Assembly (NCBI GenBank): GCA_024278755.1
Contig: JAJRSO010000038.1
Coordinates: forward strand, 186,001 to 250,000
DNA: 64,000 nt
Source of the DNA: Calditrichota bacterium
GTDB lineage: Bacteria; Calditrichota; Calditrichia; Calditrichales; Calditrichaceae
Direction: 5' to 3'
The notes beneath the pieces are model-generated. The model was not told the DNA's origin. It made no database searches and was given only the letters and a program-made list of their open reading frames with translations. The position numbers and the translations under genes were made by a program. Positions 1 through 64,000 of this stretch are shown here, piece by piece (the first letter of the stretch is position 1; every line of letters starts with the position of its first letter).

Positions 1-2
1 GC

Positions 3-62
3 GGTTTGCATAGTGATGTAACCGCCGTTTTCGATCCGCAAAACCGGAAACGTTTCCGATGA
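3..62 (+). CDS. 3' end of an unidentified upstream gene (partial)
   Basis: An open frame runs from the window edge to a TGA at 60-62. The last 19 codons end in a basic stretch (QNRKRFR). The stop overlaps the queC start codon in an ATGA arrangement, typical of translationally coupled operon genes. Too little is present to identify the product; another queuosine-pathway gene would be a natural neighbour, but that is only inference. The other frames meet stops early, for example a TAA at 19-21. Confidence 0.3.
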
Positions 63-724
63 AAGCGGTGGTTTTGCTTTCCGGCGGTCTGGATAGTTGT
101 GTGACGGCTGCCATCGCCGCCCGGGATTACGAATCGGCGTTTCTTCATTTGAATTATGGTCAACGTACCGAAAAAAGGGAATTACGCGCGTTTAATGAAA
201 TTGCCGATTTCTATGCCGTTTCAGAAAAGCTGGTAGTGGACGCCCGTTTTTTTAATCAGATTGGCGGCTCCAGTCTGACCGATACAAAGATGGAAATTGC
301 CGAGGCTGATTTAAATTCTGCGGAAATCCCGGCAACCTATGTGCCTTTTCGTAATGCTAATATTTTGTCCATTGCCGTTAGCTGGGCCGAAGTAATCGGC
401 GCCGGAAAAATATTTATCGGGGCGGTTGAAGAGGATTCCTCCGGCTATCCCGACTGCCGCGAGGATTTTTTTAACGCCTTTAACCGGGCCGTGCATTTGG
501 GAACCAGGCCGGAAACCCGTATCGAAATTATAACGCCCGTAATTCAAATGAATAAAGCGCAGATTGTACAAAAAGGGCTGGAAATAGAAGCGCCCCTGCA
601 CTTGACATGGTCCTGTTATCAGAACGAAGAAAAAGCCTGCGGCGTATGTGATAGCTGCGCCCTGCGCTTACGCGGCTTTGAACAGGCCGGAGCATCGGAT
701 CCCATTCCTTATGTCTCCCGTTAA
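59..724 (+). CDS. queC: 7-cyano-7-deazaguanine (preQ0) synthase QueC
   Basis: QueC converts 7-carboxy-7-deazaguanine to preQ0 with ATP and ammonia in the cytoplasm, a step towards queuosine in tRNA. The 221-residue protein has the usual family length. It carries the N-terminal PP-loop SGGLDS (residues 8-13) and a C-terminal zinc-binding cysteine cluster (SCYQ...[11 protein letters not shown]). The conserved YVPFRN and GAVEED-SGYPDCR stretches are also present. The ATG overlaps the stop of the upstream frame, so the gene is probably translationally coupled. Identification is secure from motifs and length. Confidence 0.95.
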
Positions 725-747
725 AATGCTGTCGGAAGGAGGAAAAA

Positions 748-1182
748 ATGAATCCCATCGCCTATCGCAATCTTACCAGTTACAAATATCAGTTAATGAA
801 AGACTATACTCTTGAAATAAATATTCTTCCTGATGGGGACATTATTACTCCGTTTATTGATTTAAGTGCGGATGGCGTTCTGATTATTAAGAAAAATTAC
901 GCCTGGGACGGCCCCAGCGGGCCAACAGTGGATACAAATAATTTTATGCGCGGATCGCTGGTGCATGACGCTCTTTATCAGTTGATGCGCGGAAAAAATC
1001 TAAAAATTTCCGAACGCGATAAAGTGGACCGTCTGTTACAGGCCATTTGCCGGGAAGACGGTATGTCCGCTTTTCGCGCCTGGTATGTGTACAAAGGGGT
1101 AAGTCTGTTTGGAAAAAGCAATGCCCGTCCGGGAAAAGATGAGGAAGACATTGTTTATACTGCTCCGGAGGCCAAAAACTAA
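748..1182 (+). CDS. DUF1353 family protein
   Basis: A 144-residue soluble protein with the DUF1353 hallmark: an AWDGPSGPT turn (about residues 50-58) followed by a RGSLVHDALYQLMR helix (about 68-81). The biochemical function of the family is not established; members occur in phages and bacterial chromosomes. A strong Shine-Dalgarno (GGAAGGAGG) lies just before the ATG. The gene sits 23 bp after queC and 2 bp before the YaiI-like gene, so it probably shares their transcript. No phage genes are nearby. Confidence 0.75.
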   Translation: MNPIAYRNLTSYKYQLMKDYTLEINILPDGDIITPFIDLSADGVLIIKKNYAWDGPSGPTVDTNNFMRGSLVHDALYQLMRGKNLKISERDKVDRLLQAICREDGMSAFRAWYVYKGVSLFGKSNARPGKDEEDIVYTAPEAKN

Positions 1183-1184
1183 TC

Positions 1185-1652
1185 ATGCGCATCTGGGTTG
1201 ATGCCGACGCCTGCCCCCGGCCGGTAAAAGAAATTATTTTTCGCGCGGCACAACGCAGACAAATTGCCACCACCCTGGTTGCAAATCTGCCTCTTAAAAC
1301 GCCGCGCTCACCCTATATTAACTCGATACTGGTGCCTGGCGGATTCGATATTGCCGATGAAAAAATTGAATTGCTAAGCGCAAAAGGCGATTTAATTATT
1401 ACGGCCGATATTCCGCTGGCGGCAAAAGTAGTTGCCAAAGGCGCCCTGGCGCTGAACCCGAGAGGGAATCTTTATACAAAAGAAAATATCAATGAAGCGC
1501 TGACTATGCGTAATTTAAAAGACGAATTACGAGGCAGCGGGATCGAAACGGGCGGCCCTTCTGCCTTTAGCGGTAAAGACCGGGAAGCCTTTGCTAATCA
1601 ATTAGATCGTATACTATCCAACATTAAAGGCAAAGAAAATGACAACGTATGA
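1185..1652 (+). CDS. YaiI/YqxD family protein (DUF188)
   Basis: A 155-residue protein starting with the family signature WVDADACPRPVKE and containing the conserved ITADIPLAAKVVAKGA and LNPRGNLYT segments. The fold is PIN-like and a nuclease role has been suggested for the family, but the activity is not firmly established. It starts 2 bp after the DUF1353 gene and its 3' end overlaps the next gene by 14 bp, so all three are likely co-transcribed and partly translationally coupled. Confidence 0.85.
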   Translation: MRIWVDADACPRPVKEIIFRAAQRRQIATTLVANLPLKTPRSPYINSILVPGGFDIADEKIELLSAKGDLIITADIPLAAKVVAKGALALNPRGNLYTKENINEALTMRNLKDELRGSGIETGGPSAFSGKDREAFANQLDRILSNIKGKENDNV

Positions 1653-2466
1653 ACAGGAACAAGCGGAAATTTTGTTTAACGAAGGTATAAAATTATATGA
1701 GCGGGAAAAGATAGAAGAGGCGGAAGAAAAATTTTTAAGGGCCCTGCAATTACATCCGGATTCCGAAGAAATTATGTACAATCTGGCGCTGGTCTATATT
1801 GAACAGAAAAAATACGAACAGAGCTGGGAACTGGCGGCTTCTATCCATTCTCTGGATTGTGACGAACTATTCGATGAACTGGAAAAAACGGGGTATAGTC
1901 CGTCGTTTGAAATGCCTGACAGTATTCCCGATTTCTGTTCGGACTGTCCCTATTTTCGTCCGGTGAGCATGATTCGTGACGAAGGCGGTTTTTGTACTTT
2001 TTATGAACTGAAAGTAGATTCGATGGGGAAGTGTTACGCCTATAAAATGGCCGATGAAGGGAAAATCGAGTCGGAGGCAATACAAAAGAAAGTGAATCGG
2101 CATTTTCAGGAAATGAAAAAAAGGTTTGTTGAAAGTCTTAGCGAAGAACGGCTGGGTGAGACATATCCGTGCGAAAAATGCGGTCAGGCAAATGTATTAA
2201 ATGAAACGGAACGGGCCAATAAAAACTTTATCTGTAAAAACTGCGGAACCGAAAACAATGCCGGTGAAAAAATCCGCTCTCTGGATGCCCGTATGCGGGA
2301 ACTTCCGGAGAAAGAATTATTTTTAATCTTGCTTCAACCCCGGGATTATCGTCCGGAATTTTTACCTGCCGCCCGCAGGGAAATCAATCGACGAAATTTG
2401 GATTTAGGCCAAAATAAAGTATTCGCAGAGCTTCTCCAAGAATATCAGTACGCTTTGGATATATAA
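1639..2466 (+). CDS. TPR protein with cysteine-rich zinc-ribbon-like modules
   Basis: A 275-residue protein without a signal peptide. Residues about 5-70 form two TPR-like helical repeats (LFNEGIKLYEREKIEEAEEKFLRAL, broken here as LFNEGIKLY and AEEKFLRAL; then YNLALVYIEQKKYEQSW). Next comes a cysteine cluster (about 94-133: CSDCPYF, GFCTFYELKVDSMGKCYAY), then a classic CxxC zinc ribbon (about 178-203: CEKCG ... CKNCG). A role in protein-protein or nucleic-acid contact is inference. It overlaps the YaiI-like gene by 14 bp. No specific family is recognised. Confidence 0.7.
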   Translation: MTTYEQEQAEILFNEGIKLYEREKIEEAEEKFLRALQLHPDSEEIMYNLALVYIEQKKYEQSWELAASIHSLDCDELFDELEKTGYSPSFEMPDSIPDFCSDCPYFRPVSMIRDEGGFCTFYELKVDSMGKCYAYKMADEGKIESEAIQKKVNRHFQEMKKRFVESLSEERLGETYPCEKCGQANVLNETERANKNFICKNCGTENNAGEKIRSLDARMRELPEKELFLILLQPRDYRPEFLPAARREINRRNLDLGQNKVFAELLQEYQYALDI

Positions 2467-2991
2467 GGCGACTTTTTGTTTACACCTCCTTACGAACAGC
2501 ATTGTGACAAAGTAATCCCATACATAGCTCATGCCGCCATTCCCGAGAAAACAGGAGCTCAAAACCAGTGTATTCCCTTGGAGATTACGATGTTTCAATT
2601 AACGATTATAGATTTCAGATACTTTTACCAATAAGTATCATCCTACCAGCCATCTGGTGTCAGTATATCCTGCCAAAGAGGCTTTTTCGAAAAGAAATTC
2701 TAGCCGCGGATGCGCTAATGAACCCTAAACAAAAAAACAATAAATTTAATCGGCGAACATCCGTGTTCATCCGGGGTAAAAAAAAGTGCAACAACTTGTA
2801 AAGCGGATTATAAGTAAAAACTTAGGGTGTAGTAAAAAAACTTTAAGCTGGCGACAAAGTTCCTTACAGGATAACATTTGTTGTATAAAGAAAAGATTCC
2901 ATATTGCAGAGCAGCTCTTACCAGATAGAATAGCATGTCGTCATTGGTGTATTCTTTTTGGTGAAAAATGGTGGTTACTGTTTTCTATTGT
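2467..2991. other. 525 bp gap without a supported gene; holds repeat copy A
   Basis: Short open frames here (2568-2801 and 2786-2995) have no ribosome binding site and fall on repeat DNA. A degenerate palindromic filler resembling the ATTCCCG...CGGGAAT type lies around 2531-2580. The right part (about 2717-2895) is the plus-strand copy of an inverted repeat whose partner is at about 5828-6000. No RNA gene was seen. Confidence 0.6.
2717..2895 (+). repeat. Long inverted repeat, copy A
   Basis: Read on the minus strand, this stretch matches about 5828-6000 over roughly 175 bp with scattered mismatches and small gaps. The best block runs from ATCCTGT(A/G)AGG through AAGTTTTTACTTATAA to GTTGCACTTT and CGGATGAA. 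The two copies lie in opposite orientation about 3 kb apart, around msrBA and glpK. No open reading frame is conserved between them, so a non-coding mobile or structural repeat is more likely than gene remnants. Confidence 0.75.
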
Positions 2992-3909
2992 CTAAAACCG
3001 TTTTTTACGCGCGTGACAGTAAGGCGTTCCGCCTTTGTTGTCGTAATAATTCTGGTGATAGTCTTCCGCAGTCCAAAACGTGGCTGCCGGAATTAAACGG
3101 GTAACCACATTAAATCCTTTTTCTTTCAATTGGTTAACTAATTTTTCGGTCACCTTTCTCTGTTCTTCATTTTTATAAAACACAGCGGATTGGTACTGGT
3201 ATCCGATATCCGGCCCCTGACCGTTTGCCTGAGTGGGATCGTGAATTTCAAAAAAGAGTTTTGCCAGGGCTTCATAAGATGTTTTGGATGGATCAAAGGT
3301 GATTTTTACCGCTTCGATATGTCCGGTGGTACCACTGCACACCTCCTCATACGAAGGATTTAAAGTATGTCCGCCGGTATATCCGGATTCCACCGAAAGC
3401 ACTCCTTTTTCTTTTTCCATATAATATTCAACGCCCCAAAAGCAGCCGCCGGCAAAAATAGCGGTTTCTTTCTTTTGCGGTTCGGTCGCTTTAAAATCCA
3501 AAGAAATGGAATTGACACAGTGCCGCGTGTTTTTGGGCGTAAATCCTTCACCGAGAAAAACATGCCCCAAATGCGCGCCGCAGTTGGCGCACATAATTTC
3601 CGTCCGTCTTCCGTCCGCATCGGTTTGCTTACGAATCGCTCCGGGAATCTCATCGTCAAAGCTGGGCCAGCCGCAATGGGCATCAAATTTATCTTCGGAT
3701 TTATACAGCTCGGCGCCACATTGTTTGCAGGTGAACGTACCCTTTTTATCGAATTTTTCATAAATGCCACTGAACGGCGCTTCGGTGCCTTTATCGATAA
3801 TTACATATTTTTCCTGCGGGGATAATTCTTTATATTTCATTTTGCCTTTCTGTGCAAAGCTAAGTTGGATGAATAATGCCAAAATAATGAGTTGTAGTAT
3901 TTTCATCAA
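2992..3909 (-). CDS. msrBA: Exported methionine sulfoxide reductase, MsrB-MsrA fusion
   Basis: The enzyme reduces both R- and S-methionine sulfoxide in proteins. A signal peptide (residues 1-19, ending SFA) predicts export. MsrB comes first (about 25-140), with zinc cysteines C61, C64, C107 and C110 and the catalytic Cys131 in RHCVNS. MsrA follows (about 148-305), with GGCFWG (Cys156) and the C-terminal DYHQNYY stretch. The 305-residue length fits a complete bifunctional protein. MsrB-before-MsrA is the less common domain order. It is transcribed divergently from glpK. In diderms such enzymes usually repair periplasmic proteins. Confidence 0.95.
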   Translation of the reverse strand: MMKILQLIILALFIQLSFAQKGKMKYKELSPQEKYVIIDKGTEAPFSGIYEKFDKKGTFTCKQCGAELYKSEDKFDAHCGWPSFDDEIPGAIRKQTDADGRRTEIMCANCGAHLGHVFLGEGFTPKNTRHCVNSISLDFKATEPQKKETAIFAGGCFWGVEYYMEKEKGVLSVESGYTGGHTLNPSYEEVCSGTTGHIEAVKITFDPSKTSYEALAKLFFEIHDPTQANGQGPDIGYQYQSAVFYKNEEQRKVTEKLVNQLKEKGFNVVTRLIPAATFWTAEDYHQNYYDNKGGTPYCHARKKRF

Positions 3910-4074
3910 ATTTCTTTCGTTAGTTGATTGCTTTTGTTTTTCATAACGGAAAAAAATGAAAATTTGTTCAGCATAAATGAAACTAAATGGATTTTAAGAA
4001 TCTTCGGAATGGTTGATAATTAAACTGCTGTGTCTTAATTTTGCATAACAGCCATTCAGCTTAAAAGGGAAACC

Positions 4075-5526
4075 ATGTATATTTTAGCCATTGATCAGGG
4101 AACCACGGGAACTACGACCATTTTATATAACCAAAAGGGGCAGTTAGTCGACAAAGCCTATCGTCCGTTTACACAGATCTATCCTAAACCCGGATGGGTA
4201 GAACATGATCCAATGGAAATTTGGCAGACGGTAACGGAATCGGTTGCGGAGTTAACTTCCCGAAATAAAGGTAAAATTACGGCAATTGGCATCACGAACC
4301 AGAGGGAAACAACCATTCTCTGGGACAGCCGAACCGGCAAAGCTGTGCATAATGCGATTGTCTAGCAATGCCGGCGGACGGCCGAACACTGTGATGCCCT
4401 ACAAGAGCACAGCGCGCTATTCCGGCAAAAAACAGGCCTGCCCATCGACGCCTATTTTAGCGGGACAAAAATAAAATGGCTACTGGACAATGTGCCTGAT
4501 TTAGAACCCGACCATCTCAAATTCGGAACCATCGATACCTGGTTGATTTGGAAATTGACCGACGGGAAAGTGCACGCAACGGATTTTACAAACGCTTCCC
4601 GCACTTTGCTGTATAATATTGCTGAAAAAAAATGGGATGATGAATTATGCGAAATCATAGGCGTTTCGCAATCCCTTTTACCCGAAGTGCGCAAATCCGC
4701 TGATGATTACGGCCTTGTTGACTCTATTCCCGAATTACAAGGCGTTCCCATTTGCGGAGTAGTTGGTGATCAACAGGCGGCTTTATTCGGGCAGCGCTGC
4801 TTCGAAGCGGGACAATTGAAAAATACCTATGGCACCGGCTGTTTCTTATTAGTCAATACGGGCGATAAAATGATTGAATCTAAGCATGGTTTGTTGACCA
4901 CCTTAGCGGTAAACGGAAAGGGTGAGCCCTGCTATGCCCTTGAAGGCGCGGTTTTTATTGCCGGCGCCGCCATTCAGTGGTTACGGGATGAACTGGGTCT
5001 GCTTAAAGATTCATCCGAAAGCGAGGTAGCCGCTTTGGCAGTTTCGGATAATGCCGGGGTTTATCTGGTTCCGGCATTTGTGGGTCTGGGTGCGCCGCAC
5101 TGGGATATGCAGGCCAGGGGAACGATTACCGGGCTGACCCGCGGAACCAATAAAAACCATATTATCCGCGCGGCATTGGAATCGATGGCCTACCAGACAC
5201 GGGATGTCGTTGAAACAATGCAGCAGGAAACAGGAGTACCGATTACCGAAATAGATGTGGATGGTGGCGCAACCGCCAATCATTTTTTAATGCAGTTCCA
5301 GTCGGATATTTTAAATGTGCCCCTGGTTCGTCCCAAAATGGTGGAAACAACGGCTTTGGGCGCCGCATATCTTGCCGGTCTCCAATCGGGCTTTTGGAAA
5401 GACAGTGCTGCAATTCTCTCTCTTGAACGACCTGAGCAGCGTTTTGAACCGAATATGAATAAGGATGTGCGAGAAAAATTAACGGCCGGCTGGCTAAAGG
5501 CTTTACGGCAGACACGTGCCACTTAG
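4075..5526 (+). pseudogene. glpK: Glycerol kinase interrupted by an in-frame amber codon
   Basis: Glycerol kinase makes sn-glycerol-3-phosphate from glycerol and ATP. The frame starts with the FGGY-family signature AIDQGTTGTTTILY and continues to [12 protein letters not shown]. At codon 97 (4363-4365) a TAG replaces what is normally TGG in the conserved NAIVWQCRRTA motif, and the same frame then continues with perfect family similarity to TAG at 5524-5526. Ignoring the stop gives 483 residues, close to the usual length near 500. One base change (TGG to TAG) explains it. An internal restart such as 4492 would lose the N-terminal ATP-binding lobe. It is a recent pseudogene, a readthrough case, or a sequencing or assembly error. 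Confidence 0.88.
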
Positions 5527-5681
5527 TGCCTAAATTTCTAAAGCGGAATTTAGGAAACGCCAGACTACATGCGCCAAATAACAAATAAACACCAAATCCT
5601 AAAATTTAAACATACCTCTACAAGGTTTTTTGTTTGAGATTTAAACTATTGTTTTTTAATATTTATTTATTCTTTATTATT

Positions 5682-5802
5682 GAGTTCACTATAAAAACCA
5701 CGAATTCCACGAACTTACACGAATCTATTCAATGTAATTTTAATAAAAACAATCCGTGTCTTTCTGTGGGAATCAGTGGCTATGCCTTTTTAGACTGGAC
5801 TC
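5682..5802 (+). mobile_element. MITE, copy 1 (121 bp) with ATTATT target duplication
   Basis: The element begins GAGTTCACTATAAAAAC and ends CTTTTTAGACTGGACTC; the two ends are imperfect inverted repeats. Subterminal blocks (CCACGAATTCCACGAA against TTCTGTGGGAATCAGTGG) are also inverted, so the whole unit can fold as one hairpin. It is flanked by ATTATT at 5676-5681 and 5803-5808, a likely target-site duplication. A near-identical copy lies at 34637-34748 and a diverged one at 16613-16723. It has no coding capacity, so movement would need a transposase encoded elsewhere. Confidence 0.85.
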
Positions 5803-5827
5803 ATTATTTGTACTTTAGAATTTAAAG

Positions 5828-6000
5828 CTATATAACAGATGCTATCCTGTGAGGCGCTTTGTCTCCAGCCTAAATTCTTTTCATCCGCACTAAGTTTTTA
5901 CTTATAACCTGCTTTACAGGCTGTTGCACTTTCTTTTTTTGCCGCGGATGAACCCTCTTCGGTGTTTATTGTTTCGTTTGGTTAAATTTATTCCCATTCA
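5828..6000 (-). repeat. Long inverted repeat, copy B
   Basis: This is the minus-strand counterpart of 2717-2895. Shared blocks on the plus strand here include GCTATCCTGTGAGG, TTTGTCTCCAGCCTAAA, CTAAGTTTTTACTTATAA, CTGTTGCACTTT and CCGCGGATGAA, then a weaker match around GGTTAAATTTATT. It directly follows MITE copy 1. The pair could support recombination that inverts the msrBA-glpK segment; that is inference. Confidence 0.75.
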
Positions 6001-6426
6001 TTGGGGTTCTTTGCGTGATAGACTGACACAAGATATACGGTAGACGGACATTTATTGGTTAAAAATATCTACTCTCTAATCATTGGTCTCAAGCATTATT
6101 CAAAAATAGCGTCGCGCATATAAAAAGGGACTGCCTTTCTATCTAAAGTGACAAAAAAATGTTTTGTGTGATTAAAACGTGACCTAATTTTATTTTTCCG
6201 TGAAGACTGCACAGAACAATTACCTATCTTTCATTAAAGTCAAAACTAAAACGAGTTTGATTTAATTAAGAATTTCAACCTACAAAAATACATCCCCGCA
6301 ATTTCCATTCGACCAAGCGCGGAACACCGTTACAAGTGTTTCGCGTCTTTCCATTTATAAAAAGATTAGATTTATTTACGGTTAACCGTTAAATTTATAC
6401 AAATAAACATTTAACGGGGAATCCTT

Positions 6427-7413
6427 TTGCGCATTACAGCCAAAGCCAATTCAAATATTGCACTCATTAAATACTGGGGCAAGCGAAATTCCGATTTAAA
6501 CCTGCCGGCTGTGGGTTCTATTTCGGTTACGCTGGAGGGGCTGTCCACACAAACAACCACCCGCTTTGAAACAGGGTTGCAAAACGACCGTCTGCTACTT
6601 AACGGAAAAAAGGAAAGCGGCCCTGCGCTGGTTCGCATTACCCGTTTCCTCGATATAATTCGCAATACGAGCGGCGTATCATTAAAAGCGTCTGTGGAAA
6701 GTAATAACAATTTTCCAACGGCAGCAGGACTGGCGTCATCGGCGTCGGCTTTTGCCGCTTTGGCTGCATCCGCTTCTAAAGCCGCCGGATTAAATCTTTC
6801 TGACGCCCAACTATCAGAACTTGCCCGGCGCGGCTCCGGCTCTGCAGCCCGTTCCGTTTTTGGCGGATATGTGGTAATGCACCGGGGAGAACGTCCGGAT
6901 GGCAGCGATTCCATTGCGGAACCCCTGGCGGAAAAAAACTTTTGGGATATTCGTCTGTGCATTGCCATTACCACCGAAAAAGCAAAAACCATAAATTCAA
7001 CCGTGGGAATGACCCAATCCAAAGCAAGTTCCGTTTATTATCCGGCCTGGGTTGACACGGCTGAAACGGACCTGGCGGAAATGAGAAGCGCACTCCTGGC
7101 AAAAGATTTTCAAAAAGTGGGAGAACTTAGCGAATACAGTTGTTTAAAGATGCATGCGCTGGCCATGTCCGGTCGGCCGGGAGTGGTGTACTGGAACGGG
7201 ACATCGGTAGAGGTAATGCATGCGGTTCAATCGCTGCGCCAAACCGGGATTCCCGCCTATTTTACCATCGACGCCGGACCACAGGTAAAAGTGTTGTGCC
7301 TGCCTGAAGATGAAAACAGAATAAAAGTGATGCTCCAAGAAATACCCGGCGTTCTGCGGGTTCTGAAAACCCGTCCCGGTGACGGCGTTCAAATTATTGA
7401 GGCGACGGAATGA
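6427..7413 (+). CDS. mvaD: Diphosphomevalonate decarboxylase
   Basis: The enzyme performs the ATP-dependent decarboxylation of diphosphomevalonate to isopentenyl diphosphate, the last step of the classical mevalonate pathway. The 328-residue GHMP-fold protein has the family N-terminus (ANSNIALIKYWGKR), the ATP-binding PTAAGLASSASAFAALA loop, RRGSGSAARSVFGGY, and the C-terminal AYFTIDAGPQVKVL segment containing a conserved Asp. The start is a TTG at 6427 preceded by an ACGGGGA ribosome site; no in-frame ATG lies nearby. Its stop overlaps the start of the phosphomevalonate kinase gene by 4 bp. Confidence 0.93.
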   Translation: MRITAKANSNIALIKYWGKRNSDLNLPAVGSISVTLEGLSTQTTTRFETGLQNDRLLLNGKKESGPALVRITRFLDIIRNTSGVSLKASVESNNNFPTAAGLASSASAFAALAASASKAAGLNLSDAQLSELARRGSGSAARSVFGGYVVMHRGERPDGSDSIAEPLAEKNFWDIRLCIAITTEKAKTINSTVGMTQSKASSVYYPAWVDTAETDLAEMRSALLAKDFQKVGELSEYSCLKMHALAMSGRPGVVYWNGTSVEVMHAVQSLRQTGIPAYFTIDAGPQVKVLCLPEDENRIKVMLQEIPGVLRVLKTRPGDGVQIIEATE

Positions 7414-8447
7414 TTAGGGCGACTGCGCCGGGAAAAATGATTCTGCTTGGCGAATATGCGGTTCTCGAAGGCGCGCCGGCGCTGGTTTGCGCGGTAAACC
7501 GCCGCGCTTCCGTGCGGATTTATCCTGAAAAGGGAAGTGAGTTTAGCGTCCATTCGCCGTCACTGCAAACGGGAGTGCAGCCGTTTATCCTAACCCCCGA
7601 TCGAAAGGTACGTTTCGATCCCAATCTCAATCCAATTATTTCAAATAAGCTGCATTTTTTTTCAGATATTTTTGAATCTGTCATAGAAAGTTTAAACGGA
7701 GAGAGAGCACTACCGTTTATACGGATTGAATTGGAAACGAACGCTTTTTATTCATTGGAATTACATCGTAAACTTGGTTTCGGCTCCAGTTCCGCGCTCA
7801 CGACGGCCTTAACCAAAGCGCTGGCCGAGGTTTCTGAAACAGCTCTAACCGATAGCGAAATCTTTAGTTTAGCGCTTAAAGCGCACCGGGCGGCGCAGGG
7901 CAAACGCGGTAGCGGAATCGATATTGCCGCCTGTACCTATGGCGGCGTTCTGGAATATACTTTGGAAACGGTTCCCAAAACAATTTCGCCGTGGGCAGAA
8001 TTACCTCTTGCTGTAGTCTGGAGCGGGACGTCCGCTTCTACCAGTAAAATGGTACAGCGGGTTTCCGTTCTTAAACAACAAAATCCGGCATTGTATAAAA
8101 AATTGATTGAGCGTCTAACGCTGGTTTCGCAAGAGGGAATAACCGCTTACCGGGAACAGCGAACAGATCTTTTTTTATCCTCTGTACATGGTTTTTATAC
8201 TGCTTTAAAAGAACTGGGAGAAAAAAGTAATACGTCTATTATTTCCGGGCTGCATCAGCAATTGGCAGAAATGGCTGCGCAAAACGGGGTTGTTTATAAA
8301 CCGTCTGGCGCCGGCGGAGGCGATATTGGACTGTTGTTCGCGTCCTCTTATCAAGCGCTTAAGACGGTAAAAAACAAAGCGATTCATTTGGGATTTAAAA
8401 TCGTTGACACTGTAATTTCCTCTGACGGTGTAACGGTACAAAACTGA
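7410..8447 (+). CDS. mvaK2: Phosphomevalonate kinase (GHMP family)
   Basis: A 345-residue GHMP kinase predicted to phosphorylate mevalonate-5-phosphate. The N-terminus ATAPGKMILLGEYAVLEGAPA is typical (shown in part: APGKMILLGEYAVLEG). Motif 2 reads KLGFGSSSALTTALTKAL, and the C-terminal GHMP loop reads KPSGAGGGDIGLLFA. It starts at ATG 7410, overlapping the mvaD stop (ATGA), so the two are coupled. Placement between mvaD and mevalonate kinase supports this over other GHMP kinases. The exact substrate is inferred from family resemblance and context. Confidence 0.88.
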   Translation: MIRATAPGKMILLGEYAVLEGAPALVCAVNRRASVRIYPEKGSEFSVHSPSLQTGVQPFILTPDRKVRFDPNLNPIISNKLHFFSDIFESVIESLNGERALPFIRIELETNAFYSLELHRKLGFGSSSALTTALTKALAEVSETALTDSEIFSLALKAHRAAQGKRGSGIDIAACTYGGVLEYTLETVPKTISPWAELPLAVVWSGTSASTSKMVQRVSVLKQQNPALYKKLIERLTLVSQEGITAYREQRTDLFLSSVHGFYTALKELGEKSNTSIISGLHQQLAEMAAQNGVVYKPSGAGGGDIGLLFASSYQALKTVKNKAIHLGFKIVDTVISSDGVTVQN

Positions 8448-8599
8448 AATCACGTAAATACAATTAAATTTGAAACTCCCAGAAATAGATTTTATGCGAT
8501 TGAAAATTTGATTACAATTACGTTTTTTTCGTATTAAACTATTCACGGTTTGTAATTTGTGTTTATTTTTTGGGATATATTAAACAAAGGAATTCTTTC

Positions 8600-10852
8600 A
8601 TGGCTGGTTCACGTATTTCCGGTTTTTATAAACAATCGGTACAGGAACGACTGCGTCTTTTACATAAAAACGGCTCCATTAGCGATGAAGACTTAAGGCA
8701 ATTACGAAGTGGCCTGGCTCTGTTAACAGCGGATGCTGCCGATAAGATGGTGGAAAATGTAGTGGGCGTTTTCGGACTTCCCATGGGAATCGGTCTTAAT
8801 TTTATTGTAAATGACAAAGAGTACCTCATTCCCATGGTGGTGGAAGAACCTTCCATCATTGCCGCTGTGAGCGCGGCTGCAAAAAAGGCTGCGGAGACCG
8901 GCGGATTTATCAGTGAAAGCAACGGTTCTGTTTTAATCGGGCAAATTCAGGTCGTGGATTTTAAAAACATTTCACGCGCCAAGCAGGCGGTTCTGCAAAA
9001 CAAAGACGAAATAATCAACCTGGCCAATAGCCTGCATCCGAATATGGCGGCCCGCGGCGGCGGTGCAAAAGATTTGGAAGTACGGATTTTGTCCAAAGCG
9101 TCGGCGCGGGGAGATATGCTTATTATTCACCTGCTGGTGGATGTAAAAGACGCCATGGGCGCCAATCTCGTGAACAGCATGTGTGAAGGGGTTGCTTCGC
9201 TTGTGGAAAAAATTACCGGCGGTAAGGTGTTTCTGCGCATTCTTTCCAATCTGGCCGACCGTTCCATTGTACGCAGCAGCTGCACTATCCCCAACCGTCT
9301 CTTAGCCGGGAACGGTTTTTCCGGCGAAGAGGTACGGGACGGGATCATTCTGGCCAACGATTTTGCGTTAGCCGATCCGTACCGGGCGGCGACCCATAAC
9401 AAAGGAATAATGAACGGCATCGATCCGGTGATCATTGCTACCGGCAACGACTGGCGGGCGGCCGAAGCGGCGGCGCACGCCTACGCGGCCCGCGGCGGAA
9501 AATACGCGGCGCTGACCAAATGGTATAAAGACGAAAATGGTAATTTGGCCGGAAATATTGAAATTCCTATCCGTGTAGGCATTGTGGGCGGTCCGCTGGA
9601 AAGCAATCCTGCCGTGCCTGCCGCGATGCGCCTGCTGGGTGTGAAATCCGCCAAAGAATTGGCCGAAGTGCTTGGCGCTGTCGGATTGGCCCAGAATCTG
9701 TCCGCCTTGCGCGCGTTGGCGTCGGAAGGCATTCAGCAGGGACATATGAGTCTGCATGCCCGCAGCGTTACCATGGCCGCCGGCGCCCGTAGCGACATCT
9801 TTGAAGAAGTGGTGGAAAAAGTAATCGCCTCCTCCGAAATTAAAGTATGGAAAGCAAAAGAGATTATTGAAGAGGTCGAAAAGCAAGGGAAAAGCACTCC
9901 TTCCGATTTATATATTCAGCCTACCGCTGAAAATTTGCCCAGCGGTTACGGTAAAATAATCATGTTTGGTGAACATGCCGTCGTGTATGGCAAACATGCC
10001 ATTGCCGCCCCGTTGCCCTTGGCCATGCAGGCCGAAGCATTTGATTCAAAACATGAGGGTATTCATTTGATTATTTCGCGTTGGGGCGTGGACGAGTATC
10101 TGCGAAAAGGTGCAAAACATAAGTATTCTATCTTTAAATCTCTCGATATGATTTTGGATAAACTAAAACTGCACAATCAAAATATGCAATTGGAAGTCTA
10201 TCCGCATGTGCCGCGCGCAATGGGTTTGGGCGGATCGGCAGCGCTGGCTGTTGCAATCATTCGGGCCTTATCACAGAAGTATAAACTTAAACTAAGCAAT
10301 GAAGAAATATCAAGTTTAGCCTATGCTTCCGAAACTATTGTTCATGGCAATGCTTCCGGAATTGATAATACCCTTGCCGTCTATGGAAAATTTATTCGTT
10401 TTAAAAAAGGCAATCCGCCGGATCTGAAGTTTTTAAAACCCCGCAAAAAAATTAGGATTGTTATCGGCCAAACCTGGGTGGAAAGTCTTACCGCTAAAAT
10501 GGTTACGAAAGTAACTGATGCCTGGAAGCGTAATAAGCCGCTATACGAAGATTTATTCACGAAAATCGATCAGCTTACCGCCCAGGCGGAAATCGCGGTT
10601 GAAGCAGGGAATATGGAACAGCTTGGAGAACTTATGAATATTAACCAAGGCTATTTAAACGCCCTGCAGGTTTCCAGCAGAGAAATAGAAGAATTAGTTC
10701 ATATTGCCCGCTCGAACGGAGCCCTGGGTGCAAAACTTACGGGCGGCGGCGGCGGGGGAGCGATTATTGCCCTCTGCCCGAACAATGCCGAAGAAGTGGC
10801 GCTGGCTATGCGCGGCGCCGGATTTAAGGCGATGATTACGGATATAAAATGA
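8600..10852 (+). CDS. HMG-CoA reductase / mevalonate kinase fusion protein
   Basis: A 750-residue bifunctional protein predicted to make mevalonate from HMG-CoA and phosphorylate it. Residues 1 to about 430 are a class II (bacterial-type) HMG-CoA reductase: VEEPS with Glu83, HNKGIMNG with Lys268, GNDWRA with Asp284 and GHMSLHAR with catalytic His382, all in register with the Pseudomonas mevalonii enzyme. Residues about 447-750 are a mevalonate kinase: GKIIMFGEHAVVYG, PRAMGLGGSAALAVA and LTGGGGGGA. ATG 8600 is chosen because AAAGGA precedes it; an upstream in-frame TTG at 8570 lacks a clear site. No stop or frameshift separates the halves. It lies 152 bp after the phosphomevalonate kinase gene. 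Confidence 0.93.
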   Translation: MAGSRISGFYKQSVQERLRLLHKNGSISDEDLRQLRSGLALLTADAADKMVENVVGVFGLPMGIGLNFIVNDKEYLIPMVVEEPSIIAAVSAAAKKAAETGGFISESNGSVLIGQIQVVDFKNISRAKQAVLQNKDEIINLANSLHPNMAARGGGAKDLEVRILSKASARGDMLIIHLLVDVKDAMGANLVNSMCEGVASLVEKITGGKVFLRILSNLADRSIVRSSCTIPNRLLAGNGFSGEEVRDGIILANDFALADPYRAATHNKGIMNGIDPVIIATGNDWRAAEAAAHAYAARGGKYAALTKWYKDENGNLAGNIEIPIRVGIVGGPLESNPAVPAAMRLLGVKSAKELAEVLGAVGLAQNLSALRALASEGIQQGHMSLHARSVTMAAGARSDIFEEVVEKVIASSEIKVWKAKEIIEEVEKQGKSTPSDLYIQPTAENLPSGYGKIIMFGEHAVVYGKHAIAAPLPLAMQAEAFDSKHEGIHLIISRWGVDEYLRKGAKHKYSIFKSLDMILDKLKLHNQNMQLEVYPHVPRAMGLGGSAALAVAIIRALSQKYKLKLSNEEISSLAYASETIVHGNASGIDNTLAVYGKFIRFKKGNPPDLKFLKPRKKIRIVIGQTWVESLTAKMVTKVTDAWKRNKPLYEDLFTKIDQLTAQAEIAVEAGNMEQLGELMNINQGYLNALQVSSREIEELVHIARSNGALGAKLTGGGGGGAIIALCPNNAEEVALAMRGAGFKAMITDIK

Positions 10853-11287
10853 AATTCATCGGCTCTGTTTCGACTCGTATGGATGCATAAAACAGAAAAA
10901 AGTTGATGGTTTCGTATTTTATTGCTATGTCGTTTTGTATGGGGGACACAGCAAAAACACAAGTATAAGAATACGAAAAAATCAGAAGTCTTTTTAAATT
11001 GGTATCTTTTCGTCCTGTCCGCTTCTGACGTGGTAGTAATCCGTGGCTTTGTTTTTTTGTATTCGCTCTTATTCAAACCGATCGATATAGAAGCCGTTTT
11101 TTTTTTTTGATTCTCTGACTAAAATCCTTTTGCATTTATAAAAAGTAATATCATATATAATTTCGCTTTACTAGTAAATATTTAGTAACTACCCGTGGAA
11201 ACCGACGGGGTACTAATAATTAATTATGTTTTTATCAATTTGTACGATAATCTGTTTATAGAAGTACTTTTTAGGATGTAGGTCCCC
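10853..11287. other. 435 bp intergenic region with possible structured leader
   Basis: No gene is supported. TTCGTATT (about 10911-10918) and AATACGAA (about 10971-10978) form a loose inverted repeat. A tighter two-part stem lies at 11182-11216, about 70 bp before the histidine kinase start: TTAGTA pairs with TACTAA, and inside it CCCGT pairs with ACGGG around a GGAAACCG loop. It could be a leader RNA structure of the kinase gene, but it matches no riboswitch class I recognise. Confidence 0.35.
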
Positions 11288-13384
11288 TTGAGTATTAAAT
11301 CAGCTCAATATAGAATCGTTGTTGTTTTAGGATTATTAGCCCTGTTAGCGGCAAATCTGCGTTTCAGTGTGGCCGGCGTTATGGATCTAAGCACCGACCC
11401 CCGAGAGATAGTAGCTTTAACAGCGGTCTTTTTTCTGCGTGACTGGCGTGCCGCAGTTGTTGTGGGGATTCTAGCAGGTTTTGGCGGGCCTTATGATGAT
11501 ACTTTATGGATAACTATTGTTATGCATATTGTTGCAGTTCCTGTCGCCTACTTTCTGTATCAGCTCATCCGTAAATTATATAAAAATCAATGGATAATCA
11601 GTATCCTCTGGTTCCTTTCCGTACAGGTTGTATATTACTTTGTCTTTGCCACACTCTTTGTTGCCTGTCACTACATTGTGGGGGATTTTAGTATAATTCT
11701 GCTGACCGAAACCTATCAAAAAGTCCTTTACGGATTACTTTTTGAGTCCCTGCTCACAAGTAGTATTACCGTACTTATCCTTCAGATAAAACTTTCCCGA
11801 GAAGAGCGCGATTATAATTCTCAACTCTTAGGTTTATTAGTAAAATCGAATGAATTTGGATTATGGGACTGGCAGGTGCAGAATGATAAGCTAACCGTAA
11901 ATGAACAATTGGCCAATACCCTGGGATACAATTCCATTTTATTTGCAAACAGTATGGAAAAATTTAAAACGTATATCCATGAAGATGATTTGGATACCTT
12001 CTCAAAAGATTTAACCTCATTAATAAAAGGTTCAATACCTTTGCAAAAAGCAGAATACCGTATTCGAACCAAAGAGAATAAATGGAAGTTTTTTTTCTCT
12101 ACCGGAAAAATTGTTGAATGGGATGAACTCAACCGTCCGGTTCGAATAATCGGAACAAATTTGGATATTACCGAATCTAAGCTGGCCGAAAAAGAGAATA
12201 AAAAATTAAAAGAGCAAATGATTCAGGTGCAAAAAATGGAGGCCATCGGAACACTGGCGGGTGGAATTGCGCATGATTTTAATAATCTTTTAACGGTAAT
12301 CAACGGGCATGCCGAGATTGCTGCGATGCGTCTGGAGAAAGAGGCGCCTGCCTACAAGGATGTTATGGCAATACACTCTGCCGGTGAACGGGCGGCACGG
12401 CTTACGAAACAACTGCTGGCGTTTAGCCGCAAAGAAAAAATTACCCTCGAAGTATTAAATATTAACACTATCCTTTCCGATATGAATAAACTTTTATTTC
12501 GCCTGATAGGCGAAGATATTCAAATTGTTTCAATACCGGGAGATAATCTTCCGCTTATTACCGGTGATTCCGGTCAGTTTGAACAGGTGCTTATTAATCT
12601 TGTCGTAAATGCCCGGGATGCGATCAATGCTAAGCAGGATAGTTCCGACGATAAAAAAATAATCATTGAAACCAAGCGTATCAAACTGGATGAGGCACAA
12701 CCATCAGAATACACTTACGTTCCTCCCGGGGAATATATTTTAATCAGCGTTAGTGATAATGGGATCGGCATGGATTCGAATACCAGGGGAAAAATATTCG
12801 AACCGTTTTTTACGACAAAAAGCGAGGGAAAAGGAACCGGGCTTGGATTGGCAACAGTATATGGAATTGTAAAACAGAATAAAGGGTTTATTAGCTTAAA
12901 TTCTGAAATCGGTAAGGGTACAACATTTAAGATATTGTGGCCGCTTAAGAAAACCGATGCACACATTAAAGAACAGGATGAAATTTCGATTGCTGATTTT
13001 TCCGGAAACGAACAAATCCTTTTAGTTGAAGATGATACGGCTGTCCGGAAGTTTTCCGGCGCTGCTTTACGAAGCTATGGGTATTTAGTTAATGAGGCAA
13101 CCAACGGCAGCGAGGCCTTAACCCTTATAGAGAAAAAGAAGATACACCCGAAATTGCTTATAACCGATTTGGTAATGCCCGGATTAAACGGTAACGAATT
13201 AGCAGGCCGGATTGTTCAGTTAGTTCCGGAATGTTTTGTTCTTTTCACATCCGGCTATACAGACAATCATTTAAAACTAAACCATGCCCTGCATGAAAAC
13301 GCCAGTTTTATTCATAAACCATATTCCGTTCATAAACTTTTGGAAACAACCCGCCAAATATTAGACGGCACTAAAAACGGATAA
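11288..13384 (+). CDS. Membrane hybrid sensor histidine kinase (PAS-HisKA-HATPase-receiver)
   Basis: A 698-residue two-component kinase. About six hydrophobic segments fill residues 7-172. A PAS domain follows (about 180-295), then a HisKA domain with phosphoacceptor His329 (GGIAHDFNNLL). The ATPase domain (about 425-565) shows the N box INLVVNARDAI, the G1 box DNGIGM and FEPFFTTKSEGKGTGLGL. A C-terminal receiver (about 580-695) carries Asp627 in TDLVMPG. The start is TTG 11288; an AGGATGTAGG site lies a few bases upstream. No cognate output regulator is adjacent. The signal sensed is unknown. Confidence 0.92.
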   Translation: MSIKSAQYRIVVVLGLLALLAANLRFSVAGVMDLSTDPREIVALTAVFFLRDWRAAVVVGILAGFGGPYDDTLWITIVMHIVAVPVAYFLYQLIRKLYKNQWIISILWFLSVQVVYYFVFATLFVACHYIVGDFSIILLTETYQKVLYGLLFESLLTSSITVLILQIKLSREERDYNSQLLGLLVKSNEFGLWDWQVQNDKLTVNEQLANTLGYNSILFANSMEKFKTYIHEDDLDTFSKDLTSLIKGSIPLQKAEYRIRTKENKWKFFFSTGKIVEWDELNRPVRIIGTNLDITESKLAEKENKKLKEQMIQVQKMEAIGTLAGGIAHDFNNLLTVINGHAEIAAMRLEKEAPAYKDVMAIHSAGERAARLTKQLLAFSRKEKITLEVLNINTILSDMNKLLFRLIGEDIQIVSIPGDNLPLITGDSGQFEQVLINLVVNARDAINAKQDSSDDKKIIIETKRIKLDEAQPSEYTYVPPGEYILISVSDNGIGMDSNTRGKIFEPFFTTKSEGKGTGLGLATVYGIVKQNKGFISLNSEIGKGTTFKILWPLKKTDAHIKEQDEISIADFSGNEQILLVEDDTAVRKFSGAALRSYGYLVNEATNGSEALTLIEKKKIHPKLLITDLVMPGLNGNELAGRIVQLVPECFVLFTSGYTDNHLKLNHALHENASFIHKPYSVHKLLETTRQILDGTKNG

Positions 13385-13536
13385 ATCTTACAGGAACTTT
13401 GTTCTTTTTCTTCTAAAAAGCAATTCTAAGCCCCTAAAATGCGGTTGTTTTTAATCGTTCACCGCCGTATTTTTATTTATCATTCAGTAGGCGTTTTATG
13501 TTTGAAATTATGGGATTTATTTTCAGGGAGAAATAT

Positions 13537-15177
13537 ATGAGCGCATCCAAAGAAAAATGGCAGAAGCAGGTGGAACTGGCCAGAACCCGCGATGCAAAAT
13601 TCATCACCGCCTCCAGCGAACCCGTGGAGTTAATGGGAACGCCGGACTTAATTAAAGATTTCGATTATGATCGGGATTTGAGTTATCCCGGCCAGTTTCC
13701 GTATACCCGGGGCGTGCATGCCAGTATGTACCGCGGCCGCTTGTGGACCATGCGCCAGTTTGCCGGTTTTGGCACGCCGGAAGATACCAATGAACGATTT
13801 AAATATCTTCTTAAAAACGGCTTAACCGGACTCTCGGTGGCCTTTGACCTGCCCACATTGATGGGACGCGACTCGGACGATCCCTTTAGCGAAGGTGAAG
13901 TGGGACGCTGCGGTGTGGCGGTCAGTTCTTTAAAAGACATGGAAGTTCTGTTTGACGGCATTCCCATCGATCAGGTGTCCACCTCTATGACCATTAACTC
14001 GCCGGCGATGATTCTGCTGGCCTTTTATATAGCTATCGCCGAAAAACAGGGCGTTCCGCTGGACAAAGTGCGCGGCACCATTCAAAACGATATTTTAAAA
14101 GAATACATTGCTCAAAAAGAATACATTTATCCGCCCAAACCTTCCATGCGCATTATCGTGGATATGATTGAGTATTGCACCGAGCATATGCCACAATGGA
14201 ATACGATTAGCATTAGCGGGTACCATATTCGCGAAGCCGGTTCTACCGCGGTTCAGGAACTGGCCTTTACCCTGGCGGATGGGTTTGCCTATGTGGAAGC
14301 GGCCATAGAGCGCGGGTTAGATGTGGATGATTTCGCGCCGCGTCTGTCTCACTTTTTTAATTCCCATAATGATTTTTTTGAAGAGATTGCCAAATTTCGG
14401 GCTGCCCGGCGTATTTACGCCAAACGGATGCGCCATAAATACGGGGCTAAAAACGAACGTTCCTGGCTGCTGCGTTTTCACACCCAAACGGCCGGCGCCA
14501 CCTTAACTGCTCAGCAGCCGGAAAACAATATCGTGCGCGTGGCCTATCAGGGGTTGGCGGGCGTACTGGGCGGAACCCAGTCGTTGCATACCAATTCCAT
14601 GGATGAAACGCTGGCTCTGCCTTCGGAAAAAGCGGTAAAAATTGCTCTGCGCACCCAGCAAATAATTGCCTATGAAACAGGGGTGCCGCATACCATCGAT
14701 CCCTGGGCCGGCAGTTATTTTATGGAAGATCTGACCAATAAAATGGAAGCGGGCGCCGAAGAATATTTTAAAAAGATAGACGATCTCGGCGGCGTCATTC
14801 CGGCCATAGAAAAAGGATTCTTTCAAAAAGAAATCGCCCGCGCCGCGTATCAGTACCAAAATGAAATCGAAAAGAATGAACGTAAAGTTGTGGGCGTAAA
14901 TTCGTTTAAAGATGAAAATGAGAAGATAGAGATTCCTATTTTGGAAATTTCCGAAGAAGTGGAAGAGAAGCAAAAGAGACAATTACAGGAATTGCGCGCC
15001 CGGCGTGATAATGCGTTGGTTAAACAATGTCTCTCTGAATTGAAAGAAGCCGCGCAAAACGATATTAATCTGATGCCCATTTTGGTAAAATCGGCCAAGG
15101 CTTATGCTACTGTGGGTGAAATGGTGGAGGCTTTAAAAGAAGTCTTCGGGGAATATGTGGAACCGGCAGAATTCTAA
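13537..15177 (+). CDS. Methylmalonyl-CoA mutase, catalytic (large) subunit
   Basis: The catalytic TIM-barrel part of adenosylcobalamin-dependent methylmalonyl-CoA mutase, interconverting succinyl-CoA and methylmalonyl-CoA. The roughly 546-residue protein contains the family blocks [57 protein letters not shown] and [13 protein letters not shown]. It lacks the cobalamin-binding domain, which is encoded by the next gene. A same-frame ATG at 13498 exists, but ATG 13537 has a good Shine-Dalgarno (CAGGGAG) and gives the usual N-terminus. Two-subunit splitting of this kind is known in archaea and some bacteria. A close acyl-CoA mutase cannot be fully excluded. Confidence 0.92.
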
Positions 15178-15230
15178 TTTTGGATTTTATACGTTGAATT
15201 CAGAATTCCGATTCTATTAATGAGGATATA

Positions 15231-15629
15231 ATGATGGATAAAAAAATTCGTGTTTTAGTTGCCAAAGCCGGACTGGACGGCCACGACCGGGGAGCAAAGG
15301 TAGTGGCGGCCACTTTTCGGGATGCCGGCTTCGAAGTGATTTACACCGGTTTGCGCCAAACGCCGGAAATGATTGTAGACGCCGCCATTCAGGAAGATGT
15401 GAACGTCATTGCCCTCAGTATCCTTTCCGGGGCACACATGACCGTTTTCCCGCGCGTGCTTAAACTGATGAAAAAACATGAAATGGATGACGTGCTGTTG
15501 ACCGGCGGCGGTATCATGGGAGAAGCGGATATAAAAAAGCTGATGGATATGGGAACGGGAAAATTGTATGGCCCCGGATCCTCGCTTACCGAAGCGGTCG
15601 CTTATATTAAGGACTGGTTTAAAGAATGA
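15231..15629 (+). CDS. Methylmalonyl-CoA mutase, cobalamin-binding (small) subunit
   Basis: A 132-residue B12-binding domain protein. It has the lower-ligand motif DGHDRGAK with His18, the [11 protein letters not shown] segment, SILSGAHM, and the GGG...YGPGSS end that closes over the nucleotide tail. It lies 53 bp after the large subunit, in the same orientation, so the two form the holoenzyme with adenosylcobalamin. A second ATG (15234) follows at once; either could be used. No epimerase or MeaB chaperone gene is nearby. Confidence 0.93.
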
Positions 15630-15715
15630 AAAAAAATTATGCAAAGTCTTGTAGGATTCGTAGAACTAGAAAGTAAAACTTTACGAAACGAAACGGCACG
15701 TTTTGCAAAGATAAC

Positions 15716-15745
15716 TTCTGCGAAGCTTTTAAAAGCTTTGCAGAA
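15716..15745. repeat. 30 bp near-perfect palindrome
   Basis: The sequence reads TTCTGCGAAGCTTTT then AAAAGCTTTGCAGAA; 28 of 30 positions are symmetric, and the remaining pair becomes G-U in RNA. It lies between the mutase small subunit and radC. No T-run follows, so it is not a classical terminator; a protein-binding site, processing hairpin or remnant of a small repeat are alternatives. Confidence 0.6.
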
Positions 15746-15797
15746 AATAAAATGATTTACACCTTACGGAACTTAAAAATTTCGCAAGGGGGATAAT

Positions 15798-16511
15798 GTG
15801 TCCCAAAAAATAAACGAACCGAATGCCTATAAATCCCGCATAACCGATTGGCCGCAGGACGAGCGTCCCCGGGAACGTCTGGAACAATTGGGTGCGGAAG
15901 CGGTAAGTAACGCCGAACTTGTGGCCATATTGCTGGGCCAGGGCACCGCCCGGTTTAACGCGGTTGAGCTGGCAAAAATGCTGTTGCGCCGTTTCGGTAC
16001 GCTGGAAGCGCTCAGCGGCGCGTCACTGGCGGAGATGCAGGAAATTAAAGGCATTGGCCCGGCCAAAGCCGTAACCCTGTTAGCCGCTTTTCAGCTTTAT
16101 CGAAATTTACAACAGGAAAAAGCCGAAAACGAGATTGTCAGTTTTCGCAATCCGGCGCAAGTGGCTAAAATTTATCAGCCGCTCTTGGGAAACAGTAAAC
16201 AGGAACGGTTTTTTGTTGTTTTATTAGACACGGCCATGCAGCGTATTTTGGACTTTGAAATTACCCGCGGAACGTTGGATTCGTCGCTGGTTCATCCCCG
16301 GGAAGTGTTTAATCCTGCGATACGGTATCAGGCAAAGGGACTTATTGTGCTGCACAATCATCCCAGCGGCCAATGTAAGCCCAGCGATGCGGATATAAAG
16401 ATTACCAAGCAATTAGTGGAAAGCGGAAAAATTTTGGGAATTGATCTCTATGATCATCTCATCATCACGGCGGATTCATTTTATAGCTTTAAAGAAAACG
16501 GAATCATTTAA
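15798..16511 (+). CDS. radC: RadC family protein (JAB/MPN metalloprotease-like domain)
   Basis: A 237-residue RadC-like protein. An N-terminal segment (ITDWPQDERPRERL) and helix-hairpin-helix (about 75-92, MQEIKGIGPAKAVTLLAA) precede the JAB domain (about 115-237). That domain carries HNHPSG plus a downstream Asp, as in zinc-binding JAMM proteins. Despite the name, a direct DNA-repair role of the family is doubtful. The start is GTG 15798 with a strong AAGGGGG site; no ATG is better placed. It interrupts the methylmalonyl-CoA genes without obvious functional link. Confidence 0.92.
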   Translation: MSQKINEPNAYKSRITDWPQDERPRERLEQLGAEAVSNAELVAILLGQGTARFNAVELAKMLLRRFGTLEALSGASLAEMQEIKGIGPAKAVTLLAAFQLYRNLQQEKAENEIVSFRNPAQVAKIYQPLLGNSKQERFFVVLLDTAMQRILDFEITRGTLDSSLVHPREVFNPAIRYQAKGLIVLHNHPSGQCKPSDADIKITKQLVESGKILGIDLYDHLIITADSFYSFKENGII

Positions 16512-16865
16512 CAGACAGTCACCAGGATATGAGAAGAATATGTAAAAATTGAGGGTTCTATAAAATCCAAATCACAAAAATCAAATAACAAATAAATTTC
16601 AAAAATATAAATGAGTCAACTCTAAAAACCCATTCCATCGATAGAATGGAAGTTTTCGTCTTCATATTAGCAACAAGTTATAAAAACGATGGAATCGATA
16701 ATCACTCTTTTTAGACCGGACCCATAAATAGATAAATTACAAATTTAGAAGGTGTTAACTGAGGAACGTTTTAGATATTGGTTATTGTTTGTGATTTGCT
16801 GTTTGTTGTTTGATATTTAAAACAACGTGTAAAAAGTAGCAAGATAACTTATCAGGGAAAAAACT
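16512..16865. other. 354 bp intergenic region with MITE copy 3 and AT-rich filler
   Basis: The gap contains MITE copy 3 (16613-16723) flanked by related AT-rich strings in opposite orientation: CAAATCACAAAAATCAAATA at about 16567-16586, and GGTTATTGTTTGTGATTTGC near 16780-16800. A related CAAATAACAAATAAACACC string also lies near 5575-5593. No gene was seen. Confidence 0.6.
16613..16723 (+). mobile_element. MITE, copy 3 (111 bp, diverged interior) with ATAAAT target duplication
   Basis: It begins GAGTCAACTCTAAAAAC and ends CTTTTTAGACCGGACCC, matching the ends of copies 1 and 2 at most positions. The interior is different (CCATTC...GAATGG hairpin and a GATGGAATCGAT block). It is flanked by ATAAAT at 16607-16612 and 16724-16729. 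Conserved ends, conserved size and a matching duplication argue for the same mobilising transposase acting on a different interior. Confidence 0.75.
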
Positions 16866-18410
16866 ATGCAGGATAAAATTAAACATCTGGAAAATTTACG
16901 GGCCGAGGCGCGACTCGGCGGCGGTGAAAAACGCATTAAAACCCAGCATGATAAAGGCAAACTGACCGCACGGGAGCGTATTGATTTTCTGTTAGACGAA
17001 AGTTCCTTTGTGGAAATGGATATGCTGGTTAAACACCGCAGCAGCGATTTTGGTCTGGATAAACAGCGTTTTCCAGGCGATGGGGTTGTTACCGGCTACG
17101 GGTATATTGACGGTCGTCTGGTGTTTGTCTTCTCACAGGATTTTACTGTGTTCGGCGGCAGCCTATCGGAAACACATGCCGAAAAAATCATTAAAATAAT
17201 GGATCAGGCTATGAAGGTCGGGGCACCGGTGATCGGTTTAAATGATTCCGGAGGGGCACGGATTCAGGAAGGCGTGGTTAGTCTCGGCGGCTATGCCGAA
17301 ATATTTTTACGCAATACGCTGGCCTCCGGGGTCATCCCCCAGATTTCGGCCATTATGGGCCCCTGCGCAGGCGGTGCGGTCTATTCACCGGCTATTACTG
17401 ATTTCACCCTGATGGTGCAGAACACCAGTTATATGTTCGTTACAGGGCCTAATGTGGTTAAAACGGTGACCCATGAAGAAGTCACTTCCGAAGCGCTCGG
17501 CGGAGCCTCTGCCCACGGTTCTAAAAGCGGCGTAAGCCATTTGACCTGCGGTAGCGATATTGAATGTTTGCAGAATATTCGTAAAATGATTGCCTATATG
17601 CCGTCAAATAATCTGGAAGACCCCCCGCGGTTAAAAAACGATGATCCGGCGGAACGTATCTTAGACGGACTGGATTCGGTAATTCCTGAAAATCCCAATC
17701 AGCCTTATGATATGAAGGAGATCATCGAACGGGTAGTTGATAAAGATTCCTTTTTCGAAATTCATCCCGATTACGCTAAAAACATTATCATCGGGTTTGC
17801 GCGATTTGACGGCTATGCGGTGGGCGTTGTGGCCAATCAGCCCGCCCATCTCGCTGGGGTGCTGGATATAGACGCCTCTGTAAAAGGCGCGCGCTTTGTA
17901 CGTTTTTGCGACGCCTTTAATATCCCATTGGTGGTATTTGAAGATGTGCCCGGTTTTTTACCGGGAACGGCTCAGGAATGGGGCGGAATCATTAAAAACG
18001 GCGCAAAACTGCTTTATGCGTTTTCCGAAGCGACCGTTCCTAAATTAACGGTCATTACCCGCAAGGCATACGGCGGAGCTTATGATGTAATGAATTCCAA
18101 ACATATCCGCGCCGACGTCAATTATGCCTGGCCCACCGCCGAAATCGCCGTAATGGGTCCCAAAGGAGCTGCCGAAATTATTTTCCGTAAAGAAATCGGT
18201 AATGCGGAAGACCCGGAAGCGATGCTGGCGCAGAAAGAGCAGGAATACCGTGAAAAATTTGCTAATCCCTATCTCGCTGCCGAACGCGGCTATATCGATG
18301 AAGTAATCGAACCGCATTTTACACGGGTGCGGATTATTCAGGCGTTACATATGCTGCAAAATAAGGCGCAGTCCAATCCATCTAAAAAACACGGCAATAT
18401 TCCGTTATAA
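16866..18410 (+). CDS. Acyl-CoA carboxylase carboxyltransferase (beta) subunit, propionyl-CoA type
   Basis: A 514-residue biotin-dependent carboxyltransferase of the PccB/MmdA family, moving CO2 between carboxybiotin and propionyl-CoA. It has the N-terminal [10 protein letters not shown] motif, the oxyanion-hole glycines in [12 protein letters not shown] and [12 protein letters not shown], and the C-terminal half with [17 protein letters not shown] and [15 protein letters not shown]. The ATG is preceded by ATCAGGGA. Proximity to methylmalonyl-CoA mutase supports a propionyl/methylmalonyl-CoA role. Whether it works as a carboxylase or as a decarboxylase pump cannot be told, because no alpha, biotin carrier or membrane subunit genes are present. 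Confidence 0.92.
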
Positions 18411-18488
18411 CGGTATTTAAAAAAGATAGTGGCCTCAGAAGTTTTTAATTAAACAGATTGAAGCAGCATCATCTGACAGGTTGAATTT

Positions 18489-19373
18489 GTGCAATTAATA
18501 AAAAAAATAATCGACCCGATTCGCGCGGCGGATAAAATTATAATTATTTATCAAATTCTCGTTTCGGCGTTAATTGTTCTTAATCTTTCAAAAATAAATT
18601 CCCCATTTCTGTGGCTGCTCGCGCATTTTTTAATCCTGTTCTGGCTGTTAAAATTACAGTTTCTTATTAAAAATCCAAACTTTAAAAAAAACATTTTTTG
18701 GGGACCCATTGCTCTTATTCTAATCAATTTCAGTGAGTTGCATTATCTGATTCATCCTATTTTCCCGAACGATATGGACCGTGTGCTGATCAGAATTGAC
18801 CAGGCCCTATTGGGTGTTCATCCCACCGTATGGCTGGAACGAATCACTTTTCCCGCCTTAACCGAATATCTTCAATTGGTCTATTCTTCTTTTTATTTTT
18901 TACCTATCATTTTGCTTGTTCTATTGTTAAATAAACAGGAAAAACAGAAAAGTGATTTTGTGATTTTTGTTTTGTTATATGGATTTTATTTATCCTATAT
19001 CGGCTATTTTCTGGTACCGGCCATCGGTCCGCGTTTCACACTGGCGCATCTGCAAACCGCCACCCTTAAGGGATTGTGGCTAACTCCTGTTATTCGCCAC
19101 ACACTGGATACGCTTGAAAACATTCAACGGGACGCCTTTCCCAGCGGGCACACGGAAATAACGGTATTAACCATGTATTACGCCTGGAAATATCAGAGAA
19201 AATATTTTTATGTCTTGGCAATTATTGGAACGAGTCTTATTTTCAGTACCGTGTATCTGCGTTATCACTATCTAAGCGACGTCATTGGCGGACTGCTGCT
19301 CGCGGCGTTTGTAGTGTTAACGGCAAAGCCGGTTTACCGCTGTCTTAGCGGGCGCTATAAACAAGAATTTTAA
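18489..19373 (+). CDS. PAP2-superfamily membrane phosphatase/transferase
   Basis: A 294-residue integral membrane protein with about six to eight hydrophobic segments. The lipid-phosphatase signature is spread over residues about 178-265: PAIGPR, then RDAFPSGHTE with the catalytic His, then YLRYHYLSDVIGG. The two-part layout resembles the Aur1/inositolphosphotransferase-like branch of PAP2 proteins. The likely substrate is a lipid phosphate or an undecaprenyl-type lipid; this cannot be told from sequence. The start is GTG 18489; no strong ribosome site is obvious. It is followed by two hairpins. Confidence 0.85.
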   Translation: MQLIKKIIDPIRAADKIIIIYQILVSALIVLNLSKINSPFLWLLAHFLILFWLLKLQFLIKNPNFKKNIFWGPIALILINFSELHYLIHPIFPNDMDRVLIRIDQALLGVHPTVWLERITFPALTEYLQLVYSSFYFLPIILLVLLLNKQEKQKSDFVIFVLLYGFYLSYIGYFLVPAIGPRFTLAHLQTATLKGLWLTPVIRHTLDTLENIQRDAFPSGHTEITVLTMYYAWKYQRKYFYVLAIIGTSLIFSTVYLRYHYLSDVIGGLLLAAFVVLTAKPVYRCLSGRYKQEF

Positions 19374-19425
19374 CCACGAAGAGACACGACGAATCATCAA
19401 GGAAACTGGGTTTCCACCTTCGTGG
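19374..19425. repeat. Hairpin-forming repeat downstream of the PAP2 gene
   Basis: CCACGAAG (19374-19381) pairs with CTTCGTGG (19418-19425), and inside it GGAAAC (19401-19406) pairs with GTTTCC (19410-19415). The CCACGAA words resemble the subterminal parts of the MITEs at 5682 and 34637, but the element ends are missing. It may be a degenerate relative or a terminator-like hairpin without a T-run. Confidence 0.5.
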
Positions 19426-19441
19426 AAATGATATACTTGGA

Positions 19442-19474
19442 ACAGTCCTCCCCGCGCAGGCGGGGAACCACTGT
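19442..19474. repeat. GC-rich hairpin resembling a single type I-E CRISPR repeat
   Basis: The core CCTCCCCGCGCAGGCGGGG is followed by AACC. CCCCGC (19450-19455) pairs with GCGGGG (19460-19465), and the outer ACAGT (19442-19446) pairs with ACTGT (19470-19474). The core is very like the I-E family CRISPR repeat, but only one unit exists and no cas gene is in the window. It is also a plausible intergenic stem-loop. It is conspicuously GC-rich for this region. Confidence 0.5.
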
Positions 19475-19558
19475 CTTGTTAAAATGATTTTTGCTTATCA
19501 CTAAAGGTACCCGATTCCCGCTTTAAAGGGTAGACTTGAAATATTAACAGAGGATTTT

Positions 19559-20041
19559 ATGTTACTGCAAAATGAACACTGCCGTATTCATTCGCTCGGC
19601 AGTTCCGAAGAAGGGATTTCCTTTTCAGAATTTCCGTACGGGGAATTGCAAAATCTAACCGAAACGCATCTTTACCAATACAATATGCCGTCGGAACTTA
19701 TTTTTTCAATCGAATCCGAAGGGGAAACAGCCGGAGAAATCAGTTTGAAATCACTGCGCTGGTTCAACCGTAAAGCCGAAATTGCTGTCTTTATCCTCAA
19801 AGAGTTTCGCGGAAAAGGATTGGCCGAACAGGCGCTGCGTCTGCTTTTGGATTATGTTTTTAATACGATGAATTTTCACCGCCTCGAAGCGGAAGTTGTG
19901 GCTTATAATCCCGCGGCGAAAGCGCTGTTTGAAAAAATAGGATTTGTACAGGAAGGAATTTTGCGAGAGGCGAAATTCTTTAAGGGAAGGTATCACGATA
20001 TTTTTTCATACGGATTACTGGCAAAAGAATGGAAAAGATAA
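19559..20041 (+). CDS. GNAT family N-acetyltransferase
   Basis: A 160-residue acetyltransferase of the RimJ/RimL-like GNAT group. The acetyl-CoA binding motif A is visible around residues 77-95 (VFILKEFRGKGLAEQAL), followed by a conserved LDYVFNTMNFHRLEAEVVAYNPAAK block (in part: NFHRLEAEVVAYN) and FEKIGFVQEGILREAKF near the C-terminus. The substrate (amino acid, polyamine, antibiotic or protein N-terminus) cannot be told. AGAGGA lies upstream of the ATG. It precedes glpQ by 54 bp. Confidence 0.85.
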   Translation: MLLQNEHCRIHSLGSSEEGISFSEFPYGELQNLTETHLYQYNMPSELIFSIESEGETAGEISLKSLRWFNRKAEIAVFILKEFRGKGLAEQALRLLLDYVFNTMNFHRLEAEVVAYNPAAKALFEKIGFVQEGILREAKFFKGRYHDIFSYGLLAKEWKR

Positions 20042-20095
20042 TTACGAATTCGAATTGCCAACAATGTAATAACCAATAACTAAGCAGCTAACTTT

Positions 20096-20821
20096 ATGCA
20101 AACCAAAATAATCGCCCACCGCGGGGCAAGCGCGGATGCGCCGGAAAATACGCTGCCAGCCGTTCAGTTGGCTTGGGAGCAAAATACCGACGCCGTGGAA
20201 ATTGATATCCTATTGAGCAAAGACGGCCACATCGTTGTCTTTCATGATGAAGACACTCTTCGCATGACGGGTGAATCCGGTCTGATAAAAGATAAAACCT
20301 GGGACGAGATTCGACAATTAACCATTGAAAGCAAAGGTTTTAAAACCCATATTCCGCTTCTGTCGGATATTTTACCGACAATTCCGCAAGACAAATTTTT
20401 AGTGATCGAAATAAAATGCGGCCCGGAAATTGTCCCGCCTCTGCGAAAATTGATTGACGCGTTCTCCATTACGGCGGCCAGTGTGCAGTTTATTTCCCTG
20501 ATCGAAGCGAGCCTTCGGGAATTATTTAAAGAATTCCCCGAATACGAAACACAACGCGTCTTTGAATTTCTCGGTAAAAAACCGGATACGGATTATTTAC
20601 TGTATTATGCTGAACAGAGTCCATTTACCGGAATCGATTTGGAAATGGGCAATTATATCGATAAAGAATTTGTAGAAAAAATACATTTATTTAAGAAAAA
20701 AATTTATATTTGGACGGTGGATGATCCGACCGAAGCGCAAAAACTGTCCGATTTGGGAATTGACGGAATAACCACTAATCATCCGGGTGATTTGCGTACT
20801 GTTTTGGAGATAAACGTATGA
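20096..20821 (+). CDS. glpQ: Glycerophosphodiester phosphodiesterase
   Basis: A 241-residue cytoplasmic-type (UgpQ-like) enzyme with no signal peptide, releasing glycerol-3-phosphate from deacylated phospholipids. The catalytic HRGA...PENT (residues 7-18), VEIDILLSKDGHIVVFHDE and the distal WTVDD and GIDGITTNHPGDL segments are all present. Its stop overlaps the glpD start by 4 bp (ATGA), linking production of glycerol-3-phosphate to its oxidation. The length is normal for the family. Confidence 0.92.
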   Translation: MQTKIIAHRGASADAPENTLPAVQLAWEQNTDAVEIDILLSKDGHIVVFHDEDTLRMTGESGLIKDKTWDEIRQLTIESKGFKTHIPLLSDILPTIPQDKFLVIEIKCGPEIVPPLRKLIDAFSITAASVQFISLIEASLRELFKEFPEYETQRVFEFLGKKPDTDYLLYYAEQSPFTGIDLEMGNYIDKEFVEKIHLFKKKIYIWTVDDPTEAQKLSDLGIDGITTNHPGDLRTVLEINV

Positions 20822-22374
20822 ATCGATCTCAAATGATTAACAGCCTATCGGATGCCGGTAAAATCTGGGATTTTATTGTTATCGGCGGCGGCGCAAGCGG
20901 AGCGGGTGTTGCGCTGGATGCCGCTGCGAGAGGTTTCAGCGTTTTGCTGGCCGAACAGAGCGACTTTGCCAAAGGCACGTCCAGCCGCAGCACCAAACTG
21001 GTACATGGCGGTGTGCGCTATCTGCAGCAGGGAAATGTCTCTCTTGTTTTCGAAGCGCTCAAAGAACGGGGGATCTTGTTGCGCAATGCGCCGCATCTCG
21101 TGCACGACCAGGCCTTTGTGGTTCCCAGTTATGAATGGTGGGAAGGGCCGTTTTACGGCATCGGTTTAAAAGTGTACGATATGATGGCTGGTAAAGAGGG
21201 GTTCGGACATTCCAAAATACTTTCTCGGGAAGAGACGCTGGAACAGTTACCCAACCTGGAACCGGAGGGACTGACCGGCGGTGTTTTATACTACGATGGC
21301 CAGTTTGACGACGCCCGCTTAGTGATTAATATTTTACAAACCGCCGTAGAGCAAGGCGCCACGGTACTGAATTATCTTCAGGTCAAAGCGTTGCAAAAGG
21401 AAAAGGATTTGATTAGCGGCGTAAAAGTGCAGGATATGGAAACGGGGAAACGATATGCGCTGCAAGCCAAAGCGGTAATTAATGCTACCGGCCCCTTTTC
21501 CGATACAATTCTGCAGATGGATCAGCCCGGTTCCTTTAAGATGATTGAGCCCAGCCAGGGAACGCACATTGTACTGGATAAATCATTTCTCCCCGGCGAT
21601 CAGGCCATTATGGTTCCGCACACGGACGACGGCCGTATCCTTTTTGCCATTCCCTGGCATAACCGGGCGCTGGTTGGCACAACCGATATCGAAACCGATT
21701 CCGCGCCGTTAGAACCAAGAGCCGCGCAGGATGAGATTGATTTTTTACTGGAGCACACTGCGCGCTATCTGAAACATGATCCGCAGAAGGAAGATGTTAA
21801 GGCTGTCTTTGCCGGAATTCGTCCGCTGGCCTATGCCGGTAAAGATGAAAACACAGCCGCCATTTCACGGGAACATGTGGTGCACGTTTCCGCTTCCGGT
21901 CTGGTAACTCTGGCCGGCGGCAAATGGACCACCTACCGAAAAATGGCCGAAGATACCGTAGATCAGGCCGTCCTGATTGCCGGTTTGGAAGCGCAGCCCT
22001 GTGTAACCACAGAACTCAATATTCACGGATTTCACCGCCACAGCGAACAATTTGACGCTTTAAAAGATTACGGATCCGACGCCCTGGAAATTCGGAAACT
22101 GGCGGATTCTGTTCCGGAACTCTCAGCGCTTTTATGCAAAGACCCGGATGTTTTAAAAGCGGAAGTAATTTGGGCTGTACGCCATGAAATGGCGCGAACC
22201 GTGGAAGATTTCCTATCGCGGCGCAGACGAATACTGTTATTAGACGCAAAAAAAAGCAAAGAAATCGCACCGGAAGTTGCCCGTTTAATGGCCGGCGAAC
22301 TGAAAAAAGACTCCGAATGGATGAAACAGCAAATAGAGGATTACAATGCTCTTACCCGGAACTATCTGATTTAA
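20818..22374 (+). CDS. glpD: FAD-dependent glycerol-3-phosphate dehydrogenase
   Basis: A 518-residue aerobic-type (GlpD) enzyme oxidising glycerol-3-phosphate to dihydroxyacetone phosphate with electrons to quinone, at the inner membrane face. The N-terminal FAD fold IVIGGGASGAGVALDAAARG, the GTSSRSTKLVHGGVRYLQ signature and the C-terminal LAGGKWTTYRKMAED block are clear. It is translationally coupled to glpQ. Because glpK at 4075 is broken, glycerol-3-phosphate here is more likely to come from phospholipid turnover or import; this is inference. Confidence 0.94.
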   Translation: MNRSQMINSLSDAGKIWDFIVIGGGASGAGVALDAAARGFSVLLAEQSDFAKGTSSRSTKLVHGGVRYLQQGNVSLVFEALKERGILLRNAPHLVHDQAFVVPSYEWWEGPFYGIGLKVYDMMAGKEGFGHSKILSREETLEQLPNLEPEGLTGGVLYYDGQFDDARLVINILQTAVEQGATVLNYLQVKALQKEKDLISGVKVQDMETGKRYALQAKAVINATGPFSDTILQMDQPGSFKMIEPSQGTHIVLDKSFLPGDQAIMVPHTDDGRILFAIPWHNRALVGTTDIETDSAPLEPRAAQDEIDFLLEHTARYLKHDPQKEDVKAVFAGIRPLAYAGKDENTAAISREHVVHVSASGLVTLAGGKWTTYRKMAEDTVDQAVLIAGLEAQPCVTTELNIHGFHRHSEQFDALKDYGSDALEIRKLADSVPELSALLCKDPDVLKAEVIWAVRHEMARTVEDFLSRRRRILLLDAKKSKEIAPEVARLMAGELKKDSEWMKQQIEDYNALTRNYLI

Positions 22375-22393
22375 TTGTACAAAGGGAAACCGT

Positions 22394-23335
22394 ATGAATG
22401 AAAATAGAAGCCATGTAAAGGCGGCCGTCGTGCAAGCCGCACCTGTTTTATTTGATCGGGACGCGACCGTGCGAAAAACCATTAAGCTAATTCAGGAAAC
22501 CGCGGCCAACGGCGCCGAATTTGTTTTATTTCCCGAAGCCTTTATTCCGGCCTATCCCCGCGGTCTCAGCTTTGGGATGGTAGTGGGCAGTCGCGACGAG
22601 CAGGGTCGTAAACTCTGGCAGAAATACTGGGAAAACGCGGTCGAAATTCCGGGGCCCGCCACGAAAAGGCTATCAAAAGCGGTAAAAAAAGCGGGAATTT
22701 ATGCAGCCATCGGCGTGATTGAGCGGGATACGGAAAGCAGCGGGGGCACTCTGTACTGCACGATCCTCTATTTGGGGCCGGAGGGGGAAATTCTGGGTAA
22801 GCACCGTAAGCTAAAACCCACCGCCTCCGAACGCCTTATCTGGGGGGAGGGAGATGGCAGCACCTTAACGGTTCTGGATACGAAATTAGGGAAAATCGGC
22901 GGTTTGATTTGCTGGGAAAATTATATGCCGCTGGCTCGTATGGCCATGTACCAGAAAGGTGTGGAAATCTATCTGGCGCCTACGGCCGATCAGCGCGACG
23001 GCTGGCAGGCCGGTATGCGTCACATTGCTCTCGAAGGGCGCTGCTTTGTTTTAAGCTGCAATCAATTTGTAACTAAAGAGATGTATCCGGCAGATCTTCC
23101 CGGAATTGAAGAATTGCAGGAACAGCCACAGGTGATGTGCCGTGGGGGCAGCGTCATTGTTTCACCGATGGGCGAGGTGTTGGCCGGACCGTTGTATGAT
23201 AAAGAGGGTATTTTGTACGCAGAGTTAGATATGTCCGAATTGGTGCGCAGTAAACTGGATTTTGATGTCGTTGGCCATTATGCCCGTCCGGATATATTTA
23301 ATCTTACTATCAACGAAGAAAAACAGAAAAAATAA
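22394..23335 (+). CDS. Nitrilase (carbon-nitrogen hydrolase superfamily)
   Basis: A 313-residue protein of the true nitrilase branch, hydrolysing nitriles to carboxylic acids. The catalytic triad is visible: Glu in LFPEAFIPAYPRGLSFG, Lys in KHRKLKPTASERLIWGEGDG and Cys in GGLICWENYMPLARMAMY. The PRGLSFG and ERLIWGEGDG stretches are nitrilase-like rather than amidase-like. It starts 19 bp after glpD and ends 2 bp before a carbonic-anhydrase-like gene. The natural substrate is unknown. Confidence 0.9.
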   Translation: MNENRSHVKAAVVQAAPVLFDRDATVRKTIKLIQETAANGAEFVLFPEAFIPAYPRGLSFGMVVGSRDEQGRKLWQKYWENAVEIPGPATKRLSKAVKKAGIYAAIGVIERDTESSGGTLYCTILYLGPEGEILGKHRKLKPTASERLIWGEGDGSTLTVLDTKLGKIGGLICWENYMPLARMAMYQKGVEIYLAPTADQRDGWQAGMRHIALEGRCFVLSCNQFVTKEMYPADLPGIEELQEQPQVMCRGGSVIVSPMGEVLAGPLYDKEGILYAELDMSELVRSKLDFDVVGHYARPDIFNLTINEEKQKK

Positions 23336-23337
23336 AT

Positions 23338-23712
23338 ATGGATTTTTGTACCGTCATTAACTGCATGGACGGCCGGGTTCAGCTACCGGTAATAAAATAT
23401 CTGCAAACTTATTTTAAGGTTCCGTTTGTCGATTCCATAACAGAACCCGGACCAATTGCAATTTTAGCAAAAGCGGAAACGAATCTTTTAACGCAGAATA
23501 TACTAACGCGTCTTAATGTATCAATCGAAAAACATGAATCCGTTGGCCTGGCGGTTACAGCTCACTATGATTGTGCCGGGAACCCGGTATCGAAAGATGC
23601 ACAGATAAAACAGTTGCAGGCTTCCATAAGCTTTCTAAAAAAACAATATCCACAGTTGAATATTATCGGACTTTGGCTGGATTCCGAATTTAAAGTGCAT
23701 CATATTTTTTAA
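23338..23712 (+). CDS. Small carbonic-anhydrase-like protein
   Basis: A 124-residue protein with the beta-carbonic-anhydrase style metal site: CMDGR at residues 9-13 and AHYDCAGNP at about 78-86. It is far shorter than a full beta-carbonic anhydrase (about 200 residues), fitting the short Pro_CA_2-like group, whose function is not proven. The ATG follows the nitrilase stop by 2 bp, so both are probably made from one mRNA. Enzymatic activity is inferred only from the ligand pattern. Confidence 0.7.
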   Translation: MDFCTVINCMDGRVQLPVIKYLQTYFKVPFVDSITEPGPIAILAKAETNLLTQNILTRLNVSIEKHESVGLAVTAHYDCAGNPVSKDAQIKQLQASISFLKKQYPQLNIIGLWLDSEFKVHHIF

Positions 23713-23949
23713 AGGCATCGTGTCCCGGAACTTCAGGTCTGATATTCTTTTCGTTTTTATCCATACGATTCGAGATGAAGTCGATGTTACAATTTATTTG
23801 TTTTTAAGAAGATCAGATTTCCCGCTTACGTTCTTTTTTTTCCTGATGCTTTTATTCAGCGCAAGTCTTTTTGCTGCCGATGCCTTGTGTTTTAGTAGAC
23901 CTGCCTTTAAATTGCATCGCCTTTTAATGATTCCATTTGGAGTATTCTA

Positions 23950-25395
23950 ATGACACATTTCCGCTTTATTTTTATTGTTTTTTTTATTTCTATATTTCAA
24001 TTCAGCAGTTGTGCCGACATTTCAGGTTCCGAAAACGGGAATGCCCATATTGTTATTTTATATACCAATGACGAACACGGCTGGATGGAAAAGAATAACG
24101 ATTCCGATGGCGCCGCCGGAATGTTCGGATTATGGAAGGAAAAGGAAGGCTATAAAGAAGACGGTAATTTTTTAATTTTAAGCGGCGGGGATATGTGGAC
24201 CGGTCCGGCCATTTCCACCTGGTTTGAAGGCGAATCCATGGTGGATGTGATGAATGCCATGCATTACGATGCCGCCACCGTAGGAAATCATGAATTTGAT
24301 TTTAAAATAGCAGGTCTGAAAAAACGGCTGAAGCAATCTAAGTTTCCCTATCTTGGGGCAAATATACGTGAAAAAAGTACGGGGGAGATACCAGACTTTG
24401 TGGTTCCGTATATTATAAAAGAAATCGATGATATTAAAATCGGAATTATCGGTCTTACGACGATTAGCGCGCCCCGGACAACCTTTCCTGAAAATGTAGC
24501 CGATTACGATTTTATTCCCTACGAAAAGGCTTTGAATACGGTCATTCCGGAAGTAAAAAAAGCGGGGGCGGAGTTTTTAATTGTAAATGGACATTTATGC
24601 GGTTACGAGATGAACGCTCTGGCTTCGGTTGCGAAAGGCTACGGTATTTCATTGATCATGGGAGGGCATTGCCACGAAATGTATAATGAAAAATCAGAAG
24701 GTGTTACGATGGTAGAAGCGGGATCTTTTATGCGAAGCTATGCGAGAATTGATGTTACCATTGATAAAAAAACAAAAGAAGCGCTTTCCATAAATGCCGG
24801 TTTACGATATAACCGGGATGCACGGATTGATACCTCCATTGCAGCTATTGTTTCCGATTGGAAGAATAACTTAAACACATACCTCTCTGAAATAATAGGA
24901 TACACGAGCATTGATATCTCCAGAGATTCCGATGCAATGTTCAATATGATTACCGACTCATGGTTAGTTACATTTCCCGATGCGGATGTCTCTCTGACAA
25001 ATGTAGGAGGAATTCGTCAGAATATTACAACCGGTAATATTACCTTGGAAACCATGGTTGGGCTCTTACCATTTGCCAATTCCATCGTCAGGCTTAATAT
25101 GACGGGTCAGGAGTTAAAAGAAGTCATTCGAAGCAGCATTGTTTTTGGGGGGATGACAATGACAGACGGTTATAAACTTAGCGATGGAACACCGGTTAAC
25201 GATGACTCGGTTTACCAGGTGCTTACCACCGATTATCTGTATTCCCGCAACGATTTTGGCTTTCAGGCCGCGGATCCCAATCCGGTTCGGACATCCATGC
25301 ACTACCGTCAACCGGTAATTGACTGGATTAAATCGTTACATACATCGGTTCAAAACCCATTGAATAGATATCTGGATTATGTGCCAAGACGTTAG
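23950..25395 (+). CDS. UshA-family 5'-nucleotidase / metallophosphatase lipoprotein
   Basis: A 481-residue envelope enzyme. A signal peptide ends in the lipobox FSSC (Cys about residue 21). The calcineurin-like metallophosphatase domain (about 33-285) shows ILYTNDEHGW, SGGDMWTGP, TVGNHEFDF and MGGHCHE. The C-terminal 5'-nucleotidase domain (about 310-460) shows NVGGIRQNI and a GGMTMTDGYKLSDG segment. It probably dephosphorylates nucleotides in the periplasm for salvage. The translation start overlaps the end of a doubtful short upstream frame (TAATG). Confidence 0.9.
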   Translation: MTHFRFIFIVFFISIFQFSSCADISGSENGNAHIVILYTNDEHGWMEKNNDSDGAAGMFGLWKEKEGYKEDGNFLILSGGDMWTGPAISTWFEGESMVDVMNAMHYDAATVGNHEFDFKIAGLKKRLKQSKFPYLGANIREKSTGEIPDFVVPYIIKEIDDIKIGIIGLTTISAPRTTFPENVADYDFIPYEKALNTVIPEVKKAGAEFLIVNGHLCGYEMNALASVAKGYGISLIMGGHCHEMYNEKSEGVTMVEAGSFMRSYARIDVTIDKKTKEALSINAGLRYNRDARIDTSIAAIVSDWKNNLNTYLSEIIGYTSIDISRDSDAMFNMITDSWLVTFPDADVSLTNVGGIRQNITTGNITLETMVGLLPFANSIVRLNMTGQELKEVIRSSIVFGGMTMTDGYKLSDGTPVNDDSVYQVLTTDYLYSRNDFGFQAADPNPVRTSMHYRQPVIDWIKSLHTSVQNPLNRYLDYVPRR

Positions 25396-25421
25396 TTCTG
25401 ATGTTATATCATAAGACAAAA

Positions 25422-25437
25422 AGATGCGTTTGCATCT
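25422..25437. terminator. Possible bidirectional terminator hairpin
   Basis: AGATGC pairs with GCATCT around a GTTT loop, between the convergent 5'-nucleotidase and phosphodiester glycosidase genes. The stem is only 6 bp; A-rich sequence lies on the left and AT-rich sequence on the right. It is a weak candidate supported mainly by position. Confidence 0.3.
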
Positions 25438-25453
25438 GAATATTTAAAACACT

Positions 25454-26293
25454 TTACCGCTCTTTTGGCGGGATTATTAAAAGAACATTCGAAACAGGCC
25501 GTTCCCCGGTTTTATCACTGGGGAAGTTTACAACCCCTTTATTCTTTATCCACATGGTTGTGGAACCACCGCCATCCAGATTTATAGCATCCCGGCAACC
25601 CAGATTTTTTAGATACTGCTGTGTCTCTTTTAGACTCATACCGGCTGCCTTCGGTTGTCTGCCATCTATAGTGATTAAAATAAGGCTACTTTCATTGGAG
25701 CATAAACAGGTTCTGGGGTGTCGTTTAGTTACAAAGGACATCACAGGTAGACTGGTCAAGTTCGATTGAAATAGTAAAACCGGGCCTGTAACCAATACGG
25801 CAGATTCTCTATCTGAATTTCTATAAAAGTTTTCTGTTTTTCTAAATTGAATTTTAAGGTCGGAGTCTTTGGTTAAAACGATTGCACCATTCATCAAACT
25901 ATCGGCAACGCTCCATTTTAAGGAGGAGGTTTTGGAAGCACTAATGACGTTATCGTTCATTTCGAAATACGTTACGCTGCCTCCGCTGTCTCTGTTAAAA
26001 AAGCCACCGTTAATAGCCATCTCTGCACCGGAGTCCTTGGCAATTACACTGGTTTTCTGAAGTTTAGTTTTGCTAAAACCAAATGTTATTAGATAATCCT
26101 TTAGCAGTACCTTGGGCATGCGTATGATACTTATAATTTGGTTACTGTTAAAAAGCGTATCTGTCTTTACCTGTATAAAACGAATTGAATCGGACGTCTC
26201 TTTTGGAGTATCGAGGGGGAAAACGTTTAAATTCTGTCCATAAATTAAGGACCAGGCGACAAACAGGATAAGAATAATTTGTTTAGTTTTCAT
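25454..26293 (-). CDS. Exported phosphodiester glycosidase family protein (NAGPA domain)
   Basis: A 279-residue protein with a signal peptide (residues 1-19, ending IYG). The NAGPA/DUF2233 domain is recognised by AINGGFFNRDSG, the RHPRT stretch, ITIDGRQPKAAGMSL and the strong C-terminal DAINLDGGGSTTMWI. Family members cleave GlcNAc-1-phosphodiesters or act on cell-wall glycans; the substrate here is unknown. Its start overlaps the end of the upstream lipase gene by 11 bp, so the two are co-expressed. Confidence 0.88.
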   Translation of the reverse strand: MKTKQIILILFVAWSLIYGQNLNVFPLDTPKETSDSIRFIQVKTDTLFNSNQIISIIRMPKVLLKDYLITFGFSKTKLQKTSVIAKDSGAEMAINGGFFNRDSGGSVTYFEMNDNVISASKTSSLKWSVADSLMNGAIVLTKDSDLKIQFRKTENFYRNSDRESAVLVTGPVLLFQSNLTSLPVMSFVTKRHPRTCLCSNESSLILITIDGRQPKAAGMSLKETQQYLKNLGCRDAINLDGGGSTTMWIKNKGVVNFPSDKTGERPVSNVLLIIPPKER

Positions 26294-27038
26294 CGTTATT
26301 TATCTTTTCTGATCTTATAAAAACACCGTTTTTTAGGAAATATTCAATCTGTGTAATCACTTCCGGAGCCTTCATTATAAAGGGGTGGCTGCGAGGTACC
26401 ACAAGAAAATCAGTCATTTCAGCAAGCCTGGCCCGTTCCACCGAAACTTTTCCGTCATCTTCCCCGGGGAGCAGTATGGAATTAATAAAATTAACAGAAC
26501 TGTTTCCGGTAATGACGCCAATCTCTTCTTTAAGCGGTTTCAGAGAATTAACAAACGAAGCGGAATCGGCAGACAACTGTTCAAAAGCCGGACCCATTAA
26601 TTTTTTTATGCCCGGAACATTTTTTAAAAAATCGACCACCTCACTACCTTTGTTGGGGGGAGAAAGCATCACAATGCGCCCCACAAGAATATCAGGCTTT
26701 TTATTAAGATAATAGCGCAGTATTATTCCACCCATAGAATGGGTGACAAAATGAATCTGCTTTGTCGTATCCTTGTAAAACCGATGGAGTTGCGGAATAA
26801 GCGTCTGTTGCACAATCTGCTCAATTTTTTCTGCTCTGGAAGAATAGTCCAGGTTTAAAACACGATAGCCTTTCGCACTAAGACGTTGTTCAATTTTTTG
26901 CATGGAATTATTTGTTCGGGCCAGACCATGCAGAAGAATGACATACTCGCCAAGAGTAGCCTTCGAATACGCAGGCGCAATAAAAAAAACAGTTGAAAAA
27001 TAGAGCACGTTTAAAAGCAATATTTTTTTCATAAGCAT
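26283..27038 (-). CDS. Exported alpha/beta-hydrolase (lipase/esterase-like)
   Basis: A 251-residue protein with an N-terminal signal peptide (to about residue 25, AYS). The alpha/beta-hydrolase pattern is clear: oxyanion HGLART, nucleophile elbow THSMGG, acid residue near GEDDGKVSV and a late SHPFIM His. It resembles triacylglycerol lipase/PGAP1-like proteins that act on lipid esters. It is the first gene of a two-gene minus-strand unit with the phosphodiester glycosidase. Confidence 0.85.
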   Translation of the reverse strand: MLMKKILLLNVLYFSTVFFIAPAYSKATLGEYVILLHGLARTNNSMQKIEQRLSAKGYRVLNLDYSSRAEKIEQIVQQTLIPQLHRFYKDTTKQIHFVTHSMGGIILRYYLNKKPDILVGRIVMLSPPNKGSEVVDFLKNVPGIKKLMGPAFEQLSADSASFVNSLKPLKEEIGVITGNSSVNFINSILLPGEDDGKVSVERARLAEMTDFLVVPRSHPFIMKAPEVITQIEYFLKNGVFIRSEKINNDEN

Positions 27039-27180
27039 TCATTTTTAAAAAAATCAATTGTCGTGTTGAACTAAAATACAAAGAACGGGATGCATTGTCG
27101 AATCTTATGCATTTATCTAAAATTCGCCGGGACCAAAAAGGACAGTTGATATAAAAGTGAATAACGCTTATTTTAATTTT

Positions 27181-27597
27181 ATGATATACATAAATAAAGA
27201 GTTATCCATTCCTAAAAAGGAAATTACGTTTACTTCTTCCCGAAGCAGCGGGCCGGGCGGGCAACATATCAATAAGACCAGCAGCCGGATAACCCTCTGG
27301 TTTAATGTGATATTATCGCCCTCGCTTTCGGAAGAACAGAAACAGCGCATTCTTTATATATTAAAAACCCGTATCAATCGGGATGGCGTACTGCAAATTA
27401 GTAGTCAGACTAGCCGCAGCCAGCTTGCCAACAAGGCAGCGGCGTTACTGCGTTTTGCCGAAATACTGCGCAATGCGCTTATAAAAAAACCGGCTCGAAA
27501 AAAAACAAAAATACCGAGGAGCGTAAAACTTCGTCGGTTAGAACAGAAAAAAAAGCGCAGTATGAAAAAGAAGATGCGAAGCGAAAAAGACGAATAG
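27181..27597 (+). CDS. arfB: ArfB-like (YaeJ) peptidyl-tRNA hydrolase for ribosome rescue
   Basis: A release-factor-like protein that frees peptides from stalled ribosomes. The GGQ catalytic loop is present (SRSSGPGGQHINKTSS), followed by the class-I release factor helix and a long lysine/arginine-rich tail that in ArfB enters the mRNA channel. ATG 27181 (138 residues) gives the standard N-terminus MIYINKELSIP; an in-frame GTG at 27157 would add 8 residues. No clear ribosome site decides between them. No other release factor domain is attached, which separates it from RF1/RF2. Confidence 0.88.
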   Translation: MIYINKELSIPKKEITFTSSRSSGPGGQHINKTSSRITLWFNVILSPSLSEEQKQRILYILKTRINRDGVLQISSQTSRSQLANKAAALLRFAEILRNALIKKPARKKTKIPRSVKLRRLEQKKKRSMKKKMRSEKDE

Positions 27598-27674
27598 AAA
27601 GGGAATATTGGAAAAAGAAAATACCTTTCAATAAGAAATAACAACCTATTTAGTAACTAAGAATTGAACGTCTT

Positions 27675-28910
27675 ATGGAATATATACAACTCTTCATTAA
27701 TGAAACGGGCTATTTCTATTATGAAATGGCTATCTATCTGGTCTTTGGCTTTTTAGTCGCCGGAGTATTGCATGTTTTTTTTCCGGATTCCATCGTGCGT
27801 AAACACCTCGGTAAGCCGGGTATTTTATCCATGATAAAATCCACTCTGTTCGGCATTCCGCTCCCGTTATGTTCCTGTGGTGTAGTCCCCGTTGCCACTT
27901 CTTTACGCCGCAGCGGCGCCTCCAAGGGCGCAACTGTTTCGTTTTTAATCAGCACGCCGCAAATAGGAGCGGACAGTTTTTTGCTGACATATTCGCTGTT
28001 GGGATGGGTGTTTGCGGTTTTTAGAATTGTTACCTCCGTTTTAACGGCAATCTTAGCGGGCCTTTCTCTACTCCTGTTCGATCAGGACAGTCCCGCCGAA
28101 AAGCAATCCGGTGATAATAAAATGAATCGTTCAACACCATTGCAACGTTCAAAAGAGTTGCCATCCTATATAGAATATGAACTTTTCGGTTCCATTGCCG
28201 GAACGCTTTTGATTGGTGTTTTGGTAGCCGGGTTAATTGGCGCCTTATTGCCGGAAGGATTTTTTATGCAGTATTTTAATTATCCGTTCCTTTCAATGTT
28301 AATAATGCTGGCTATCGGTATTCCTATGTATGTGTGTGCTTCGGCCTCCACACCCATTGCCGCTTCACTTGTGTTAAAAGGATTAAATCCCGGCGCCGCT
28401 CTTGTGTTTTTATTAACAGGTCCGGCCACAAACGCCGTAAATCTGAGTACGGTAAGCAGTATTATCGGGAAAAAATCAACGGCTTTGTATCTTGCGTCAA
28501 TTTCCATTGCGGCATTGGTTATGGGGTATTTATTTAATCTTCTGATTGGCCGAATAGGGATGGAAACCATTCTGCAGACACATCAGCACGAAATGTTGCC
28601 GCACTGGTTAAAATGGACGGGTGTTGGTATCCTTAGCATAATGTTTTTGATATACTATTGGAATCGGAAATTTAAAAAACTATTCACAAAAGAGAAGGGG
28701 GAAATAAACGTGTCTCATCTGGTATTAGATGTCAAAGGAATGACCTGCATGCATTGCGCCGGCTCCGTGAAAGGCGCCGTAGAGTCGGTTGAGGGTGTCA
28801 GCGATGTAAATATTGATCTGGACAATGGAAAAGTTGATTTTGAACTGGCTGATCCCGAACAGTTAGAACAGGTAAAAACAAGAATAAAAGACGCCGGGTA
28901 CGTGGTTTAA
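27675..28910 (+). CDS. Permease (ArsP/DUF318 family) with C-terminal HMA metal-binding domain
   Basis: A 411-residue inner-membrane protein. About eight to ten hydrophobic segments span residues 15-330, with the family signature PLPLCSCGVVPVATSLRRSGASKG near residue 60 (core PLCSCGVVPVA) and a second CASASTPIAASL near 215. A heavy-metal-associated domain (about 345-411) carries GMTCMHC. This resembles SO_0444-type Cu/Zn efflux permeases; export of a thiophilic metal is likely, the ion unknown. Its stop overlaps the convergent response regulator gene by 4 bp. Confidence 0.85.
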   Translation: MEYIQLFINETGYFYYEMAIYLVFGFLVAGVLHVFFPDSIVRKHLGKPGILSMIKSTLFGIPLPLCSCGVVPVATSLRRSGASKGATVSFLISTPQIGADSFLLTYSLLGWVFAVFRIVTSVLTAILAGLSLLLFDQDSPAEKQSGDNKMNRSTPLQRSKELPSYIEYELFGSIAGTLLIGVLVAGLIGALLPEGFFMQYFNYPFLSMLIMLAIGIPMYVCASASTPIAASLVLKGLNPGAALVFLLTGPATNAVNLSTVSSIIGKKSTALYLASISIAALVMGYLFNLLIGRIGMETILQTHQHEMLPHWLKWTGVGILSIMFLIYYWNRKFKKLFTKEKGEINVSHLVLDVKGMTCMHCAGSVKGAVESVEGVSDVNIDLDNGKVDFELADPEQLEQVKTRIKDAGYVV

Positions 28911-29569
28911 TCTTCGAATACAACCATTTTGGATGCACCGGAATACGTTTCAAAACGTGTGCCCACCGGATTCTGATATTTTACCAGAAGTTCTTTTATT
29001 TTCATAATGGAAGCATCCATTTTCTCAAAGCAGGCGAGCTGCTGCTGGGTTGGTGATTGCGAGCTTAGGGACTCTTTTAAAAGAAAAAGGTTGACTGTCA
29101 GAACGGTTAAAGGCTGGTTAATTTCGTGGTTGGTCGTGGTGCCCATCGCTAAGATAGAATTCTTACGTTCCAGTTCTATAACTTTGTCACGGGATTCTTT
29201 TAACGAAAGGTGTGTCTTGATACGAGCCATCAGTTCGGGGCGGTTAAATGGCCTGGTTACATAATCGGCCGCGCCCAGTTCAAATCCTTTTACAATCCCT
29301 TCCGAATCTGTTTTGGATGTTAAAAATATAATGGGGATGTCTTGTGTATCCGTATTTGCCTTTAACCGTTCACATACTTCAAATCCATCGATCTCCGGCA
29401 TCATGATGTCTAAGAGTATAAGGTCCGGTTCCTCTTCCTGAGCGGCTTTTATGCCTGCCATTCCGCTAATTGCAGTAATAACATTATAATTGTAGTTCTG
29501 CAAGATTAGTTCAATCATCCGCAAATTAAGGTTATTATCATCAATAACTAAAATTTTTGATTTTTTCAT
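28907..29569 (-). CDS. Response regulator with a DHp-like helical domain and no ATPase
   Basis: A 220-residue protein. A receiver domain (residues 1-120) has ILVIDDN, the phosphoacceptor Asp in LILLDIMMPEIDGFE and the late Lys-containing TSK. A helical region follows (about 130-205) with TTNHEINQPLTVLTVNL, which looks like a histidine kinase dimerisation domain with its His, but no HATPase domain follows. It could act as a phosphotransfer or dimerisation partner of another kinase. It is encoded convergently with the metal permease, overlapping by 4 bp. Confidence 0.85.
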   Translation of the reverse strand: MKKSKILVIDDNNLNLRMIELILQNYNYNVITAISGMAGIKAAQEEEPDLILLDIMMPEIDGFEVCERLKANTDTQDIPIIFLTSKTDSEGIVKGFELGAADYVTRPFNRPELMARIKTHLSLKESRDKVIELERKNSILAMGTTTNHEINQPLTVLTVNLFLLKESLSSQSPTQQQLACFEKMDASIMKIKELLVKYQNPVGTRFETYSGASKMVVFED

Positions 29570-29829
29570 ACCACATCCAATGTTGTTTCAATAAAATCTT
29601 CGGCAAGATAAACGAAATTATAAAAAAAATTGAGCGCGGGATCACAATTGCGGTAAATTTAAAGAAAAAACGGTACAATAGCGCTCTGTGTGAGGAAGAC
29701 AGGTTAAATAGTAGTATGAATTTACTCAGACTTTGACGGAAGGACAATTGTTGTATTAAAAATCAGGTCCGCAATCAATGCAGGGCTATGCAAATTAAAC
29801 TTAAAACGATTTAAATCCCTAAAAATTCT

Positions 29830-31617
29830 TTAACTTTCGGTAAGTAAGAGATTTTCCTTCCGGTACCGTTTAATTATCTGTTCTTTACTGACAACACCCC
29901 GGTAGATCCTTTCGTCGGTCGAATTAACCACAGGCAGTAATTCCACATCTTCCAGTTCCATTTTACTAAGCGCTTTTTCGAGGGTGTCTTCAGGAGTAAG
30001 TACAAACACATTTTCACTCATAATATCGCTGGCGAGTAGTAATGGAGCCAAATCACGATCAAATAAAAGAGGCCGTAAATCACGCATAGCGATAATGCCG
30101 ATTAATTTATTATCCTTACTTAAAACCGGAAAAGAGGTATCGTGCGAATTCATTAACAGATTCAGTATCTCATCAAATCCCGTATACTCATAAACAACCG
30201 TTACATTTTGGTTAATAATTTTATTTATTTTATGCGTTTTTAAAATATCCACATCGCGGCCGCCGGAAATATTCCTTGAAAACAAAGACATCTTCATTGT
30301 ATAAATAGAATTTTTTTCTATCCAACGGGCAACAAGGGTAGAGGTCACCGTAGACAGCATTAAGGGAAGAATAATGCTGTAATCGGTGGTCACTTCAAAG
30401 ATAATCAAAAGAGCGGTTAGGGGCGCATGAATGGTACCGGCGACCACAACTCCCATGCCCACAAGCGCATAAGCGCCCGGAGGCGCAGTGATTCCAGGGA
30501 AAAAGATTCCGGCAATATTTCCAAAGAGCGCTCCAAAAGTGGCGCCAATAAATAACGAAGGAGTGAACAAACCGCCGGTTCCCCCGGAGCCAAGAGTAAA
30601 CGAGGTTGCCAAAATTTTGGCAATTATAAATAAGCCGAGTAAATAAATTCCGGTGTGCCCCGTAAGCGCAAGATGCGTGGCGGAATCATCAAAGCCGTAT
30701 AATTCCGGAAAGTAAAAGGCGATACCGCCGGTAAGTAATCCGCCAATGGCCGGTTTTACCCAAACCGGAAGCGTAAGTTTGTCTTCGAAAATATCTTCAA
30801 TACCATACAAAGTGCGGATAAAAATCACGGATAGAATACCGCCAAGAAGTCCCATCAGAAGATAAAGCGGGAATTCCGCCGGACTATGTAACGCATATTC
30901 GGGAATTTTGAACAGGGGGCTGGAACCTACAAGATAATGCGAAATAGAAGTGGCAATAACGGCAGAAATTACAATGGGAGTAAAAACGGCCAGACTAAAA
31001 TCCGCAAGGATAATTTCCACGGTAAAGAGAACACCCGCAAGCGGCGCATTAAACACAGCAGCCAGACCGGCTGCGGTACCGCAACCAACTAAAACGCGCA
31101 TGCGCTGCTGCGAAACGTGTAAAAGTTGTCCGATAGTGGAACCGATAGCGGCTCCAATCTGAACAATCGGCCCTTCTTTGCCGGCGGAGCCACCGGATCC
31201 AATGGTTGTTCCGGAATTCAGAGCCGCTAAAAACGTAACCCGTTTACGGATTAGCCCGCCTTTGGTTATAACGGCATCCATTACACTGGGAATCCCATGT
31301 CCTTTTACTTCCGGTGATAAATAGTAGGTTAAAAGGCCAACTGTCAAACCACCGATGGCTGGGAAGAGAATACGCAGATAATTGCCAATCTGAGGACTGA
31401 TGAAATGCGTTCCTGCATGTTCAAACAGAATAAAATGTACACCATTGACGATAAGATTTAGTAAATAAGCGCCGAACCCGGTAAATGTACCAACTATAAT
31501 TGCTAAAAACAGAAGATATAAATCACCCGGTGTATTCAGTTTATAGAGTACACGTAACAGTTTACTTTGATAGAAACGTAGTGTTTTTGCTAAATTAAAT
31601 CGTGTATTATTTATCAT
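29830..31617 (-). CDS. ClC-family chloride channel/antiporter with two CBS domains
   Basis: A 595-residue membrane protein. The ClC motifs are present: GHGIPSVM, GSAGKEGPIVQIG (the Glu of the gate/proton path in GKEGP), FNAPLAGVLFTVE and GSGGTGGLFTPSLFIGATFG. About 10-12 helices cover residues 35-430. The cytosolic C-terminal part (about 455-590) holds two CBS domains that often bind adenine nucleotides. Channel versus H+/Cl- exchange is not decided by sequence alone. It is upstream of an intergenic stretch without a clear terminator. Confidence 0.93.
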   Translation of the reverse strand: MINNTRFNLAKTLRFYQSKLLRVLYKLNTPGDLYLLFLAIIVGTFTGFGAYLLNLIVNGVHFILFEHAGTHFISPQIGNYLRILFPAIGGLTVGLLTYYLSPEVKGHGIPSVMDAVITKGGLIRKRVTFLAALNSGTTIGSGGSAGKEGPIVQIGAAIGSTIGQLLHVSQQRMRVLVGCGTAAGLAAVFNAPLAGVLFTVEIILADFSLAVFTPIVISAVIATSISHYLVGSSPLFKIPEYALHSPAEFPLYLLMGLLGGILSVIFIRTLYGIEDIFEDKLTLPVWVKPAIGGLLTGGIAFYFPELYGFDDSATHLALTGHTGIYLLGLFIIAKILATSFTLGSGGTGGLFTPSLFIGATFGALFGNIAGIFFPGITAPPGAYALVGMGVVVAGTIHAPLTALLIIFEVTTDYSIILPLMLSTVTSTLVARWIEKNSIYTMKMSLFSRNISGGRDVDILKTHKINKIINQNVTVVYEYTGFDEILNLLMNSHDTSFPVLSKDNKLIGIIAMRDLRPLLFDRDLAPLLLASDIMSENVFVLTPEDTLEKALSKMELEDVELLPVVNSTDERIYRGVVSKEQIIKRYRKENLLLTES

Positions 31618-31732
31618 CTTTGGTACTAACTTTCTTAACCTGCAAATTACAATCGTATGCCTAAATGCATTGTGGACAAACCCGAAACCTACCGGGAATG
31701 AATAAGATATCTTCCGTTTCGTTTGAAATTTT

Positions 31733-32998
31733 TTAAGAATAGTGTTTTTTTATTTCGGCAACCAGATTATCAAAAGGAATGCTAATCTGCTCTCCCTTGT
31801 CCATTAATTTTAAAGAGACGCTATTTTTTTTGATTTCATCTGTGCCGATAATAACCACAAAACGGGTATTTTGCCGGTTAGCTTCACGCATTTGTGCTTT
31901 CATACTACGACCAAGATAATCCTGATCGGCACTAAAACCGGCTTTACGAATATCTTTAAGTAAACGTAAAATAAGCGGTTTTGCCTCGGTATCCATTCCG
32001 ATTAAAAAAACATCAAGCCGCTTTAATGGGGCCAGTTCTACCCCTTGGGCTTCTGCAACCATAATCAATCGCTCAATTCCCGAGGCAAATCCCACAGCCG
32101 GAGCAGGCAGTCCGCCTAACTCTTCTGCCAGCAAATCGTACCGACCGCCGCCGCAAATGGCATTTTGCGCGCCAAGTGCGTCGCTTGTAATTTCGAAGAC
32201 GGTGCGGGTATAATAATCAAGACCCCGAACGAGATAAGGATCTTCTTCGAATTCAATATGTAGGGTTTTCAACTGGGATTTTAAAGCGTGATAATGCGTC
32301 TCACAGTCCGGACATAAATTATCCAAAAGTTTCGGCGCCTTTTGGTTTAATGCCACGCAGGTCTCTTTTTTACAATCCAAAATACGCATTGGGTTTTCGT
32401 CAAAACGGCGCTGACAATCTTCGCAGTAGTGTTCAAGATTAGGCCGGATATGCTCCTGAAGCTGTTTTTTATAGGGTATGCGGCAAAGCGGATCGCCAAC
32501 GGAGTTGATTTTCAGTTTAAGACCGGTAATACCGGTTTTACGGTAGACGGAAAGCGCCGTGTCGATAATTTCCGCATCGGCGCCAGGGTCGGCGCTACCG
32601 AGCGTTTCGGCGCCAAACTGGTGAAACTGGCGTAACCGTCCGGCTTGAGGCCGTTCCTGACGAAAAAGGGGAGCGATGTAAAAAACTTTTGTAAGCTGCG
32701 CATTGGCATACAATTTGTTTTCCTGATAAGCGCGCATAATAGGCGCCGTCATTTCCGGTTTTAGGGTAAGCCTCTTGCGGCTGCGATCTTCAAAGGTGTA
32801 CATCTCTTTTGATACAATATCGGTAAGCTGACCAATGCCTCTTGAAAATAATTCCGTTTGCTCAAAAACAGGAGTACGCAATTCGGAAAAATTATAACAT
32901 TGCATCACTTGGCGGATTGTACCTTCCAGAGCATTCCATTTTACAGAAGCATCGGGCAAAATATCCTGAGTGCCTTTTATCCGTTTGAGTTGTTTCAA
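31733..32998 (-). CDS. hisS: Histidyl-tRNA synthetase
   Basis: A 421-residue class II synthetase charging tRNA-His. Motif 2 reads FRQERPQAGRLRQFHQFGAE, the histidine-specific A loop reads LVRGLDYYTRTVFE, and QNAICGGGRYD and GFASGIERL (motif 3) follow. The C-terminal anticodon-binding domain starts around residue 330 (DVFLIGMD). A short four-cysteine insertion (CEDCQ ... CPDC, about 192-231) is also seen in some bacterial HisS. The N-terminal KRIKGTQDILP start is typical. Confidence 0.95.
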   Translation of the reverse strand: MKQLKRIKGTQDILPDASVKWNALEGTIRQVMQCYNFSELRTPVFEQTELFSRGIGQLTDIVSKEMYTFEDRSRKRLTLKPEMTAPIMRAYQENKLYANAQLTKVFYIAPLFRQERPQAGRLRQFHQFGAETLGSADPGADAEIIDTALSVYRKTGITGLKLKINSVGDPLCRIPYKKQLQEHIRPNLEHYCEDCQRRFDENPMRILDCKKETCVALNQKAPKLLDNLCPDCETHYHALKSQLKTLHIEFEEDPYLVRGLDYYTRTVFEITSDALGAQNAICGGGRYDLLAEELGGLPAPAVGFASGIERLIMVAEAQGVELAPLKRLDVFLIGMDTEAKPLILRLLKDIRKAGFSADQDYLGRSMKAQMREANRQNTRFVVIIGTDEIKKNSVSLKLMDKGEQISIPFDNLVAEIKKHYS

Positions 32999-33180
32999 TT
33001 TAACTTCCTTTTTTATACAATTTAAAATCTGCGAAACCTAATGCGCGCCTCCCTGCAAAAAGCGGGGAAAATATTTTGAATTTCTTCTGTGAGAATCGGT
33101 TTGTACTTTTTTTTACAGGCCGAACCGTTTTATAATGAATATCCTTTAAAATAACGAAAAAATAAAGAAAAAGGAAAAAT

Positions 33181-33213
33181 AAAAAAGGCCGGTAAGAATT
33201 TCTTCTCCCGGCC
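33181..33213 (-). terminator. Rho-independent terminator of the superoxide reductase gene
   Basis: Read on the minus strand, GGCCGG and CCGGCC form a perfect 6 bp GC stem (33187-33192 with 33208-33213) around a 15 nt loop, followed at once by six T. It lies 22 bp after the stop codon of the superoxide reductase gene, as expected for an intrinsic terminator. Confidence 0.88.
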
Positions 33214-33234
33214 TATTGTTCCAATTATATTTTT

Positions 33235-33615
33235 CTATTCGCTAACGGTAACCTGTACTTCGTCGCTTTGCCATAAGCCGTGTTTGGTACAATACGCCAT
33301 AGCTGTAAGTTTCATATTTTTTAACGGTACGATATGAAAATCCACTTCTACCTGCCCGGCCATATTTCCCAAAACCCCGGGAGTAAAATGCGCTTCGGTT
33401 AAAAAGGTTTCACCGTTCCAAAGCTGAACATAGGCGATGTAATGATCAAAATCATCCGGATGCGCATATTCGTCGCCAACCTGCACTTTTACCGTAAATT
33501 TTTCACCTTTTTTTGCTTCTGACGCACAATGTACAAAAGCGGAATGGCGGTCGATATAATCCTTCTTTGCTTCTCTGTCGATTTGAGAAATATCTTCATA
33601 ACGGTTAATCTTCAT
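33235..33615 (-). CDS. Superoxide reductase (neelaredoxin type)
   Basis: A 126-residue one-iron superoxide reductase, reducing superoxide to peroxide without making oxygen. The centre II ligands are visible: His24 (RHSAFVH), the HPDDFDHYI pair and the C-terminal CTKHGLW Cys/His. The N-terminal four-cysteine desulforedoxin domain of two-iron enzymes is missing, so this is the neelaredoxin form. It is a monocistronic gene with its own terminator. Its presence fits an anaerobic or microaerophilic lifestyle. Confidence 0.9.
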   Translation of the reverse strand: MKINRYEDISQIDREAKKDYIDRHSAFVHCASEAKKGEKFTVKVQVGDEYAHPDDFDHYIAYVQLWNGETFLTEAHFTPGVLGNMAGQVEVDFHIVPLKNMKLTAMAYCTKHGLWQSDEVQVTVSE

Positions 33616-33835
33616 GGTTAATCTCCTATCTATAGGTTGTTTATTTGTTTTGTTGAAACATAGCTATTGCAAATATATTATTCAACATATTTACTCTCTT
33701 AACTAAAAAAACTTTTTAAATAATCCTTAAAGCGGGTTTTATTTTAAAATTTAAAAAATGAAATATCAAATAGAATCGGTTGAATGTTTTCGTAATAACG
33801 GTTAGATTTTACACCGTTAAACAAACGGAATTATT

Positions 33836-34603
33836 TTGGAAACTGTCACAACGCTAAAACGGGAAATTATTCAAATCGGACGACGTATGTACGAACGCGG
33901 ATATGTTGCGTCTAATGACGGCAATATTAGTGTGCGGCTGCCTAACGGAAATGTATTAATCACGCCTTCCGGTGTAAGCAAGGGCTTTCTAAATCCTGAA
34001 GAAATGGTTTTAGTGGATGCGCAAGGAAAAGTATTGAGTCATAAAAGTACGCCTTCGTCCGAATTGGAAATGCACTTAAAAATATACGAAAATAGGCCCT
34101 GTGTGGTAAGCGTTTGCCATGCACATCCGATTTATGCAACGGCATTTGCAGCAGCCGGAAAGGAACTGGACACCTGTCTGCTTTCCGAAACGATCTTTAC
34201 ATTAGGAAAGGTTCCGCTTGTGGCTTATGGCACACCAGGGACAAAAGACATTTATCGTGATCTTTTACGCTGGCTTCCGGATTACGATGCTTTTTTACTG
34301 GCGAATCACGGGGTCGTTACAGTTGGAAAATCACTATTAAAAGCGTATCATAAACTCGAAACAGTGGAACACAGTGCACATATAACATACCTTACAGAGC
34401 AACTGGGCGGAGGGAAATTATTATCCGTACGCGATGTGCGGAAATTGGAAAAATTAAAACAAGAAGCGGATATCTCTACAAAAACCGATTGCCTGACCAG
34501 CGATAAATCGACCATTTGTGATCTAAAAACTGTGCCGGAAATGTCAGAACTACTGGTTGATGAGATTGTTAAACGAATAATTAAACGTATACGTTTGGGT
34601 TAG
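33836..34603 (+). CDS. Class II aldolase/adducin family protein
   Basis: A 255-residue protein with a class II aldolase domain (residues 1-205). The zinc ligands are in CHAHPIYATAF and ANHGVV, the phosphate loop in SNDGNISVRLP and TPSGVSKG, and the catalytic Glu in PSSELEMH, as in L-fuculose-phosphate aldolase. The last 45 residues are an unassigned tail. The substrate cannot be set; deoxysugar-phosphate aldolase or methylthioribulose-phosphate dehydratase are the main options. The start is TTG 33836 with ACGGAA upstream. Confidence 0.85.
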   Translation: METVTTLKREIIQIGRRMYERGYVASNDGNISVRLPNGNVLITPSGVSKGFLNPEEMVLVDAQGKVLSHKSTPSSELEMHLKIYENRPCVVSVCHAHPIYATAFAAAGKELDTCLLSETIFTLGKVPLVAYGTPGTKDIYRDLLRWLPDYDAFLLANHGVVTVGKSLLKAYHKLETVEHSAHITYLTEQLGGGKLLSVRDVRKLEKLKQEADISTKTDCLTSDKSTICDLKTVPEMSELLVDEIVKRIIKRIRLG

Positions 34604-34636
34604 GGGAGAGTCTTTATAATCCATTTCGTAAAACAT

Positions 34637-34748
34637 GAGTTCACTATAAAAACCACGAATTTACACGAATCTATTTAATGTAATTTCAATAAAAACAATC
34701 CGTGTCTTTCTGTGGAAATCGGTGGCTATGCCTTTTTAGACTGGACCC
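34637..34748 (+). mobile_element. MITE, copy 2 (112 bp) with AAAACAT target duplication
   Basis: It starts GAGTTCACTATAAAAAC and ends CTTTTTAGACTGGACCC. It aligns with copy 1 (5682-5802) with few substitutions and one 9 bp gap in the left arm. It is bounded by AAAACAT at 34630-34636 and 34749-34755. The long conserved interior and clean duplication point to recent movement relative to copy 3. It lies just upstream of the adenosine-specific kinase operon. Confidence 0.88.
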
Positions 34749-34839
34749 AAAACATATATTTAAAATTTCGGTGCGGTCAGAAATTTGTTTGCAACATGTA
34801 TTTTTGTAAATTTATTTATAAATAAAAAGTGAGGCCTGT

Positions 34840-35322
34840 ATGGAAATAAAAGTACTTCCCATCGAAAAGCCCGAAGATTTAAATTTTATTCTCGGACATT
34901 CTCATTTTATTAAGACCGTGGAAGATGTGCACGAGGCGGTGGTAAATATTAATCCTGCCATTCAATTCGGCCTGGCTTTTTGTGAGGCCTCTCAGGATGC
35001 ATTAGTGCGGTTCAGCGGTACGGATAACAAACTGATAGAATTGGCTAAGAAAAACGCATTGAATCTTGGCGCAGGGCACAGTTTTATCTTATTTCTTGGA
35101 AACGCATTTCCTGTGAATGTGTTAAATGCGATAAAAAATGTTCCGGAAGTAACGCGTATTTTTTGCGCCACAGCAAACCCGGTGGAAGTTATAATAGCCG
35201 AAACAGAACAGGGGCGCGCTATTTTAGGCGTTGTGGACGGAATACATACGAAAGGCGTTGAAACCGAAGAAGATATTGTGAAACGCAAAAAACTTTTAAG
35301 GACAATAGGATATAAATTTTAA
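34840..35322 (+). CDS. Adenosine-specific kinase family protein (DUF355)
   Basis: A 160-residue protein of the Adenosine_kin family. Recognised blocks are LGHSHFIKTVEDVHEA, FGLAFCEASQDALVRFSGTD, LGAGHSFILFLGNAFPVNVLNAIK and CATANPVEVI. The family was named from a structure with adenosine-type ligands; the in vivo reaction is not well defined. It is the first gene of a seven-gene plus-strand run (34840-40002) with short gaps, so it is probably co-transcribed with the genes for HEAT-like, fpg and tsaD proteins. GTGAGG precedes the ATG. Confidence 0.85.
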   Translation: MEIKVLPIEKPEDLNFILGHSHFIKTVEDVHEAVVNINPAIQFGLAFCEASQDALVRFSGTDNKLIELAKKNALNLGAGHSFILFLGNAFPVNVLNAIKNVPEVTRIFCATANPVEVIIAETEQGRAILGVVDGIHTKGVETEEDIVKRKKLLRTIGYKF

Positions 35323-35342
35323 ACAAGGATGAAAAAACGCAG

Positions 35343-35960
35343 ATGCAGACGCTTCAGACACTGTTTGATTATTACAAAGACACGACGCCCTCAAAAGGAA
35401 AATTAAAAGAGGCTGCAAATGTTTTGATCCATATATGCAAAGCCGTACGAGTGAGTAAACCTGAGGATATTGGGCCGGATAAGTTCGAAAATATTCCTCA
35501 TGCGCTGGATCTGTTTTATGGAATACATAAAGAGAAAGCCGCGCAGGATAAAGGTATTTTTGCCGAAATGATAGGGCGTTTCGGGCCACGGGCAGGCTGG
35601 GAAAAACCGTTCGAAAAATTGCTTCTTGATGCCGATGACAACCTAAGACAGTTTAGTTTGAATGCGTTGGAGTTTTGTGGAAGCAGAGAGCCCAGCCTTA
35701 TCATACCCTACATTGAAAGGACCTTTCAATCCAAAGATATTCTGATGCGTACGGTGGCGGCTATTTTAATAGGAAAAATTTATTGCTCAGGGCATAGTGC
35801 CTTTATAAAATCTGTTATCCTACAGTGGAAAGAAGGAGACGGCCGTTTGTTTATTCAGGAAATTTATTCCAACTTACGGTTTTCTCAGCAAAATGGTATT
35901 CAAAATGAAGCCTGCCGTTCGTTAAAAAACTGGCTGCAACAGGAATTTAATTTTTCATAA
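35343..35960 (+). CDS. Helical-repeat (HEAT-like) protein of unknown function
   Basis: A 205-residue soluble protein with no signal peptide. Residues about 90-190 read as consecutive amphipathic helices (LLLDADDNLRQFSLNALEF, then IERTFQSKDILMRTVAAIL), which is the HEAT-repeat spacing. No enzyme motif is seen. AAGGATG lies upstream of the ATG, 20 bp after the adenosine-specific kinase gene. A scaffold role is likely but not shown. Confidence 0.6.
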   Translation: MQTLQTLFDYYKDTTPSKGKLKEAANVLIHICKAVRVSKPEDIGPDKFENIPHALDLFYGIHKEKAAQDKGIFAEMIGRFGPRAGWEKPFEKLLLDADDNLRQFSLNALEFCGSREPSLIIPYIERTFQSKDILMRTVAAILIGKIYCSGHSAFIKSVILQWKEGDGRLFIQEIYSNLRFSQQNGIQNEACRSLKNWLQQEFNFS

Positions 35961-35997
35961 TCCGGTAATTCGTCTGCTATTTGTCAGGGAATGAAAT

Positions 35998-36369
35998 ATG
36001 TTTGTTAAAATCAAGCAGGAGGTGTTAAAAGAACAGGATGCCAATAAATCCTGGTATCGTGATGTGGAAAATGAATGCGACCTGTTTATTTGGCTAAATA
36101 CGAGCGATAATTTAAAACATTTTCAACTTTGGTATAAAAACAATCTCCTCGAATGGGATAGGCAAAAAGGACTTAAAAGCGGATCACTTGATGAGGAGAC
36201 GGGTTCCTTTAAAAACTATCAGTCTCCGAGTTATCACTATCACCGGAGTTTTAATAACGAACTTGCACTAAAAATGATAGGATTCCTCGGCGATTCCCTT
36301 GAAGCAAATGAAGAACGAAATATTTTAACTAAAATTATAGAAATGCTCAGGAAATCCATTCAGTTATGA
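35998..36369 (+). CDS. Hypothetical protein, 123 residues
   Basis: Not recognised. It is a charged soluble protein rich in aromatic residues in its first half (WYRDVENECDLFIWL, FQLWYKNNLLEW) with a His/Tyr cluster (YHYHRSF) in the middle and a C-terminal helix. It has no signal peptide or membrane segment. It sits 37 bp after the HEAT-like gene and 49 bp before fpg, in the same direction. It is probably real because of operon position and length; its function is unknown. Confidence 0.6.
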   Translation: MFVKIKQEVLKEQDANKSWYRDVENECDLFIWLNTSDNLKHFQLWYKNNLLEWDRQKGLKSGSLDEETGSFKNYQSPSYHYHRSFNNELALKMIGFLGDSLEANEERNILTKIIEMLRKSIQL

Positions 36370-36418
36370 AGAAAAATATTGAAACTATTAGCGATAAAAT
36401 TTTAAAAAGAGAAAAATA

Positions 36419-37231
36419 ATGCCCGAATTGCCCGAAGTGGAAACGGTTGTTCGTGAATTAAAAGCGTATCTTCCCGGGAAAAAGATAAAACGTATCTCCG
36501 TTTACTGGCATAAAACTTTTGTGAACGAGTGTACACAAAAGGCGGAAGGACAAACGGTTCATTCTCTTAGCAGAAGAGGAAAATACATCATAATAAACCT
36601 TGACCGTTCTGCTCTGATTGTGCACCTGCGGATGACGGGACAGCTTCTTTTCCAGCAAACTGCTGAAACCACAATTAACGCTTTTCATGTACGTACGGCA
36701 CTGCATTTTGATGATGGCAGCAGGTTGTTATTTAACGATGCGCGCAAATTCGGCCGTATTTATCATGTTGTCTCCGTTAATAAGCGATTGCAGAAGGTAG
36801 GTATTGATGCAATGGATGCACAATTTAGCGCAACAGATTTTTATAGAATGCTGCAATCCCGAAAAATGAATAGTAAAGCCTTTCTGCTTTCACAGCAATT
36901 TGTGGCGGGAATGGGTAATATTTATGTGGATGAAAGTTTGTTTAGAGCCGGAATTCACCCTGCTTCCGTGAGTAGCAAAATTAGCCGAACCGATGCAGAA
37001 AAACTATTCAAAGTGATACGTCGCGTGCTTACTTTTGCTATCCAAAATATGGGGAGCACTATTTCCGATTACCGGGACGCTAACGGCAAAGTGGGTAATG
37101 CGCAGAAGTTTTTTTATGTCTATCAACAACAGGGAAAACCCTGTGTAAAATGCGGAACAATCATAAAAAAAATTAAACTTGCCGGCAGGGGAACACATTT
37201 TTGTCCGGAATGCCAGAGGTTGTTTATCTAA
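36419..37231 (+). CDS. mutM: Formamidopyrimidine-DNA glycosylase (Fpg/MutM)
   Basis: A 270-residue base-excision repair enzyme removing 8-oxoguanine and other oxidised purines. It starts with the invariant MPELPEVE (Pro2 nucleophile, Glu3). A helix-two-turn-helix segment (FVAGMGNIYVDESLFRAGIHP, given here as GMGNIYVDESLFRAGIHP) and a C-terminal zinc finger (CVKCG ... CPEC) are intact. Length is typical. Near the SAM-hydroxide adenosyltransferase and tsaD genes it forms part of a housekeeping operon. Confidence 0.95.
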   Translation: MPELPEVETVVRELKAYLPGKKIKRISVYWHKTFVNECTQKAEGQTVHSLSRRGKYIIINLDRSALIVHLRMTGQLLFQQTAETTINAFHVRTALHFDDGSRLLFNDARKFGRIYHVVSVNKRLQKVGIDAMDAQFSATDFYRMLQSRKMNSKAFLLSQQFVAGMGNIYVDESLFRAGIHPASVSSKISRTDAEKLFKVIRRVLTFAIQNMGSTISDYRDANGKVGNAQKFFYVYQQQGKPCVKCGTIIKKIKLAGRGTHFCPECQRLFI

Positions 37232-37265
37232 AAGAATCTGTTTTTAAAAAAAATCGGATCGATTT

Positions 37266-38039
37266 ATGATTATCACTTTTATGAGTGACTTCGGTACAAA
37301 AGACGGCTATAGCGCGGCCGTAAAAGGCATAATAAAAAGCTATTCCGCCGCTTCCGAAATTATCGACATTACACATGATATTCCCGTATATGATATTCAT
37401 AAAGCCGCGTTTACATTGGTCACATATTATCGTACATTTCCTGCGGGGACAGTACATTTATGCGTTATTGATCCCGGTGTAGGCAGCGCTCTGCGCGGAA
37501 TAATAGGCGTTACGGAATCGTATTATTTTGTAGGACCGGACAACGGCCTGTTTGATTTTGTAAGGTGCAAAGAAGAGATGAACTTTTTCGAAATAGAAAC
37601 AGAAAACTATAAAAAAATCTCCTCTGTTTTTCATGGCCGCGATATTTTTGCTCCGGTTGCAGCACAACTTGCCAACGGTGTAAAGCCACAATTGCTTGGC
37701 GCTAAAACAAAAATAGACGGCCCGTTTCAAACATCTTCTTTTAAAAAACAGGGAGGCGCAATTTCGGTTCGGCCAGCCGTGATAGACAATTTTGGCAATA
37801 TCGTCTTCAGAATTATGGAAGAGGAATTAAAATCGTATAAAATAACGAAACTTCAATTTAAAAATTTTACATTTCACAATATTCTGCGGTTTTATAATCA
37901 GGCAAAAGAACAGACCGCGCTTTGTCTCTGGAATAGCATGGGCTTTTTGGAAATCGCCGTAAACCGAGGTAACGCAGCGGATATCGCACAGGTCGATTTA
38001 ACAAAAGACGAATTGCATATAACGGTGGAAAAGATATGA
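37266..38039 (+). CDS. S-adenosyl-L-methionine hydroxide adenosyltransferase (DUF62 family)
   Basis: A 257-residue enzyme of the SAM hydroxide adenosyltransferase group, splitting SAM to adenosine and methionine; relatives are fluorinases and chlorinases. It has the N-terminal TFMSDFGTKDGYSAAVKG, ITHDIPVYDIHKAAF, CVIDPGVGS and GPDNGLF motifs. A hydrolase rather than a halogenase is by far the commoner role. Its stop overlaps the YbbR-like start by 4 bp. Confidence 0.9.
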   Translation: MIITFMSDFGTKDGYSAAVKGIIKSYSAASEIIDITHDIPVYDIHKAAFTLVTYYRTFPAGTVHLCVIDPGVGSALRGIIGVTESYYFVGPDNGLFDFVRCKEEMNFFEIETENYKKISSVFHGRDIFAPVAAQLANGVKPQLLGAKTKIDGPFQTSSFKKQGGAISVRPAVIDNFGNIVFRIMEEELKSYKITKLQFKNFTFHNILRFYNQAKEQTALCLWNSMGFLEIAVNRGNAADIAQVDLTKDELHITVEKI

Positions 38040-38986
38040 ATCGACTGATTACGTTTTTAAAGAAAAACTATAAACCGCTGCTGATTTCGTTCTTTTTAGC
38101 GCTTCTGCTATGGATTGCCGTTGTAACCAATAAGCAGTATATGCGTAAAATTGAAGTTCCTTTTAAGGTGAGCCGGATAGCCGCCGGATTTGTCATTTCG
38201 GAACCTCTGCCGCATAAAGTTGTTCTCGAAGTAAGCGGCCGGGGACGCGCCTTGTTTGGTTTGCAGTTTTATTCTCCTTCGTTTGAACTGGAACTTCCCG
38301 AACTTAAAAAATCGACCGTTATTAAATTAAATGACTATCAAAACCGTTTTGATTTTCCCCGCAATCTCGGGATAAAATTAATCGAAATTATAGAACCCCA
38401 AACGGTTTCCATAAAAATAGACCGGCTGACCGAAGAAGAAAAACCGGTCTCCATACAGGCTAAAATTAAACCGATGCCCGGGTATATCTTAAACGAAATA
38501 AAACCGGAACGTCCTACCGTTATGGTAACCGGTCCTCTTAACTTAGTGCGCAGTATCAAAACCATTCATAGCGATTCCATAAGCAAAACCGATTTAAAAT
38601 ATCCTTTTTCCGTTAATCTTGATCTGCACAACCCAAATCCGGAGGTTTTATCCATTGAACCGAATGAAATAAAAGTCAATTTTGAAATTAGTCAGTTAGT
38701 GGAGCGCACTCTGTACAATATTCCCATTCAGCTTACGGGAATTCCAGCCAATTTTACGGCAAAAGCTATTCCGTCCAATGCAACAATTCGAATAAAAGGT
38801 AGTGAAACCAATGTGACCGCCTTTAACGCTGAACAGGCGACAGCCCTTTTTAATTTCAAAACCAGTTATGAAAACGGGAAAACCCTATACCCAATAAAAG
38901 TAGAATTGCCGCCGGAAGTAAAGCTTATCGATATTAGTCCAAAAACATTTCGCCTGCAATTAACAAGGAAAGAGAATACAAATTGA
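38036..38986 (+). CDS. YbbR-domain membrane-anchored protein (CdaR-like)
   Basis: A 316-residue protein with one N-terminal membrane helix (about residues 14-30) and extracytoplasmic beta-rich repeats of the YbbR type (about 40-310). CdaR, a well-known YbbR protein, regulates the c-di-AMP synthase CdaA. No cdaA gene is next to this one, so that link is only possible. The start is ATG 38036 inside the end of the SAM enzyme gene (ATGA), and its stop overlaps the tsaD start by 4 bp. Confidence 0.82.
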   Translation: MNRLITFLKKNYKPLLISFFLALLLWIAVVTNKQYMRKIEVPFKVSRIAAGFVISEPLPHKVVLEVSGRGRALFGLQFYSPSFELELPELKKSTVIKLNDYQNRFDFPRNLGIKLIEIIEPQTVSIKIDRLTEEEKPVSIQAKIKPMPGYILNEIKPERPTVMVTGPLNLVRSIKTIHSDSISKTDLKYPFSVNLDLHNPNPEVLSIEPNEIKVNFEISQLVERTLYNIPIQLTGIPANFTAKAIPSNATIRIKGSETNVTAFNAEQATALFNFKTSYENGKTLYPIKVELPPEVKLIDISPKTFRLQLTRKENTN

Positions 38987-40002
38987 TCGTTTTAGGTGTT
39001 GAAACTTCCTGTGATGAAACCTCGGCTGCAATTATTTCCGATAACACTGTTTTATCGAGTGTGGTTTCTTCTCAGGAAATACATAGTAAATTTGGCGGCG
39101 TGGTTCCGGAACTTGCTTCCCGCGCACATGTACGTCTGATTGTTCCGGTGGTTGAAAAGGCCTTTAAAGATGCAGGAATCGCTAAACAGGCAATAGACGG
39201 CCTAGCCGTCACTCACGGGCCCGGACTCGTAGGCGCGTTGCTCGTTGGTGTAAATTATATAAAAGGTCTGGCCTTGGCGCTTGATAAACCGTTTTTCGGT
39301 GTCAATCATATCGAAGGCCATATTTATGGAAATCTTCTTTCTCAGCCGCGAGAAGTGCAATTTCCAATTATTTTCCTCATCGTTTCCGGCGGACACACAC
39401 AAATTGTACTTATGCGGGATCATTTGAACTATACAATTCTTGGAAAAACCAGAGATGACGCCGTAGGCGAAGCGTTTGACAAAGGGGGGAAATTATTGGG
39501 GCTCGGTTATCCCGGGGGGCCGGAAATAGACCGCCTGGCGCAAACAGGCGATCCGGAATTTCATCGTTTCCCCAGAGCGGCGTTAAAAAACGATCCGTAC
39601 GGATTTAGTTACAGCGGCTTAAAAACATCGCTTCTGGTTTATCTGAATGGAATTAGTGAGAAGGAAAAAGAGCGCTCTCTTAACGATATTTGCGCCTCCT
39701 ACCAGGCGGCCGCTGTGGATGTTTTGGTAACAAAAACCATAAAAGCTGCCAGGGAATACAAAGCCGGGCAGATAGGAATAGCCGGCGGCGTTGCGGCCAA
39801 TTCCTTTTTACGGCAGCAATTGCAACAAGCCTGTTCAAAAAATGGTTTGAACCTGTATCTTCCGGATCTGATTTATTGTACCGATAACGCGGCTATGATC
39901 GCCCGAGCCGGATTAGAACATTTAAAAATGGGAAGTGTTTCTTCTCAATCTTTAAATGCAGTACCTGCGCTTGTTTTATCCTCTGTCTCCGGGACTTCTT
40001 AG
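38983..40002 (+). CDS. tsaD: tRNA N6-adenosine threonylcarbamoyltransferase TsaD
   Basis: A 339-residue universal enzyme placing the threonylcarbamoyl group on A37 of ANN-reading tRNAs. ASKHA motifs are clear: GVETSCDETSAAII, THGPGLVGALLVG, the metal ligands in VNHIEGHIYG and SGGHTQ, and the C-terminal GGVAANSFLR. The start is TTG 38983, which overlaps the upstream stop (TTGA); no ATG lies nearby. The length is normal. Confidence 0.95.
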   Translation: MIVLGVETSCDETSAAIISDNTVLSSVVSSQEIHSKFGGVVPELASRAHVRLIVPVVEKAFKDAGIAKQAIDGLAVTHGPGLVGALLVGVNYIKGLALALDKPFFGVNHIEGHIYGNLLSQPREVQFPIIFLIVSGGHTQIVLMRDHLNYTILGKTRDDAVGEAFDKGGKLLGLGYPGGPEIDRLAQTGDPEFHRFPRAALKNDPYGFSYSGLKTSLLVYLNGISEKEKERSLNDICASYQAAAVDVLVTKTIKAAREYKAGQIGIAGGVAANSFLRQQLQQACSKNGLNLYLPDLIYCTDNAAMIARAGLEHLKMGSVSSQSLNAVPALVLSSVSGTS

Positions 40003-40074
40003 GATTACCATCGTTCTAATAGCAAAAAAAAGATGCTGTAATCATTCGTCCGATTTATCTCAGAATTTATTTCT

Positions 40075-41820
40075 TTACATCAAATAATGAAGCCGGATAT
40101 AGCCGGTTGTGTAATCGGTAGGGCCATAGGAACTATCGTTAAGATGGGAGAAAGAAAGGTTGGAGCTAAAGACAAGGCTTTGGGATGTTCTATAAGAAAT
40201 AGTAAAAAAAGGACCGCGGTTTGTAATGGTTCGGCTGCGTTTTTTTAGGGGAAAATAACGCCATTCTTTACGACGATAAAAAGTGTAGCCTGCCTGAAAC
40301 CTAAAATAAAACAAGTTCTCATTACTTAAAAAGAGCGTATATAATTCGGATTTATTGGATTGTAATAGTTGTTGTTTAAAGATCTTTTCAAAGAAACTGC
40401 CTTTATCTTCTATTTGAATTTTTGCAGAAGCGCCGCCATACTGGCTGCCAATCAGACGCACCGATACGGAGTCGGAAAAACTGTATCGGCGGAAGATAAA
40501 ACTGCGGGTGTTTGTAATGAGATTTTCAAAATCGTAAACGGTATAATTAGCCATAACCTCTGTGCTGAGTCGGTTACGAATGCGTTTTGAAAAATAATTA
40601 ACCTGCGGATTAAACTTAAAAATCCGATTCCAATTATTGTTGATACTCTGCTCCGAAAAAATATAAATCTGATGAAAAAGATAGGAATAGGCCAGCACAT
40701 CCATACTCAACAGGGAGCTGAAACGGTAGCGGTATTTCATATTTAAGACAAAACGCTGCTCATCGCGATCGTCATTATTATATATTTTGTCCGGAGTATC
40801 ATATTGCAGTTTAACATAAGCAAAATTCAGGTTAACCGACTGCTTCTCTGATATTTTATAACCATATTCCAGACGCATCGCCGTTTGCCGGAGACGACTA
40901 TCGGTTCGAATTCCAAAATTATCCTGTGTCTCGTCACTGGTTCTCAGGGAAAGGCCCAAAAACACTCTCTGCCCTGTATGACGGTATTGCAGCCGGTTTT
41001 CCATGTTAAAAACATTCCGCCCGTTAAAATAGGAAATATTTCTGGATTGAATCCGGGTTTGCATGGTAATCTTGTCGCGGTATGTGAGATAATAGTATAG
41101 ATTGTTTTGCCAGTTTCGGTTAAAAAGAGTAACATGCACCAATTTCCCAGCAGAAAAATATTGCCGGTTTAATCCGCTATAAACAAAGCTGAGTGAATCA
41201 CCGCTAAAGCGGCTGAATTTTGTCTGTACGGATACGCCAAGATTGTGTTCGGTGTTTTGCCGTTGTTTATAAAAGTCATAATTGGAATTAAAGTTTAGAT
41301 TCGTACGGTAAGCGCCCGCTCGGTAATTAAGCAGATGGCCTTCAAACCCCGTGTCCCATCCCCATTCGGTTAATTCCTTATTACGAGCCTGCTGGTAGCC
41401 GATATACGGCGTGATGTATTTGGTCCGTATGCGGATGCCCGCGGCATGGTTGGAAAAAAGATTGGCGGAACCGGTTTGACGATCTGATTTAAGCCAGCTA
41501 TTAATATATAATGCCGGAGAAAGGACAGGAATAGTGTATCGAAACTCTCCGGAAAAAGTGTGTTCATCCTTCCATTGTCCGGCAGATTTTCCCGGTTTAA
41601 TTAAATTACTACGGAAATTATCTTTAACGGTCCATCGCCATCGACCGTTAGCGGAGTCCGACATTAAAAACCGCGTAACCCAGTTCCAGGTAATGCTCTG
41701 TTTAGTGAAATGAGAAATGAAATAGGGAGCGGAAGCGCCGGAAGAATCCTGTACGGCGCCACCTGAATAAGCGGGAAATAGGATTAAGCAGATAAGAAGT
41801 AGCAGAAGGTGTTTTTTCAA
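40075..41820 (-). CDS. Predicted outer-membrane beta-barrel protein
   Basis: A 581-residue protein with a clear signal peptide (hydrophobic residues 4-17, cleavage near YSGGA). The rest is rich in alternating aromatic and polar strands ending in Tyr/Phe, as in outer-membrane barrels, and the last strand is TTGYIRLHYLM. No plug, Ig or TPR domain is seen. The translation start is TTG 41820 with a CGGAGT site rather far upstream. It follows the DivIC/FtsB-like gene by 21 bp, so it is probably in the eno operon. Ligand or function is unknown. Confidence 0.75.
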   Translation of the reverse strand: MKKHLLLLLICLILFPAYSGGAVQDSSGASAPYFISHFTKQSITWNWVTRFLMSDSANGRWRWTVKDNFRSNLIKPGKSAGQWKDEHTFSGEFRYTIPVLSPALYINSWLKSDRQTGSANLFSNHAAGIRIRTKYITPYIGYQQARNKELTEWGWDTGFEGHLLNYRAGAYRTNLNFNSNYDFYKQRQNTEHNLGVSVQTKFSRFSGDSLSFVYSGLNRQYFSAGKLVHVTLFNRNWQNNLYYYLTYRDKITMQTRIQSRNISYFNGRNVFNMENRLQYRHTGQRVFLGLSLRTSDETQDNFGIRTDSRLRQTAMRLEYGYKISEKQSVNLNFAYVKLQYDTPDKIYNNDDRDEQRFVLNMKYRYRFSSLLSMDVLAYSYLFHQIYIFSEQSINNNWNRIFKFNPQVNYFSKRIRNRLSTEVMANYTVYDFENLITNTRSFIFRRYSFSDSVSVRLIGSQYGGASAKIQIEDKGSFFEKIFKQQLLQSNKSELYTLFLSNENLFYFRFQAGYTFYRRKEWRYFPLKKRSRTITNRGPFFTISYRTSQSLVFSSNLSFSHLNDSSYGPTDYTTGYIRLHYLM

Positions 41821-41841
41821 AAAAAAGAATAACTCCGTATA

Positions 41842-42156
41842 TTATTCGGTTTCACTTTTTATTTTATAAACCTTTTCACCTTTTTTCTTCATATTATAGG
41901 TTTCACGGGCAATTTTTTCGATATAGGCCGGATCGTTTAAAAGTCGGGTACGTTCACTGTCTAACCGGGCTTTTTTGGCCTTGAGTTCATTTATCTCCTT
42001 AAGCAGTTCCTCTTTTTCTTCATGGCTTTTATACAACTTTAAACTACCGCGCGATCCGCCAATAAAAACAATAAAAATAAAGGCGAGCAAGGTAATTGCA
42101 AGCCCCAGCCGAACAAGCAGAGGATTTATCTTTTTTGTCTTTTTCTTTTTAGGCAT
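41842..42156 (-). CDS. FtsB/DivIC-like septum formation initiator
   Basis: A 104-residue membrane protein. A basic N-terminus, one membrane helix (about residues 17-34) and a coiled coil (about 42-70, KEELLKEINELKAKKARLDS) precede a DPAYIEKIARETYNMKKKGE motif typical of the FtsB/DivIC family, which links early and late divisome proteins. Position directly after eno matches the eno-ftsB order known in Escherichia coli. It lies 66 bp downstream of eno with a hairpin in between. Confidence 0.88.
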   Translation of the reverse strand: MPKKKKTKKINPLLVRLGLAITLLAFIFIVFIGGSRGSLKLYKSHEEKEELLKEINELKAKKARLDSERTRLLNDPAYIEKIARETYNMKKKGEKVYKIKSETE

Positions 42157-42165
42157 AGTAAGTGA

Positions 42166-42209
42166 AGCTGTTTCGAAAGATTGATTTAATAACCACCTTC
42201 GAAACAGCT
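42166..42209. repeat. Perfect 12 bp inverted repeat between eno and the divIC-like gene
   Basis: AGCTGTTTCGAA (42166-42177) is the exact complement of TTCGAAACAGCT (42198-42209), separated by 20 nt. On the minus-strand mRNA it forms a 12 bp stem between eno and the FtsB/DivIC-like gene. There is no T-run after it, so it is more likely an mRNA stability or attenuation hairpin than a full terminator. Confidence 0.7.
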
Positions 42210-42222
42210 CCCAATTTATCGG

Positions 42223-43542
<1,320 letters not shown>

Positions 43543-43693
43543 TCAAAATACTATTCCCGTAAAAGAAGTGCAAGATTAAAAAGGCACAAATTTATTCGTT
43601 AACGTCGTTTGTGCTTATGCAGTAGAGAATGCTTAGAGCGCGTTTTTTTCCTTCTTAAAAAGGGTTGGTACGGAAACGTTTTTTAGTTGTTTA

Positions 43694-44467
43694 TTAAGCA
43701 TTCCTGCGATGCGTCACCATTGCCGAAGCCTGATCTGTTGGGAAAATAACGATTTCCGCAATCTGAACATGCGCTGGGCGTGAAAGAATAAAAACAATCG
43801 TTTCGGCAATATCTCTACCCGTAAGCGGCGTCATTCCGGCATAAACCGCTTTTGCCTTTTCCTTATCGCCCAGCCGCACTTCACTAAACTCTGTTTCCAC
43901 CATTCCGGGATCTACCGACGAAACCCGAATGGGTGTATCGGCCAAATCAATACGCAGCCCTTTTTCGATAGCATTAACGGCATGCTTTGTGGCGCAGTAA
44001 ATATTTCCTCCGGGATAGACTTCGTGTCCGGCAATGGAGCCAAGATGGACGATATCGCCTCTGTTTCGTTTTACCATACCCGGCAAAACCGCATAAGTTA
44101 CGTATAAAAGTCCTTTAATATTCGTATCTATCATTTCATCCCAGTCCTTCGGATTGGCATCCTGCATTTTGTTTACGCCGCGGGCCATTCCTGCGTTACT
44201 TATCAAAATATCGATTTCCCGCCAGTTTTCCGGCAAACGTTCGAAGGCGTTTTTAACCTCTTCTTTATTACGAATATCAAAGATAAGAATGTAAAAATCG
44301 TCATGGTACATTTCTTTTATTTGCATTCCGGTTTTTTCGAGACGTTCGGCGCGCCTGCCCGTTAAAATAACACGGCATCCTTCGCGGGCCAGGGCTAAGG
44401 CCGTCTCTTTTCCAATTCCGGCGCTGGCGCCCGTAATTAGGGCCGTTTTACCATCCAGTTTTTGCAT
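43694..44467 (-). CDS. Short-chain dehydrogenase (YdfG-like NADP-dependent 3-hydroxy acid dehydrogenase)
   Basis: A 257-residue SDR. The cofactor loop TGASAGIGKE, NAGMARG, and the catalytic Ser and YCATK (in GSIAGHEVYPGG then NIYCATKHAV) are intact. An Arg-rich loop (TGRRAERLE) favours NADP. The overall sequence resembles YdfG-type oxidoreductases acting on serine/3-hydroxy acids, but substrate assignment is tentative. ATG 44467 is chosen for its strong AAAGGAG site; an in-frame start at 44500 lacks one. Confidence 0.87.
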   Translation of the reverse strand: MQKLDGKTALITGASAGIGKETALALAREGCRVILTGRRAERLEKTGMQIKEMYHDDFYILIFDIRNKEEVKNAFERLPENWREIDILISNAGMARGVNKMQDANPKDWDEMIDTNIKGLLYVTYAVLPGMVKRNRGDIVHLGSIAGHEVYPGGNIYCATKHAVNAIEKGLRIDLADTPIRVSSVDPGMVETEFSEVRLGDKEKAKAVYAGMTPLTGRDIAETIVFILSRPAHVQIAEIVIFPTDQASAMVTHRRNA

Positions 44468-44615
44468 TTTGTTCTCCTTTATAAGATCGGTATACATCAT
44501 TTACTGCTTTGAAATAATAGGATGAATCTATATATTACCGTGAATAACGAACATTGTATAAAATAAAATTGAATAATACAAGATAACGGGTGTATCCCTC
44601 TTATTGGAAATTTTA

Positions 44616-45170
44616 ATGATAACAGATAACGAAGCTATCAGCGCCTGCCGGGCAGGAGACAAAGAGATGTACCGGGTTCTTGTGGAACGCTATAAAACAC
44701 GCGCCTATTATGCCGCTTTAATGTATACGCATAACCGTGACGATGCACTGGACCTTTCGCAGGAGGCTTTCTACCGCGCTTATAAAGCTCTTGCTAGCTT
44801 TGATAATTCTAAGAAATTTTATACCTGGTTTTATAAAATATTAAAAAATATCTGTATTAATTTTGTTACACGGAAAAGAACCCATAATCAGGTTTCCGCC
44901 GATGATGAAAACCGGCCGGAATTAGTTTCTTCCGGGCTAAATCCCGAAGAGATTCTTGAGCGTTCGGAACGATCCGATTTATTATGGAAAGCCATCCATC
45001 AGTTAAAAGAAAAGGACAGGGAAATTATACTATTAAAGGAATTTCAGGAAATGTCTTATCAGGAAATAGCAGACGTGCTCAATATCCCCCAAGGTAGCGT
45101 GATGTCACGTTTATATTACGCACGCCAGCGATTGCTCAAAGAAGTGGAGTACCTGAACGATGAACGCTAA
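44616..45170 (+). CDS. ECF-type RNA polymerase sigma factor
   Basis: A 184-residue sigma-70 family protein of the RpoE/ECF group. Region 2 is visible (YMYTHNRDDALDLSQEAFYRAYKAL; core DLSQEAFYRAYKAL) and region 4 is at about 133-180 (YQEIADVLNIPQGSVMSRLYYARQRL; core IPQGSVMSRLYYARQ). ATG 44616 with a GGA site is favoured over an in-frame TTG at 44604. The anti-sigma gene overlaps its end by 11 bp, and YbjQ-like protein is third in the unit. No autoregulated promoter was identified by eye. Confidence 0.93.
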   Translation: MITDNEAISACRAGDKEMYRVLVERYKTRAYYAALMYTHNRDDALDLSQEAFYRAYKALASFDNSKKFYTWFYKILKNICINFVTRKRTHNQVSADDENRPELVSSGLNPEEILERSERSDLLWKAIHQLKEKDREIILLKEFQEMSYQEIADVLNIPQGSVMSRLYYARQRLLKEVEYLNDER

Positions 45171-45618
45171 ATTAGCTTGTAAAGATGTCCGTATAAAATT
45201 AATGGGACTCATCGATAATGAAATTTCCGGAGAAGAAAAGGAAGACCTGCTTAAACATATTGAAGGTTGTCCTTCCTGCAAAAAAATATATAATGAATTT
45301 CGGACATTAAAAAAGGAAACTAAGGAAATGAAATTTAAAAAACTTCCCGAAATTTATTGGGATGATTACTGGACGCACGTTTATAACCGTATGGAACGCG
45401 GAATCGGCTGGATTTTGCTTTCCATAGGAATTATTGTTTTGTTTTCTTACGGCGGCTATGAAATATTGCGGGATTTTTTCCTTGACCCGCAGAAACCATT
45501 TTTGTTAAAAATAGGCACCGGTACTTTAACAGCCGGTATGATTGTATTATTTGTATCTGTTTTAAGAGAAAAACTGTTGATACGGAAAATAGATAAATAC
45601 AGGAGCGTTGAACGATGA
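45160..45618 (+). CDS. Anti-sigma factor with zinc finger (zf-HC2) and membrane segments
   Basis: A 152-residue protein. An N-terminal HC2-type zinc finger (HIEGCPSCK, residues about 31-39, with upstream Cys7) should bind the ECF sigma factor. Two hydrophobic segments (about 81-97 and 113-136) anchor it in the membrane. It overlaps the sigma gene by 11 bp and the YbjQ gene by 4 bp, so the three are translationally linked. The stress sensed is not evident. Confidence 0.85.
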   Translation: MNAKLACKDVRIKLMGLIDNEISGEEKEDLLKHIEGCPSCKKIYNEFRTLKKETKEMKFKKLPEIYWDDYWTHVYNRMERGIGWILLSIGIIVLFSYGGYEILRDFFLDPQKPFLLKIGTGTLTAGMIVLFVSVLREKLLIRKIDKYRSVER

Positions 45619-45932
45619 TTACTGTTTCTACAAATGAAATATCCGGTAAAAAAATTATAAAAACACTGGGACTTGTAGAAGGCAATACCATTCGCGCCCG
45701 AAATGTGGGCCGCGATATTTTGGCCGGATTAAAAAATATTATCGGCGGCGAAATTGAAGAATATACCAAATTAATGGGCGAGTCCCGCGATCAGGCTCTG
45801 GATCGCATGTGCAAACAGGCCGAAGACATAGGCGCTAACGCTGTGGTGGGCGTGCGATTTTCCACTTCGTATATTATGGGTAGCGCCGCCGAAATTTTAG
45901 CATACGGTACGGCTGTTCTTTTGGAAGAATAA
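45615..45932 (+). CDS. YbjQ/UPF0145 family protein
   Basis: A 105-residue protein of the YbjQ family (heavy-metal-binding domain group, name from similarity, not proven function). The core is GLVEGNTIRARNVGRDILAG, with IGGEIEEYTKLM, RDQALDRM and AEDIGANAVVGVRFSTS. Family proteins form pentamers. Here it is the third gene of a sigma/anti-sigma operon, starting in the ATGA overlap, and is followed by a good terminator. Confidence 0.9.
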   Translation: MITVSTNEISGKKIIKTLGLVEGNTIRARNVGRDILAGLKNIIGGEIEEYTKLMGESRDQALDRMCKQAEDIGANAVVGVRFSTSYIMGSAAEILAYGTAVLLEE

Positions 45933-45961
45933 AAAAATCTGCCTTTCGCTTTTTCCCCTTC

Positions 45962-45989
45962 GGAGATCTGCTATCAGGTCTCCTTTTTT
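45962..45989 (+). terminator. Rho-independent terminator after the sigma operon
   Basis: GGAGATCTG (45962-45970) pairs with CAGGTCTCC (45975-45983), with one G-T mismatch, around a CTAT loop. Six T follow (45984-45989). It lies about 30 bp after the YbjQ stop codon. Confidence 0.88.
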
Positions 45990-46113
45990 GCTTTTAACCC
46001 CATCCTTTTCTCACACACAAATATCAAATAACTCCTAAAGTTTTAATAAACATCATTCGAAAATAAACACATTGTTCGGCATAAAAGTGACTATGTAACT
46101 AAAGGGGTTCTTG

Positions 46114-46419
46114 ATGAGCACAATAGAAAAAAACGGCAACGCGGTAAAAGTAATCCCCGCGGAGGATATTGTTTCTTCCACACGGGACGCGCTTAAAGAT
46201 GAGCTTTTGCAACTGATATCCGAAGGCGCTGTTCAGGTAACAATCGATTTACAAAATGTCTCTAAAATAGATTCCACCGGTTTATCCGTATTTATTGCCG
46301 CCTATAATACGCTAAAAGAAAAGGAAGGCGTTTTGGAACTTACAAATGTAAATGAGACCATAAAAAAACTGCTCACGTTGACCCGGCTGGACCGGTATGT
46401 CGTAATTGTTTCAAAATAA
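46114..46419 (+). CDS. STAS-domain protein (anti-sigma factor antagonist-like)
   Basis: A 101-residue single STAS domain with the phosphorylatable Ser in KIDSTGLSVF. Such proteins work in partner-switching with serine kinases; here it stands first in a chemotaxis operon. ATG 46114 follows AAAGGGG by 7 bp; the in-frame TTG three bases earlier is less likely. The next gene, cheA, begins 42 bp later. A role in tuning the cheA cluster is inferred from position only. Confidence 0.88.
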   Translation: MSTIEKNGNAVKVIPAEDIVSSTRDALKDELLQLISEGAVQVTIDLQNVSKIDSTGLSVFIAAYNTLKEKEGVLELTNVNETIKKLLTLTRLDRYVVIVSK

Positions 46420-46461
46420 CTCTGAAAAAAATAAAGAAAAAAATATAAGACGGAGGCTGTC

Positions 46462-49400
46462 ATGGCCATTGTTCAAGACGAAGAATTATTGCAGATGTTT
46501 ATTGAAGAGTCCAAGGAGCATATGGAAGGCATTGAAGCGGATTTCCTGGACATCGAAGAGATGGGTGAAGAGATTGATTCCGATTTGGTAAATAAGGTAT
46601 TCCGCGCCATCCATTCCATAAAAGGCGGCGCCGGTTTTCTCGGCTTGGATACCATTAAAAATCTTTCGCACAGTATGGAAAATACCCTTAATCTTGTACG
46701 AAACTCCGAATTAATTCCCAGTCCCGAAGTGATAAGTACGCTTCTTTCTGCCCTGGATACGTTACGAGATCTTATTGCGGATTTTATGAATAGCAACGAA
46801 GTGGATATTTCCGGGCACATTGCCGATTTAAAAATGGTTTCGGGCAATGAACTTACAGAAGCGCACATGCAAACAGAAGCGCCCGAAGTCGAAACAAGCG
46901 TCGCCGACATTCCGGCAGACGATACCATTGCGTCCGATTCCGAAGCCATCGTAAGTATCTCCTTGCCAAGCGGGCAGGTTATTTTTTCCATTTCGGAGTA
47001 CGACCTTAAACAGGCAACCAAAGCAGGACGTATTTTATATCTCGCTAAGTTTGATATGCTGAATGATATCGAACGAAAAAACCACACTCCGCTGGATGTC
47101 ATTAAAGAAATCCAGGATACAGGTATGTTGGTTGAAAGCAAAGTGGATATCGAATCCGTAGGAACCCTTGACGGGTTGGATGAACATCCGATAGTTCCGT
47201 TTTTTGTGTTATTTTCAACCGTATTGGAACCTTCCATTGCGCCTAAATTAATAAATCTTGATCCCTGGAAAATGTATCGGATAAATGAGGATTATCTGCT
47301 TACACCGTTGGCAGAAGCGCCGGCAACCGTAGAGGCACCGCCTGTTGCGCCAAAATCTAAAGGCAATAAAAAGGCCGCAAAGAAAACGGCAAAATCCAGT
47401 GCATCTGCACCTAAAGAACCAGCGAAAACTACGCCTAAAAAAACCGCTCCGGAATCGCCAAAACCGCAAAAAGCAATCCCGGCAAAACGTGCCGCCAAGC
47501 AGGCACATCCGAAAATCAGTACAAAAAGCACTACGCTCCGGGTAAATGTTAAACTATTGGATACGTTGATGAATCTGGCGGGCGAACTGGTTTTGACCCG
47601 AAATCAATTGCTGCAAAATTTTAGTAAAGCGGATGAAGCCGGCCTTGAAAATGCGGTACAGCGGGTGGATTTAATTACTTCCGAACTTCAGGAAGCGATT
47701 ATGAATACCCGGATGCAGCCCATCGGAAGCGTTTTTACAAAATTTCAGCGTGTAGTTCACGATATGTCCAAAAACCTCGGCAAGCAGGTTGATCTGATTA
47801 TCGAGGGCGAAAGTGTCGAATTGGATAAAACCATTATCGAAGCCATTGGCGATCCGTTGACGCATCTTGTACGTAATTCGATGGATCATGGCATCGAAAT
47901 GCCTGATGTTCGCGCCAAAGCGGGCAAGCGACTCCCCGCGGTTCTTAAACTGAGCGCTTTTCACGAAGCCGGACAGGTAAATATCGATGTGATGGACGAC
48001 GGCGGCGGGATCGATCCGCAGGTTGTAAAAAAGAAACTGCTTGAAAACGGCGAAATTGATAAAACAAAAATAGAAAATATGTCGGATAATGAACTGGTGC
48101 GTATGATCTTTAAGCCCGGTTTTTCCACAGCCAAAGAGGTTACCGAAGTCTCCGGACGCGGTGTGGGCATGGACGTTGTTTTTAGCAACCTCTCTAAATT
48201 AGGCGGTTCGGTTGATATCGAATCGAAGGTGGGCATCGGCACTACTATTCATATCAAACTGCCGCTTACACTCGCCATTATTCCCAGTTTAATTCTCGAT
48301 GTTGCCGGCGGAAGATATGCCATTCCGCAGGTTAATTTGGTGGAACTGGTGCGGATTCCCGCCGCCCAGGTGCAGGAACGTATCGAAAAAATTGAGGATG
48401 CTTCTTTACTTCGTTTGCGGGGAGAGCTTCTGCCCATCATTCGTGTTTCCGACGTCTTAAATATTAAACGCACTTTTTATGACCCGGAACTCGGCAAAAA
48501 TGTTGTAGACAGACGAAGCAATATCCCCGACCGCCGAAGCGTTGATTTGTCGGCCGATACCGAATCCACCTCCCCGGAAGAGATACAGGATAAACGAAAA
48601 GAGGCACAGGATCGTCGTGTAAACGCAAACAGCGCTTACAATATTGTTGTGGTTAATGCCGGCGATCTCAACTATGGTTTGATTGTGGATGCCTTGCTCG
48701 ATTCAGAAGAAATTGTCGTGAAACCACTGGGTAGCCATTTCAGAGGCATTAAAACCTATGCGGGCGCCACTATTCTCGGAGATGGCAAAGCGGCCCTTAT
48801 TCTTGATGTTATGGGGCTTAGCAATGCAATGAATCTGAAAATAGTAAAAGAGAAAATTACCGAAACTTCCGTACTGAAAAAACTTGAAAAATCAAAAGAT
48901 GCGCAATCGCTGTTATTGGTACAAAATGCTCCAGACGAGCAGTTTGCCGTCCCGCTTGGTCTGGTTTCGCGAATCGAAAAAATTAAAGTTTCGGACATTG
49001 AAAATACAAGCGGTAAAAAAACCATAAAATACCGTGGCAGCAGTTTGATACTTTGTTCCATCGAAGATGCGGCCAATGTAAAACCGCGCGCCGAAAAAGA
49101 AGAAATTTTTGTTATTATTTTTCCCTTTGCCGGAAAAGAAGTAGGCGTTCTCGTTTCCGAAATTATCGACGTCATCGATTCCACGGTCGCCATTGATGAA
49201 GAAACGTTCCGTCAACCGGGCGTTCTCGGTTCTGCCATTTTGATGGATCGCACCACACTGCTCCTGGATTTATATGGTATTATTTCCGCTGTAATGCCGG
49301 ATTGGGTGGCCGAAAACAAACTCGAAATCGAACAAAAGATAGAAGGTTCATCCAATATATTAATCGTAGAAGATTCCAGCTTTTTCTTAAACCAGATAAA

Positions 49401-49731
49401 GGGATTTACCGAAGGCGCAGGGTACACAGTTGTTACCGCGATGGATGGGATTCAGGGAGCAGAAGCCGCGGAAAATCCGGAAAATAATATTGATTTGATC
49501 TTAACCGATATCGAAATGCCGCAAATGGATGGGGTGCAAATGACCGAACGTCTGCGGGCTCAGGAGCGTTTTAACGATTTACCCATTTTGGCTTTGACCT
49601 CGGTAGCAGGCGATTTGGCCGAACAACGCGCGCTTGATGCGGGGATTGATGAATATCTGATTAAGCTGGACAGAGAGAAAGTTTTGGAACGGGTGCAATA
49701 TTACTTAACAAATGGCCGCGCGGGAAAATAA
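46462..49731 (+). CDS. cheA: CheA hybrid kinase with two CheW domains and a C-terminal receiver
   Basis: A 1089-residue chemotaxis kinase. The HPt domain (1-110) has phospho-His51 in FRAIHSIKGGAGFLG. A less clear P2-like segment (about 160-285) and a Lys/Ala/Pro-rich linker (about 290-352) follow. The dimerisation domain is at about 353-420 and the ATPase at about 420-600 (HLVRNSMDHGIE, DDGGGID, GRGVGMDVV). A CheW-like domain (about 600-790) has a charged insertion (about 671-727). A second CheW-like domain is at about 815-943, then a receiver (963-1085) with Asp1016. It starts 42 bp after the STAS gene with GACGGAGG upstream. Confidence 0.95.
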   Translation: MAIVQDEELLQMFIEESKEHMEGIEADFLDIEEMGEEIDSDLVNKVFRAIHSIKGGAGFLGLDTIKNLSHSMENTLNLVRNSELIPSPEVISTLLSALDTLRDLIADFMNSNEVDISGHIADLKMVSGNELTEAHMQTEAPEVETSVADIPADDTIASDSEAIVSISLPSGQVIFSISEYDLKQATKAGRILYLAKFDMLNDIERKNHTPLDVIKEIQDTGMLVESKVDIESVGTLDGLDEHPIVPFFVLFSTVLEPSIAPKLINLDPWKMYRINEDYLLTPLAEAPATVEAPPVAPKSKGNKKAAKKTAKSSASAPKEPAKTTPKKTAPESPKPQKAIPAKRAAKQAHPKISTKSTTLRVNVKLLDTLMNLAGELVLTRNQLLQNFSKADEAGLENAVQRVDLITSELQEAIMNTRMQPIGSVFTKFQRVVHDMSKNLGKQVDLIIEGESVELDKTIIEAIGDPLTHLVRNSMDHGIEMPDVRAKAGKRLPAVLKLSAFHEAGQVNIDVMDDGGGIDPQVVKKKLLENGEIDKTKIENMSDNELVRMIFKPGFSTAKEVTEVSGRGVGMDVVFSNLSKLGGSVDIESKVGIGTTIHIKLPLTLAIIPSLILDVAGGRYAIPQVNLVELVRIPAAQVQERIEKIEDASLLRLRGELLPIIRVSDVLNIKRTFYDPELGKNVVDRRSNIPDRRSVDLSADTESTSPEEIQDKRKEAQDRRVNANSAYNIVVVNAGDLNYGLIVDALLDSEEIVVKPLGSHFRGIKTYAGATILGDGKAALILDVMGLSNAMNLKIVKEKITETSVLKKLEKSKDAQSLLLVQNAPDEQFAVPLGLVSRIEKIKVSDIENTSGKKTIKYRGSSLILCSIEDAANVKPRAEKEEIFVIIFPFAGKEVGVLVSEIIDVIDSTVAIDEETFRQPGVLGSAILMDRTTLLLDLYGIISAVMPDWVAENKLEIEQKIEGSSNILIVEDSSFFLNQIKGFTEGAGYTVVTAMDGIQGAEAAENPENNIDLILTDIEMPQMDGVQMTERLRAQERFNDLPILALTSVAGDLAEQRALDAGIDEYLIKLDREKVLERVQYYLTNGRAGK

Positions 49732-49799
49732 CGCTGTTTTACCTGTCATTCGGATGGATAGTTTTTGTAAAACCAGAAAAATGATATAGGAGAATCAAA

Positions 49800-51803
49800 A
49801 TGAGTTATAATTTTAACGTATCGGAAAAACGGCAAAGTATTAAATGGAAAATGACGGGTTTCCTTTTTGGTATTTTCATAGTAATAGGTATCATCCTTTT
49901 CTTCGTAAATCTAAATGGTGTAAAACAATCTTTGCAGAAAAACATGGAAGGTAAAATGGAAACTATTATCGAGAGTTTCCAATATAATGTTGCTTCCAAA
50001 GTAAACGATTTAAAAATAACGCAGAATTTTATTTTAAATGATCGGGAAACAATAGACCTTTTTGCCAACCGAGAACGGGAAAAACTATCGGATAAGTATC
50101 TGAGCCTTTTTCAGAACACCTTAAAACCCCGTTTTAAAGTGAATATTTTTCAATTTCATGTTGCGCCGGCTACTTCGTTTCTGCGCATTCATAAACCGGG
50201 GAAATTTGGCGATGATCTCTCCCGCTTCCGAAAAACGGTTGTACACGCCAATTCTGATAAAATCGTGCAGGCGGGAATCGAAGTGGGTAAATACGGCGCC
50301 AGTATCCGGGTAGTGTATCCGGTGGAAAATAACGGTGAGCATATAGGAAGCGTTGAATTGGGAGCGGACTATATCGATCTAATGGAAAATGTCGCCCGTT
50401 CTCTTAAAGTAGACTTTGCCATTGGTATTAAGGAAAATGTTTTAAAAGCGGCCGGATTTAAATTAAAAACAAAGACAATAAAAAAAGGGAATATTGTTTT
50501 TTATCATTTTTCCGGTGATCTCATAAAAAAACTTATTGACAATTATAAATTCGGAAATGACGTACATATTGAAGAAATTGACAACCGAACAATTGCCTTT
50601 AGCTCGTTTGAACTGAAAGATTATTCAATGGCCGACATTGGCAGAATTATCATTTCCAAAGATATCACCAAGCTCCTGAACGATGCAAAAGCCGCTGTGT
50701 ATGGTAAAATAGCCCTGCTTTTCATGTTTATCTTTATTGTAGCCATTATTATCTATTTCCTTTTAACAAGGTCTGTTTTTAGCCCTCTTTCATTAGCCGT
50801 AAAAAGTTTAGAATTAGTTGCCGAAGGCGATTTAACCAACACGCTGCAGTACCATTCAAACGATGAACTGGGGCGTCTGACGGAAACTATAAATGAGATG
50901 TCCGCGAATCTCAGAAAAATGGTTTCGGATATCCGTGAAAAAGCGGAAACGTTAACAACTTCTTCGCAAGAGTTTTCATCCATTTCCAATGGTATGATGT
51001 CCAATTCCGAAAATCTAAGCGAAAAGAGCGCTTCCGTTTCCAGCGCGGTGGAAGAAATGAATGTAAATATGTCAACCATTGCCGCTGCCTCGGAACAATC
51101 CAGCACAAATATCACTAATGTGGTTTCAACCACCGAAGAAATGGCCAGCACTGTATCGGAAATTTCACAGAATACCGCACAAGCGCAGCAGATAGCGTCC
51201 CGTGCTGTGGAAGCAGCGGTAAGCGCCTCGGAAAAAATTAATGCCTTAGGACACTCTGCGGAAGATATTAGCCGGGTTATCGAAGTGATTAACGACATTG
51301 CCGATCAAACGAAATTATTGGCTTTAAATGCCACCATAGAGGCTGCCCGGGCCGGAGAAGCGGGAAAAGGATTTGCCGTCGTGGCCAATGAAGTTAAAGA
51401 ACTCGCCAGGCAAACCAATGAGGCCACCGAAGGTATAACAACAAAAATTAAGGCCATGCAGGAATCCACAGGAATTTCGGTTAAGGAAATTAATAAAATA
51501 AGTAGTGTGATTTCAGAAATAAATGAAATTACGGCCGGCATCGCATCTGCCGTTGAAGAGCAAGCCGTTACGACTAAAGATATATCCGGAAATCTGGGGC
51601 ATGCCGCTCAGGGAGTGAATGATGTGAATACCAGTGTAAATCAGGCGGGAGAAGCGGTTCGTCTGATAGCGGAAGATATTACAACATTAAACAAAGAAAC
51701 AAAGGAAGTAAAAAACGCCAGCCAACAAGTGGAAAACGGCGTTAAAAATATGACGCAGCTTAGTAACGATTTAAAACAACTGGTTGAAAATTTTAAATTA
51801 TAA
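49800..51803 (+). CDS. Methyl-accepting chemotaxis protein with large extracytoplasmic sensor
   Basis: A 667-residue membrane receptor. A first membrane helix (about 18-40), an approximately 255-residue outer sensor region, a second helix (about 301-325), a HAMP domain (about 325-375) and a signalling coiled-coil domain (376-667) follow in order. The hairpin tip reads [20 protein letters not shown]. The sensor shows FHVAPATSFLRIHKPGKFGD and VEL-GADY stretches like cache/dCache-type sensors, but the ligand is unknown. It is flanked by cheA and cheW, so is likely part of one array. TAGGAG precedes the ATG. Confidence 0.92.
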   Translation: MSYNFNVSEKRQSIKWKMTGFLFGIFIVIGIILFFVNLNGVKQSLQKNMEGKMETIIESFQYNVASKVNDLKITQNFILNDRETIDLFANREREKLSDKYLSLFQNTLKPRFKVNIFQFHVAPATSFLRIHKPGKFGDDLSRFRKTVVHANSDKIVQAGIEVGKYGASIRVVYPVENNGEHIGSVELGADYIDLMENVARSLKVDFAIGIKENVLKAAGFKLKTKTIKKGNIVFYHFSGDLIKKLIDNYKFGNDVHIEEIDNRTIAFSSFELKDYSMADIGRIIISKDITKLLNDAKAAVYGKIALLFMFIFIVAIIIYFLLTRSVFSPLSLAVKSLELVAEGDLTNTLQYHSNDELGRLTETINEMSANLRKMVSDIREKAETLTTSSQEFSSISNGMMSNSENLSEKSASVSSAVEEMNVNMSTIAAASEQSSTNITNVVSTTEEMASTVSEISQNTAQAQQIASRAVEAAVSASEKINALGHSAEDISRVIEVINDIADQTKLLALNATIEAARAGEAGKGFAVVANEVKELARQTNEATEGITTKIKAMQESTGISVKEINKISSVISEINEITAGIASAVEEQAVTTKDISGNLGHAAQGVNDVNTSVNQAGEAVRLIAEDITTLNKETKEVKNASQQVENGVKNMTQLSNDLKQLVENFKL

Positions 51804-51845
51804 TAAACAGGTCAATATGTACAGCTATAATAAGGCAGGCAAATT

Positions 51846-52295
51846 ATGAATAATAAAGCGAAGCCGGACGAAGTTCGGGAGTTAACCATATTTGAAGTAG
51901 GACCCATTACCTGCGCTTTGAGTATTCAGGATATACAGGAAATCAACAAACATCTCGAAATGACGGATGTGGCCAATGCGCCGGATTACATCCGCGGTAT
52001 CTGTAATTTACGGGGAGCCATCATTACCGTAATCGATATGCGTATAAAATTTGGCATGGAACCAAAGGAATTTGACGAAAACACACGCATTGTCGTTGTA
52101 AAGAACCAGGATGAGCTATTGGGGCTTTTGGTCGATCGAATGCTCGATGTGCTTAATGTTTCTGACGATGAGCTGGAGCCAACGCCATCCAATATTAATG
52201 GGGTTGCCGGCCGCTATTTTTCAGGAATTTATAAAATGGAAAGCAGTCTCGCCGCGCTTTTGAACGTCTCGGAAATACTATCTGTTTCCGAATAA
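51846..52295 (+). CDS. cheW: CheW coupling protein
   Basis: A 149-residue CheW that couples receptors to CheA. It contains the CheW signature ITCALSIQDIQEI, DYIRGICNLRGAIITVIDMR and LGLLVDRMLDVL. The length is standard. It lies between two receptor genes in the same operon, with short gaps on both sides. AAGGCAGG precedes its ATG. Confidence 0.95.
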   Translation: MNNKAKPDEVRELTIFEVGPITCALSIQDIQEINKHLEMTDVANAPDYIRGICNLRGAIITVIDMRIKFGMEPKEFDENTRIVVVKNQDELLGLLVDRMLDVLNVSDDELEPTPSNINGVAGRYFSGIYKMESSLAALLNVSEILSVSE

Positions 52296-52344
52296 AAAAA
52301 TCATGGCTAAAAAGAACGGATATTTTGCCTGAAGGAGTAACGTT

Positions 52345-54447
52345 ATGTTAAAAAATGTAAACCTCTTAACCAAAATCCTCGCAGGGTTCGGACTGGCTAT
52401 CCTGTTTTTTATTTTTATCGGTTTTATCGGCCTCAACTCCGTTTCCAATATTTCGGATTCTGCTATGGAACTGCAATATATGGATGAAATTAAAATTAAT
52501 CTCTTGGAACGGGAAATCGATCACCTTAATTTTGTCAATAAAGTTTCCGAAGGCCTCAGAGATGTTGATATCAAAGTGCTTCAGGTAAAAAAGGATGATC
52601 ATGCCTGTAACCTGGGGAAATTTTTATATGGAGATGAACGCCGGAAAGCGGAATCCATTATACCGGATTTAATACCCGTTTTTAAGGCATTGGAAAGTCC
52701 GCATCATGATTTACACCGTTCGGTTATAGAAATGGATGACATGTTAAGCGATCCCGAAATAAACCGTCAGGATATATGGGATTACTACAATGCGGTAACA
52801 ATCCCTGCCTTGTTGGAAGTACGACGTAAAATAAATATAGCAAATACAATAATTTCCCATGATTCGGAAATTACCTTAGAAGGTTTTCAGGCCACTAAAC
52901 GTGCAATGCGTACGACTGTTATTATTACCCTTCTTGTGGGGCTTGCCTTTGCATTGTTTATTGGCATTGTTATTCGACGTTCCATTAAAAAGCCAATCGA
53001 ACAACTGTTAAGTCAGATTCAAAAGCTTGCAGACGGAGATTTAAGTAACAGGGTGGAGGATTACAGTGAGGACGAACTCGGTACGGTTACGCAGGCTTTA
53101 AATGAAATGGCGGGACATTTGGATGAATCTATTTTGACCGTTGCGGAAAACGCACGGCGTTTAAAAAAATCGGCAGAAGAATTAAACTCCGTATCGCAAA
53201 CGTTGTCGGAAAATGCCCGGGATATGAATGAAAAAGCAACCAATGTGGCCTCCGCCTCCGAGGAGATGAGCGTTACAATGGATACGGTTTCCGATACCTC
53301 TGGCCAGGCGACCGGTAATATTGGCACCGTGGCGCAAAATACGGAAGAAATGACTTCCACTGTAAATGAAATCGCTCAGAATTCTGAGAAAGCACATCAG
53401 ATTACCCAGCAGGCCGTTGAAAATGTTCAGGGAGCCGCAGAAAAAGTAAATGAATTAGGCGCTGCCGCCAGCGATATAAGCAAAGTAATTGACGTTATTC
53501 TGGATATTGCCGAACAAACAAAACTTTTAGCGCTCAATGCCACTATCGAAGCGGCCAGAGCCGGTGAAGCCGGTAAAGGGTTTGCCGTTGTGGCCAGTGA
53601 GGTAAAAGAGCTTGCCGGGCAAACCAACAATGCCACAGAAGAAATACGTAAACGGGTTAATGCCATCCAAAATTCAACCGACGCTACCGTGGCCGAAATT
53701 GACAGCATTAATTCTGTTATCGGTCAGGTGGATGAAATTGTTTCCACCATTGCCACCGCCGTGGAAGAACAGAATGTAACTACCCGGGATATTTCCGCTA
53801 ATATTAACCAGGCTGCACAGGGCATTCAGGAAATGGCAGAAAATGTAAATCAGACGGCAGAAGTTGCAAAATCCGTGGCTTCCGATGTCGCTTCTGTAAG
53901 CGCTTCCAGCGAAAATGTGTATTCCGAAAGCGCACTTGTTGACGCCCATACTAATGATTTAATGGCTATTAATACTGCGCTAAATGATGTGGTTAACCAA
54001 TTTAAGCTTTCCAAAGAGGTATCACTTTCATCCGGTCAAGATATTTTAATTGTATGGGGTCCCAAAATTAAAATTGGCATCGATGTAATTGACCGACAGC
54101 ATAAACGGCTGGTTGATTTAATTAATGAGTTGCATCGCGCAATGAAACAGCGAAAAGGCGCTGAAGTTTTAAGCCGGATTATGAATGGCCTGGTTGATTA
54201 TACAAAAGAGCATTTTGATTATGAAGAAGGACTGCAGGCTAAAGCGGGATACCCGGATTTGGATACTCATAAAGAAGTGCATCGTAATCTGGTAAAAAAA
54301 GTTGAGGCGTATCAAGCCAAAATAAAGGATGGTGAAAAATTAGTGACAAAAGATCTTTCCGCCTTTTTAAAAGACTGGCTTGTAAACCACATTCTGGGAA
54401 CAGATACAAAATATGTTCCTTATTTTAAAAAAGCGGGTATAAATTAA
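52345..54447 (+). CDS. Chemoreceptor with CZB-like zinc site and C-terminal hemerythrin
   Basis: A 700-residue receptor. After a first membrane helix (about 10-32) the outer domain carries a CZB-type metal pattern: His60, Cys88 in ACNLGKF, and His120/121 plus His124 in SPHHDLHR. A second helix (about 190-213), HAMP and the signalling domain (about 270-545, tip [20 protein letters not shown]) follow. The C-terminal part (about 565-695) is a hemerythrin with His586 in IDRQHKRL, then [14 protein letters not shown] and NHILGTD. It likely senses oxygen, nitric oxide or redox state. Family knowledge: hemerythrin receptors such as DcrH bind oxygen. Confidence 0.92.
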
Positions 54448-54558
54448 CATCATAAAGCCTTTTTAAACAGGATAAGCATTGGCGTTGTTTTTAATATTTA
54501 ATGGTTGGTTTCTTTCCGCTGGAGGAAGTGTTCTTAAAGCTAAGGTAAAGGAGTAAAA

Positions 54559-56202
54559 ATGAACTTGAGTATCAAAGTTAAACTGGGCGCTATTGTTTTT
54601 GGAATGGCCGGAGTAATTGTATTAATGTTTCTTATTACATGGATTACAACCAACAATCAAAAAGACGATGGCCTGGTTATAAATCTGGCCGGGCGGCAAC
54701 GCATGCTTAGCCAAAAAATTACAAAAGAAACATTACATTTTTTAAATGAAAGCGAAAAAACGGGAACGATTGACGAAAAATTGGCCGAACAGGTGCGAAC
54801 GACAATGACCATTTTTAACACAACCCTTAATGCGCTTAAAGAATCCGGTAAAGCCCCGCTATCGCTCGATCTGTCCGGGAAATTTCGTCGTTGTCCCAAG
54901 GCCGAAGAACCGGCATACAGTCAGTTAGCCAAAGTTAAAGATATCTGGGTTCCGTTTCAAAGCCGGATCAATTCAATTTTAGGAAATCCGAATCAGGAAG
55001 ATCTAAAATGGATAATGGAAAACAATACGGTTTTGCTATCCGAAATGAATAAAGCGGTTGGAATGATGCAAAAGCAATCGGAAGAAAAAATAAGCTTGTT
55101 GCTGACCCTGCAGATATTTGGTGTTATTATCGGTTTGCTTTTTGCAGCTCTGGCCTTAAAAGTTGCCTTCGGAATAACAAAACGACTAAGAGCAATATCC
55201 GATTTTTCCGAACACATGAGCCGAGGCGATTTCACTTTCTCAATTGAAGAAAGCGGACGCAATGAATTAGAAGAAATCATTACGGAATTAAATGAAACGA
55301 CCTCAAATGTTGGTAAAATGGTTGAGAAGATTCAATTTAAGACCAGTGAGCTGGATTCCGCAGCTAATGACTTGAACGGATTTTCCAATGAATTACTGGA
55401 AAGCGCTTCCAATCTGAATGAACGCGCTGTTTCCACTGCGGCGGCCAGCGAATAAATGAGCGTAAATATGAACACCGTTTCGAGCGCCGTTACCCAAACC
55501 AATGAGAGTATTCAGATTATCTCAAACAATACGGCAGAATTAAGCGCAACGGTAACCGAAATTTCGCAAAATACCGAAAGCGCGCGCAGGGTGACTTCCG
55601 AGGCCGTACAAAGCGTAGCATCTGCCGCGGATAAGGTAAGTGAATTAAATGATTCCGCAAAAGGAATCGGGCAGGTAATCGATTCCATTATTGAAATTTC
55701 CGAACAAACAAAACTGCTGGCCCTAAACGCCACAATCGAAGCGGCACGGGCGGGAGAAGCGGGAAAAGGATTTGCCGTGGTGGCAAACGAGGTAAAAGAA
55801 CTTGCCGCGCAAACCAACTCTGCTACCGAAGAAATCCGCGATAAGATTAATACAATGCAAAATTCAACAAAAGATACCATTGCACAAATCCGAAATATTA
55901 CTGAAGTCATTGATAATGTCAATGAAATTGTAAATACCATTGCTTCCGCAGTGGAAGAACAATCGATTACCACAAGGGATATTGCCGGAAATATTGAGCA
56001 TACGACAGAAGCAACAACCGAGATGACCAGTAACGTCAGTCAGGCGGCGGAAGTTTCCGGGATGATTGCATCGGATGCAGCCAGCGTTAATGAAGCCAGT
56101 AACCAGGTAAACAGCGTTAGCACAAAAGTAGCGGATAATGCACATATCCTCACAGATATAAGTAAAGAAATTCAGAAGATGGTTTCTGCTTTTAAGTTTT
56201 AA
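54559..56202 (+). pseudogene. Chemoreceptor with PilJ/NarX-like sensor, split by an in-frame stop
   Basis: Two adjacent open frames in the same phase together form one receptor. Residues 1-298 (54559-55455) contain a helix (about 10-32), an outer sensor with the P-box-like INLAGRQRMLSQKI motif of PilJ/NarX-type nitrate sensors, a second helix (about 179-203) and HAMP. TAA at 55453-55455 stands where the neighbouring receptors have Glu in ASEEMSVNM. An ATG follows at once (TAAATG, 55456) and runs 248 residues through the signalling tip [21 protein letters not shown] single GAA to TAA change explains it. Restart could still make the signalling domain, without a visible ribosome site. Confidence 0.85.
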
Positions 56203-56341
56203 ACCGTCTTAAAAGAATCGAGTATCGAAAAGAAAACATTTTAAATCTGTTCTGTATTTTTAGCGCATAAATAGCTTGTTGGAAATAAAAAATATATGGT
56301 AGACGCGCAGAATATCATTAAAAAAATAGACGGAAGGGAAA

Positions 56342-57445
56342 ATGGCTAACCGGAAACTAAAAGTTCTTATTGTCGACGATACCGCATTGTACCGGAAGAT
56401 AGTAAGGGATGTGCTGGCGGAATTTAAAGAAGTGGAAGTGGTTGGCAGTGCGCCAAATGGTAAAATTGCATTGGATAAAATAAATATTTTAAATCCCGAT
56501 ATGATTACCCTCGATCAGGAAATGCCGGAAATGGACGGGATGGAAACACTCCGTCGGATAAAAATACTTAAAAAAAACATTGCGGTAATTATGGTTAGCG
56601 CTTACACAACTGAAGGCGCCGCTCTTACTATGAAAGCCCTTAACCTGGGCGCTTTTGATTTTATTGCCAAACCGGATAGCAATAATCTTCAGGATAATAT
56701 AAAGAATTTTAGGGAACAGTTTAAACCCAAAATTGAAGCGTACGTGAACCGCTTGCAAATAAAAGAATCCGCGTCTCATGTAAAAAGCGTCTTTCCCTCT
56801 GCAACGCCAAAAACAGCTGAAACCGGAATCGAATCCCATAAATCAGGACTGACAGGGAAACCGCAAATTGTGGCAATCGGAATCAGTACCGGCGGCCCCA
56901 AAGCTTTGGCTGATGTTATTCCGCAAATTCCTTCCGGACTTGGCGTACCCGTTGTGATTGTACAGCATATGCCTCCGGTATTCACAAAAGCTTTGGCCGA
57001 TTCGTTAGATAAAAAAAGTCCGCTTCAAATTATCGAGGGAGCAAACGGACAGCAATTATTGCCGGATACCGTTTACATTGCCCCTGGAGGGAAACAGATG
57101 AAAGTTGCTCAGGGCAACGGCATCGGCAAATATATTTTAAAAATAACCGACGATCCGCCTGAAAATCATTGTAAGCCGTCTGCCGATTACCTGTTTCGTT
57201 CCATTGCCGGTGTCTTTCCCGGGAAAGCCTTAGGCGTCATTATGACCGGGATGGGCAGAGACGGAACCATCGGTTTACGTTTAATGAAACGTAATGGAGC
57301 AAAAATTTTAGCTCAGGATGAAAAAACCTGCGTGGTCTATGGAATGCCTATGGAAGCCGTGAAAGCGGGAGTCGTGGATATGGTCCTGCCGTTAAATCAA
57401 ATTGCAAGAAAAATAACAGGCATTGTAAAAGGAATTCAGAATTAG
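56342..57445 (+). CDS. cheB: CheB receptor methylesterase
   Basis: A 367-residue protein with a receiver (1-120; VDDTAL, Asp58 in ITLDQEMPEMDG) and a C-terminal methylesterase (about 175-365). Its catalytic Ser, His and Asp lie in IGISTGGPKAL, VIVQHMPP and GMGRDGTIGL. It removes methyl groups from or deamidates the receptors encoded nearby. The ATG follows GGAAGGGAA. cheR follows 44 bp later. Confidence 0.95.
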   Translation: MANRKLKVLIVDDTALYRKIVRDVLAEFKEVEVVGSAPNGKIALDKINILNPDMITLDQEMPEMDGMETLRRIKILKKNIAVIMVSAYTTEGAALTMKALNLGAFDFIAKPDSNNLQDNIKNFREQFKPKIEAYVNRLQIKESASHVKSVFPSATPKTAETGIESHKSGLTGKPQIVAIGISTGGPKALADVIPQIPSGLGVPVVIVQHMPPVFTKALADSLDKKSPLQIIEGANGQQLLPDTVYIAPGGKQMKVAQGNGIGKYILKITDDPPENHCKPSADYLFRSIAGVFPGKALGVIMTGMGRDGTIGLRLMKRNGAKILAQDEKTCVVYGMPMEAVKAGVVDMVLPLNQIARKITGIVKGIQN

Positions 57446-57489
57446 AAATTGCAATTAGTAATTATTCTGTTCATAGAAATGGAAAAAGA

Positions 57490-58326
57490 ATGTTAAAAAT
57501 ATTACCGGATGAACTTACTGTTGTTGCAAAATATGTACACGAGCAGACAGGGATTGTTCTGGACAACAGCAAATCGTATCTCATAGAAAGCCGCCTTGGC
57601 CCCCTGGCGGAAGAACTGGGATGCCGTAGCTATAATGAGCTTCTTATGAAAGCCCGCACGGATATGCGGCATACCGTCCAAAACAGAATCATTGATGCAA
57701 TTACCACCAACGAAACATTCTTCTTTAGAGACAATAACCCTTTTGAATTGTTGCGCCATAAGGTTTTCCCTGATCTCTTTGATAAAATCATGGCCCCGGG
57801 AAATTTTAGCAAACGATTGAAAATATGGAGCGCCGCATGCTCTACCGGGCAGGAAGTGTATAGCATCGCGGTGATACTTAGGGAATTGTTGCCCGATGTG
57901 GATAGCTGGAACATTCGCATTCTCGGAACCGATATTTCCGACGCGGCCATTGCCCAAGCCAGTTACGGCCGTTATAACCGAACCGAAATAAGCAGGGGAT
58001 TGAATCCCTCGCAGCTTAGTAAATATTTTATTCAGGACGGAAATTCATACCGAATAAAAGATGAATTACGCGCCATGGCCATGTTTAAAAAACAAAACCT
58101 TTTAAAGCCTTTTATAGGTATGGAAAAATATGATATTATTTTGTGCCGGAATGTCGCCATTTATTTTAGCCCGGACAGCCGGAAGGATATTTTTGAACGT
58201 ATCGCCAATCAGCTTAATCCCGGCGGTATTTTAATCATTGGCGCTTCCGAGTCATTAATGGGCATTACAGACCGTTTTACCCGTAAGGACTATATGCGCT
58301 CCGTATTTTATCAACTTAAAAGCTAA
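57490..58326 (+). CDS. cheR: CheR receptor methyltransferase
   Basis: A 278-residue SAM-dependent methyltransferase for receptor glutamates. An N-terminal helical domain is followed by TTNETFFFRDNNPFELLR, SAACSTGQEVYSIA, LGTDISDAAIAQA and a late IILCRNVAIYFS. These are the classical CheR motifs. It pairs with cheB in the same direction and with receptors upstream, so this operon has a full adaptation system. It has no C-terminal TPR. Confidence 0.95.
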   Translation: MLKILPDELTVVAKYVHEQTGIVLDNSKSYLIESRLGPLAEELGCRSYNELLMKARTDMRHTVQNRIIDAITTNETFFFRDNNPFELLRHKVFPDLFDKIMAPGNFSKRLKIWSAACSTGQEVYSIAVILRELLPDVDSWNIRILGTDISDAAIAQASYGRYNRTEISRGLNPSQLSKYFIQDGNSYRIKDELRAMAMFKKQNLLKPFIGMEKYDIILCRNVAIYFSPDSRKDIFERIANQLNPGGILIIGASESLMGITDRFTRKDYMRSVFYQLKS

Positions 58327-58336
58327 GAGAATAAAA

Positions 58337-58660
58337 ATGACAAAGGAAAAAGAGAAACGTATTCGGAAACGGGTTGCTTATATAATTGATTCGATTTTTT
58401 ATCCGACGGACGGAGAGAAAATATCCGGCACCATTCAGGACCTCAGCATGAATGGCTTTTATTTAAAAACCGCACGGCCCCGATTAAAAAATACAATTGG
58501 GGAACTTAAAATTTTATTGAAGCTGGGAGATAAGGTTAAAACAGTGCAGGCGACCTGTCGCGTTACCCGTACCGATACAGACGGAATGGCCTTAACAATA
58601 ACTCAGATTAACGAAGAAAGCTCAATTACACTATTTAATATGATCAAATTCTATTTATAA
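58337..58660 (+). CDS. PilZ-domain protein
   Basis: A 107-residue protein with a PilZ fold. The N-terminal arginine motif (KRIRKRV) and DLSMNGFYL lie in the order expected for c-di-GMP binding. It sits 10 bp after cheR, so c-di-GMP probably feeds into the chemosensory output; whether this one binds c-di-GMP needs the RxxxR arginines, which are seen. There is no other domain. Confidence 0.8.
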   Translation: MTKEKEKRIRKRVAYIIDSIFYPTDGEKISGTIQDLSMNGFYLKTARPRLKNTIGELKILLKLGDKVKTVQATCRVTRTDTDGMALTITQINEESSITLFNMIKFYL

Positions 58661-58683
58661 CTTGTTACCGCAAAGAGGATAAA

Positions 58684-60309
58684 ATGGAAATAAACAGAGA
58701 CGATTATATCCATGAGTTGAAGGAAAATATTGGCAGTCGCGATGTAATTAAAGCGCGCATTATTATTGATCATCTCCCACAAATGGATGAAGATACGCAG
58801 ATTCGGATTTTATTCGAATTAAGCCGCGCCGACGATGATTTTGCAATTCCGCTTCTGGCCCGTATGTATCAGATAGCAAAGCAGTTACAGATACCTCCGG
58901 GACAAATCAAAGAAATTCTCGAAAAAAAAATTGAAGAATTTCCGTTTGCTCTGCTCGAAATCATACAGGATGACGCCATCACGGATAAAACAGAGTATAT
59001 CCGTATGGCGGGAATTGTACAATGCAATAATTCGGTTCCGGTTATTCTGAATTTACTGCGCAAAAGTAATGATGTGGCCTTTAACAAAACCTGTATCGAA
59101 GCGTTAGGAAAGATTGGGAACCCCAAATCCATAACCGAACTCTCCGATTACCTCTATTCGGGTCAGCGTGATCTCACCATTACGGCCATAACAGCTTTAA
59201 AAAATTTAGGTACGCCCGAAGCGGTAGAACGGTTATCCGAACGTATGGGTACCGATACGGAATTTGACCGTATGATAATCGAAGCGGCCGGCGCCATTCG
59301 CGACCAAAAATCATTACAACTAATGAGCAAAATGCTGTTATCCCACGATACGTATTTGCGTAATTACAGCATAGATAAACTAACCGAAATTGGCAGTAAA
59401 TCCATCCCGTTAATTGTTGATAATTTGTCAAGCAAAAATTCAGATTTATTAATCCATACCTTAAATATTCTTGGAAATATCGGAGATGCGGACGCTGTAC
59501 AACCGATTCGCCGTTTACTGTTTAACGAACCCAGGAATGCCAATGTGCGGTTTGCCGCCTATGAAGCGTTAGGTAAACTTCCCCTGCAGAAAGGCGCTTA
59601 CGTCCTTACCGCAGGGCTTTCGGACCCGGAACCACATGTCCATGTGGCCGCCGCAAAAGCGTTGGAGCGAAATCTGGATACAACGATTATTGCCGGAATT
59701 AAAAATCTAATTCGGAGCTCGGAGGAAGACGGAAAAAATATCGTGGCGGCGTTTTTAAATGCCGAAGCCGACAATACCGTAAAAGCATTGATTGCAAACG
59801 AAACTTTCCGTGATTTAACAATTGAATACTTAAAAGAAACGGCGCATCCCGATCTAAAGGCGCATTTTGCAACCGTTTTGAATGAGGCCGGATTTAGCGA
59901 AATTGTAAAACAATTCGGAGCAAAAGTTGAAGAAACCGCTTCAAAAGAAAAACCGCTTATTTTTGCCGTTGATGATTCGCGAATGATCTTAAAAATTTAC
60001 AAAAGTACGCTGCATCAACTAGGGTATCCCGCGCAACTCTTCGAGTTTCCGGAAACCGCGTTACAGCAATTAAAAGAATCGAAACCCGGGATTATCATTA
60101 CCGATTTAAATATGCCTGCGATGAATGGTGTAGAATTAACTACAGAAATCCGAAAACTCTACGATAAAGAAACATTGCCTGTTTCAATGGTAACCACACA
60201 ACAGGATTTACAAGACAGGGAAGCCGCTTTTGCTGCCGGAATAAATGGTATAATTTACAAGCCGTTTACAAAAGATGCATTAGAAGAAGAACTATTAAAA
60301 TTTAATTAA
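58684..60309 (+). CDS. HEAT-repeat protein with C-terminal receiver domain
   Basis: A 541-residue cytoplasmic protein. Residues about 20-415 form HEAT/PBS-lyase-like helical repeats (for example NKTCIEALGKIGNPKSITEL and VRFAAYEALGKLPLQKGAYV). A receiver follows (about 425-541) with IFAVDDSRM, phospho-Asp474 in ITDLNMP and a late IYKPFTKDALEE. It has no DNA-binding or enzyme output. A signal-dependent scaffold is a reasonable guess. It starts 23 bp after the PilZ gene and is followed by the CheD-HDOD gene. Confidence 0.85.
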   Translation: MEINRDDYIHELKENIGSRDVIKARIIIDHLPQMDEDTQIRILFELSRADDDFAIPLLARMYQIAKQLQIPPGQIKEILEKKIEEFPFALLEIIQDDAITDKTEYIRMAGIVQCNNSVPVILNLLRKSNDVAFNKTCIEALGKIGNPKSITELSDYLYSGQRDLTITAITALKNLGTPEAVERLSERMGTDTEFDRMIIEAAGAIRDQKSLQLMSKMLLSHDTYLRNYSIDKLTEIGSKSIPLIVDNLSSKNSDLLIHTLNILGNIGDADAVQPIRRLLFNEPRNANVRFAAYEALGKLPLQKGAYVLTAGLSDPEPHVHVAAAKALERNLDTTIIAGIKNLIRSSEEDGKNIVAAFLNAEADNTVKALIANETFRDLTIEYLKETAHPDLKAHFATVLNEAGFSEIVKQFGAKVEETASKEKPLIFAVDDSRMILKIYKSTLHQLGYPAQLFEFPETALQQLKESKPGIIITDLNMPAMNGVELTTEIRKLYDKETLPVSMVTTQQDLQDREAAFAAGINGIIYKPFTKDALEEELLKFN

Positions 60310-60344
60310 AAAACCATATAAATTTTTCAGACAAAGGAATCATA

Positions 60345-61694
60345 GTGTTCGAATTTAATGTTGAAACAGTGCCCTCCGGGATGTATGAAGTGGAATATAA
60401 GACACAGAAAACGTTGCGCGCATTCTTAGGTTCCTGCGTCGGTGTGGTTTTAATTGATAATATTGCCAAAATCGGAGGATTACTTCATATTCTTCTGCCG
60501 GAGCCACCGGCCAAGGCAGCCGTGGACGAACCGGAAAAATACGCTTCTACGGCCGTTCCTCTTTTTATTGAAGCCATGACCTCAAAAGGCGCTACGATTG
60601 AAAATATGGTGGCTTTTGTGGCCGGCGGCTCTTTGGTTGGTCAGGTCTCGATGATGGATTTAAAGCTGGATATCGGAGGAAAATCGGCTGAAATAGTAGA
60701 GCATTATTTAAAACTGGAAAACATAAAAATAGATACCGTAGAAACCGGGGGCTATCTTTCCAGCCAAATATCTTTAAATTTGGAAACGCTCGAATGTGAA
60801 ATCAAACCGATTCTGAATATACATACCTTTATAGATGAACCCGAAAATGAGCAGGCGCAGGGGATAGACATTCAGGCGGCCATTAATTCCGTTAAACCCA
60901 TTCCGCAGATTGCTTTAAAAGTCATTCGAATGATCAATTCCAACGTGATTTCCATGACCACAATTGCCGAAGAAATCCGAAAAGACCAAATCATTGCCGC
61001 AAAAGTACTGCAACTAAGTAATTCCGCGTATGTTAATCCCGGGAAAACCATCGATTCCATTGACAAAGCGCTTATCCTGCTCGGAGAAAAACGGATTCTT
61101 CTGTTAACATTGTCTGTTTTTACAGAAATGTTTTATCAACAGGCGGATCAGGGCTATTCCTTAATAAAAGGGGGATTATTCCGCCATTCTACCGAAGTGA
61201 GTTTTATCTCGGAGAAACTGGCCTTGTATACCGATAAAGCGGATGCGGATGCTGCGTTTACGGCCGGGCTGCTGCACGATATCGGAAAAACTGTTTTAGA
61301 CCAGGCTATGGCAACGGATTATCCGCTTTTTTATCGAAAAATGATGGGCAATTCCGGGGCAAATCTGATTGAAATTGAAAAAGAAATGTTTGGTTTTAAC
61401 CATAATGAAACAGGCGCCAAGCTATCGGAAAAATGGGCGCTGCCCGCCGGGCTTAGCGAGGCTATTTCGGTCCATCACACTCCCGAAAGAGCCGTTAATG
61501 AAAAAGAGCTGACGCATTTGATTTTTCTCTCCGATATTCTGGCACATAGCTACTCAGCGGGGAATTCCATTAGCAGTCATTTTTCCGGCGATATGCGCGA
61601 AACGTTAAATATTCTTAATTTAACACCGGCTAAGATTACCGAATTTATCGATTCTATTGCATGGAATGAAGTTAACGGAATGGAATTGATTTAA
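60345..61694 (+). CDS. CheD-HDOD fusion protein
   Basis: A 449-residue protein. Residues 1 to about 160 are a CheD deamidase-like domain with Cys31 in FLGSCVGVVLID and His48 in GLLHILLP; the position of the usual catalytic Thr before GSC holds Arg or Ala. The HDOD domain (about 180-445) has IPQIALKVIRMIN, VLQLSNSAY and AGLLHDIGK. CheD acts on receptor glutamines; HDOD proteins work in signalling. The start is GTG 60345 with AAAGGAA upstream. It closes the plus-strand chemosensory run. Confidence 0.88.
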   Translation: MFEFNVETVPSGMYEVEYKTQKTLRAFLGSCVGVVLIDNIAKIGGLLHILLPEPPAKAAVDEPEKYASTAVPLFIEAMTSKGATIENMVAFVAGGSLVGQVSMMDLKLDIGGKSAEIVEHYLKLENIKIDTVETGGYLSSQISLNLETLECEIKPILNIHTFIDEPENEQAQGIDIQAAINSVKPIPQIALKVIRMINSNVISMTTIAEEIRKDQIIAAKVLQLSNSAYVNPGKTIDSIDKALILLGEKRILLLTLSVFTEMFYQQADQGYSLIKGGLFRHSTEVSFISEKLALYTDKADADAAFTAGLLHDIGKTVLDQAMATDYPLFYRKMMGNSGANLIEIEKEMFGFNHNETGAKLSEKWALPAGLSEAISVHHTPERAVNEKELTHLIFLSDILAHSYSAGNSISSHFSGDMRETLNILNLTPAKITEFIDSIAWNEVNGMELI

Positions 61695-61736
61695 GATAGG
61701 TGTGCGATTGCTACAGGATGACTATTCTGTTTTCTG

Positions 61737-62162
61737 TTAATCGTCATCATCCGAATCGGGTATGCTGTATTTTATTAATCCTACCTGTTCAATTGTTTTA
61801 AGCACTTTATCTCTGCTAAACGGCTTTGCGATATAACTATCACATCCTGCAGCCATGGCTTTGGTCACAGTTTTGCGATCATTAAACGTACTGATTACCA
61901 CAACCTTGGACCGTTTATCTCCCTTCAGGTCAAAATCCTTTTCGAATTGACGAATGCTGCGTAATACTTCAAATCCGTCTATCTCGGGTAAGAGCAAATC
62001 AAGACAAATAAGATCGTAGGGTTTACCTTTTGTAAAAGCCTTCGTATACTTGTCAATGGCAATATTTCCATTCTGTGCGTAATCAATTTTACTGTACGGC
62101 TCCAGAATACGTTCCAGAATGAGCGCCAGAAAATGAACGTCTTCAACTATTAAAGTGCGCAT
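61737..62162 (-). CDS. Single-domain response regulator (CheY-like)
   Basis: A 141-residue receiver with a short acidic tail (PDSDDDD). It has LIVEDVHFL, the phospho-Asp in ICLDLLLPEIDGFEVL, a Ser/Thr near VVISTFND and Lys in YIAKPFS. No output domain is present. It is convergent with the CheD-HDOD gene and may be the diffusible target of the cluster's CheA; the CheA itself also carries a receiver. The assignment as a motor-binding CheY is not proven. Confidence 0.88.
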   Translation of the reverse strand: MRTLIVEDVHFLALILERILEPYSKIDYAQNGNIAIDKYTKAFTKGKPYDLICLDLLLPEIDGFEVLRSIRQFEKDFDLKGDKRSKVVVISTFNDRKTVTKAMAAGCDSYIAKPFSRDKVLKTIEQVGLIKYSIPDSDDDD

Positions 62163-62475
62163 AAATTACTTCATGTAAGTTCCTGTTTCCCAACATATCG
62201 ACTTAAACCTGCATAACCTTAGCGGCAAAAAAAATTCTAAGAAATGGAATAATTTTAAGAGTTACAGTTAAAACCGAGCGCACGGAAAATATTTTTCACC
62301 TGCGGAAATCTTTTCCCGTTTTCATTTTCTATCGTTTATTTCGGCTTCCTTTCAATTCTGCCCAGTTTATTCTACCTCTTTGTTATTTAAAGTGTTAGCC
62401 CTGTTAATTATTTTTATTTGTCTGTAAATGTATTTTGGCACGCAGCTTGTATTAAGATTTGCGAGGAGAAGAACA
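62163..62475. other. 313 bp intergenic region holding the flgB promoter
   Basis: This AT-rich stretch separates the divergent response regulator and flgB genes. It contains a sigma-54-type promoter at 62436-62451. No other structured element or gene was identified by eye. Confidence 0.7.
62436..62451 (+). promoter_or_regulatory. Sigma-54 (RpoN) promoter upstream of flgB
   Basis: TGGCACGCAGCTTGTA matches the -24/-12 consensus TGGCACG-N4-TTGCA at every fixed position except C to T in the -12 element, with exact spacing. The predicted start near 62462 falls almost on the flgB ribosome site (GAGGAG, 62463-62468), so the leader would be about 14 nt. Many flagellar rod genes use RpoN. Confidence 0.75.
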
Positions 62476-62844
62476 ATGAAGATATTTAATTCACCGGGAG
62501 TTGAGTTAGTTAAAAAGTCATTAAATGTTTATACCCGTCAACATGAGGCCATTGCAAAAAACATCGCCAATGCGAACAATGACGATTATAAACGCGTGCG
62601 TACGGATTTTTCTAAACTCTTAACGGAAAATCTGGAACGGGGCTTAAAAACCACACGTCCCGGCCATATAGCGGAATCAAAAACACCGCAACCAAAGCAT
62701 TTTCCCGGCTCAAGAGAAAAAGTTGATTTGTCACAGGAAATGGGTCAGCTGGCGGAAAATCAAATTAAATATGATTTTGCCGCCCGCGCCCTGGCGCGTA
62801 AGTATAAAGCCTTACGTTTAAGTATCACCGGCAGAAACAGTTAA
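62476..62844 (+). CDS. flgB: Flagellar basal-body rod protein FlgB
   Basis: A 122-residue rod protein exported by the flagellar secretion system. N-terminal HEAIAKNIANANNDDYKRV is the rod/hook family motif, and the C-terminal helix continues the pattern. ATG 62476 is chosen because GAGGAG lies 7 bp upstream and gives a normal FlgB length; an in-frame ATG at 62428 precedes the promoter and is unlikely. It is followed by flgC after 9 bp. Confidence 0.93.
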   Translation: MKIFNSPGVELVKKSLNVYTRQHEAIAKNIANANNDDYKRVRTDFSKLLTENLERGLKTTRPGHIAESKTPQPKHFPGSREKVDLSQEMGQLAENQIKYDFAARALARKYKALRLSITGRNS

Positions 62845-62853
62845 GGGGAAGAG

Positions 62854-63345
62854 ATGAAAATCGGAGGTTTGTTTACTGCAATTCATACGACTTTGAATGG
62901 TATGTCCAATCAGGTTACCCGGCTGGATGCAATTTCGGAAAATATTGCCAATGCCGAAAAAGTTCCCGATAAAAACGGGAAAGTGTACAAACGGAAGATC
63001 GTTGTTTCTAAAAATTTTGGCGGTCCCGAAGAATCTCGCTTTAAAAATGAGCTAAGCCTGCGTATGCGTACTACCCGTACGGATCATATGCGCAGTAAAA
63101 CCTTATCCGGTCCGGCCGGCTTTGCCGATAAGGGTACAAACGTTAAAATTATCTCGCAGGAAGGCTTTAAACTGGAATACAATCCCGGACATCCCAGAGC
63201 CGACGAAAACGGGTATGTAAAAATGCCTAAAATAAACAGTGTGGAAGAGATGGTCGATTTAATGGCCACCAGCCGCACATACGAGGCTAATGTTACGGTA
63301 TTAAACGCCGCAAAAACAATGGCAAAACGGGCATTGGAGATTTAA
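62854..63345 (+). CDS. flgC: Flagellar basal-body rod protein FlgC
   Basis: A 163-residue proximal rod protein. The N-terminal motif RLDAISENIANAEKVPDKNGKVYKRK (core ISENIANAEKVPD) and the C-terminal NPGHPRADENGYVKMP and EEMVDLMATSRTYEANV are diagnostic of FlgC. It is slightly longer than Escherichia coli FlgC (about 134), with an insertion near the middle. It is in the flgB operon. Confidence 0.95.
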   Translation: MKIGGLFTAIHTTLNGMSNQVTRLDAISENIANAEKVPDKNGKVYKRKIVVSKNFGGPEESRFKNELSLRMRTTRTDHMRSKTLSGPAGFADKGTNVKIISQEGFKLEYNPGHPRADENGYVKMPKINSVEEMVDLMATSRTYEANVTVLNAAKTMAKRALEI

Positions 63346-63348
63346 ACC

Positions 63349-63636
63349 ATGAATATTTCTAACCGTACGCCGCTTATTCGTCCGACGGAAAATCCATACC
63401 ATCAGTTTCGTCCGTTAAACGGATTAAATTCAACAAAAAACAATAATCCGGCCATGGCCAAAACAGGGCCTTCCACGACAAATTTAATGCCGACGGCTCC
63501 CGAAAATATTCTATCCATAAGAGAAAAAGAGACCCTTCAGGCGCTGTTCAGCGGAACGTCTAAAGAGCATACCTTCTATGGCACTGCCAAAGCAGGAAAT
63601 ATTCAGTCCGGGTTTTTACTGGATATAAAAGGATAA
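63349..63636 (+). CDS. Unrecognised small protein between flgC and fliE
   Basis: A 95-residue protein. The first half is low-complexity and rich in Asn, Pro and Thr; the second half (about 55-95) has a predicted helix (SIREKETLQALFSG) and a strand-like end (GFLLDIKG). No signal peptide or membrane segment is seen. It begins 3 bp after flgC and ends 15 bp before fliE, so it is probably co-expressed with rod genes and may be an export chaperone or rod accessory. This is inference. Confidence 0.6.
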   Translation: MNISNRTPLIRPTENPYHQFRPLNGLNSTKNNNPAMAKTGPSTTNLMPTAPENILSIREKETLQALFSGTSKEHTFYGTAKAGNIQSGFLLDIKG

Positions 63637-63651
63637 AAGGAAGAGTGTATT

Positions 63652-63975
63652 ATGGCTAATATTGGCAAGCTTCAAACCGTTAATCTGCAAGAATTAACCG
63701 GAAAAAATCCGGGAGCACAAATCAATAAAACACGGAAGGCCGAAGAAGCAGGCGCCCGTGATTTCGGAAAAACAATTTCGGATTTTATTATGGCTGTAAA
63801 TGCCGATCAAAAGACAGCGTCAAAAGAAGTAAATGACGTTATTTTGGGTAAATCCGAAAATTTGCATGAAGCAATGGCCTCAATGGAAGAAGCGCGTCTT
63901 AGTTTTCAACTGATGGTTGAGGTGCGTAATAAATTAATGGAATCATACAAAACATTACAACGAATGCAGGTTTAA
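63652..63975 (+). CDS. fliE: Flagellar hook-basal body complex protein FliE
   Basis: A 107-residue protein linking the MS ring to the rod. The C-terminal half carries the FliE pattern VNADQKTASKEVNDVILGKSENLHEAM (core ASKEVNDVILGKSENLHEAM) and SFQLMVEVRNKLMESYKTLQRMQV (core VRNKLMESYKTLQRMQV). AGGAAGAG precedes the ATG. Gene order flgB-flgC-x-fliE is as in many bacteria. The operon likely continues past the window. Confidence 0.92.
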   Translation: MANIGKLQTVNLQELTGKNPGAQINKTRKAEEAGARDFGKTISDFIMAVNADQKTASKEVNDVILGKSENLHEAMASMEEARLSFQLMVEVRNKLMESYKTLQRMQV

Positions 63976-64000
63976 CCGACTTAGCGTAAAGGATGTACAA

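Follow-up and report, generated by a model that had tools for sequence, protein, structure and literature searches.

In Bacillus, the chemotaxis proteins CheC and CheD interact, and CheD deamidates chemoreceptors and raises receptor methylation (PMC340952). Given this interplay, a CheD in a bacterium without CheC would need some other control, or none. The catalytic triad of Thermotoga maritima CheD comprises Cys27, His44 and Thr21, and the third member is variable in the enzyme superfamily, being a backbone carbonyl in CNF1 (PMC7022378). HDOD proteins include those of Geobacter (3hc1) and Shewanella (3m1t), and three that affect motility: Xanthomonas GsmR, Campylobacter jejuni Cj0248 and Pseudomonas SadB (PMC11004494, PMC6543031, PMC13104612). 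According to PMC6543031, what HDOD does mechanistically is not established. SadB acts as an adaptor for AmrZ (PMC13104612), and its N-terminal half is YbaK-like, not CheD (PMC6543031). In Geobacter, some che clusters of group alpha include an HD-domain gene, the HD proteins being stand-alone (PMC2577667) and not described as partners of CheD.

Here we describe a gene that joins the two domains, in a 64,000-nucleotide stretch of a Calditrichaceae genome (the window; positions 186,001 to 250,000 of contig JAJRSO010000038.1, assembly GCA_024278755.1). The gene occupies 60345–61694 of the forward strand, with a GTG start immediately preceded by AAGGA, which resembles a ribosome-binding site, and a TAA end, and encodes 449 residues. 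The first-pass annotation had read it as a single frame with a CheD-like domain, retaining Cys31 and His48, followed by an HDOD domain with the motif LLHDIGK. All of this was borne out by the open frame, the residue alignments given below, and two Pfam matches far above their cut-offs. The CheD half (residues 1–156; 60345–60812) matches PF03975 over residues 50–154 with 65.7 bits (E 5e-18; cut-off 25), and the HDOD half with its C-terminal helices (residues 176–449; 60870–61691) matches PF08668 over residues 185–380 with 155.9 bits (E 1.1e-45; cut-off 22.9). With phmmer, residues 20–152 find T. maritima CheD (2f9z chain C; E 2.7e-18), and the rest of the protein finds solved HDOD proteins, including 3hc1, 3m1t and 9qzk (SadB).

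Structure prediction, which the same annotation had suggested, placed both folds in one chain. An AlphaFold model built on an eight-row alignment was poor (pLDDT 68), and a second, built on 54 rows, reached a pLDDT of 88 and a pTM of 0.73 and contains both a CheD and an HDOD fold. The two are separated by a linker (residues 157–175; 60813–60869) that is a low-confidence stretch in the models, with pLDDT below 50 for residues 157–173 in the first and 161–163 in the second. The top Foldseek hit of the CheD half is again 2f9z chain C (TM 0.85 on target, rmsd 2.0 Å), and the HDOD half finds 3hc1 (TM 0.72 on target), 3m1t (0.76) and SadB 9qzk. The fusion thus shares with the CheD deamidases of T. 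maritima and Bacillus subtilis the fold, the catalytic Cys and His, and a place in a che operon. It differs from them in carrying an HDOD domain, in having Arg for the triad Thr, in the loss of an Asn and an Arg, and in coming from a genome without a CheC match. With the named HDOD proteins it shares the domain and the HD-type residues; several of these are linked to motility and none is fused to CheD, whereas the window protein is tied to a chemosensory operon. SadB resembles it in layout: it controls motility and also has an N-terminal enzyme-like domain followed by a C-terminal HDOD.

A PF03975 search of the phylum recovered frames of 447–466 residues in eight genomes of the family: the window genome, G001, G002, G003, G004, G006, G008 and G010. 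The whole protein aligns across all eight, and the other seven are 39–60% identical to the window protein. A scan of genome contigs found a single true relative, and contig JANTHG010000081.1, of the same family, carries a fusion gene with 60% identity to that of the window. This conservation bears on the possibility that a frameshift or misassembly had joined two genes; the first-pass annotation had named a frameshift as something that would undo its reading. Such an origin would be in keeping with the fragmentation of the window assembly (79 contigs) and with an in-frame stop in a receptor gene of the same operon. The fusion is, however, one open frame in eight separate genomes, one of which (G001) is a single-contig assembly, which argues against a local assembly frameshift; we therefore reject the artefact, whose probability is negligible. 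Within the family, the fusion strictly co-occurs with flagella: the flagellar marker FliE was found in 8/8 fusion genomes and in 0/7 family genomes without the fusion, three of the latter being only 72–76% complete.

In the CheD half, Cys31 (60435–60437) and His48 (60486–60488) align with T. maritima Cys27 and His44, and are present in all eight fusions, as in 109/110 and 110/110 other CheDs, respectively. The third triad position, that of Thr21, is occupied by Arg25 (60417–60419), and by Arg or Gln in seven of the eight fusions, with Thr only in G006. We considered this loss as proof of inactivity and dropped the idea, as Thr is missing from many CheDs and does not strictly define them: its equivalent is kept by 15/16 CheDs with an adjacent hdod gene, and missing in about half of those without one. 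Two further changes set the fusions apart. The position of T. maritima Asn104, which is Asn in 110/110 non-fused CheDs, is Ser114 here (60684–60686) and Ser or Thr in every fusion, and that of Arg130, Arg in 106/110 non-fused CheDs, is Ser140 (60762–60764), the Arg being lost in every fusion. Lys85, Asp62 and Gly139 are also changed in the fusions relative to the 110 other CheDs. CheDs that lie beside a separate hdod gene look canonical, with Cys and His in 16/16, so the residue change belongs to the fusion and not to HDOD association as such.

Judged by these residues, the fused CheD half is a diverged CheD and not a plain deamidase. With both Asn and Arg gone, it may lack deamidase activity, and the combination of retained Cys and His with lost Asn and Arg suggests retained chemistry directed at an altered substrate or partner. 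The same losses, together with that of Thr21 in most fusions, would also suit a rival reading, in which the CheD half has no deamidase activity and acts as a receptor-docking module that brings HDOD to chemoreceptor arrays. HDOD would then be the output, acting on flagellar gene expression, regulator stability or c-di-GMP signalling, in the manner of the motility-related GsmR and SadB; the effects of GsmR, Cj0248 and SadB on motility speak for such a role. An invariant Cys and His among proteins with 39–60% identity would, however, be unexpected in a dead enzyme.

The HDOD half retains a full set of HD-type positions, all invariant in the eight fusions: the metal-ligand positions His281 (61185–61187), His353 (61401–61403) and His377-His378 (61473–61478; within HHTPERAVNE), and His311-Asp312 (61275–61280), the HD of LLHDIGK. 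These residues also occur in most generic HDODs (21–24 of 25; HD itself in 21/25), and therefore mark the domain as HDOD rather than as a special enzyme; LLHDIGK was accordingly rejected as a sign of special activity. An HD-GYP c-di-GMP phosphodiesterase was also rejected, as Pfam returns only HDOD and the general HD family, and GYP does not occur in the sequence. The intact set counts against the view that the protein is an ordinary active CheD deamidase in which HDOD is merely a passive scaffold or dimerisation domain. That view can draw on the kept Cys-His dyad, on the variability of the third triad residue in the superfamily, and on the missing Thr21 of many CheDs without an adjacent hdod. 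It is at odds with the loss, in the fused form alone, of residues that are near-universal in CheD, and with the repeated adjacency of hdod to cheD in other phyla (below), and we regard it as improbable.

The surrounding genes had been described as a complete chemotaxis operon with the fusion at its end, which holds for most of its parts. On the forward strand, these are a 1089-residue CheA that carries several CheW-type domains and ends in a receiver (46462–49731), chemoreceptor 1 (49800–51803), CheW (51846–52295; PF01584), chemoreceptor 2 with zinc-binding (CZB) and hemerythrin domains (52345–54447), chemoreceptor 3 with a PilJ-type sensor (54559–56202), CheB (56342–57445), CheR (57490–58326), a PilZ-domain protein (58337–58660; PF07238) and a HEAT-repeat protein that ends in a receiver domain (58684–60309). 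A stand-alone CheY is lacking from the operon; elsewhere in the genome, contig 77 encodes a receiver resembling CheY and a CheZ-like protein. Downstream, at 62428–63975 on the forward strand, the flagellar basal-body operon begins with flgB, flgC and fliE, the last matching PF02049.

Several neighbours merit brief description. Chemoreceptor 3 is interrupted by the in-frame TAA mentioned above (55453–55455), which separates the sensor and signalling halves, has an ATG directly 3′ of it, and falls at the second Glu of an EEM motif in other receptors. Homologous receptors exist intact, and the stop may represent a mutation, re-initiation or an assembly error. The HEAT-receiver gene directly 5′ of the fusion is kept in one other locus (L033; 63% identity), and no full-length counterpart was found in the remaining clusters read. 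Between the fusion and flgB, a receiver-domain protein is encoded on the opposite strand (61737–62162); receivers are similarly placed in L036 (two copies), and one lies 3′ of the fusion in L031.

The fusion occurs in two genomic settings. In G001, the cluster order is cheR-cheB-cheD-receiver-receiver-CheZ-like-FapA-receiver-sigma-54 regulator-CheD-HDOD. Five of the eight genomes (G001–G004 and G006) encode a canonical stand-alone CheD about 7.4 kb from the fusion, and in five fusion genomes the fusion lies directly 3′ of a 458–462-residue regulator gene of one kind (the sigma-54 regulator in G001). In G001 and G002, flgB-flgC-fliE come after the fusion. The fusion of the window genome, like that of G008, instead closes a different chemotaxis operon, that with the large CheA and several CheW-type domains, and is followed by flgB; in G010 it also closes an operon of the large-CheA type, but flgB is on another contig. 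Of the canonical cluster, the window genome keeps the receiver-CheZ-FapA-sigma-54 part, which stands alone on contig 77 (L198). A generic HDOD gene lies about 6 kb from this part, with a similar arrangement in G008 (L200).

These settings can be read in favour of docking: a canonical CheD is at hand in five of the eight genomes, the fusion gene directly follows a regulator gene in five and adjoins flgB in several, and the window operon includes a PilZ gene. In the window genome, G008 and G010, however, the fusion is the sole CheD, and the unfused pairs of other phyla keep a canonical CheD beside HDOD. On balance, a CheD half that only docks seems to us rather unlikely.

To place the fusion in a wider context, 385 genomes across bacteria were surveyed, 116 of which encode CheD, and 94 CheD loci outside the phylum were read. 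A separate hdod gene lies within 400 nt 3′ of cheD on the same strand in 16 of the 94 (15 genomes, 15 families), against 0.04 expected by chance (from an HDOD density of about 2.3 per Mb across twelve pair-bearing genomes); the 94 loci are not independent by descent, yet the 16 pairs span 15 families. Among the same loci, none had an hdod within 400 nt upstream of cheD or on the opposite strand, and other HDODs comprised seven farther 3′ on the same strand, one upstream and one on the opposite strand. The pair occurs in operons with cheR, cheB and cheY-like genes, and in three of the loci read (L128, L192 and L194) its two genes share 4 nt. Two operon regions (L128 and L106) hold two different CheDs, one of them followed by hdod. 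Internal stops were seen in the hdod gene of L108 in G117 (TAA) and in the cheD matches of G413:C5 and G417:C5 (TAG).

A tree of HDODs separates the che-linked domains, among them the fused ones, from the generic domains encoded by those genomes at a cost of two label changes, and the fused HDODs group in a single clade (support 100/100). In the CheD tree, 15/16 pair-associated CheDs fall in one clade (SH-aLRT 99), together with 11/12 stand-alone Calditrichota CheDs. Outside this clade lies the fused CheD, on a branch so long that it could not be placed. Judged from domain content and gene order, the fusion is the Rosetta-stone form of a recurring cheD-hdod gene pair, and CheD and HDOD probably work together; adjacency is evidence of a functional link, not of binding. 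The idea of the first-pass annotation that CheD output is coupled to an HDOD partner thus survives in part. A functional link is likely, given a conserved fusion tied to flagella and adjacent genes in 16/94 loci, whereas receptor deamidation is a more doubtful candidate for the coupled output: the CheD half kept Cys and His but lost residues found in nearly all the other CheDs compared.

We estimate a probability of about one half for the reading we prefer, namely that this is a genuine fusion through which Calditrichaceae, in their flagellar chemosensory system, carry in joined form the cheD-hdod pair found repeatedly in che operons, with HDOD as partner of CheD in a CheC-like role. In such a system, the HDOD half would bind CheD and gate its action on receptors according to pathway state, as CheC does in Bacillus and Thermotoga. 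The fused CheD half would probably recognise chemoreceptors and keep its Cys/His hydrolase chemistry, with its substrate or partner contacts changed. CheC, which has no kinship with HDOD, acts as a phosphatase on CheY-P, and no phosphatase role of the CheC type is proposed for the HDOD half; that role could be filled by the CheZ-like protein, which is found in most flagellated family members, including the window genome. CheD would thus have a dedicated partner in both systems, the partner proposed here being HDOD, and the partnership here being drawn from fusion and gene order only.

No match to CheC (PF04509) was found in any of the 40 phylum genomes searched, the window genome among them. 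CheC matches are rarer in genomes with an adjacent pair (5/15) than in other CheD genomes (55/66; Fisher p 2.6e-4, uncorrected for descent), and the PF04509 profile picks up relatives of CheC as well, FliY for example. An independent-pairs test on the CheD tree gave only three supported pairs and no signal linking CheC absence to HDOD adjacency; with no power once descent is counted, the association is kept as a hint only. Our own reading is that HDOD may serve as a dedicated partner of CheD in bacteria that lack CheC, its usual one. More tentatively, HDODs encoded beside cheD could form a general, undescribed class of CheD partners that replaces CheC as regulator in many phyla, with the Calditrichaceae fusion as its covalent form. 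The main value of the fusion is as a pointer to this recurring CheD-HDOD partnership: together with the operon pair, it provides a specific proposed partner for HDOD that is directly testable, and the partnership, if true, would account for the regulation of CheD in those CheD-bearing bacteria that lack CheC.

The impression that the architecture is not common agrees with what was sampled, where it is rare: no CheD-HDOD fusion was found outside the family in the 385 surveyed genomes, a sample in which weak matches were partly read, nor in a fusion-profile search of 74 genomes from one further phylum, that of G298, and fusions may exist beyond this sample. A literature search that reached few subscription papers found none naming both CheD and HDOD, or describing the pair, and, as far as searched, CheD-HDOD is a new domain architecture. 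Long-frame CheDs in other phyla were considered as further examples and rejected, as they are either CheD-receiver fusions or carry an unrelated upstream frame in GC-rich DNA. The former, with CheD followed by a C-terminal receiver-like domain in frames of 312–323 residues, occur in five genomes of other phyla (G102, G373, G243 twice, G178 and G232; loci L050, L051, L052, L053, L054 and L055), and represent another CheD architecture.
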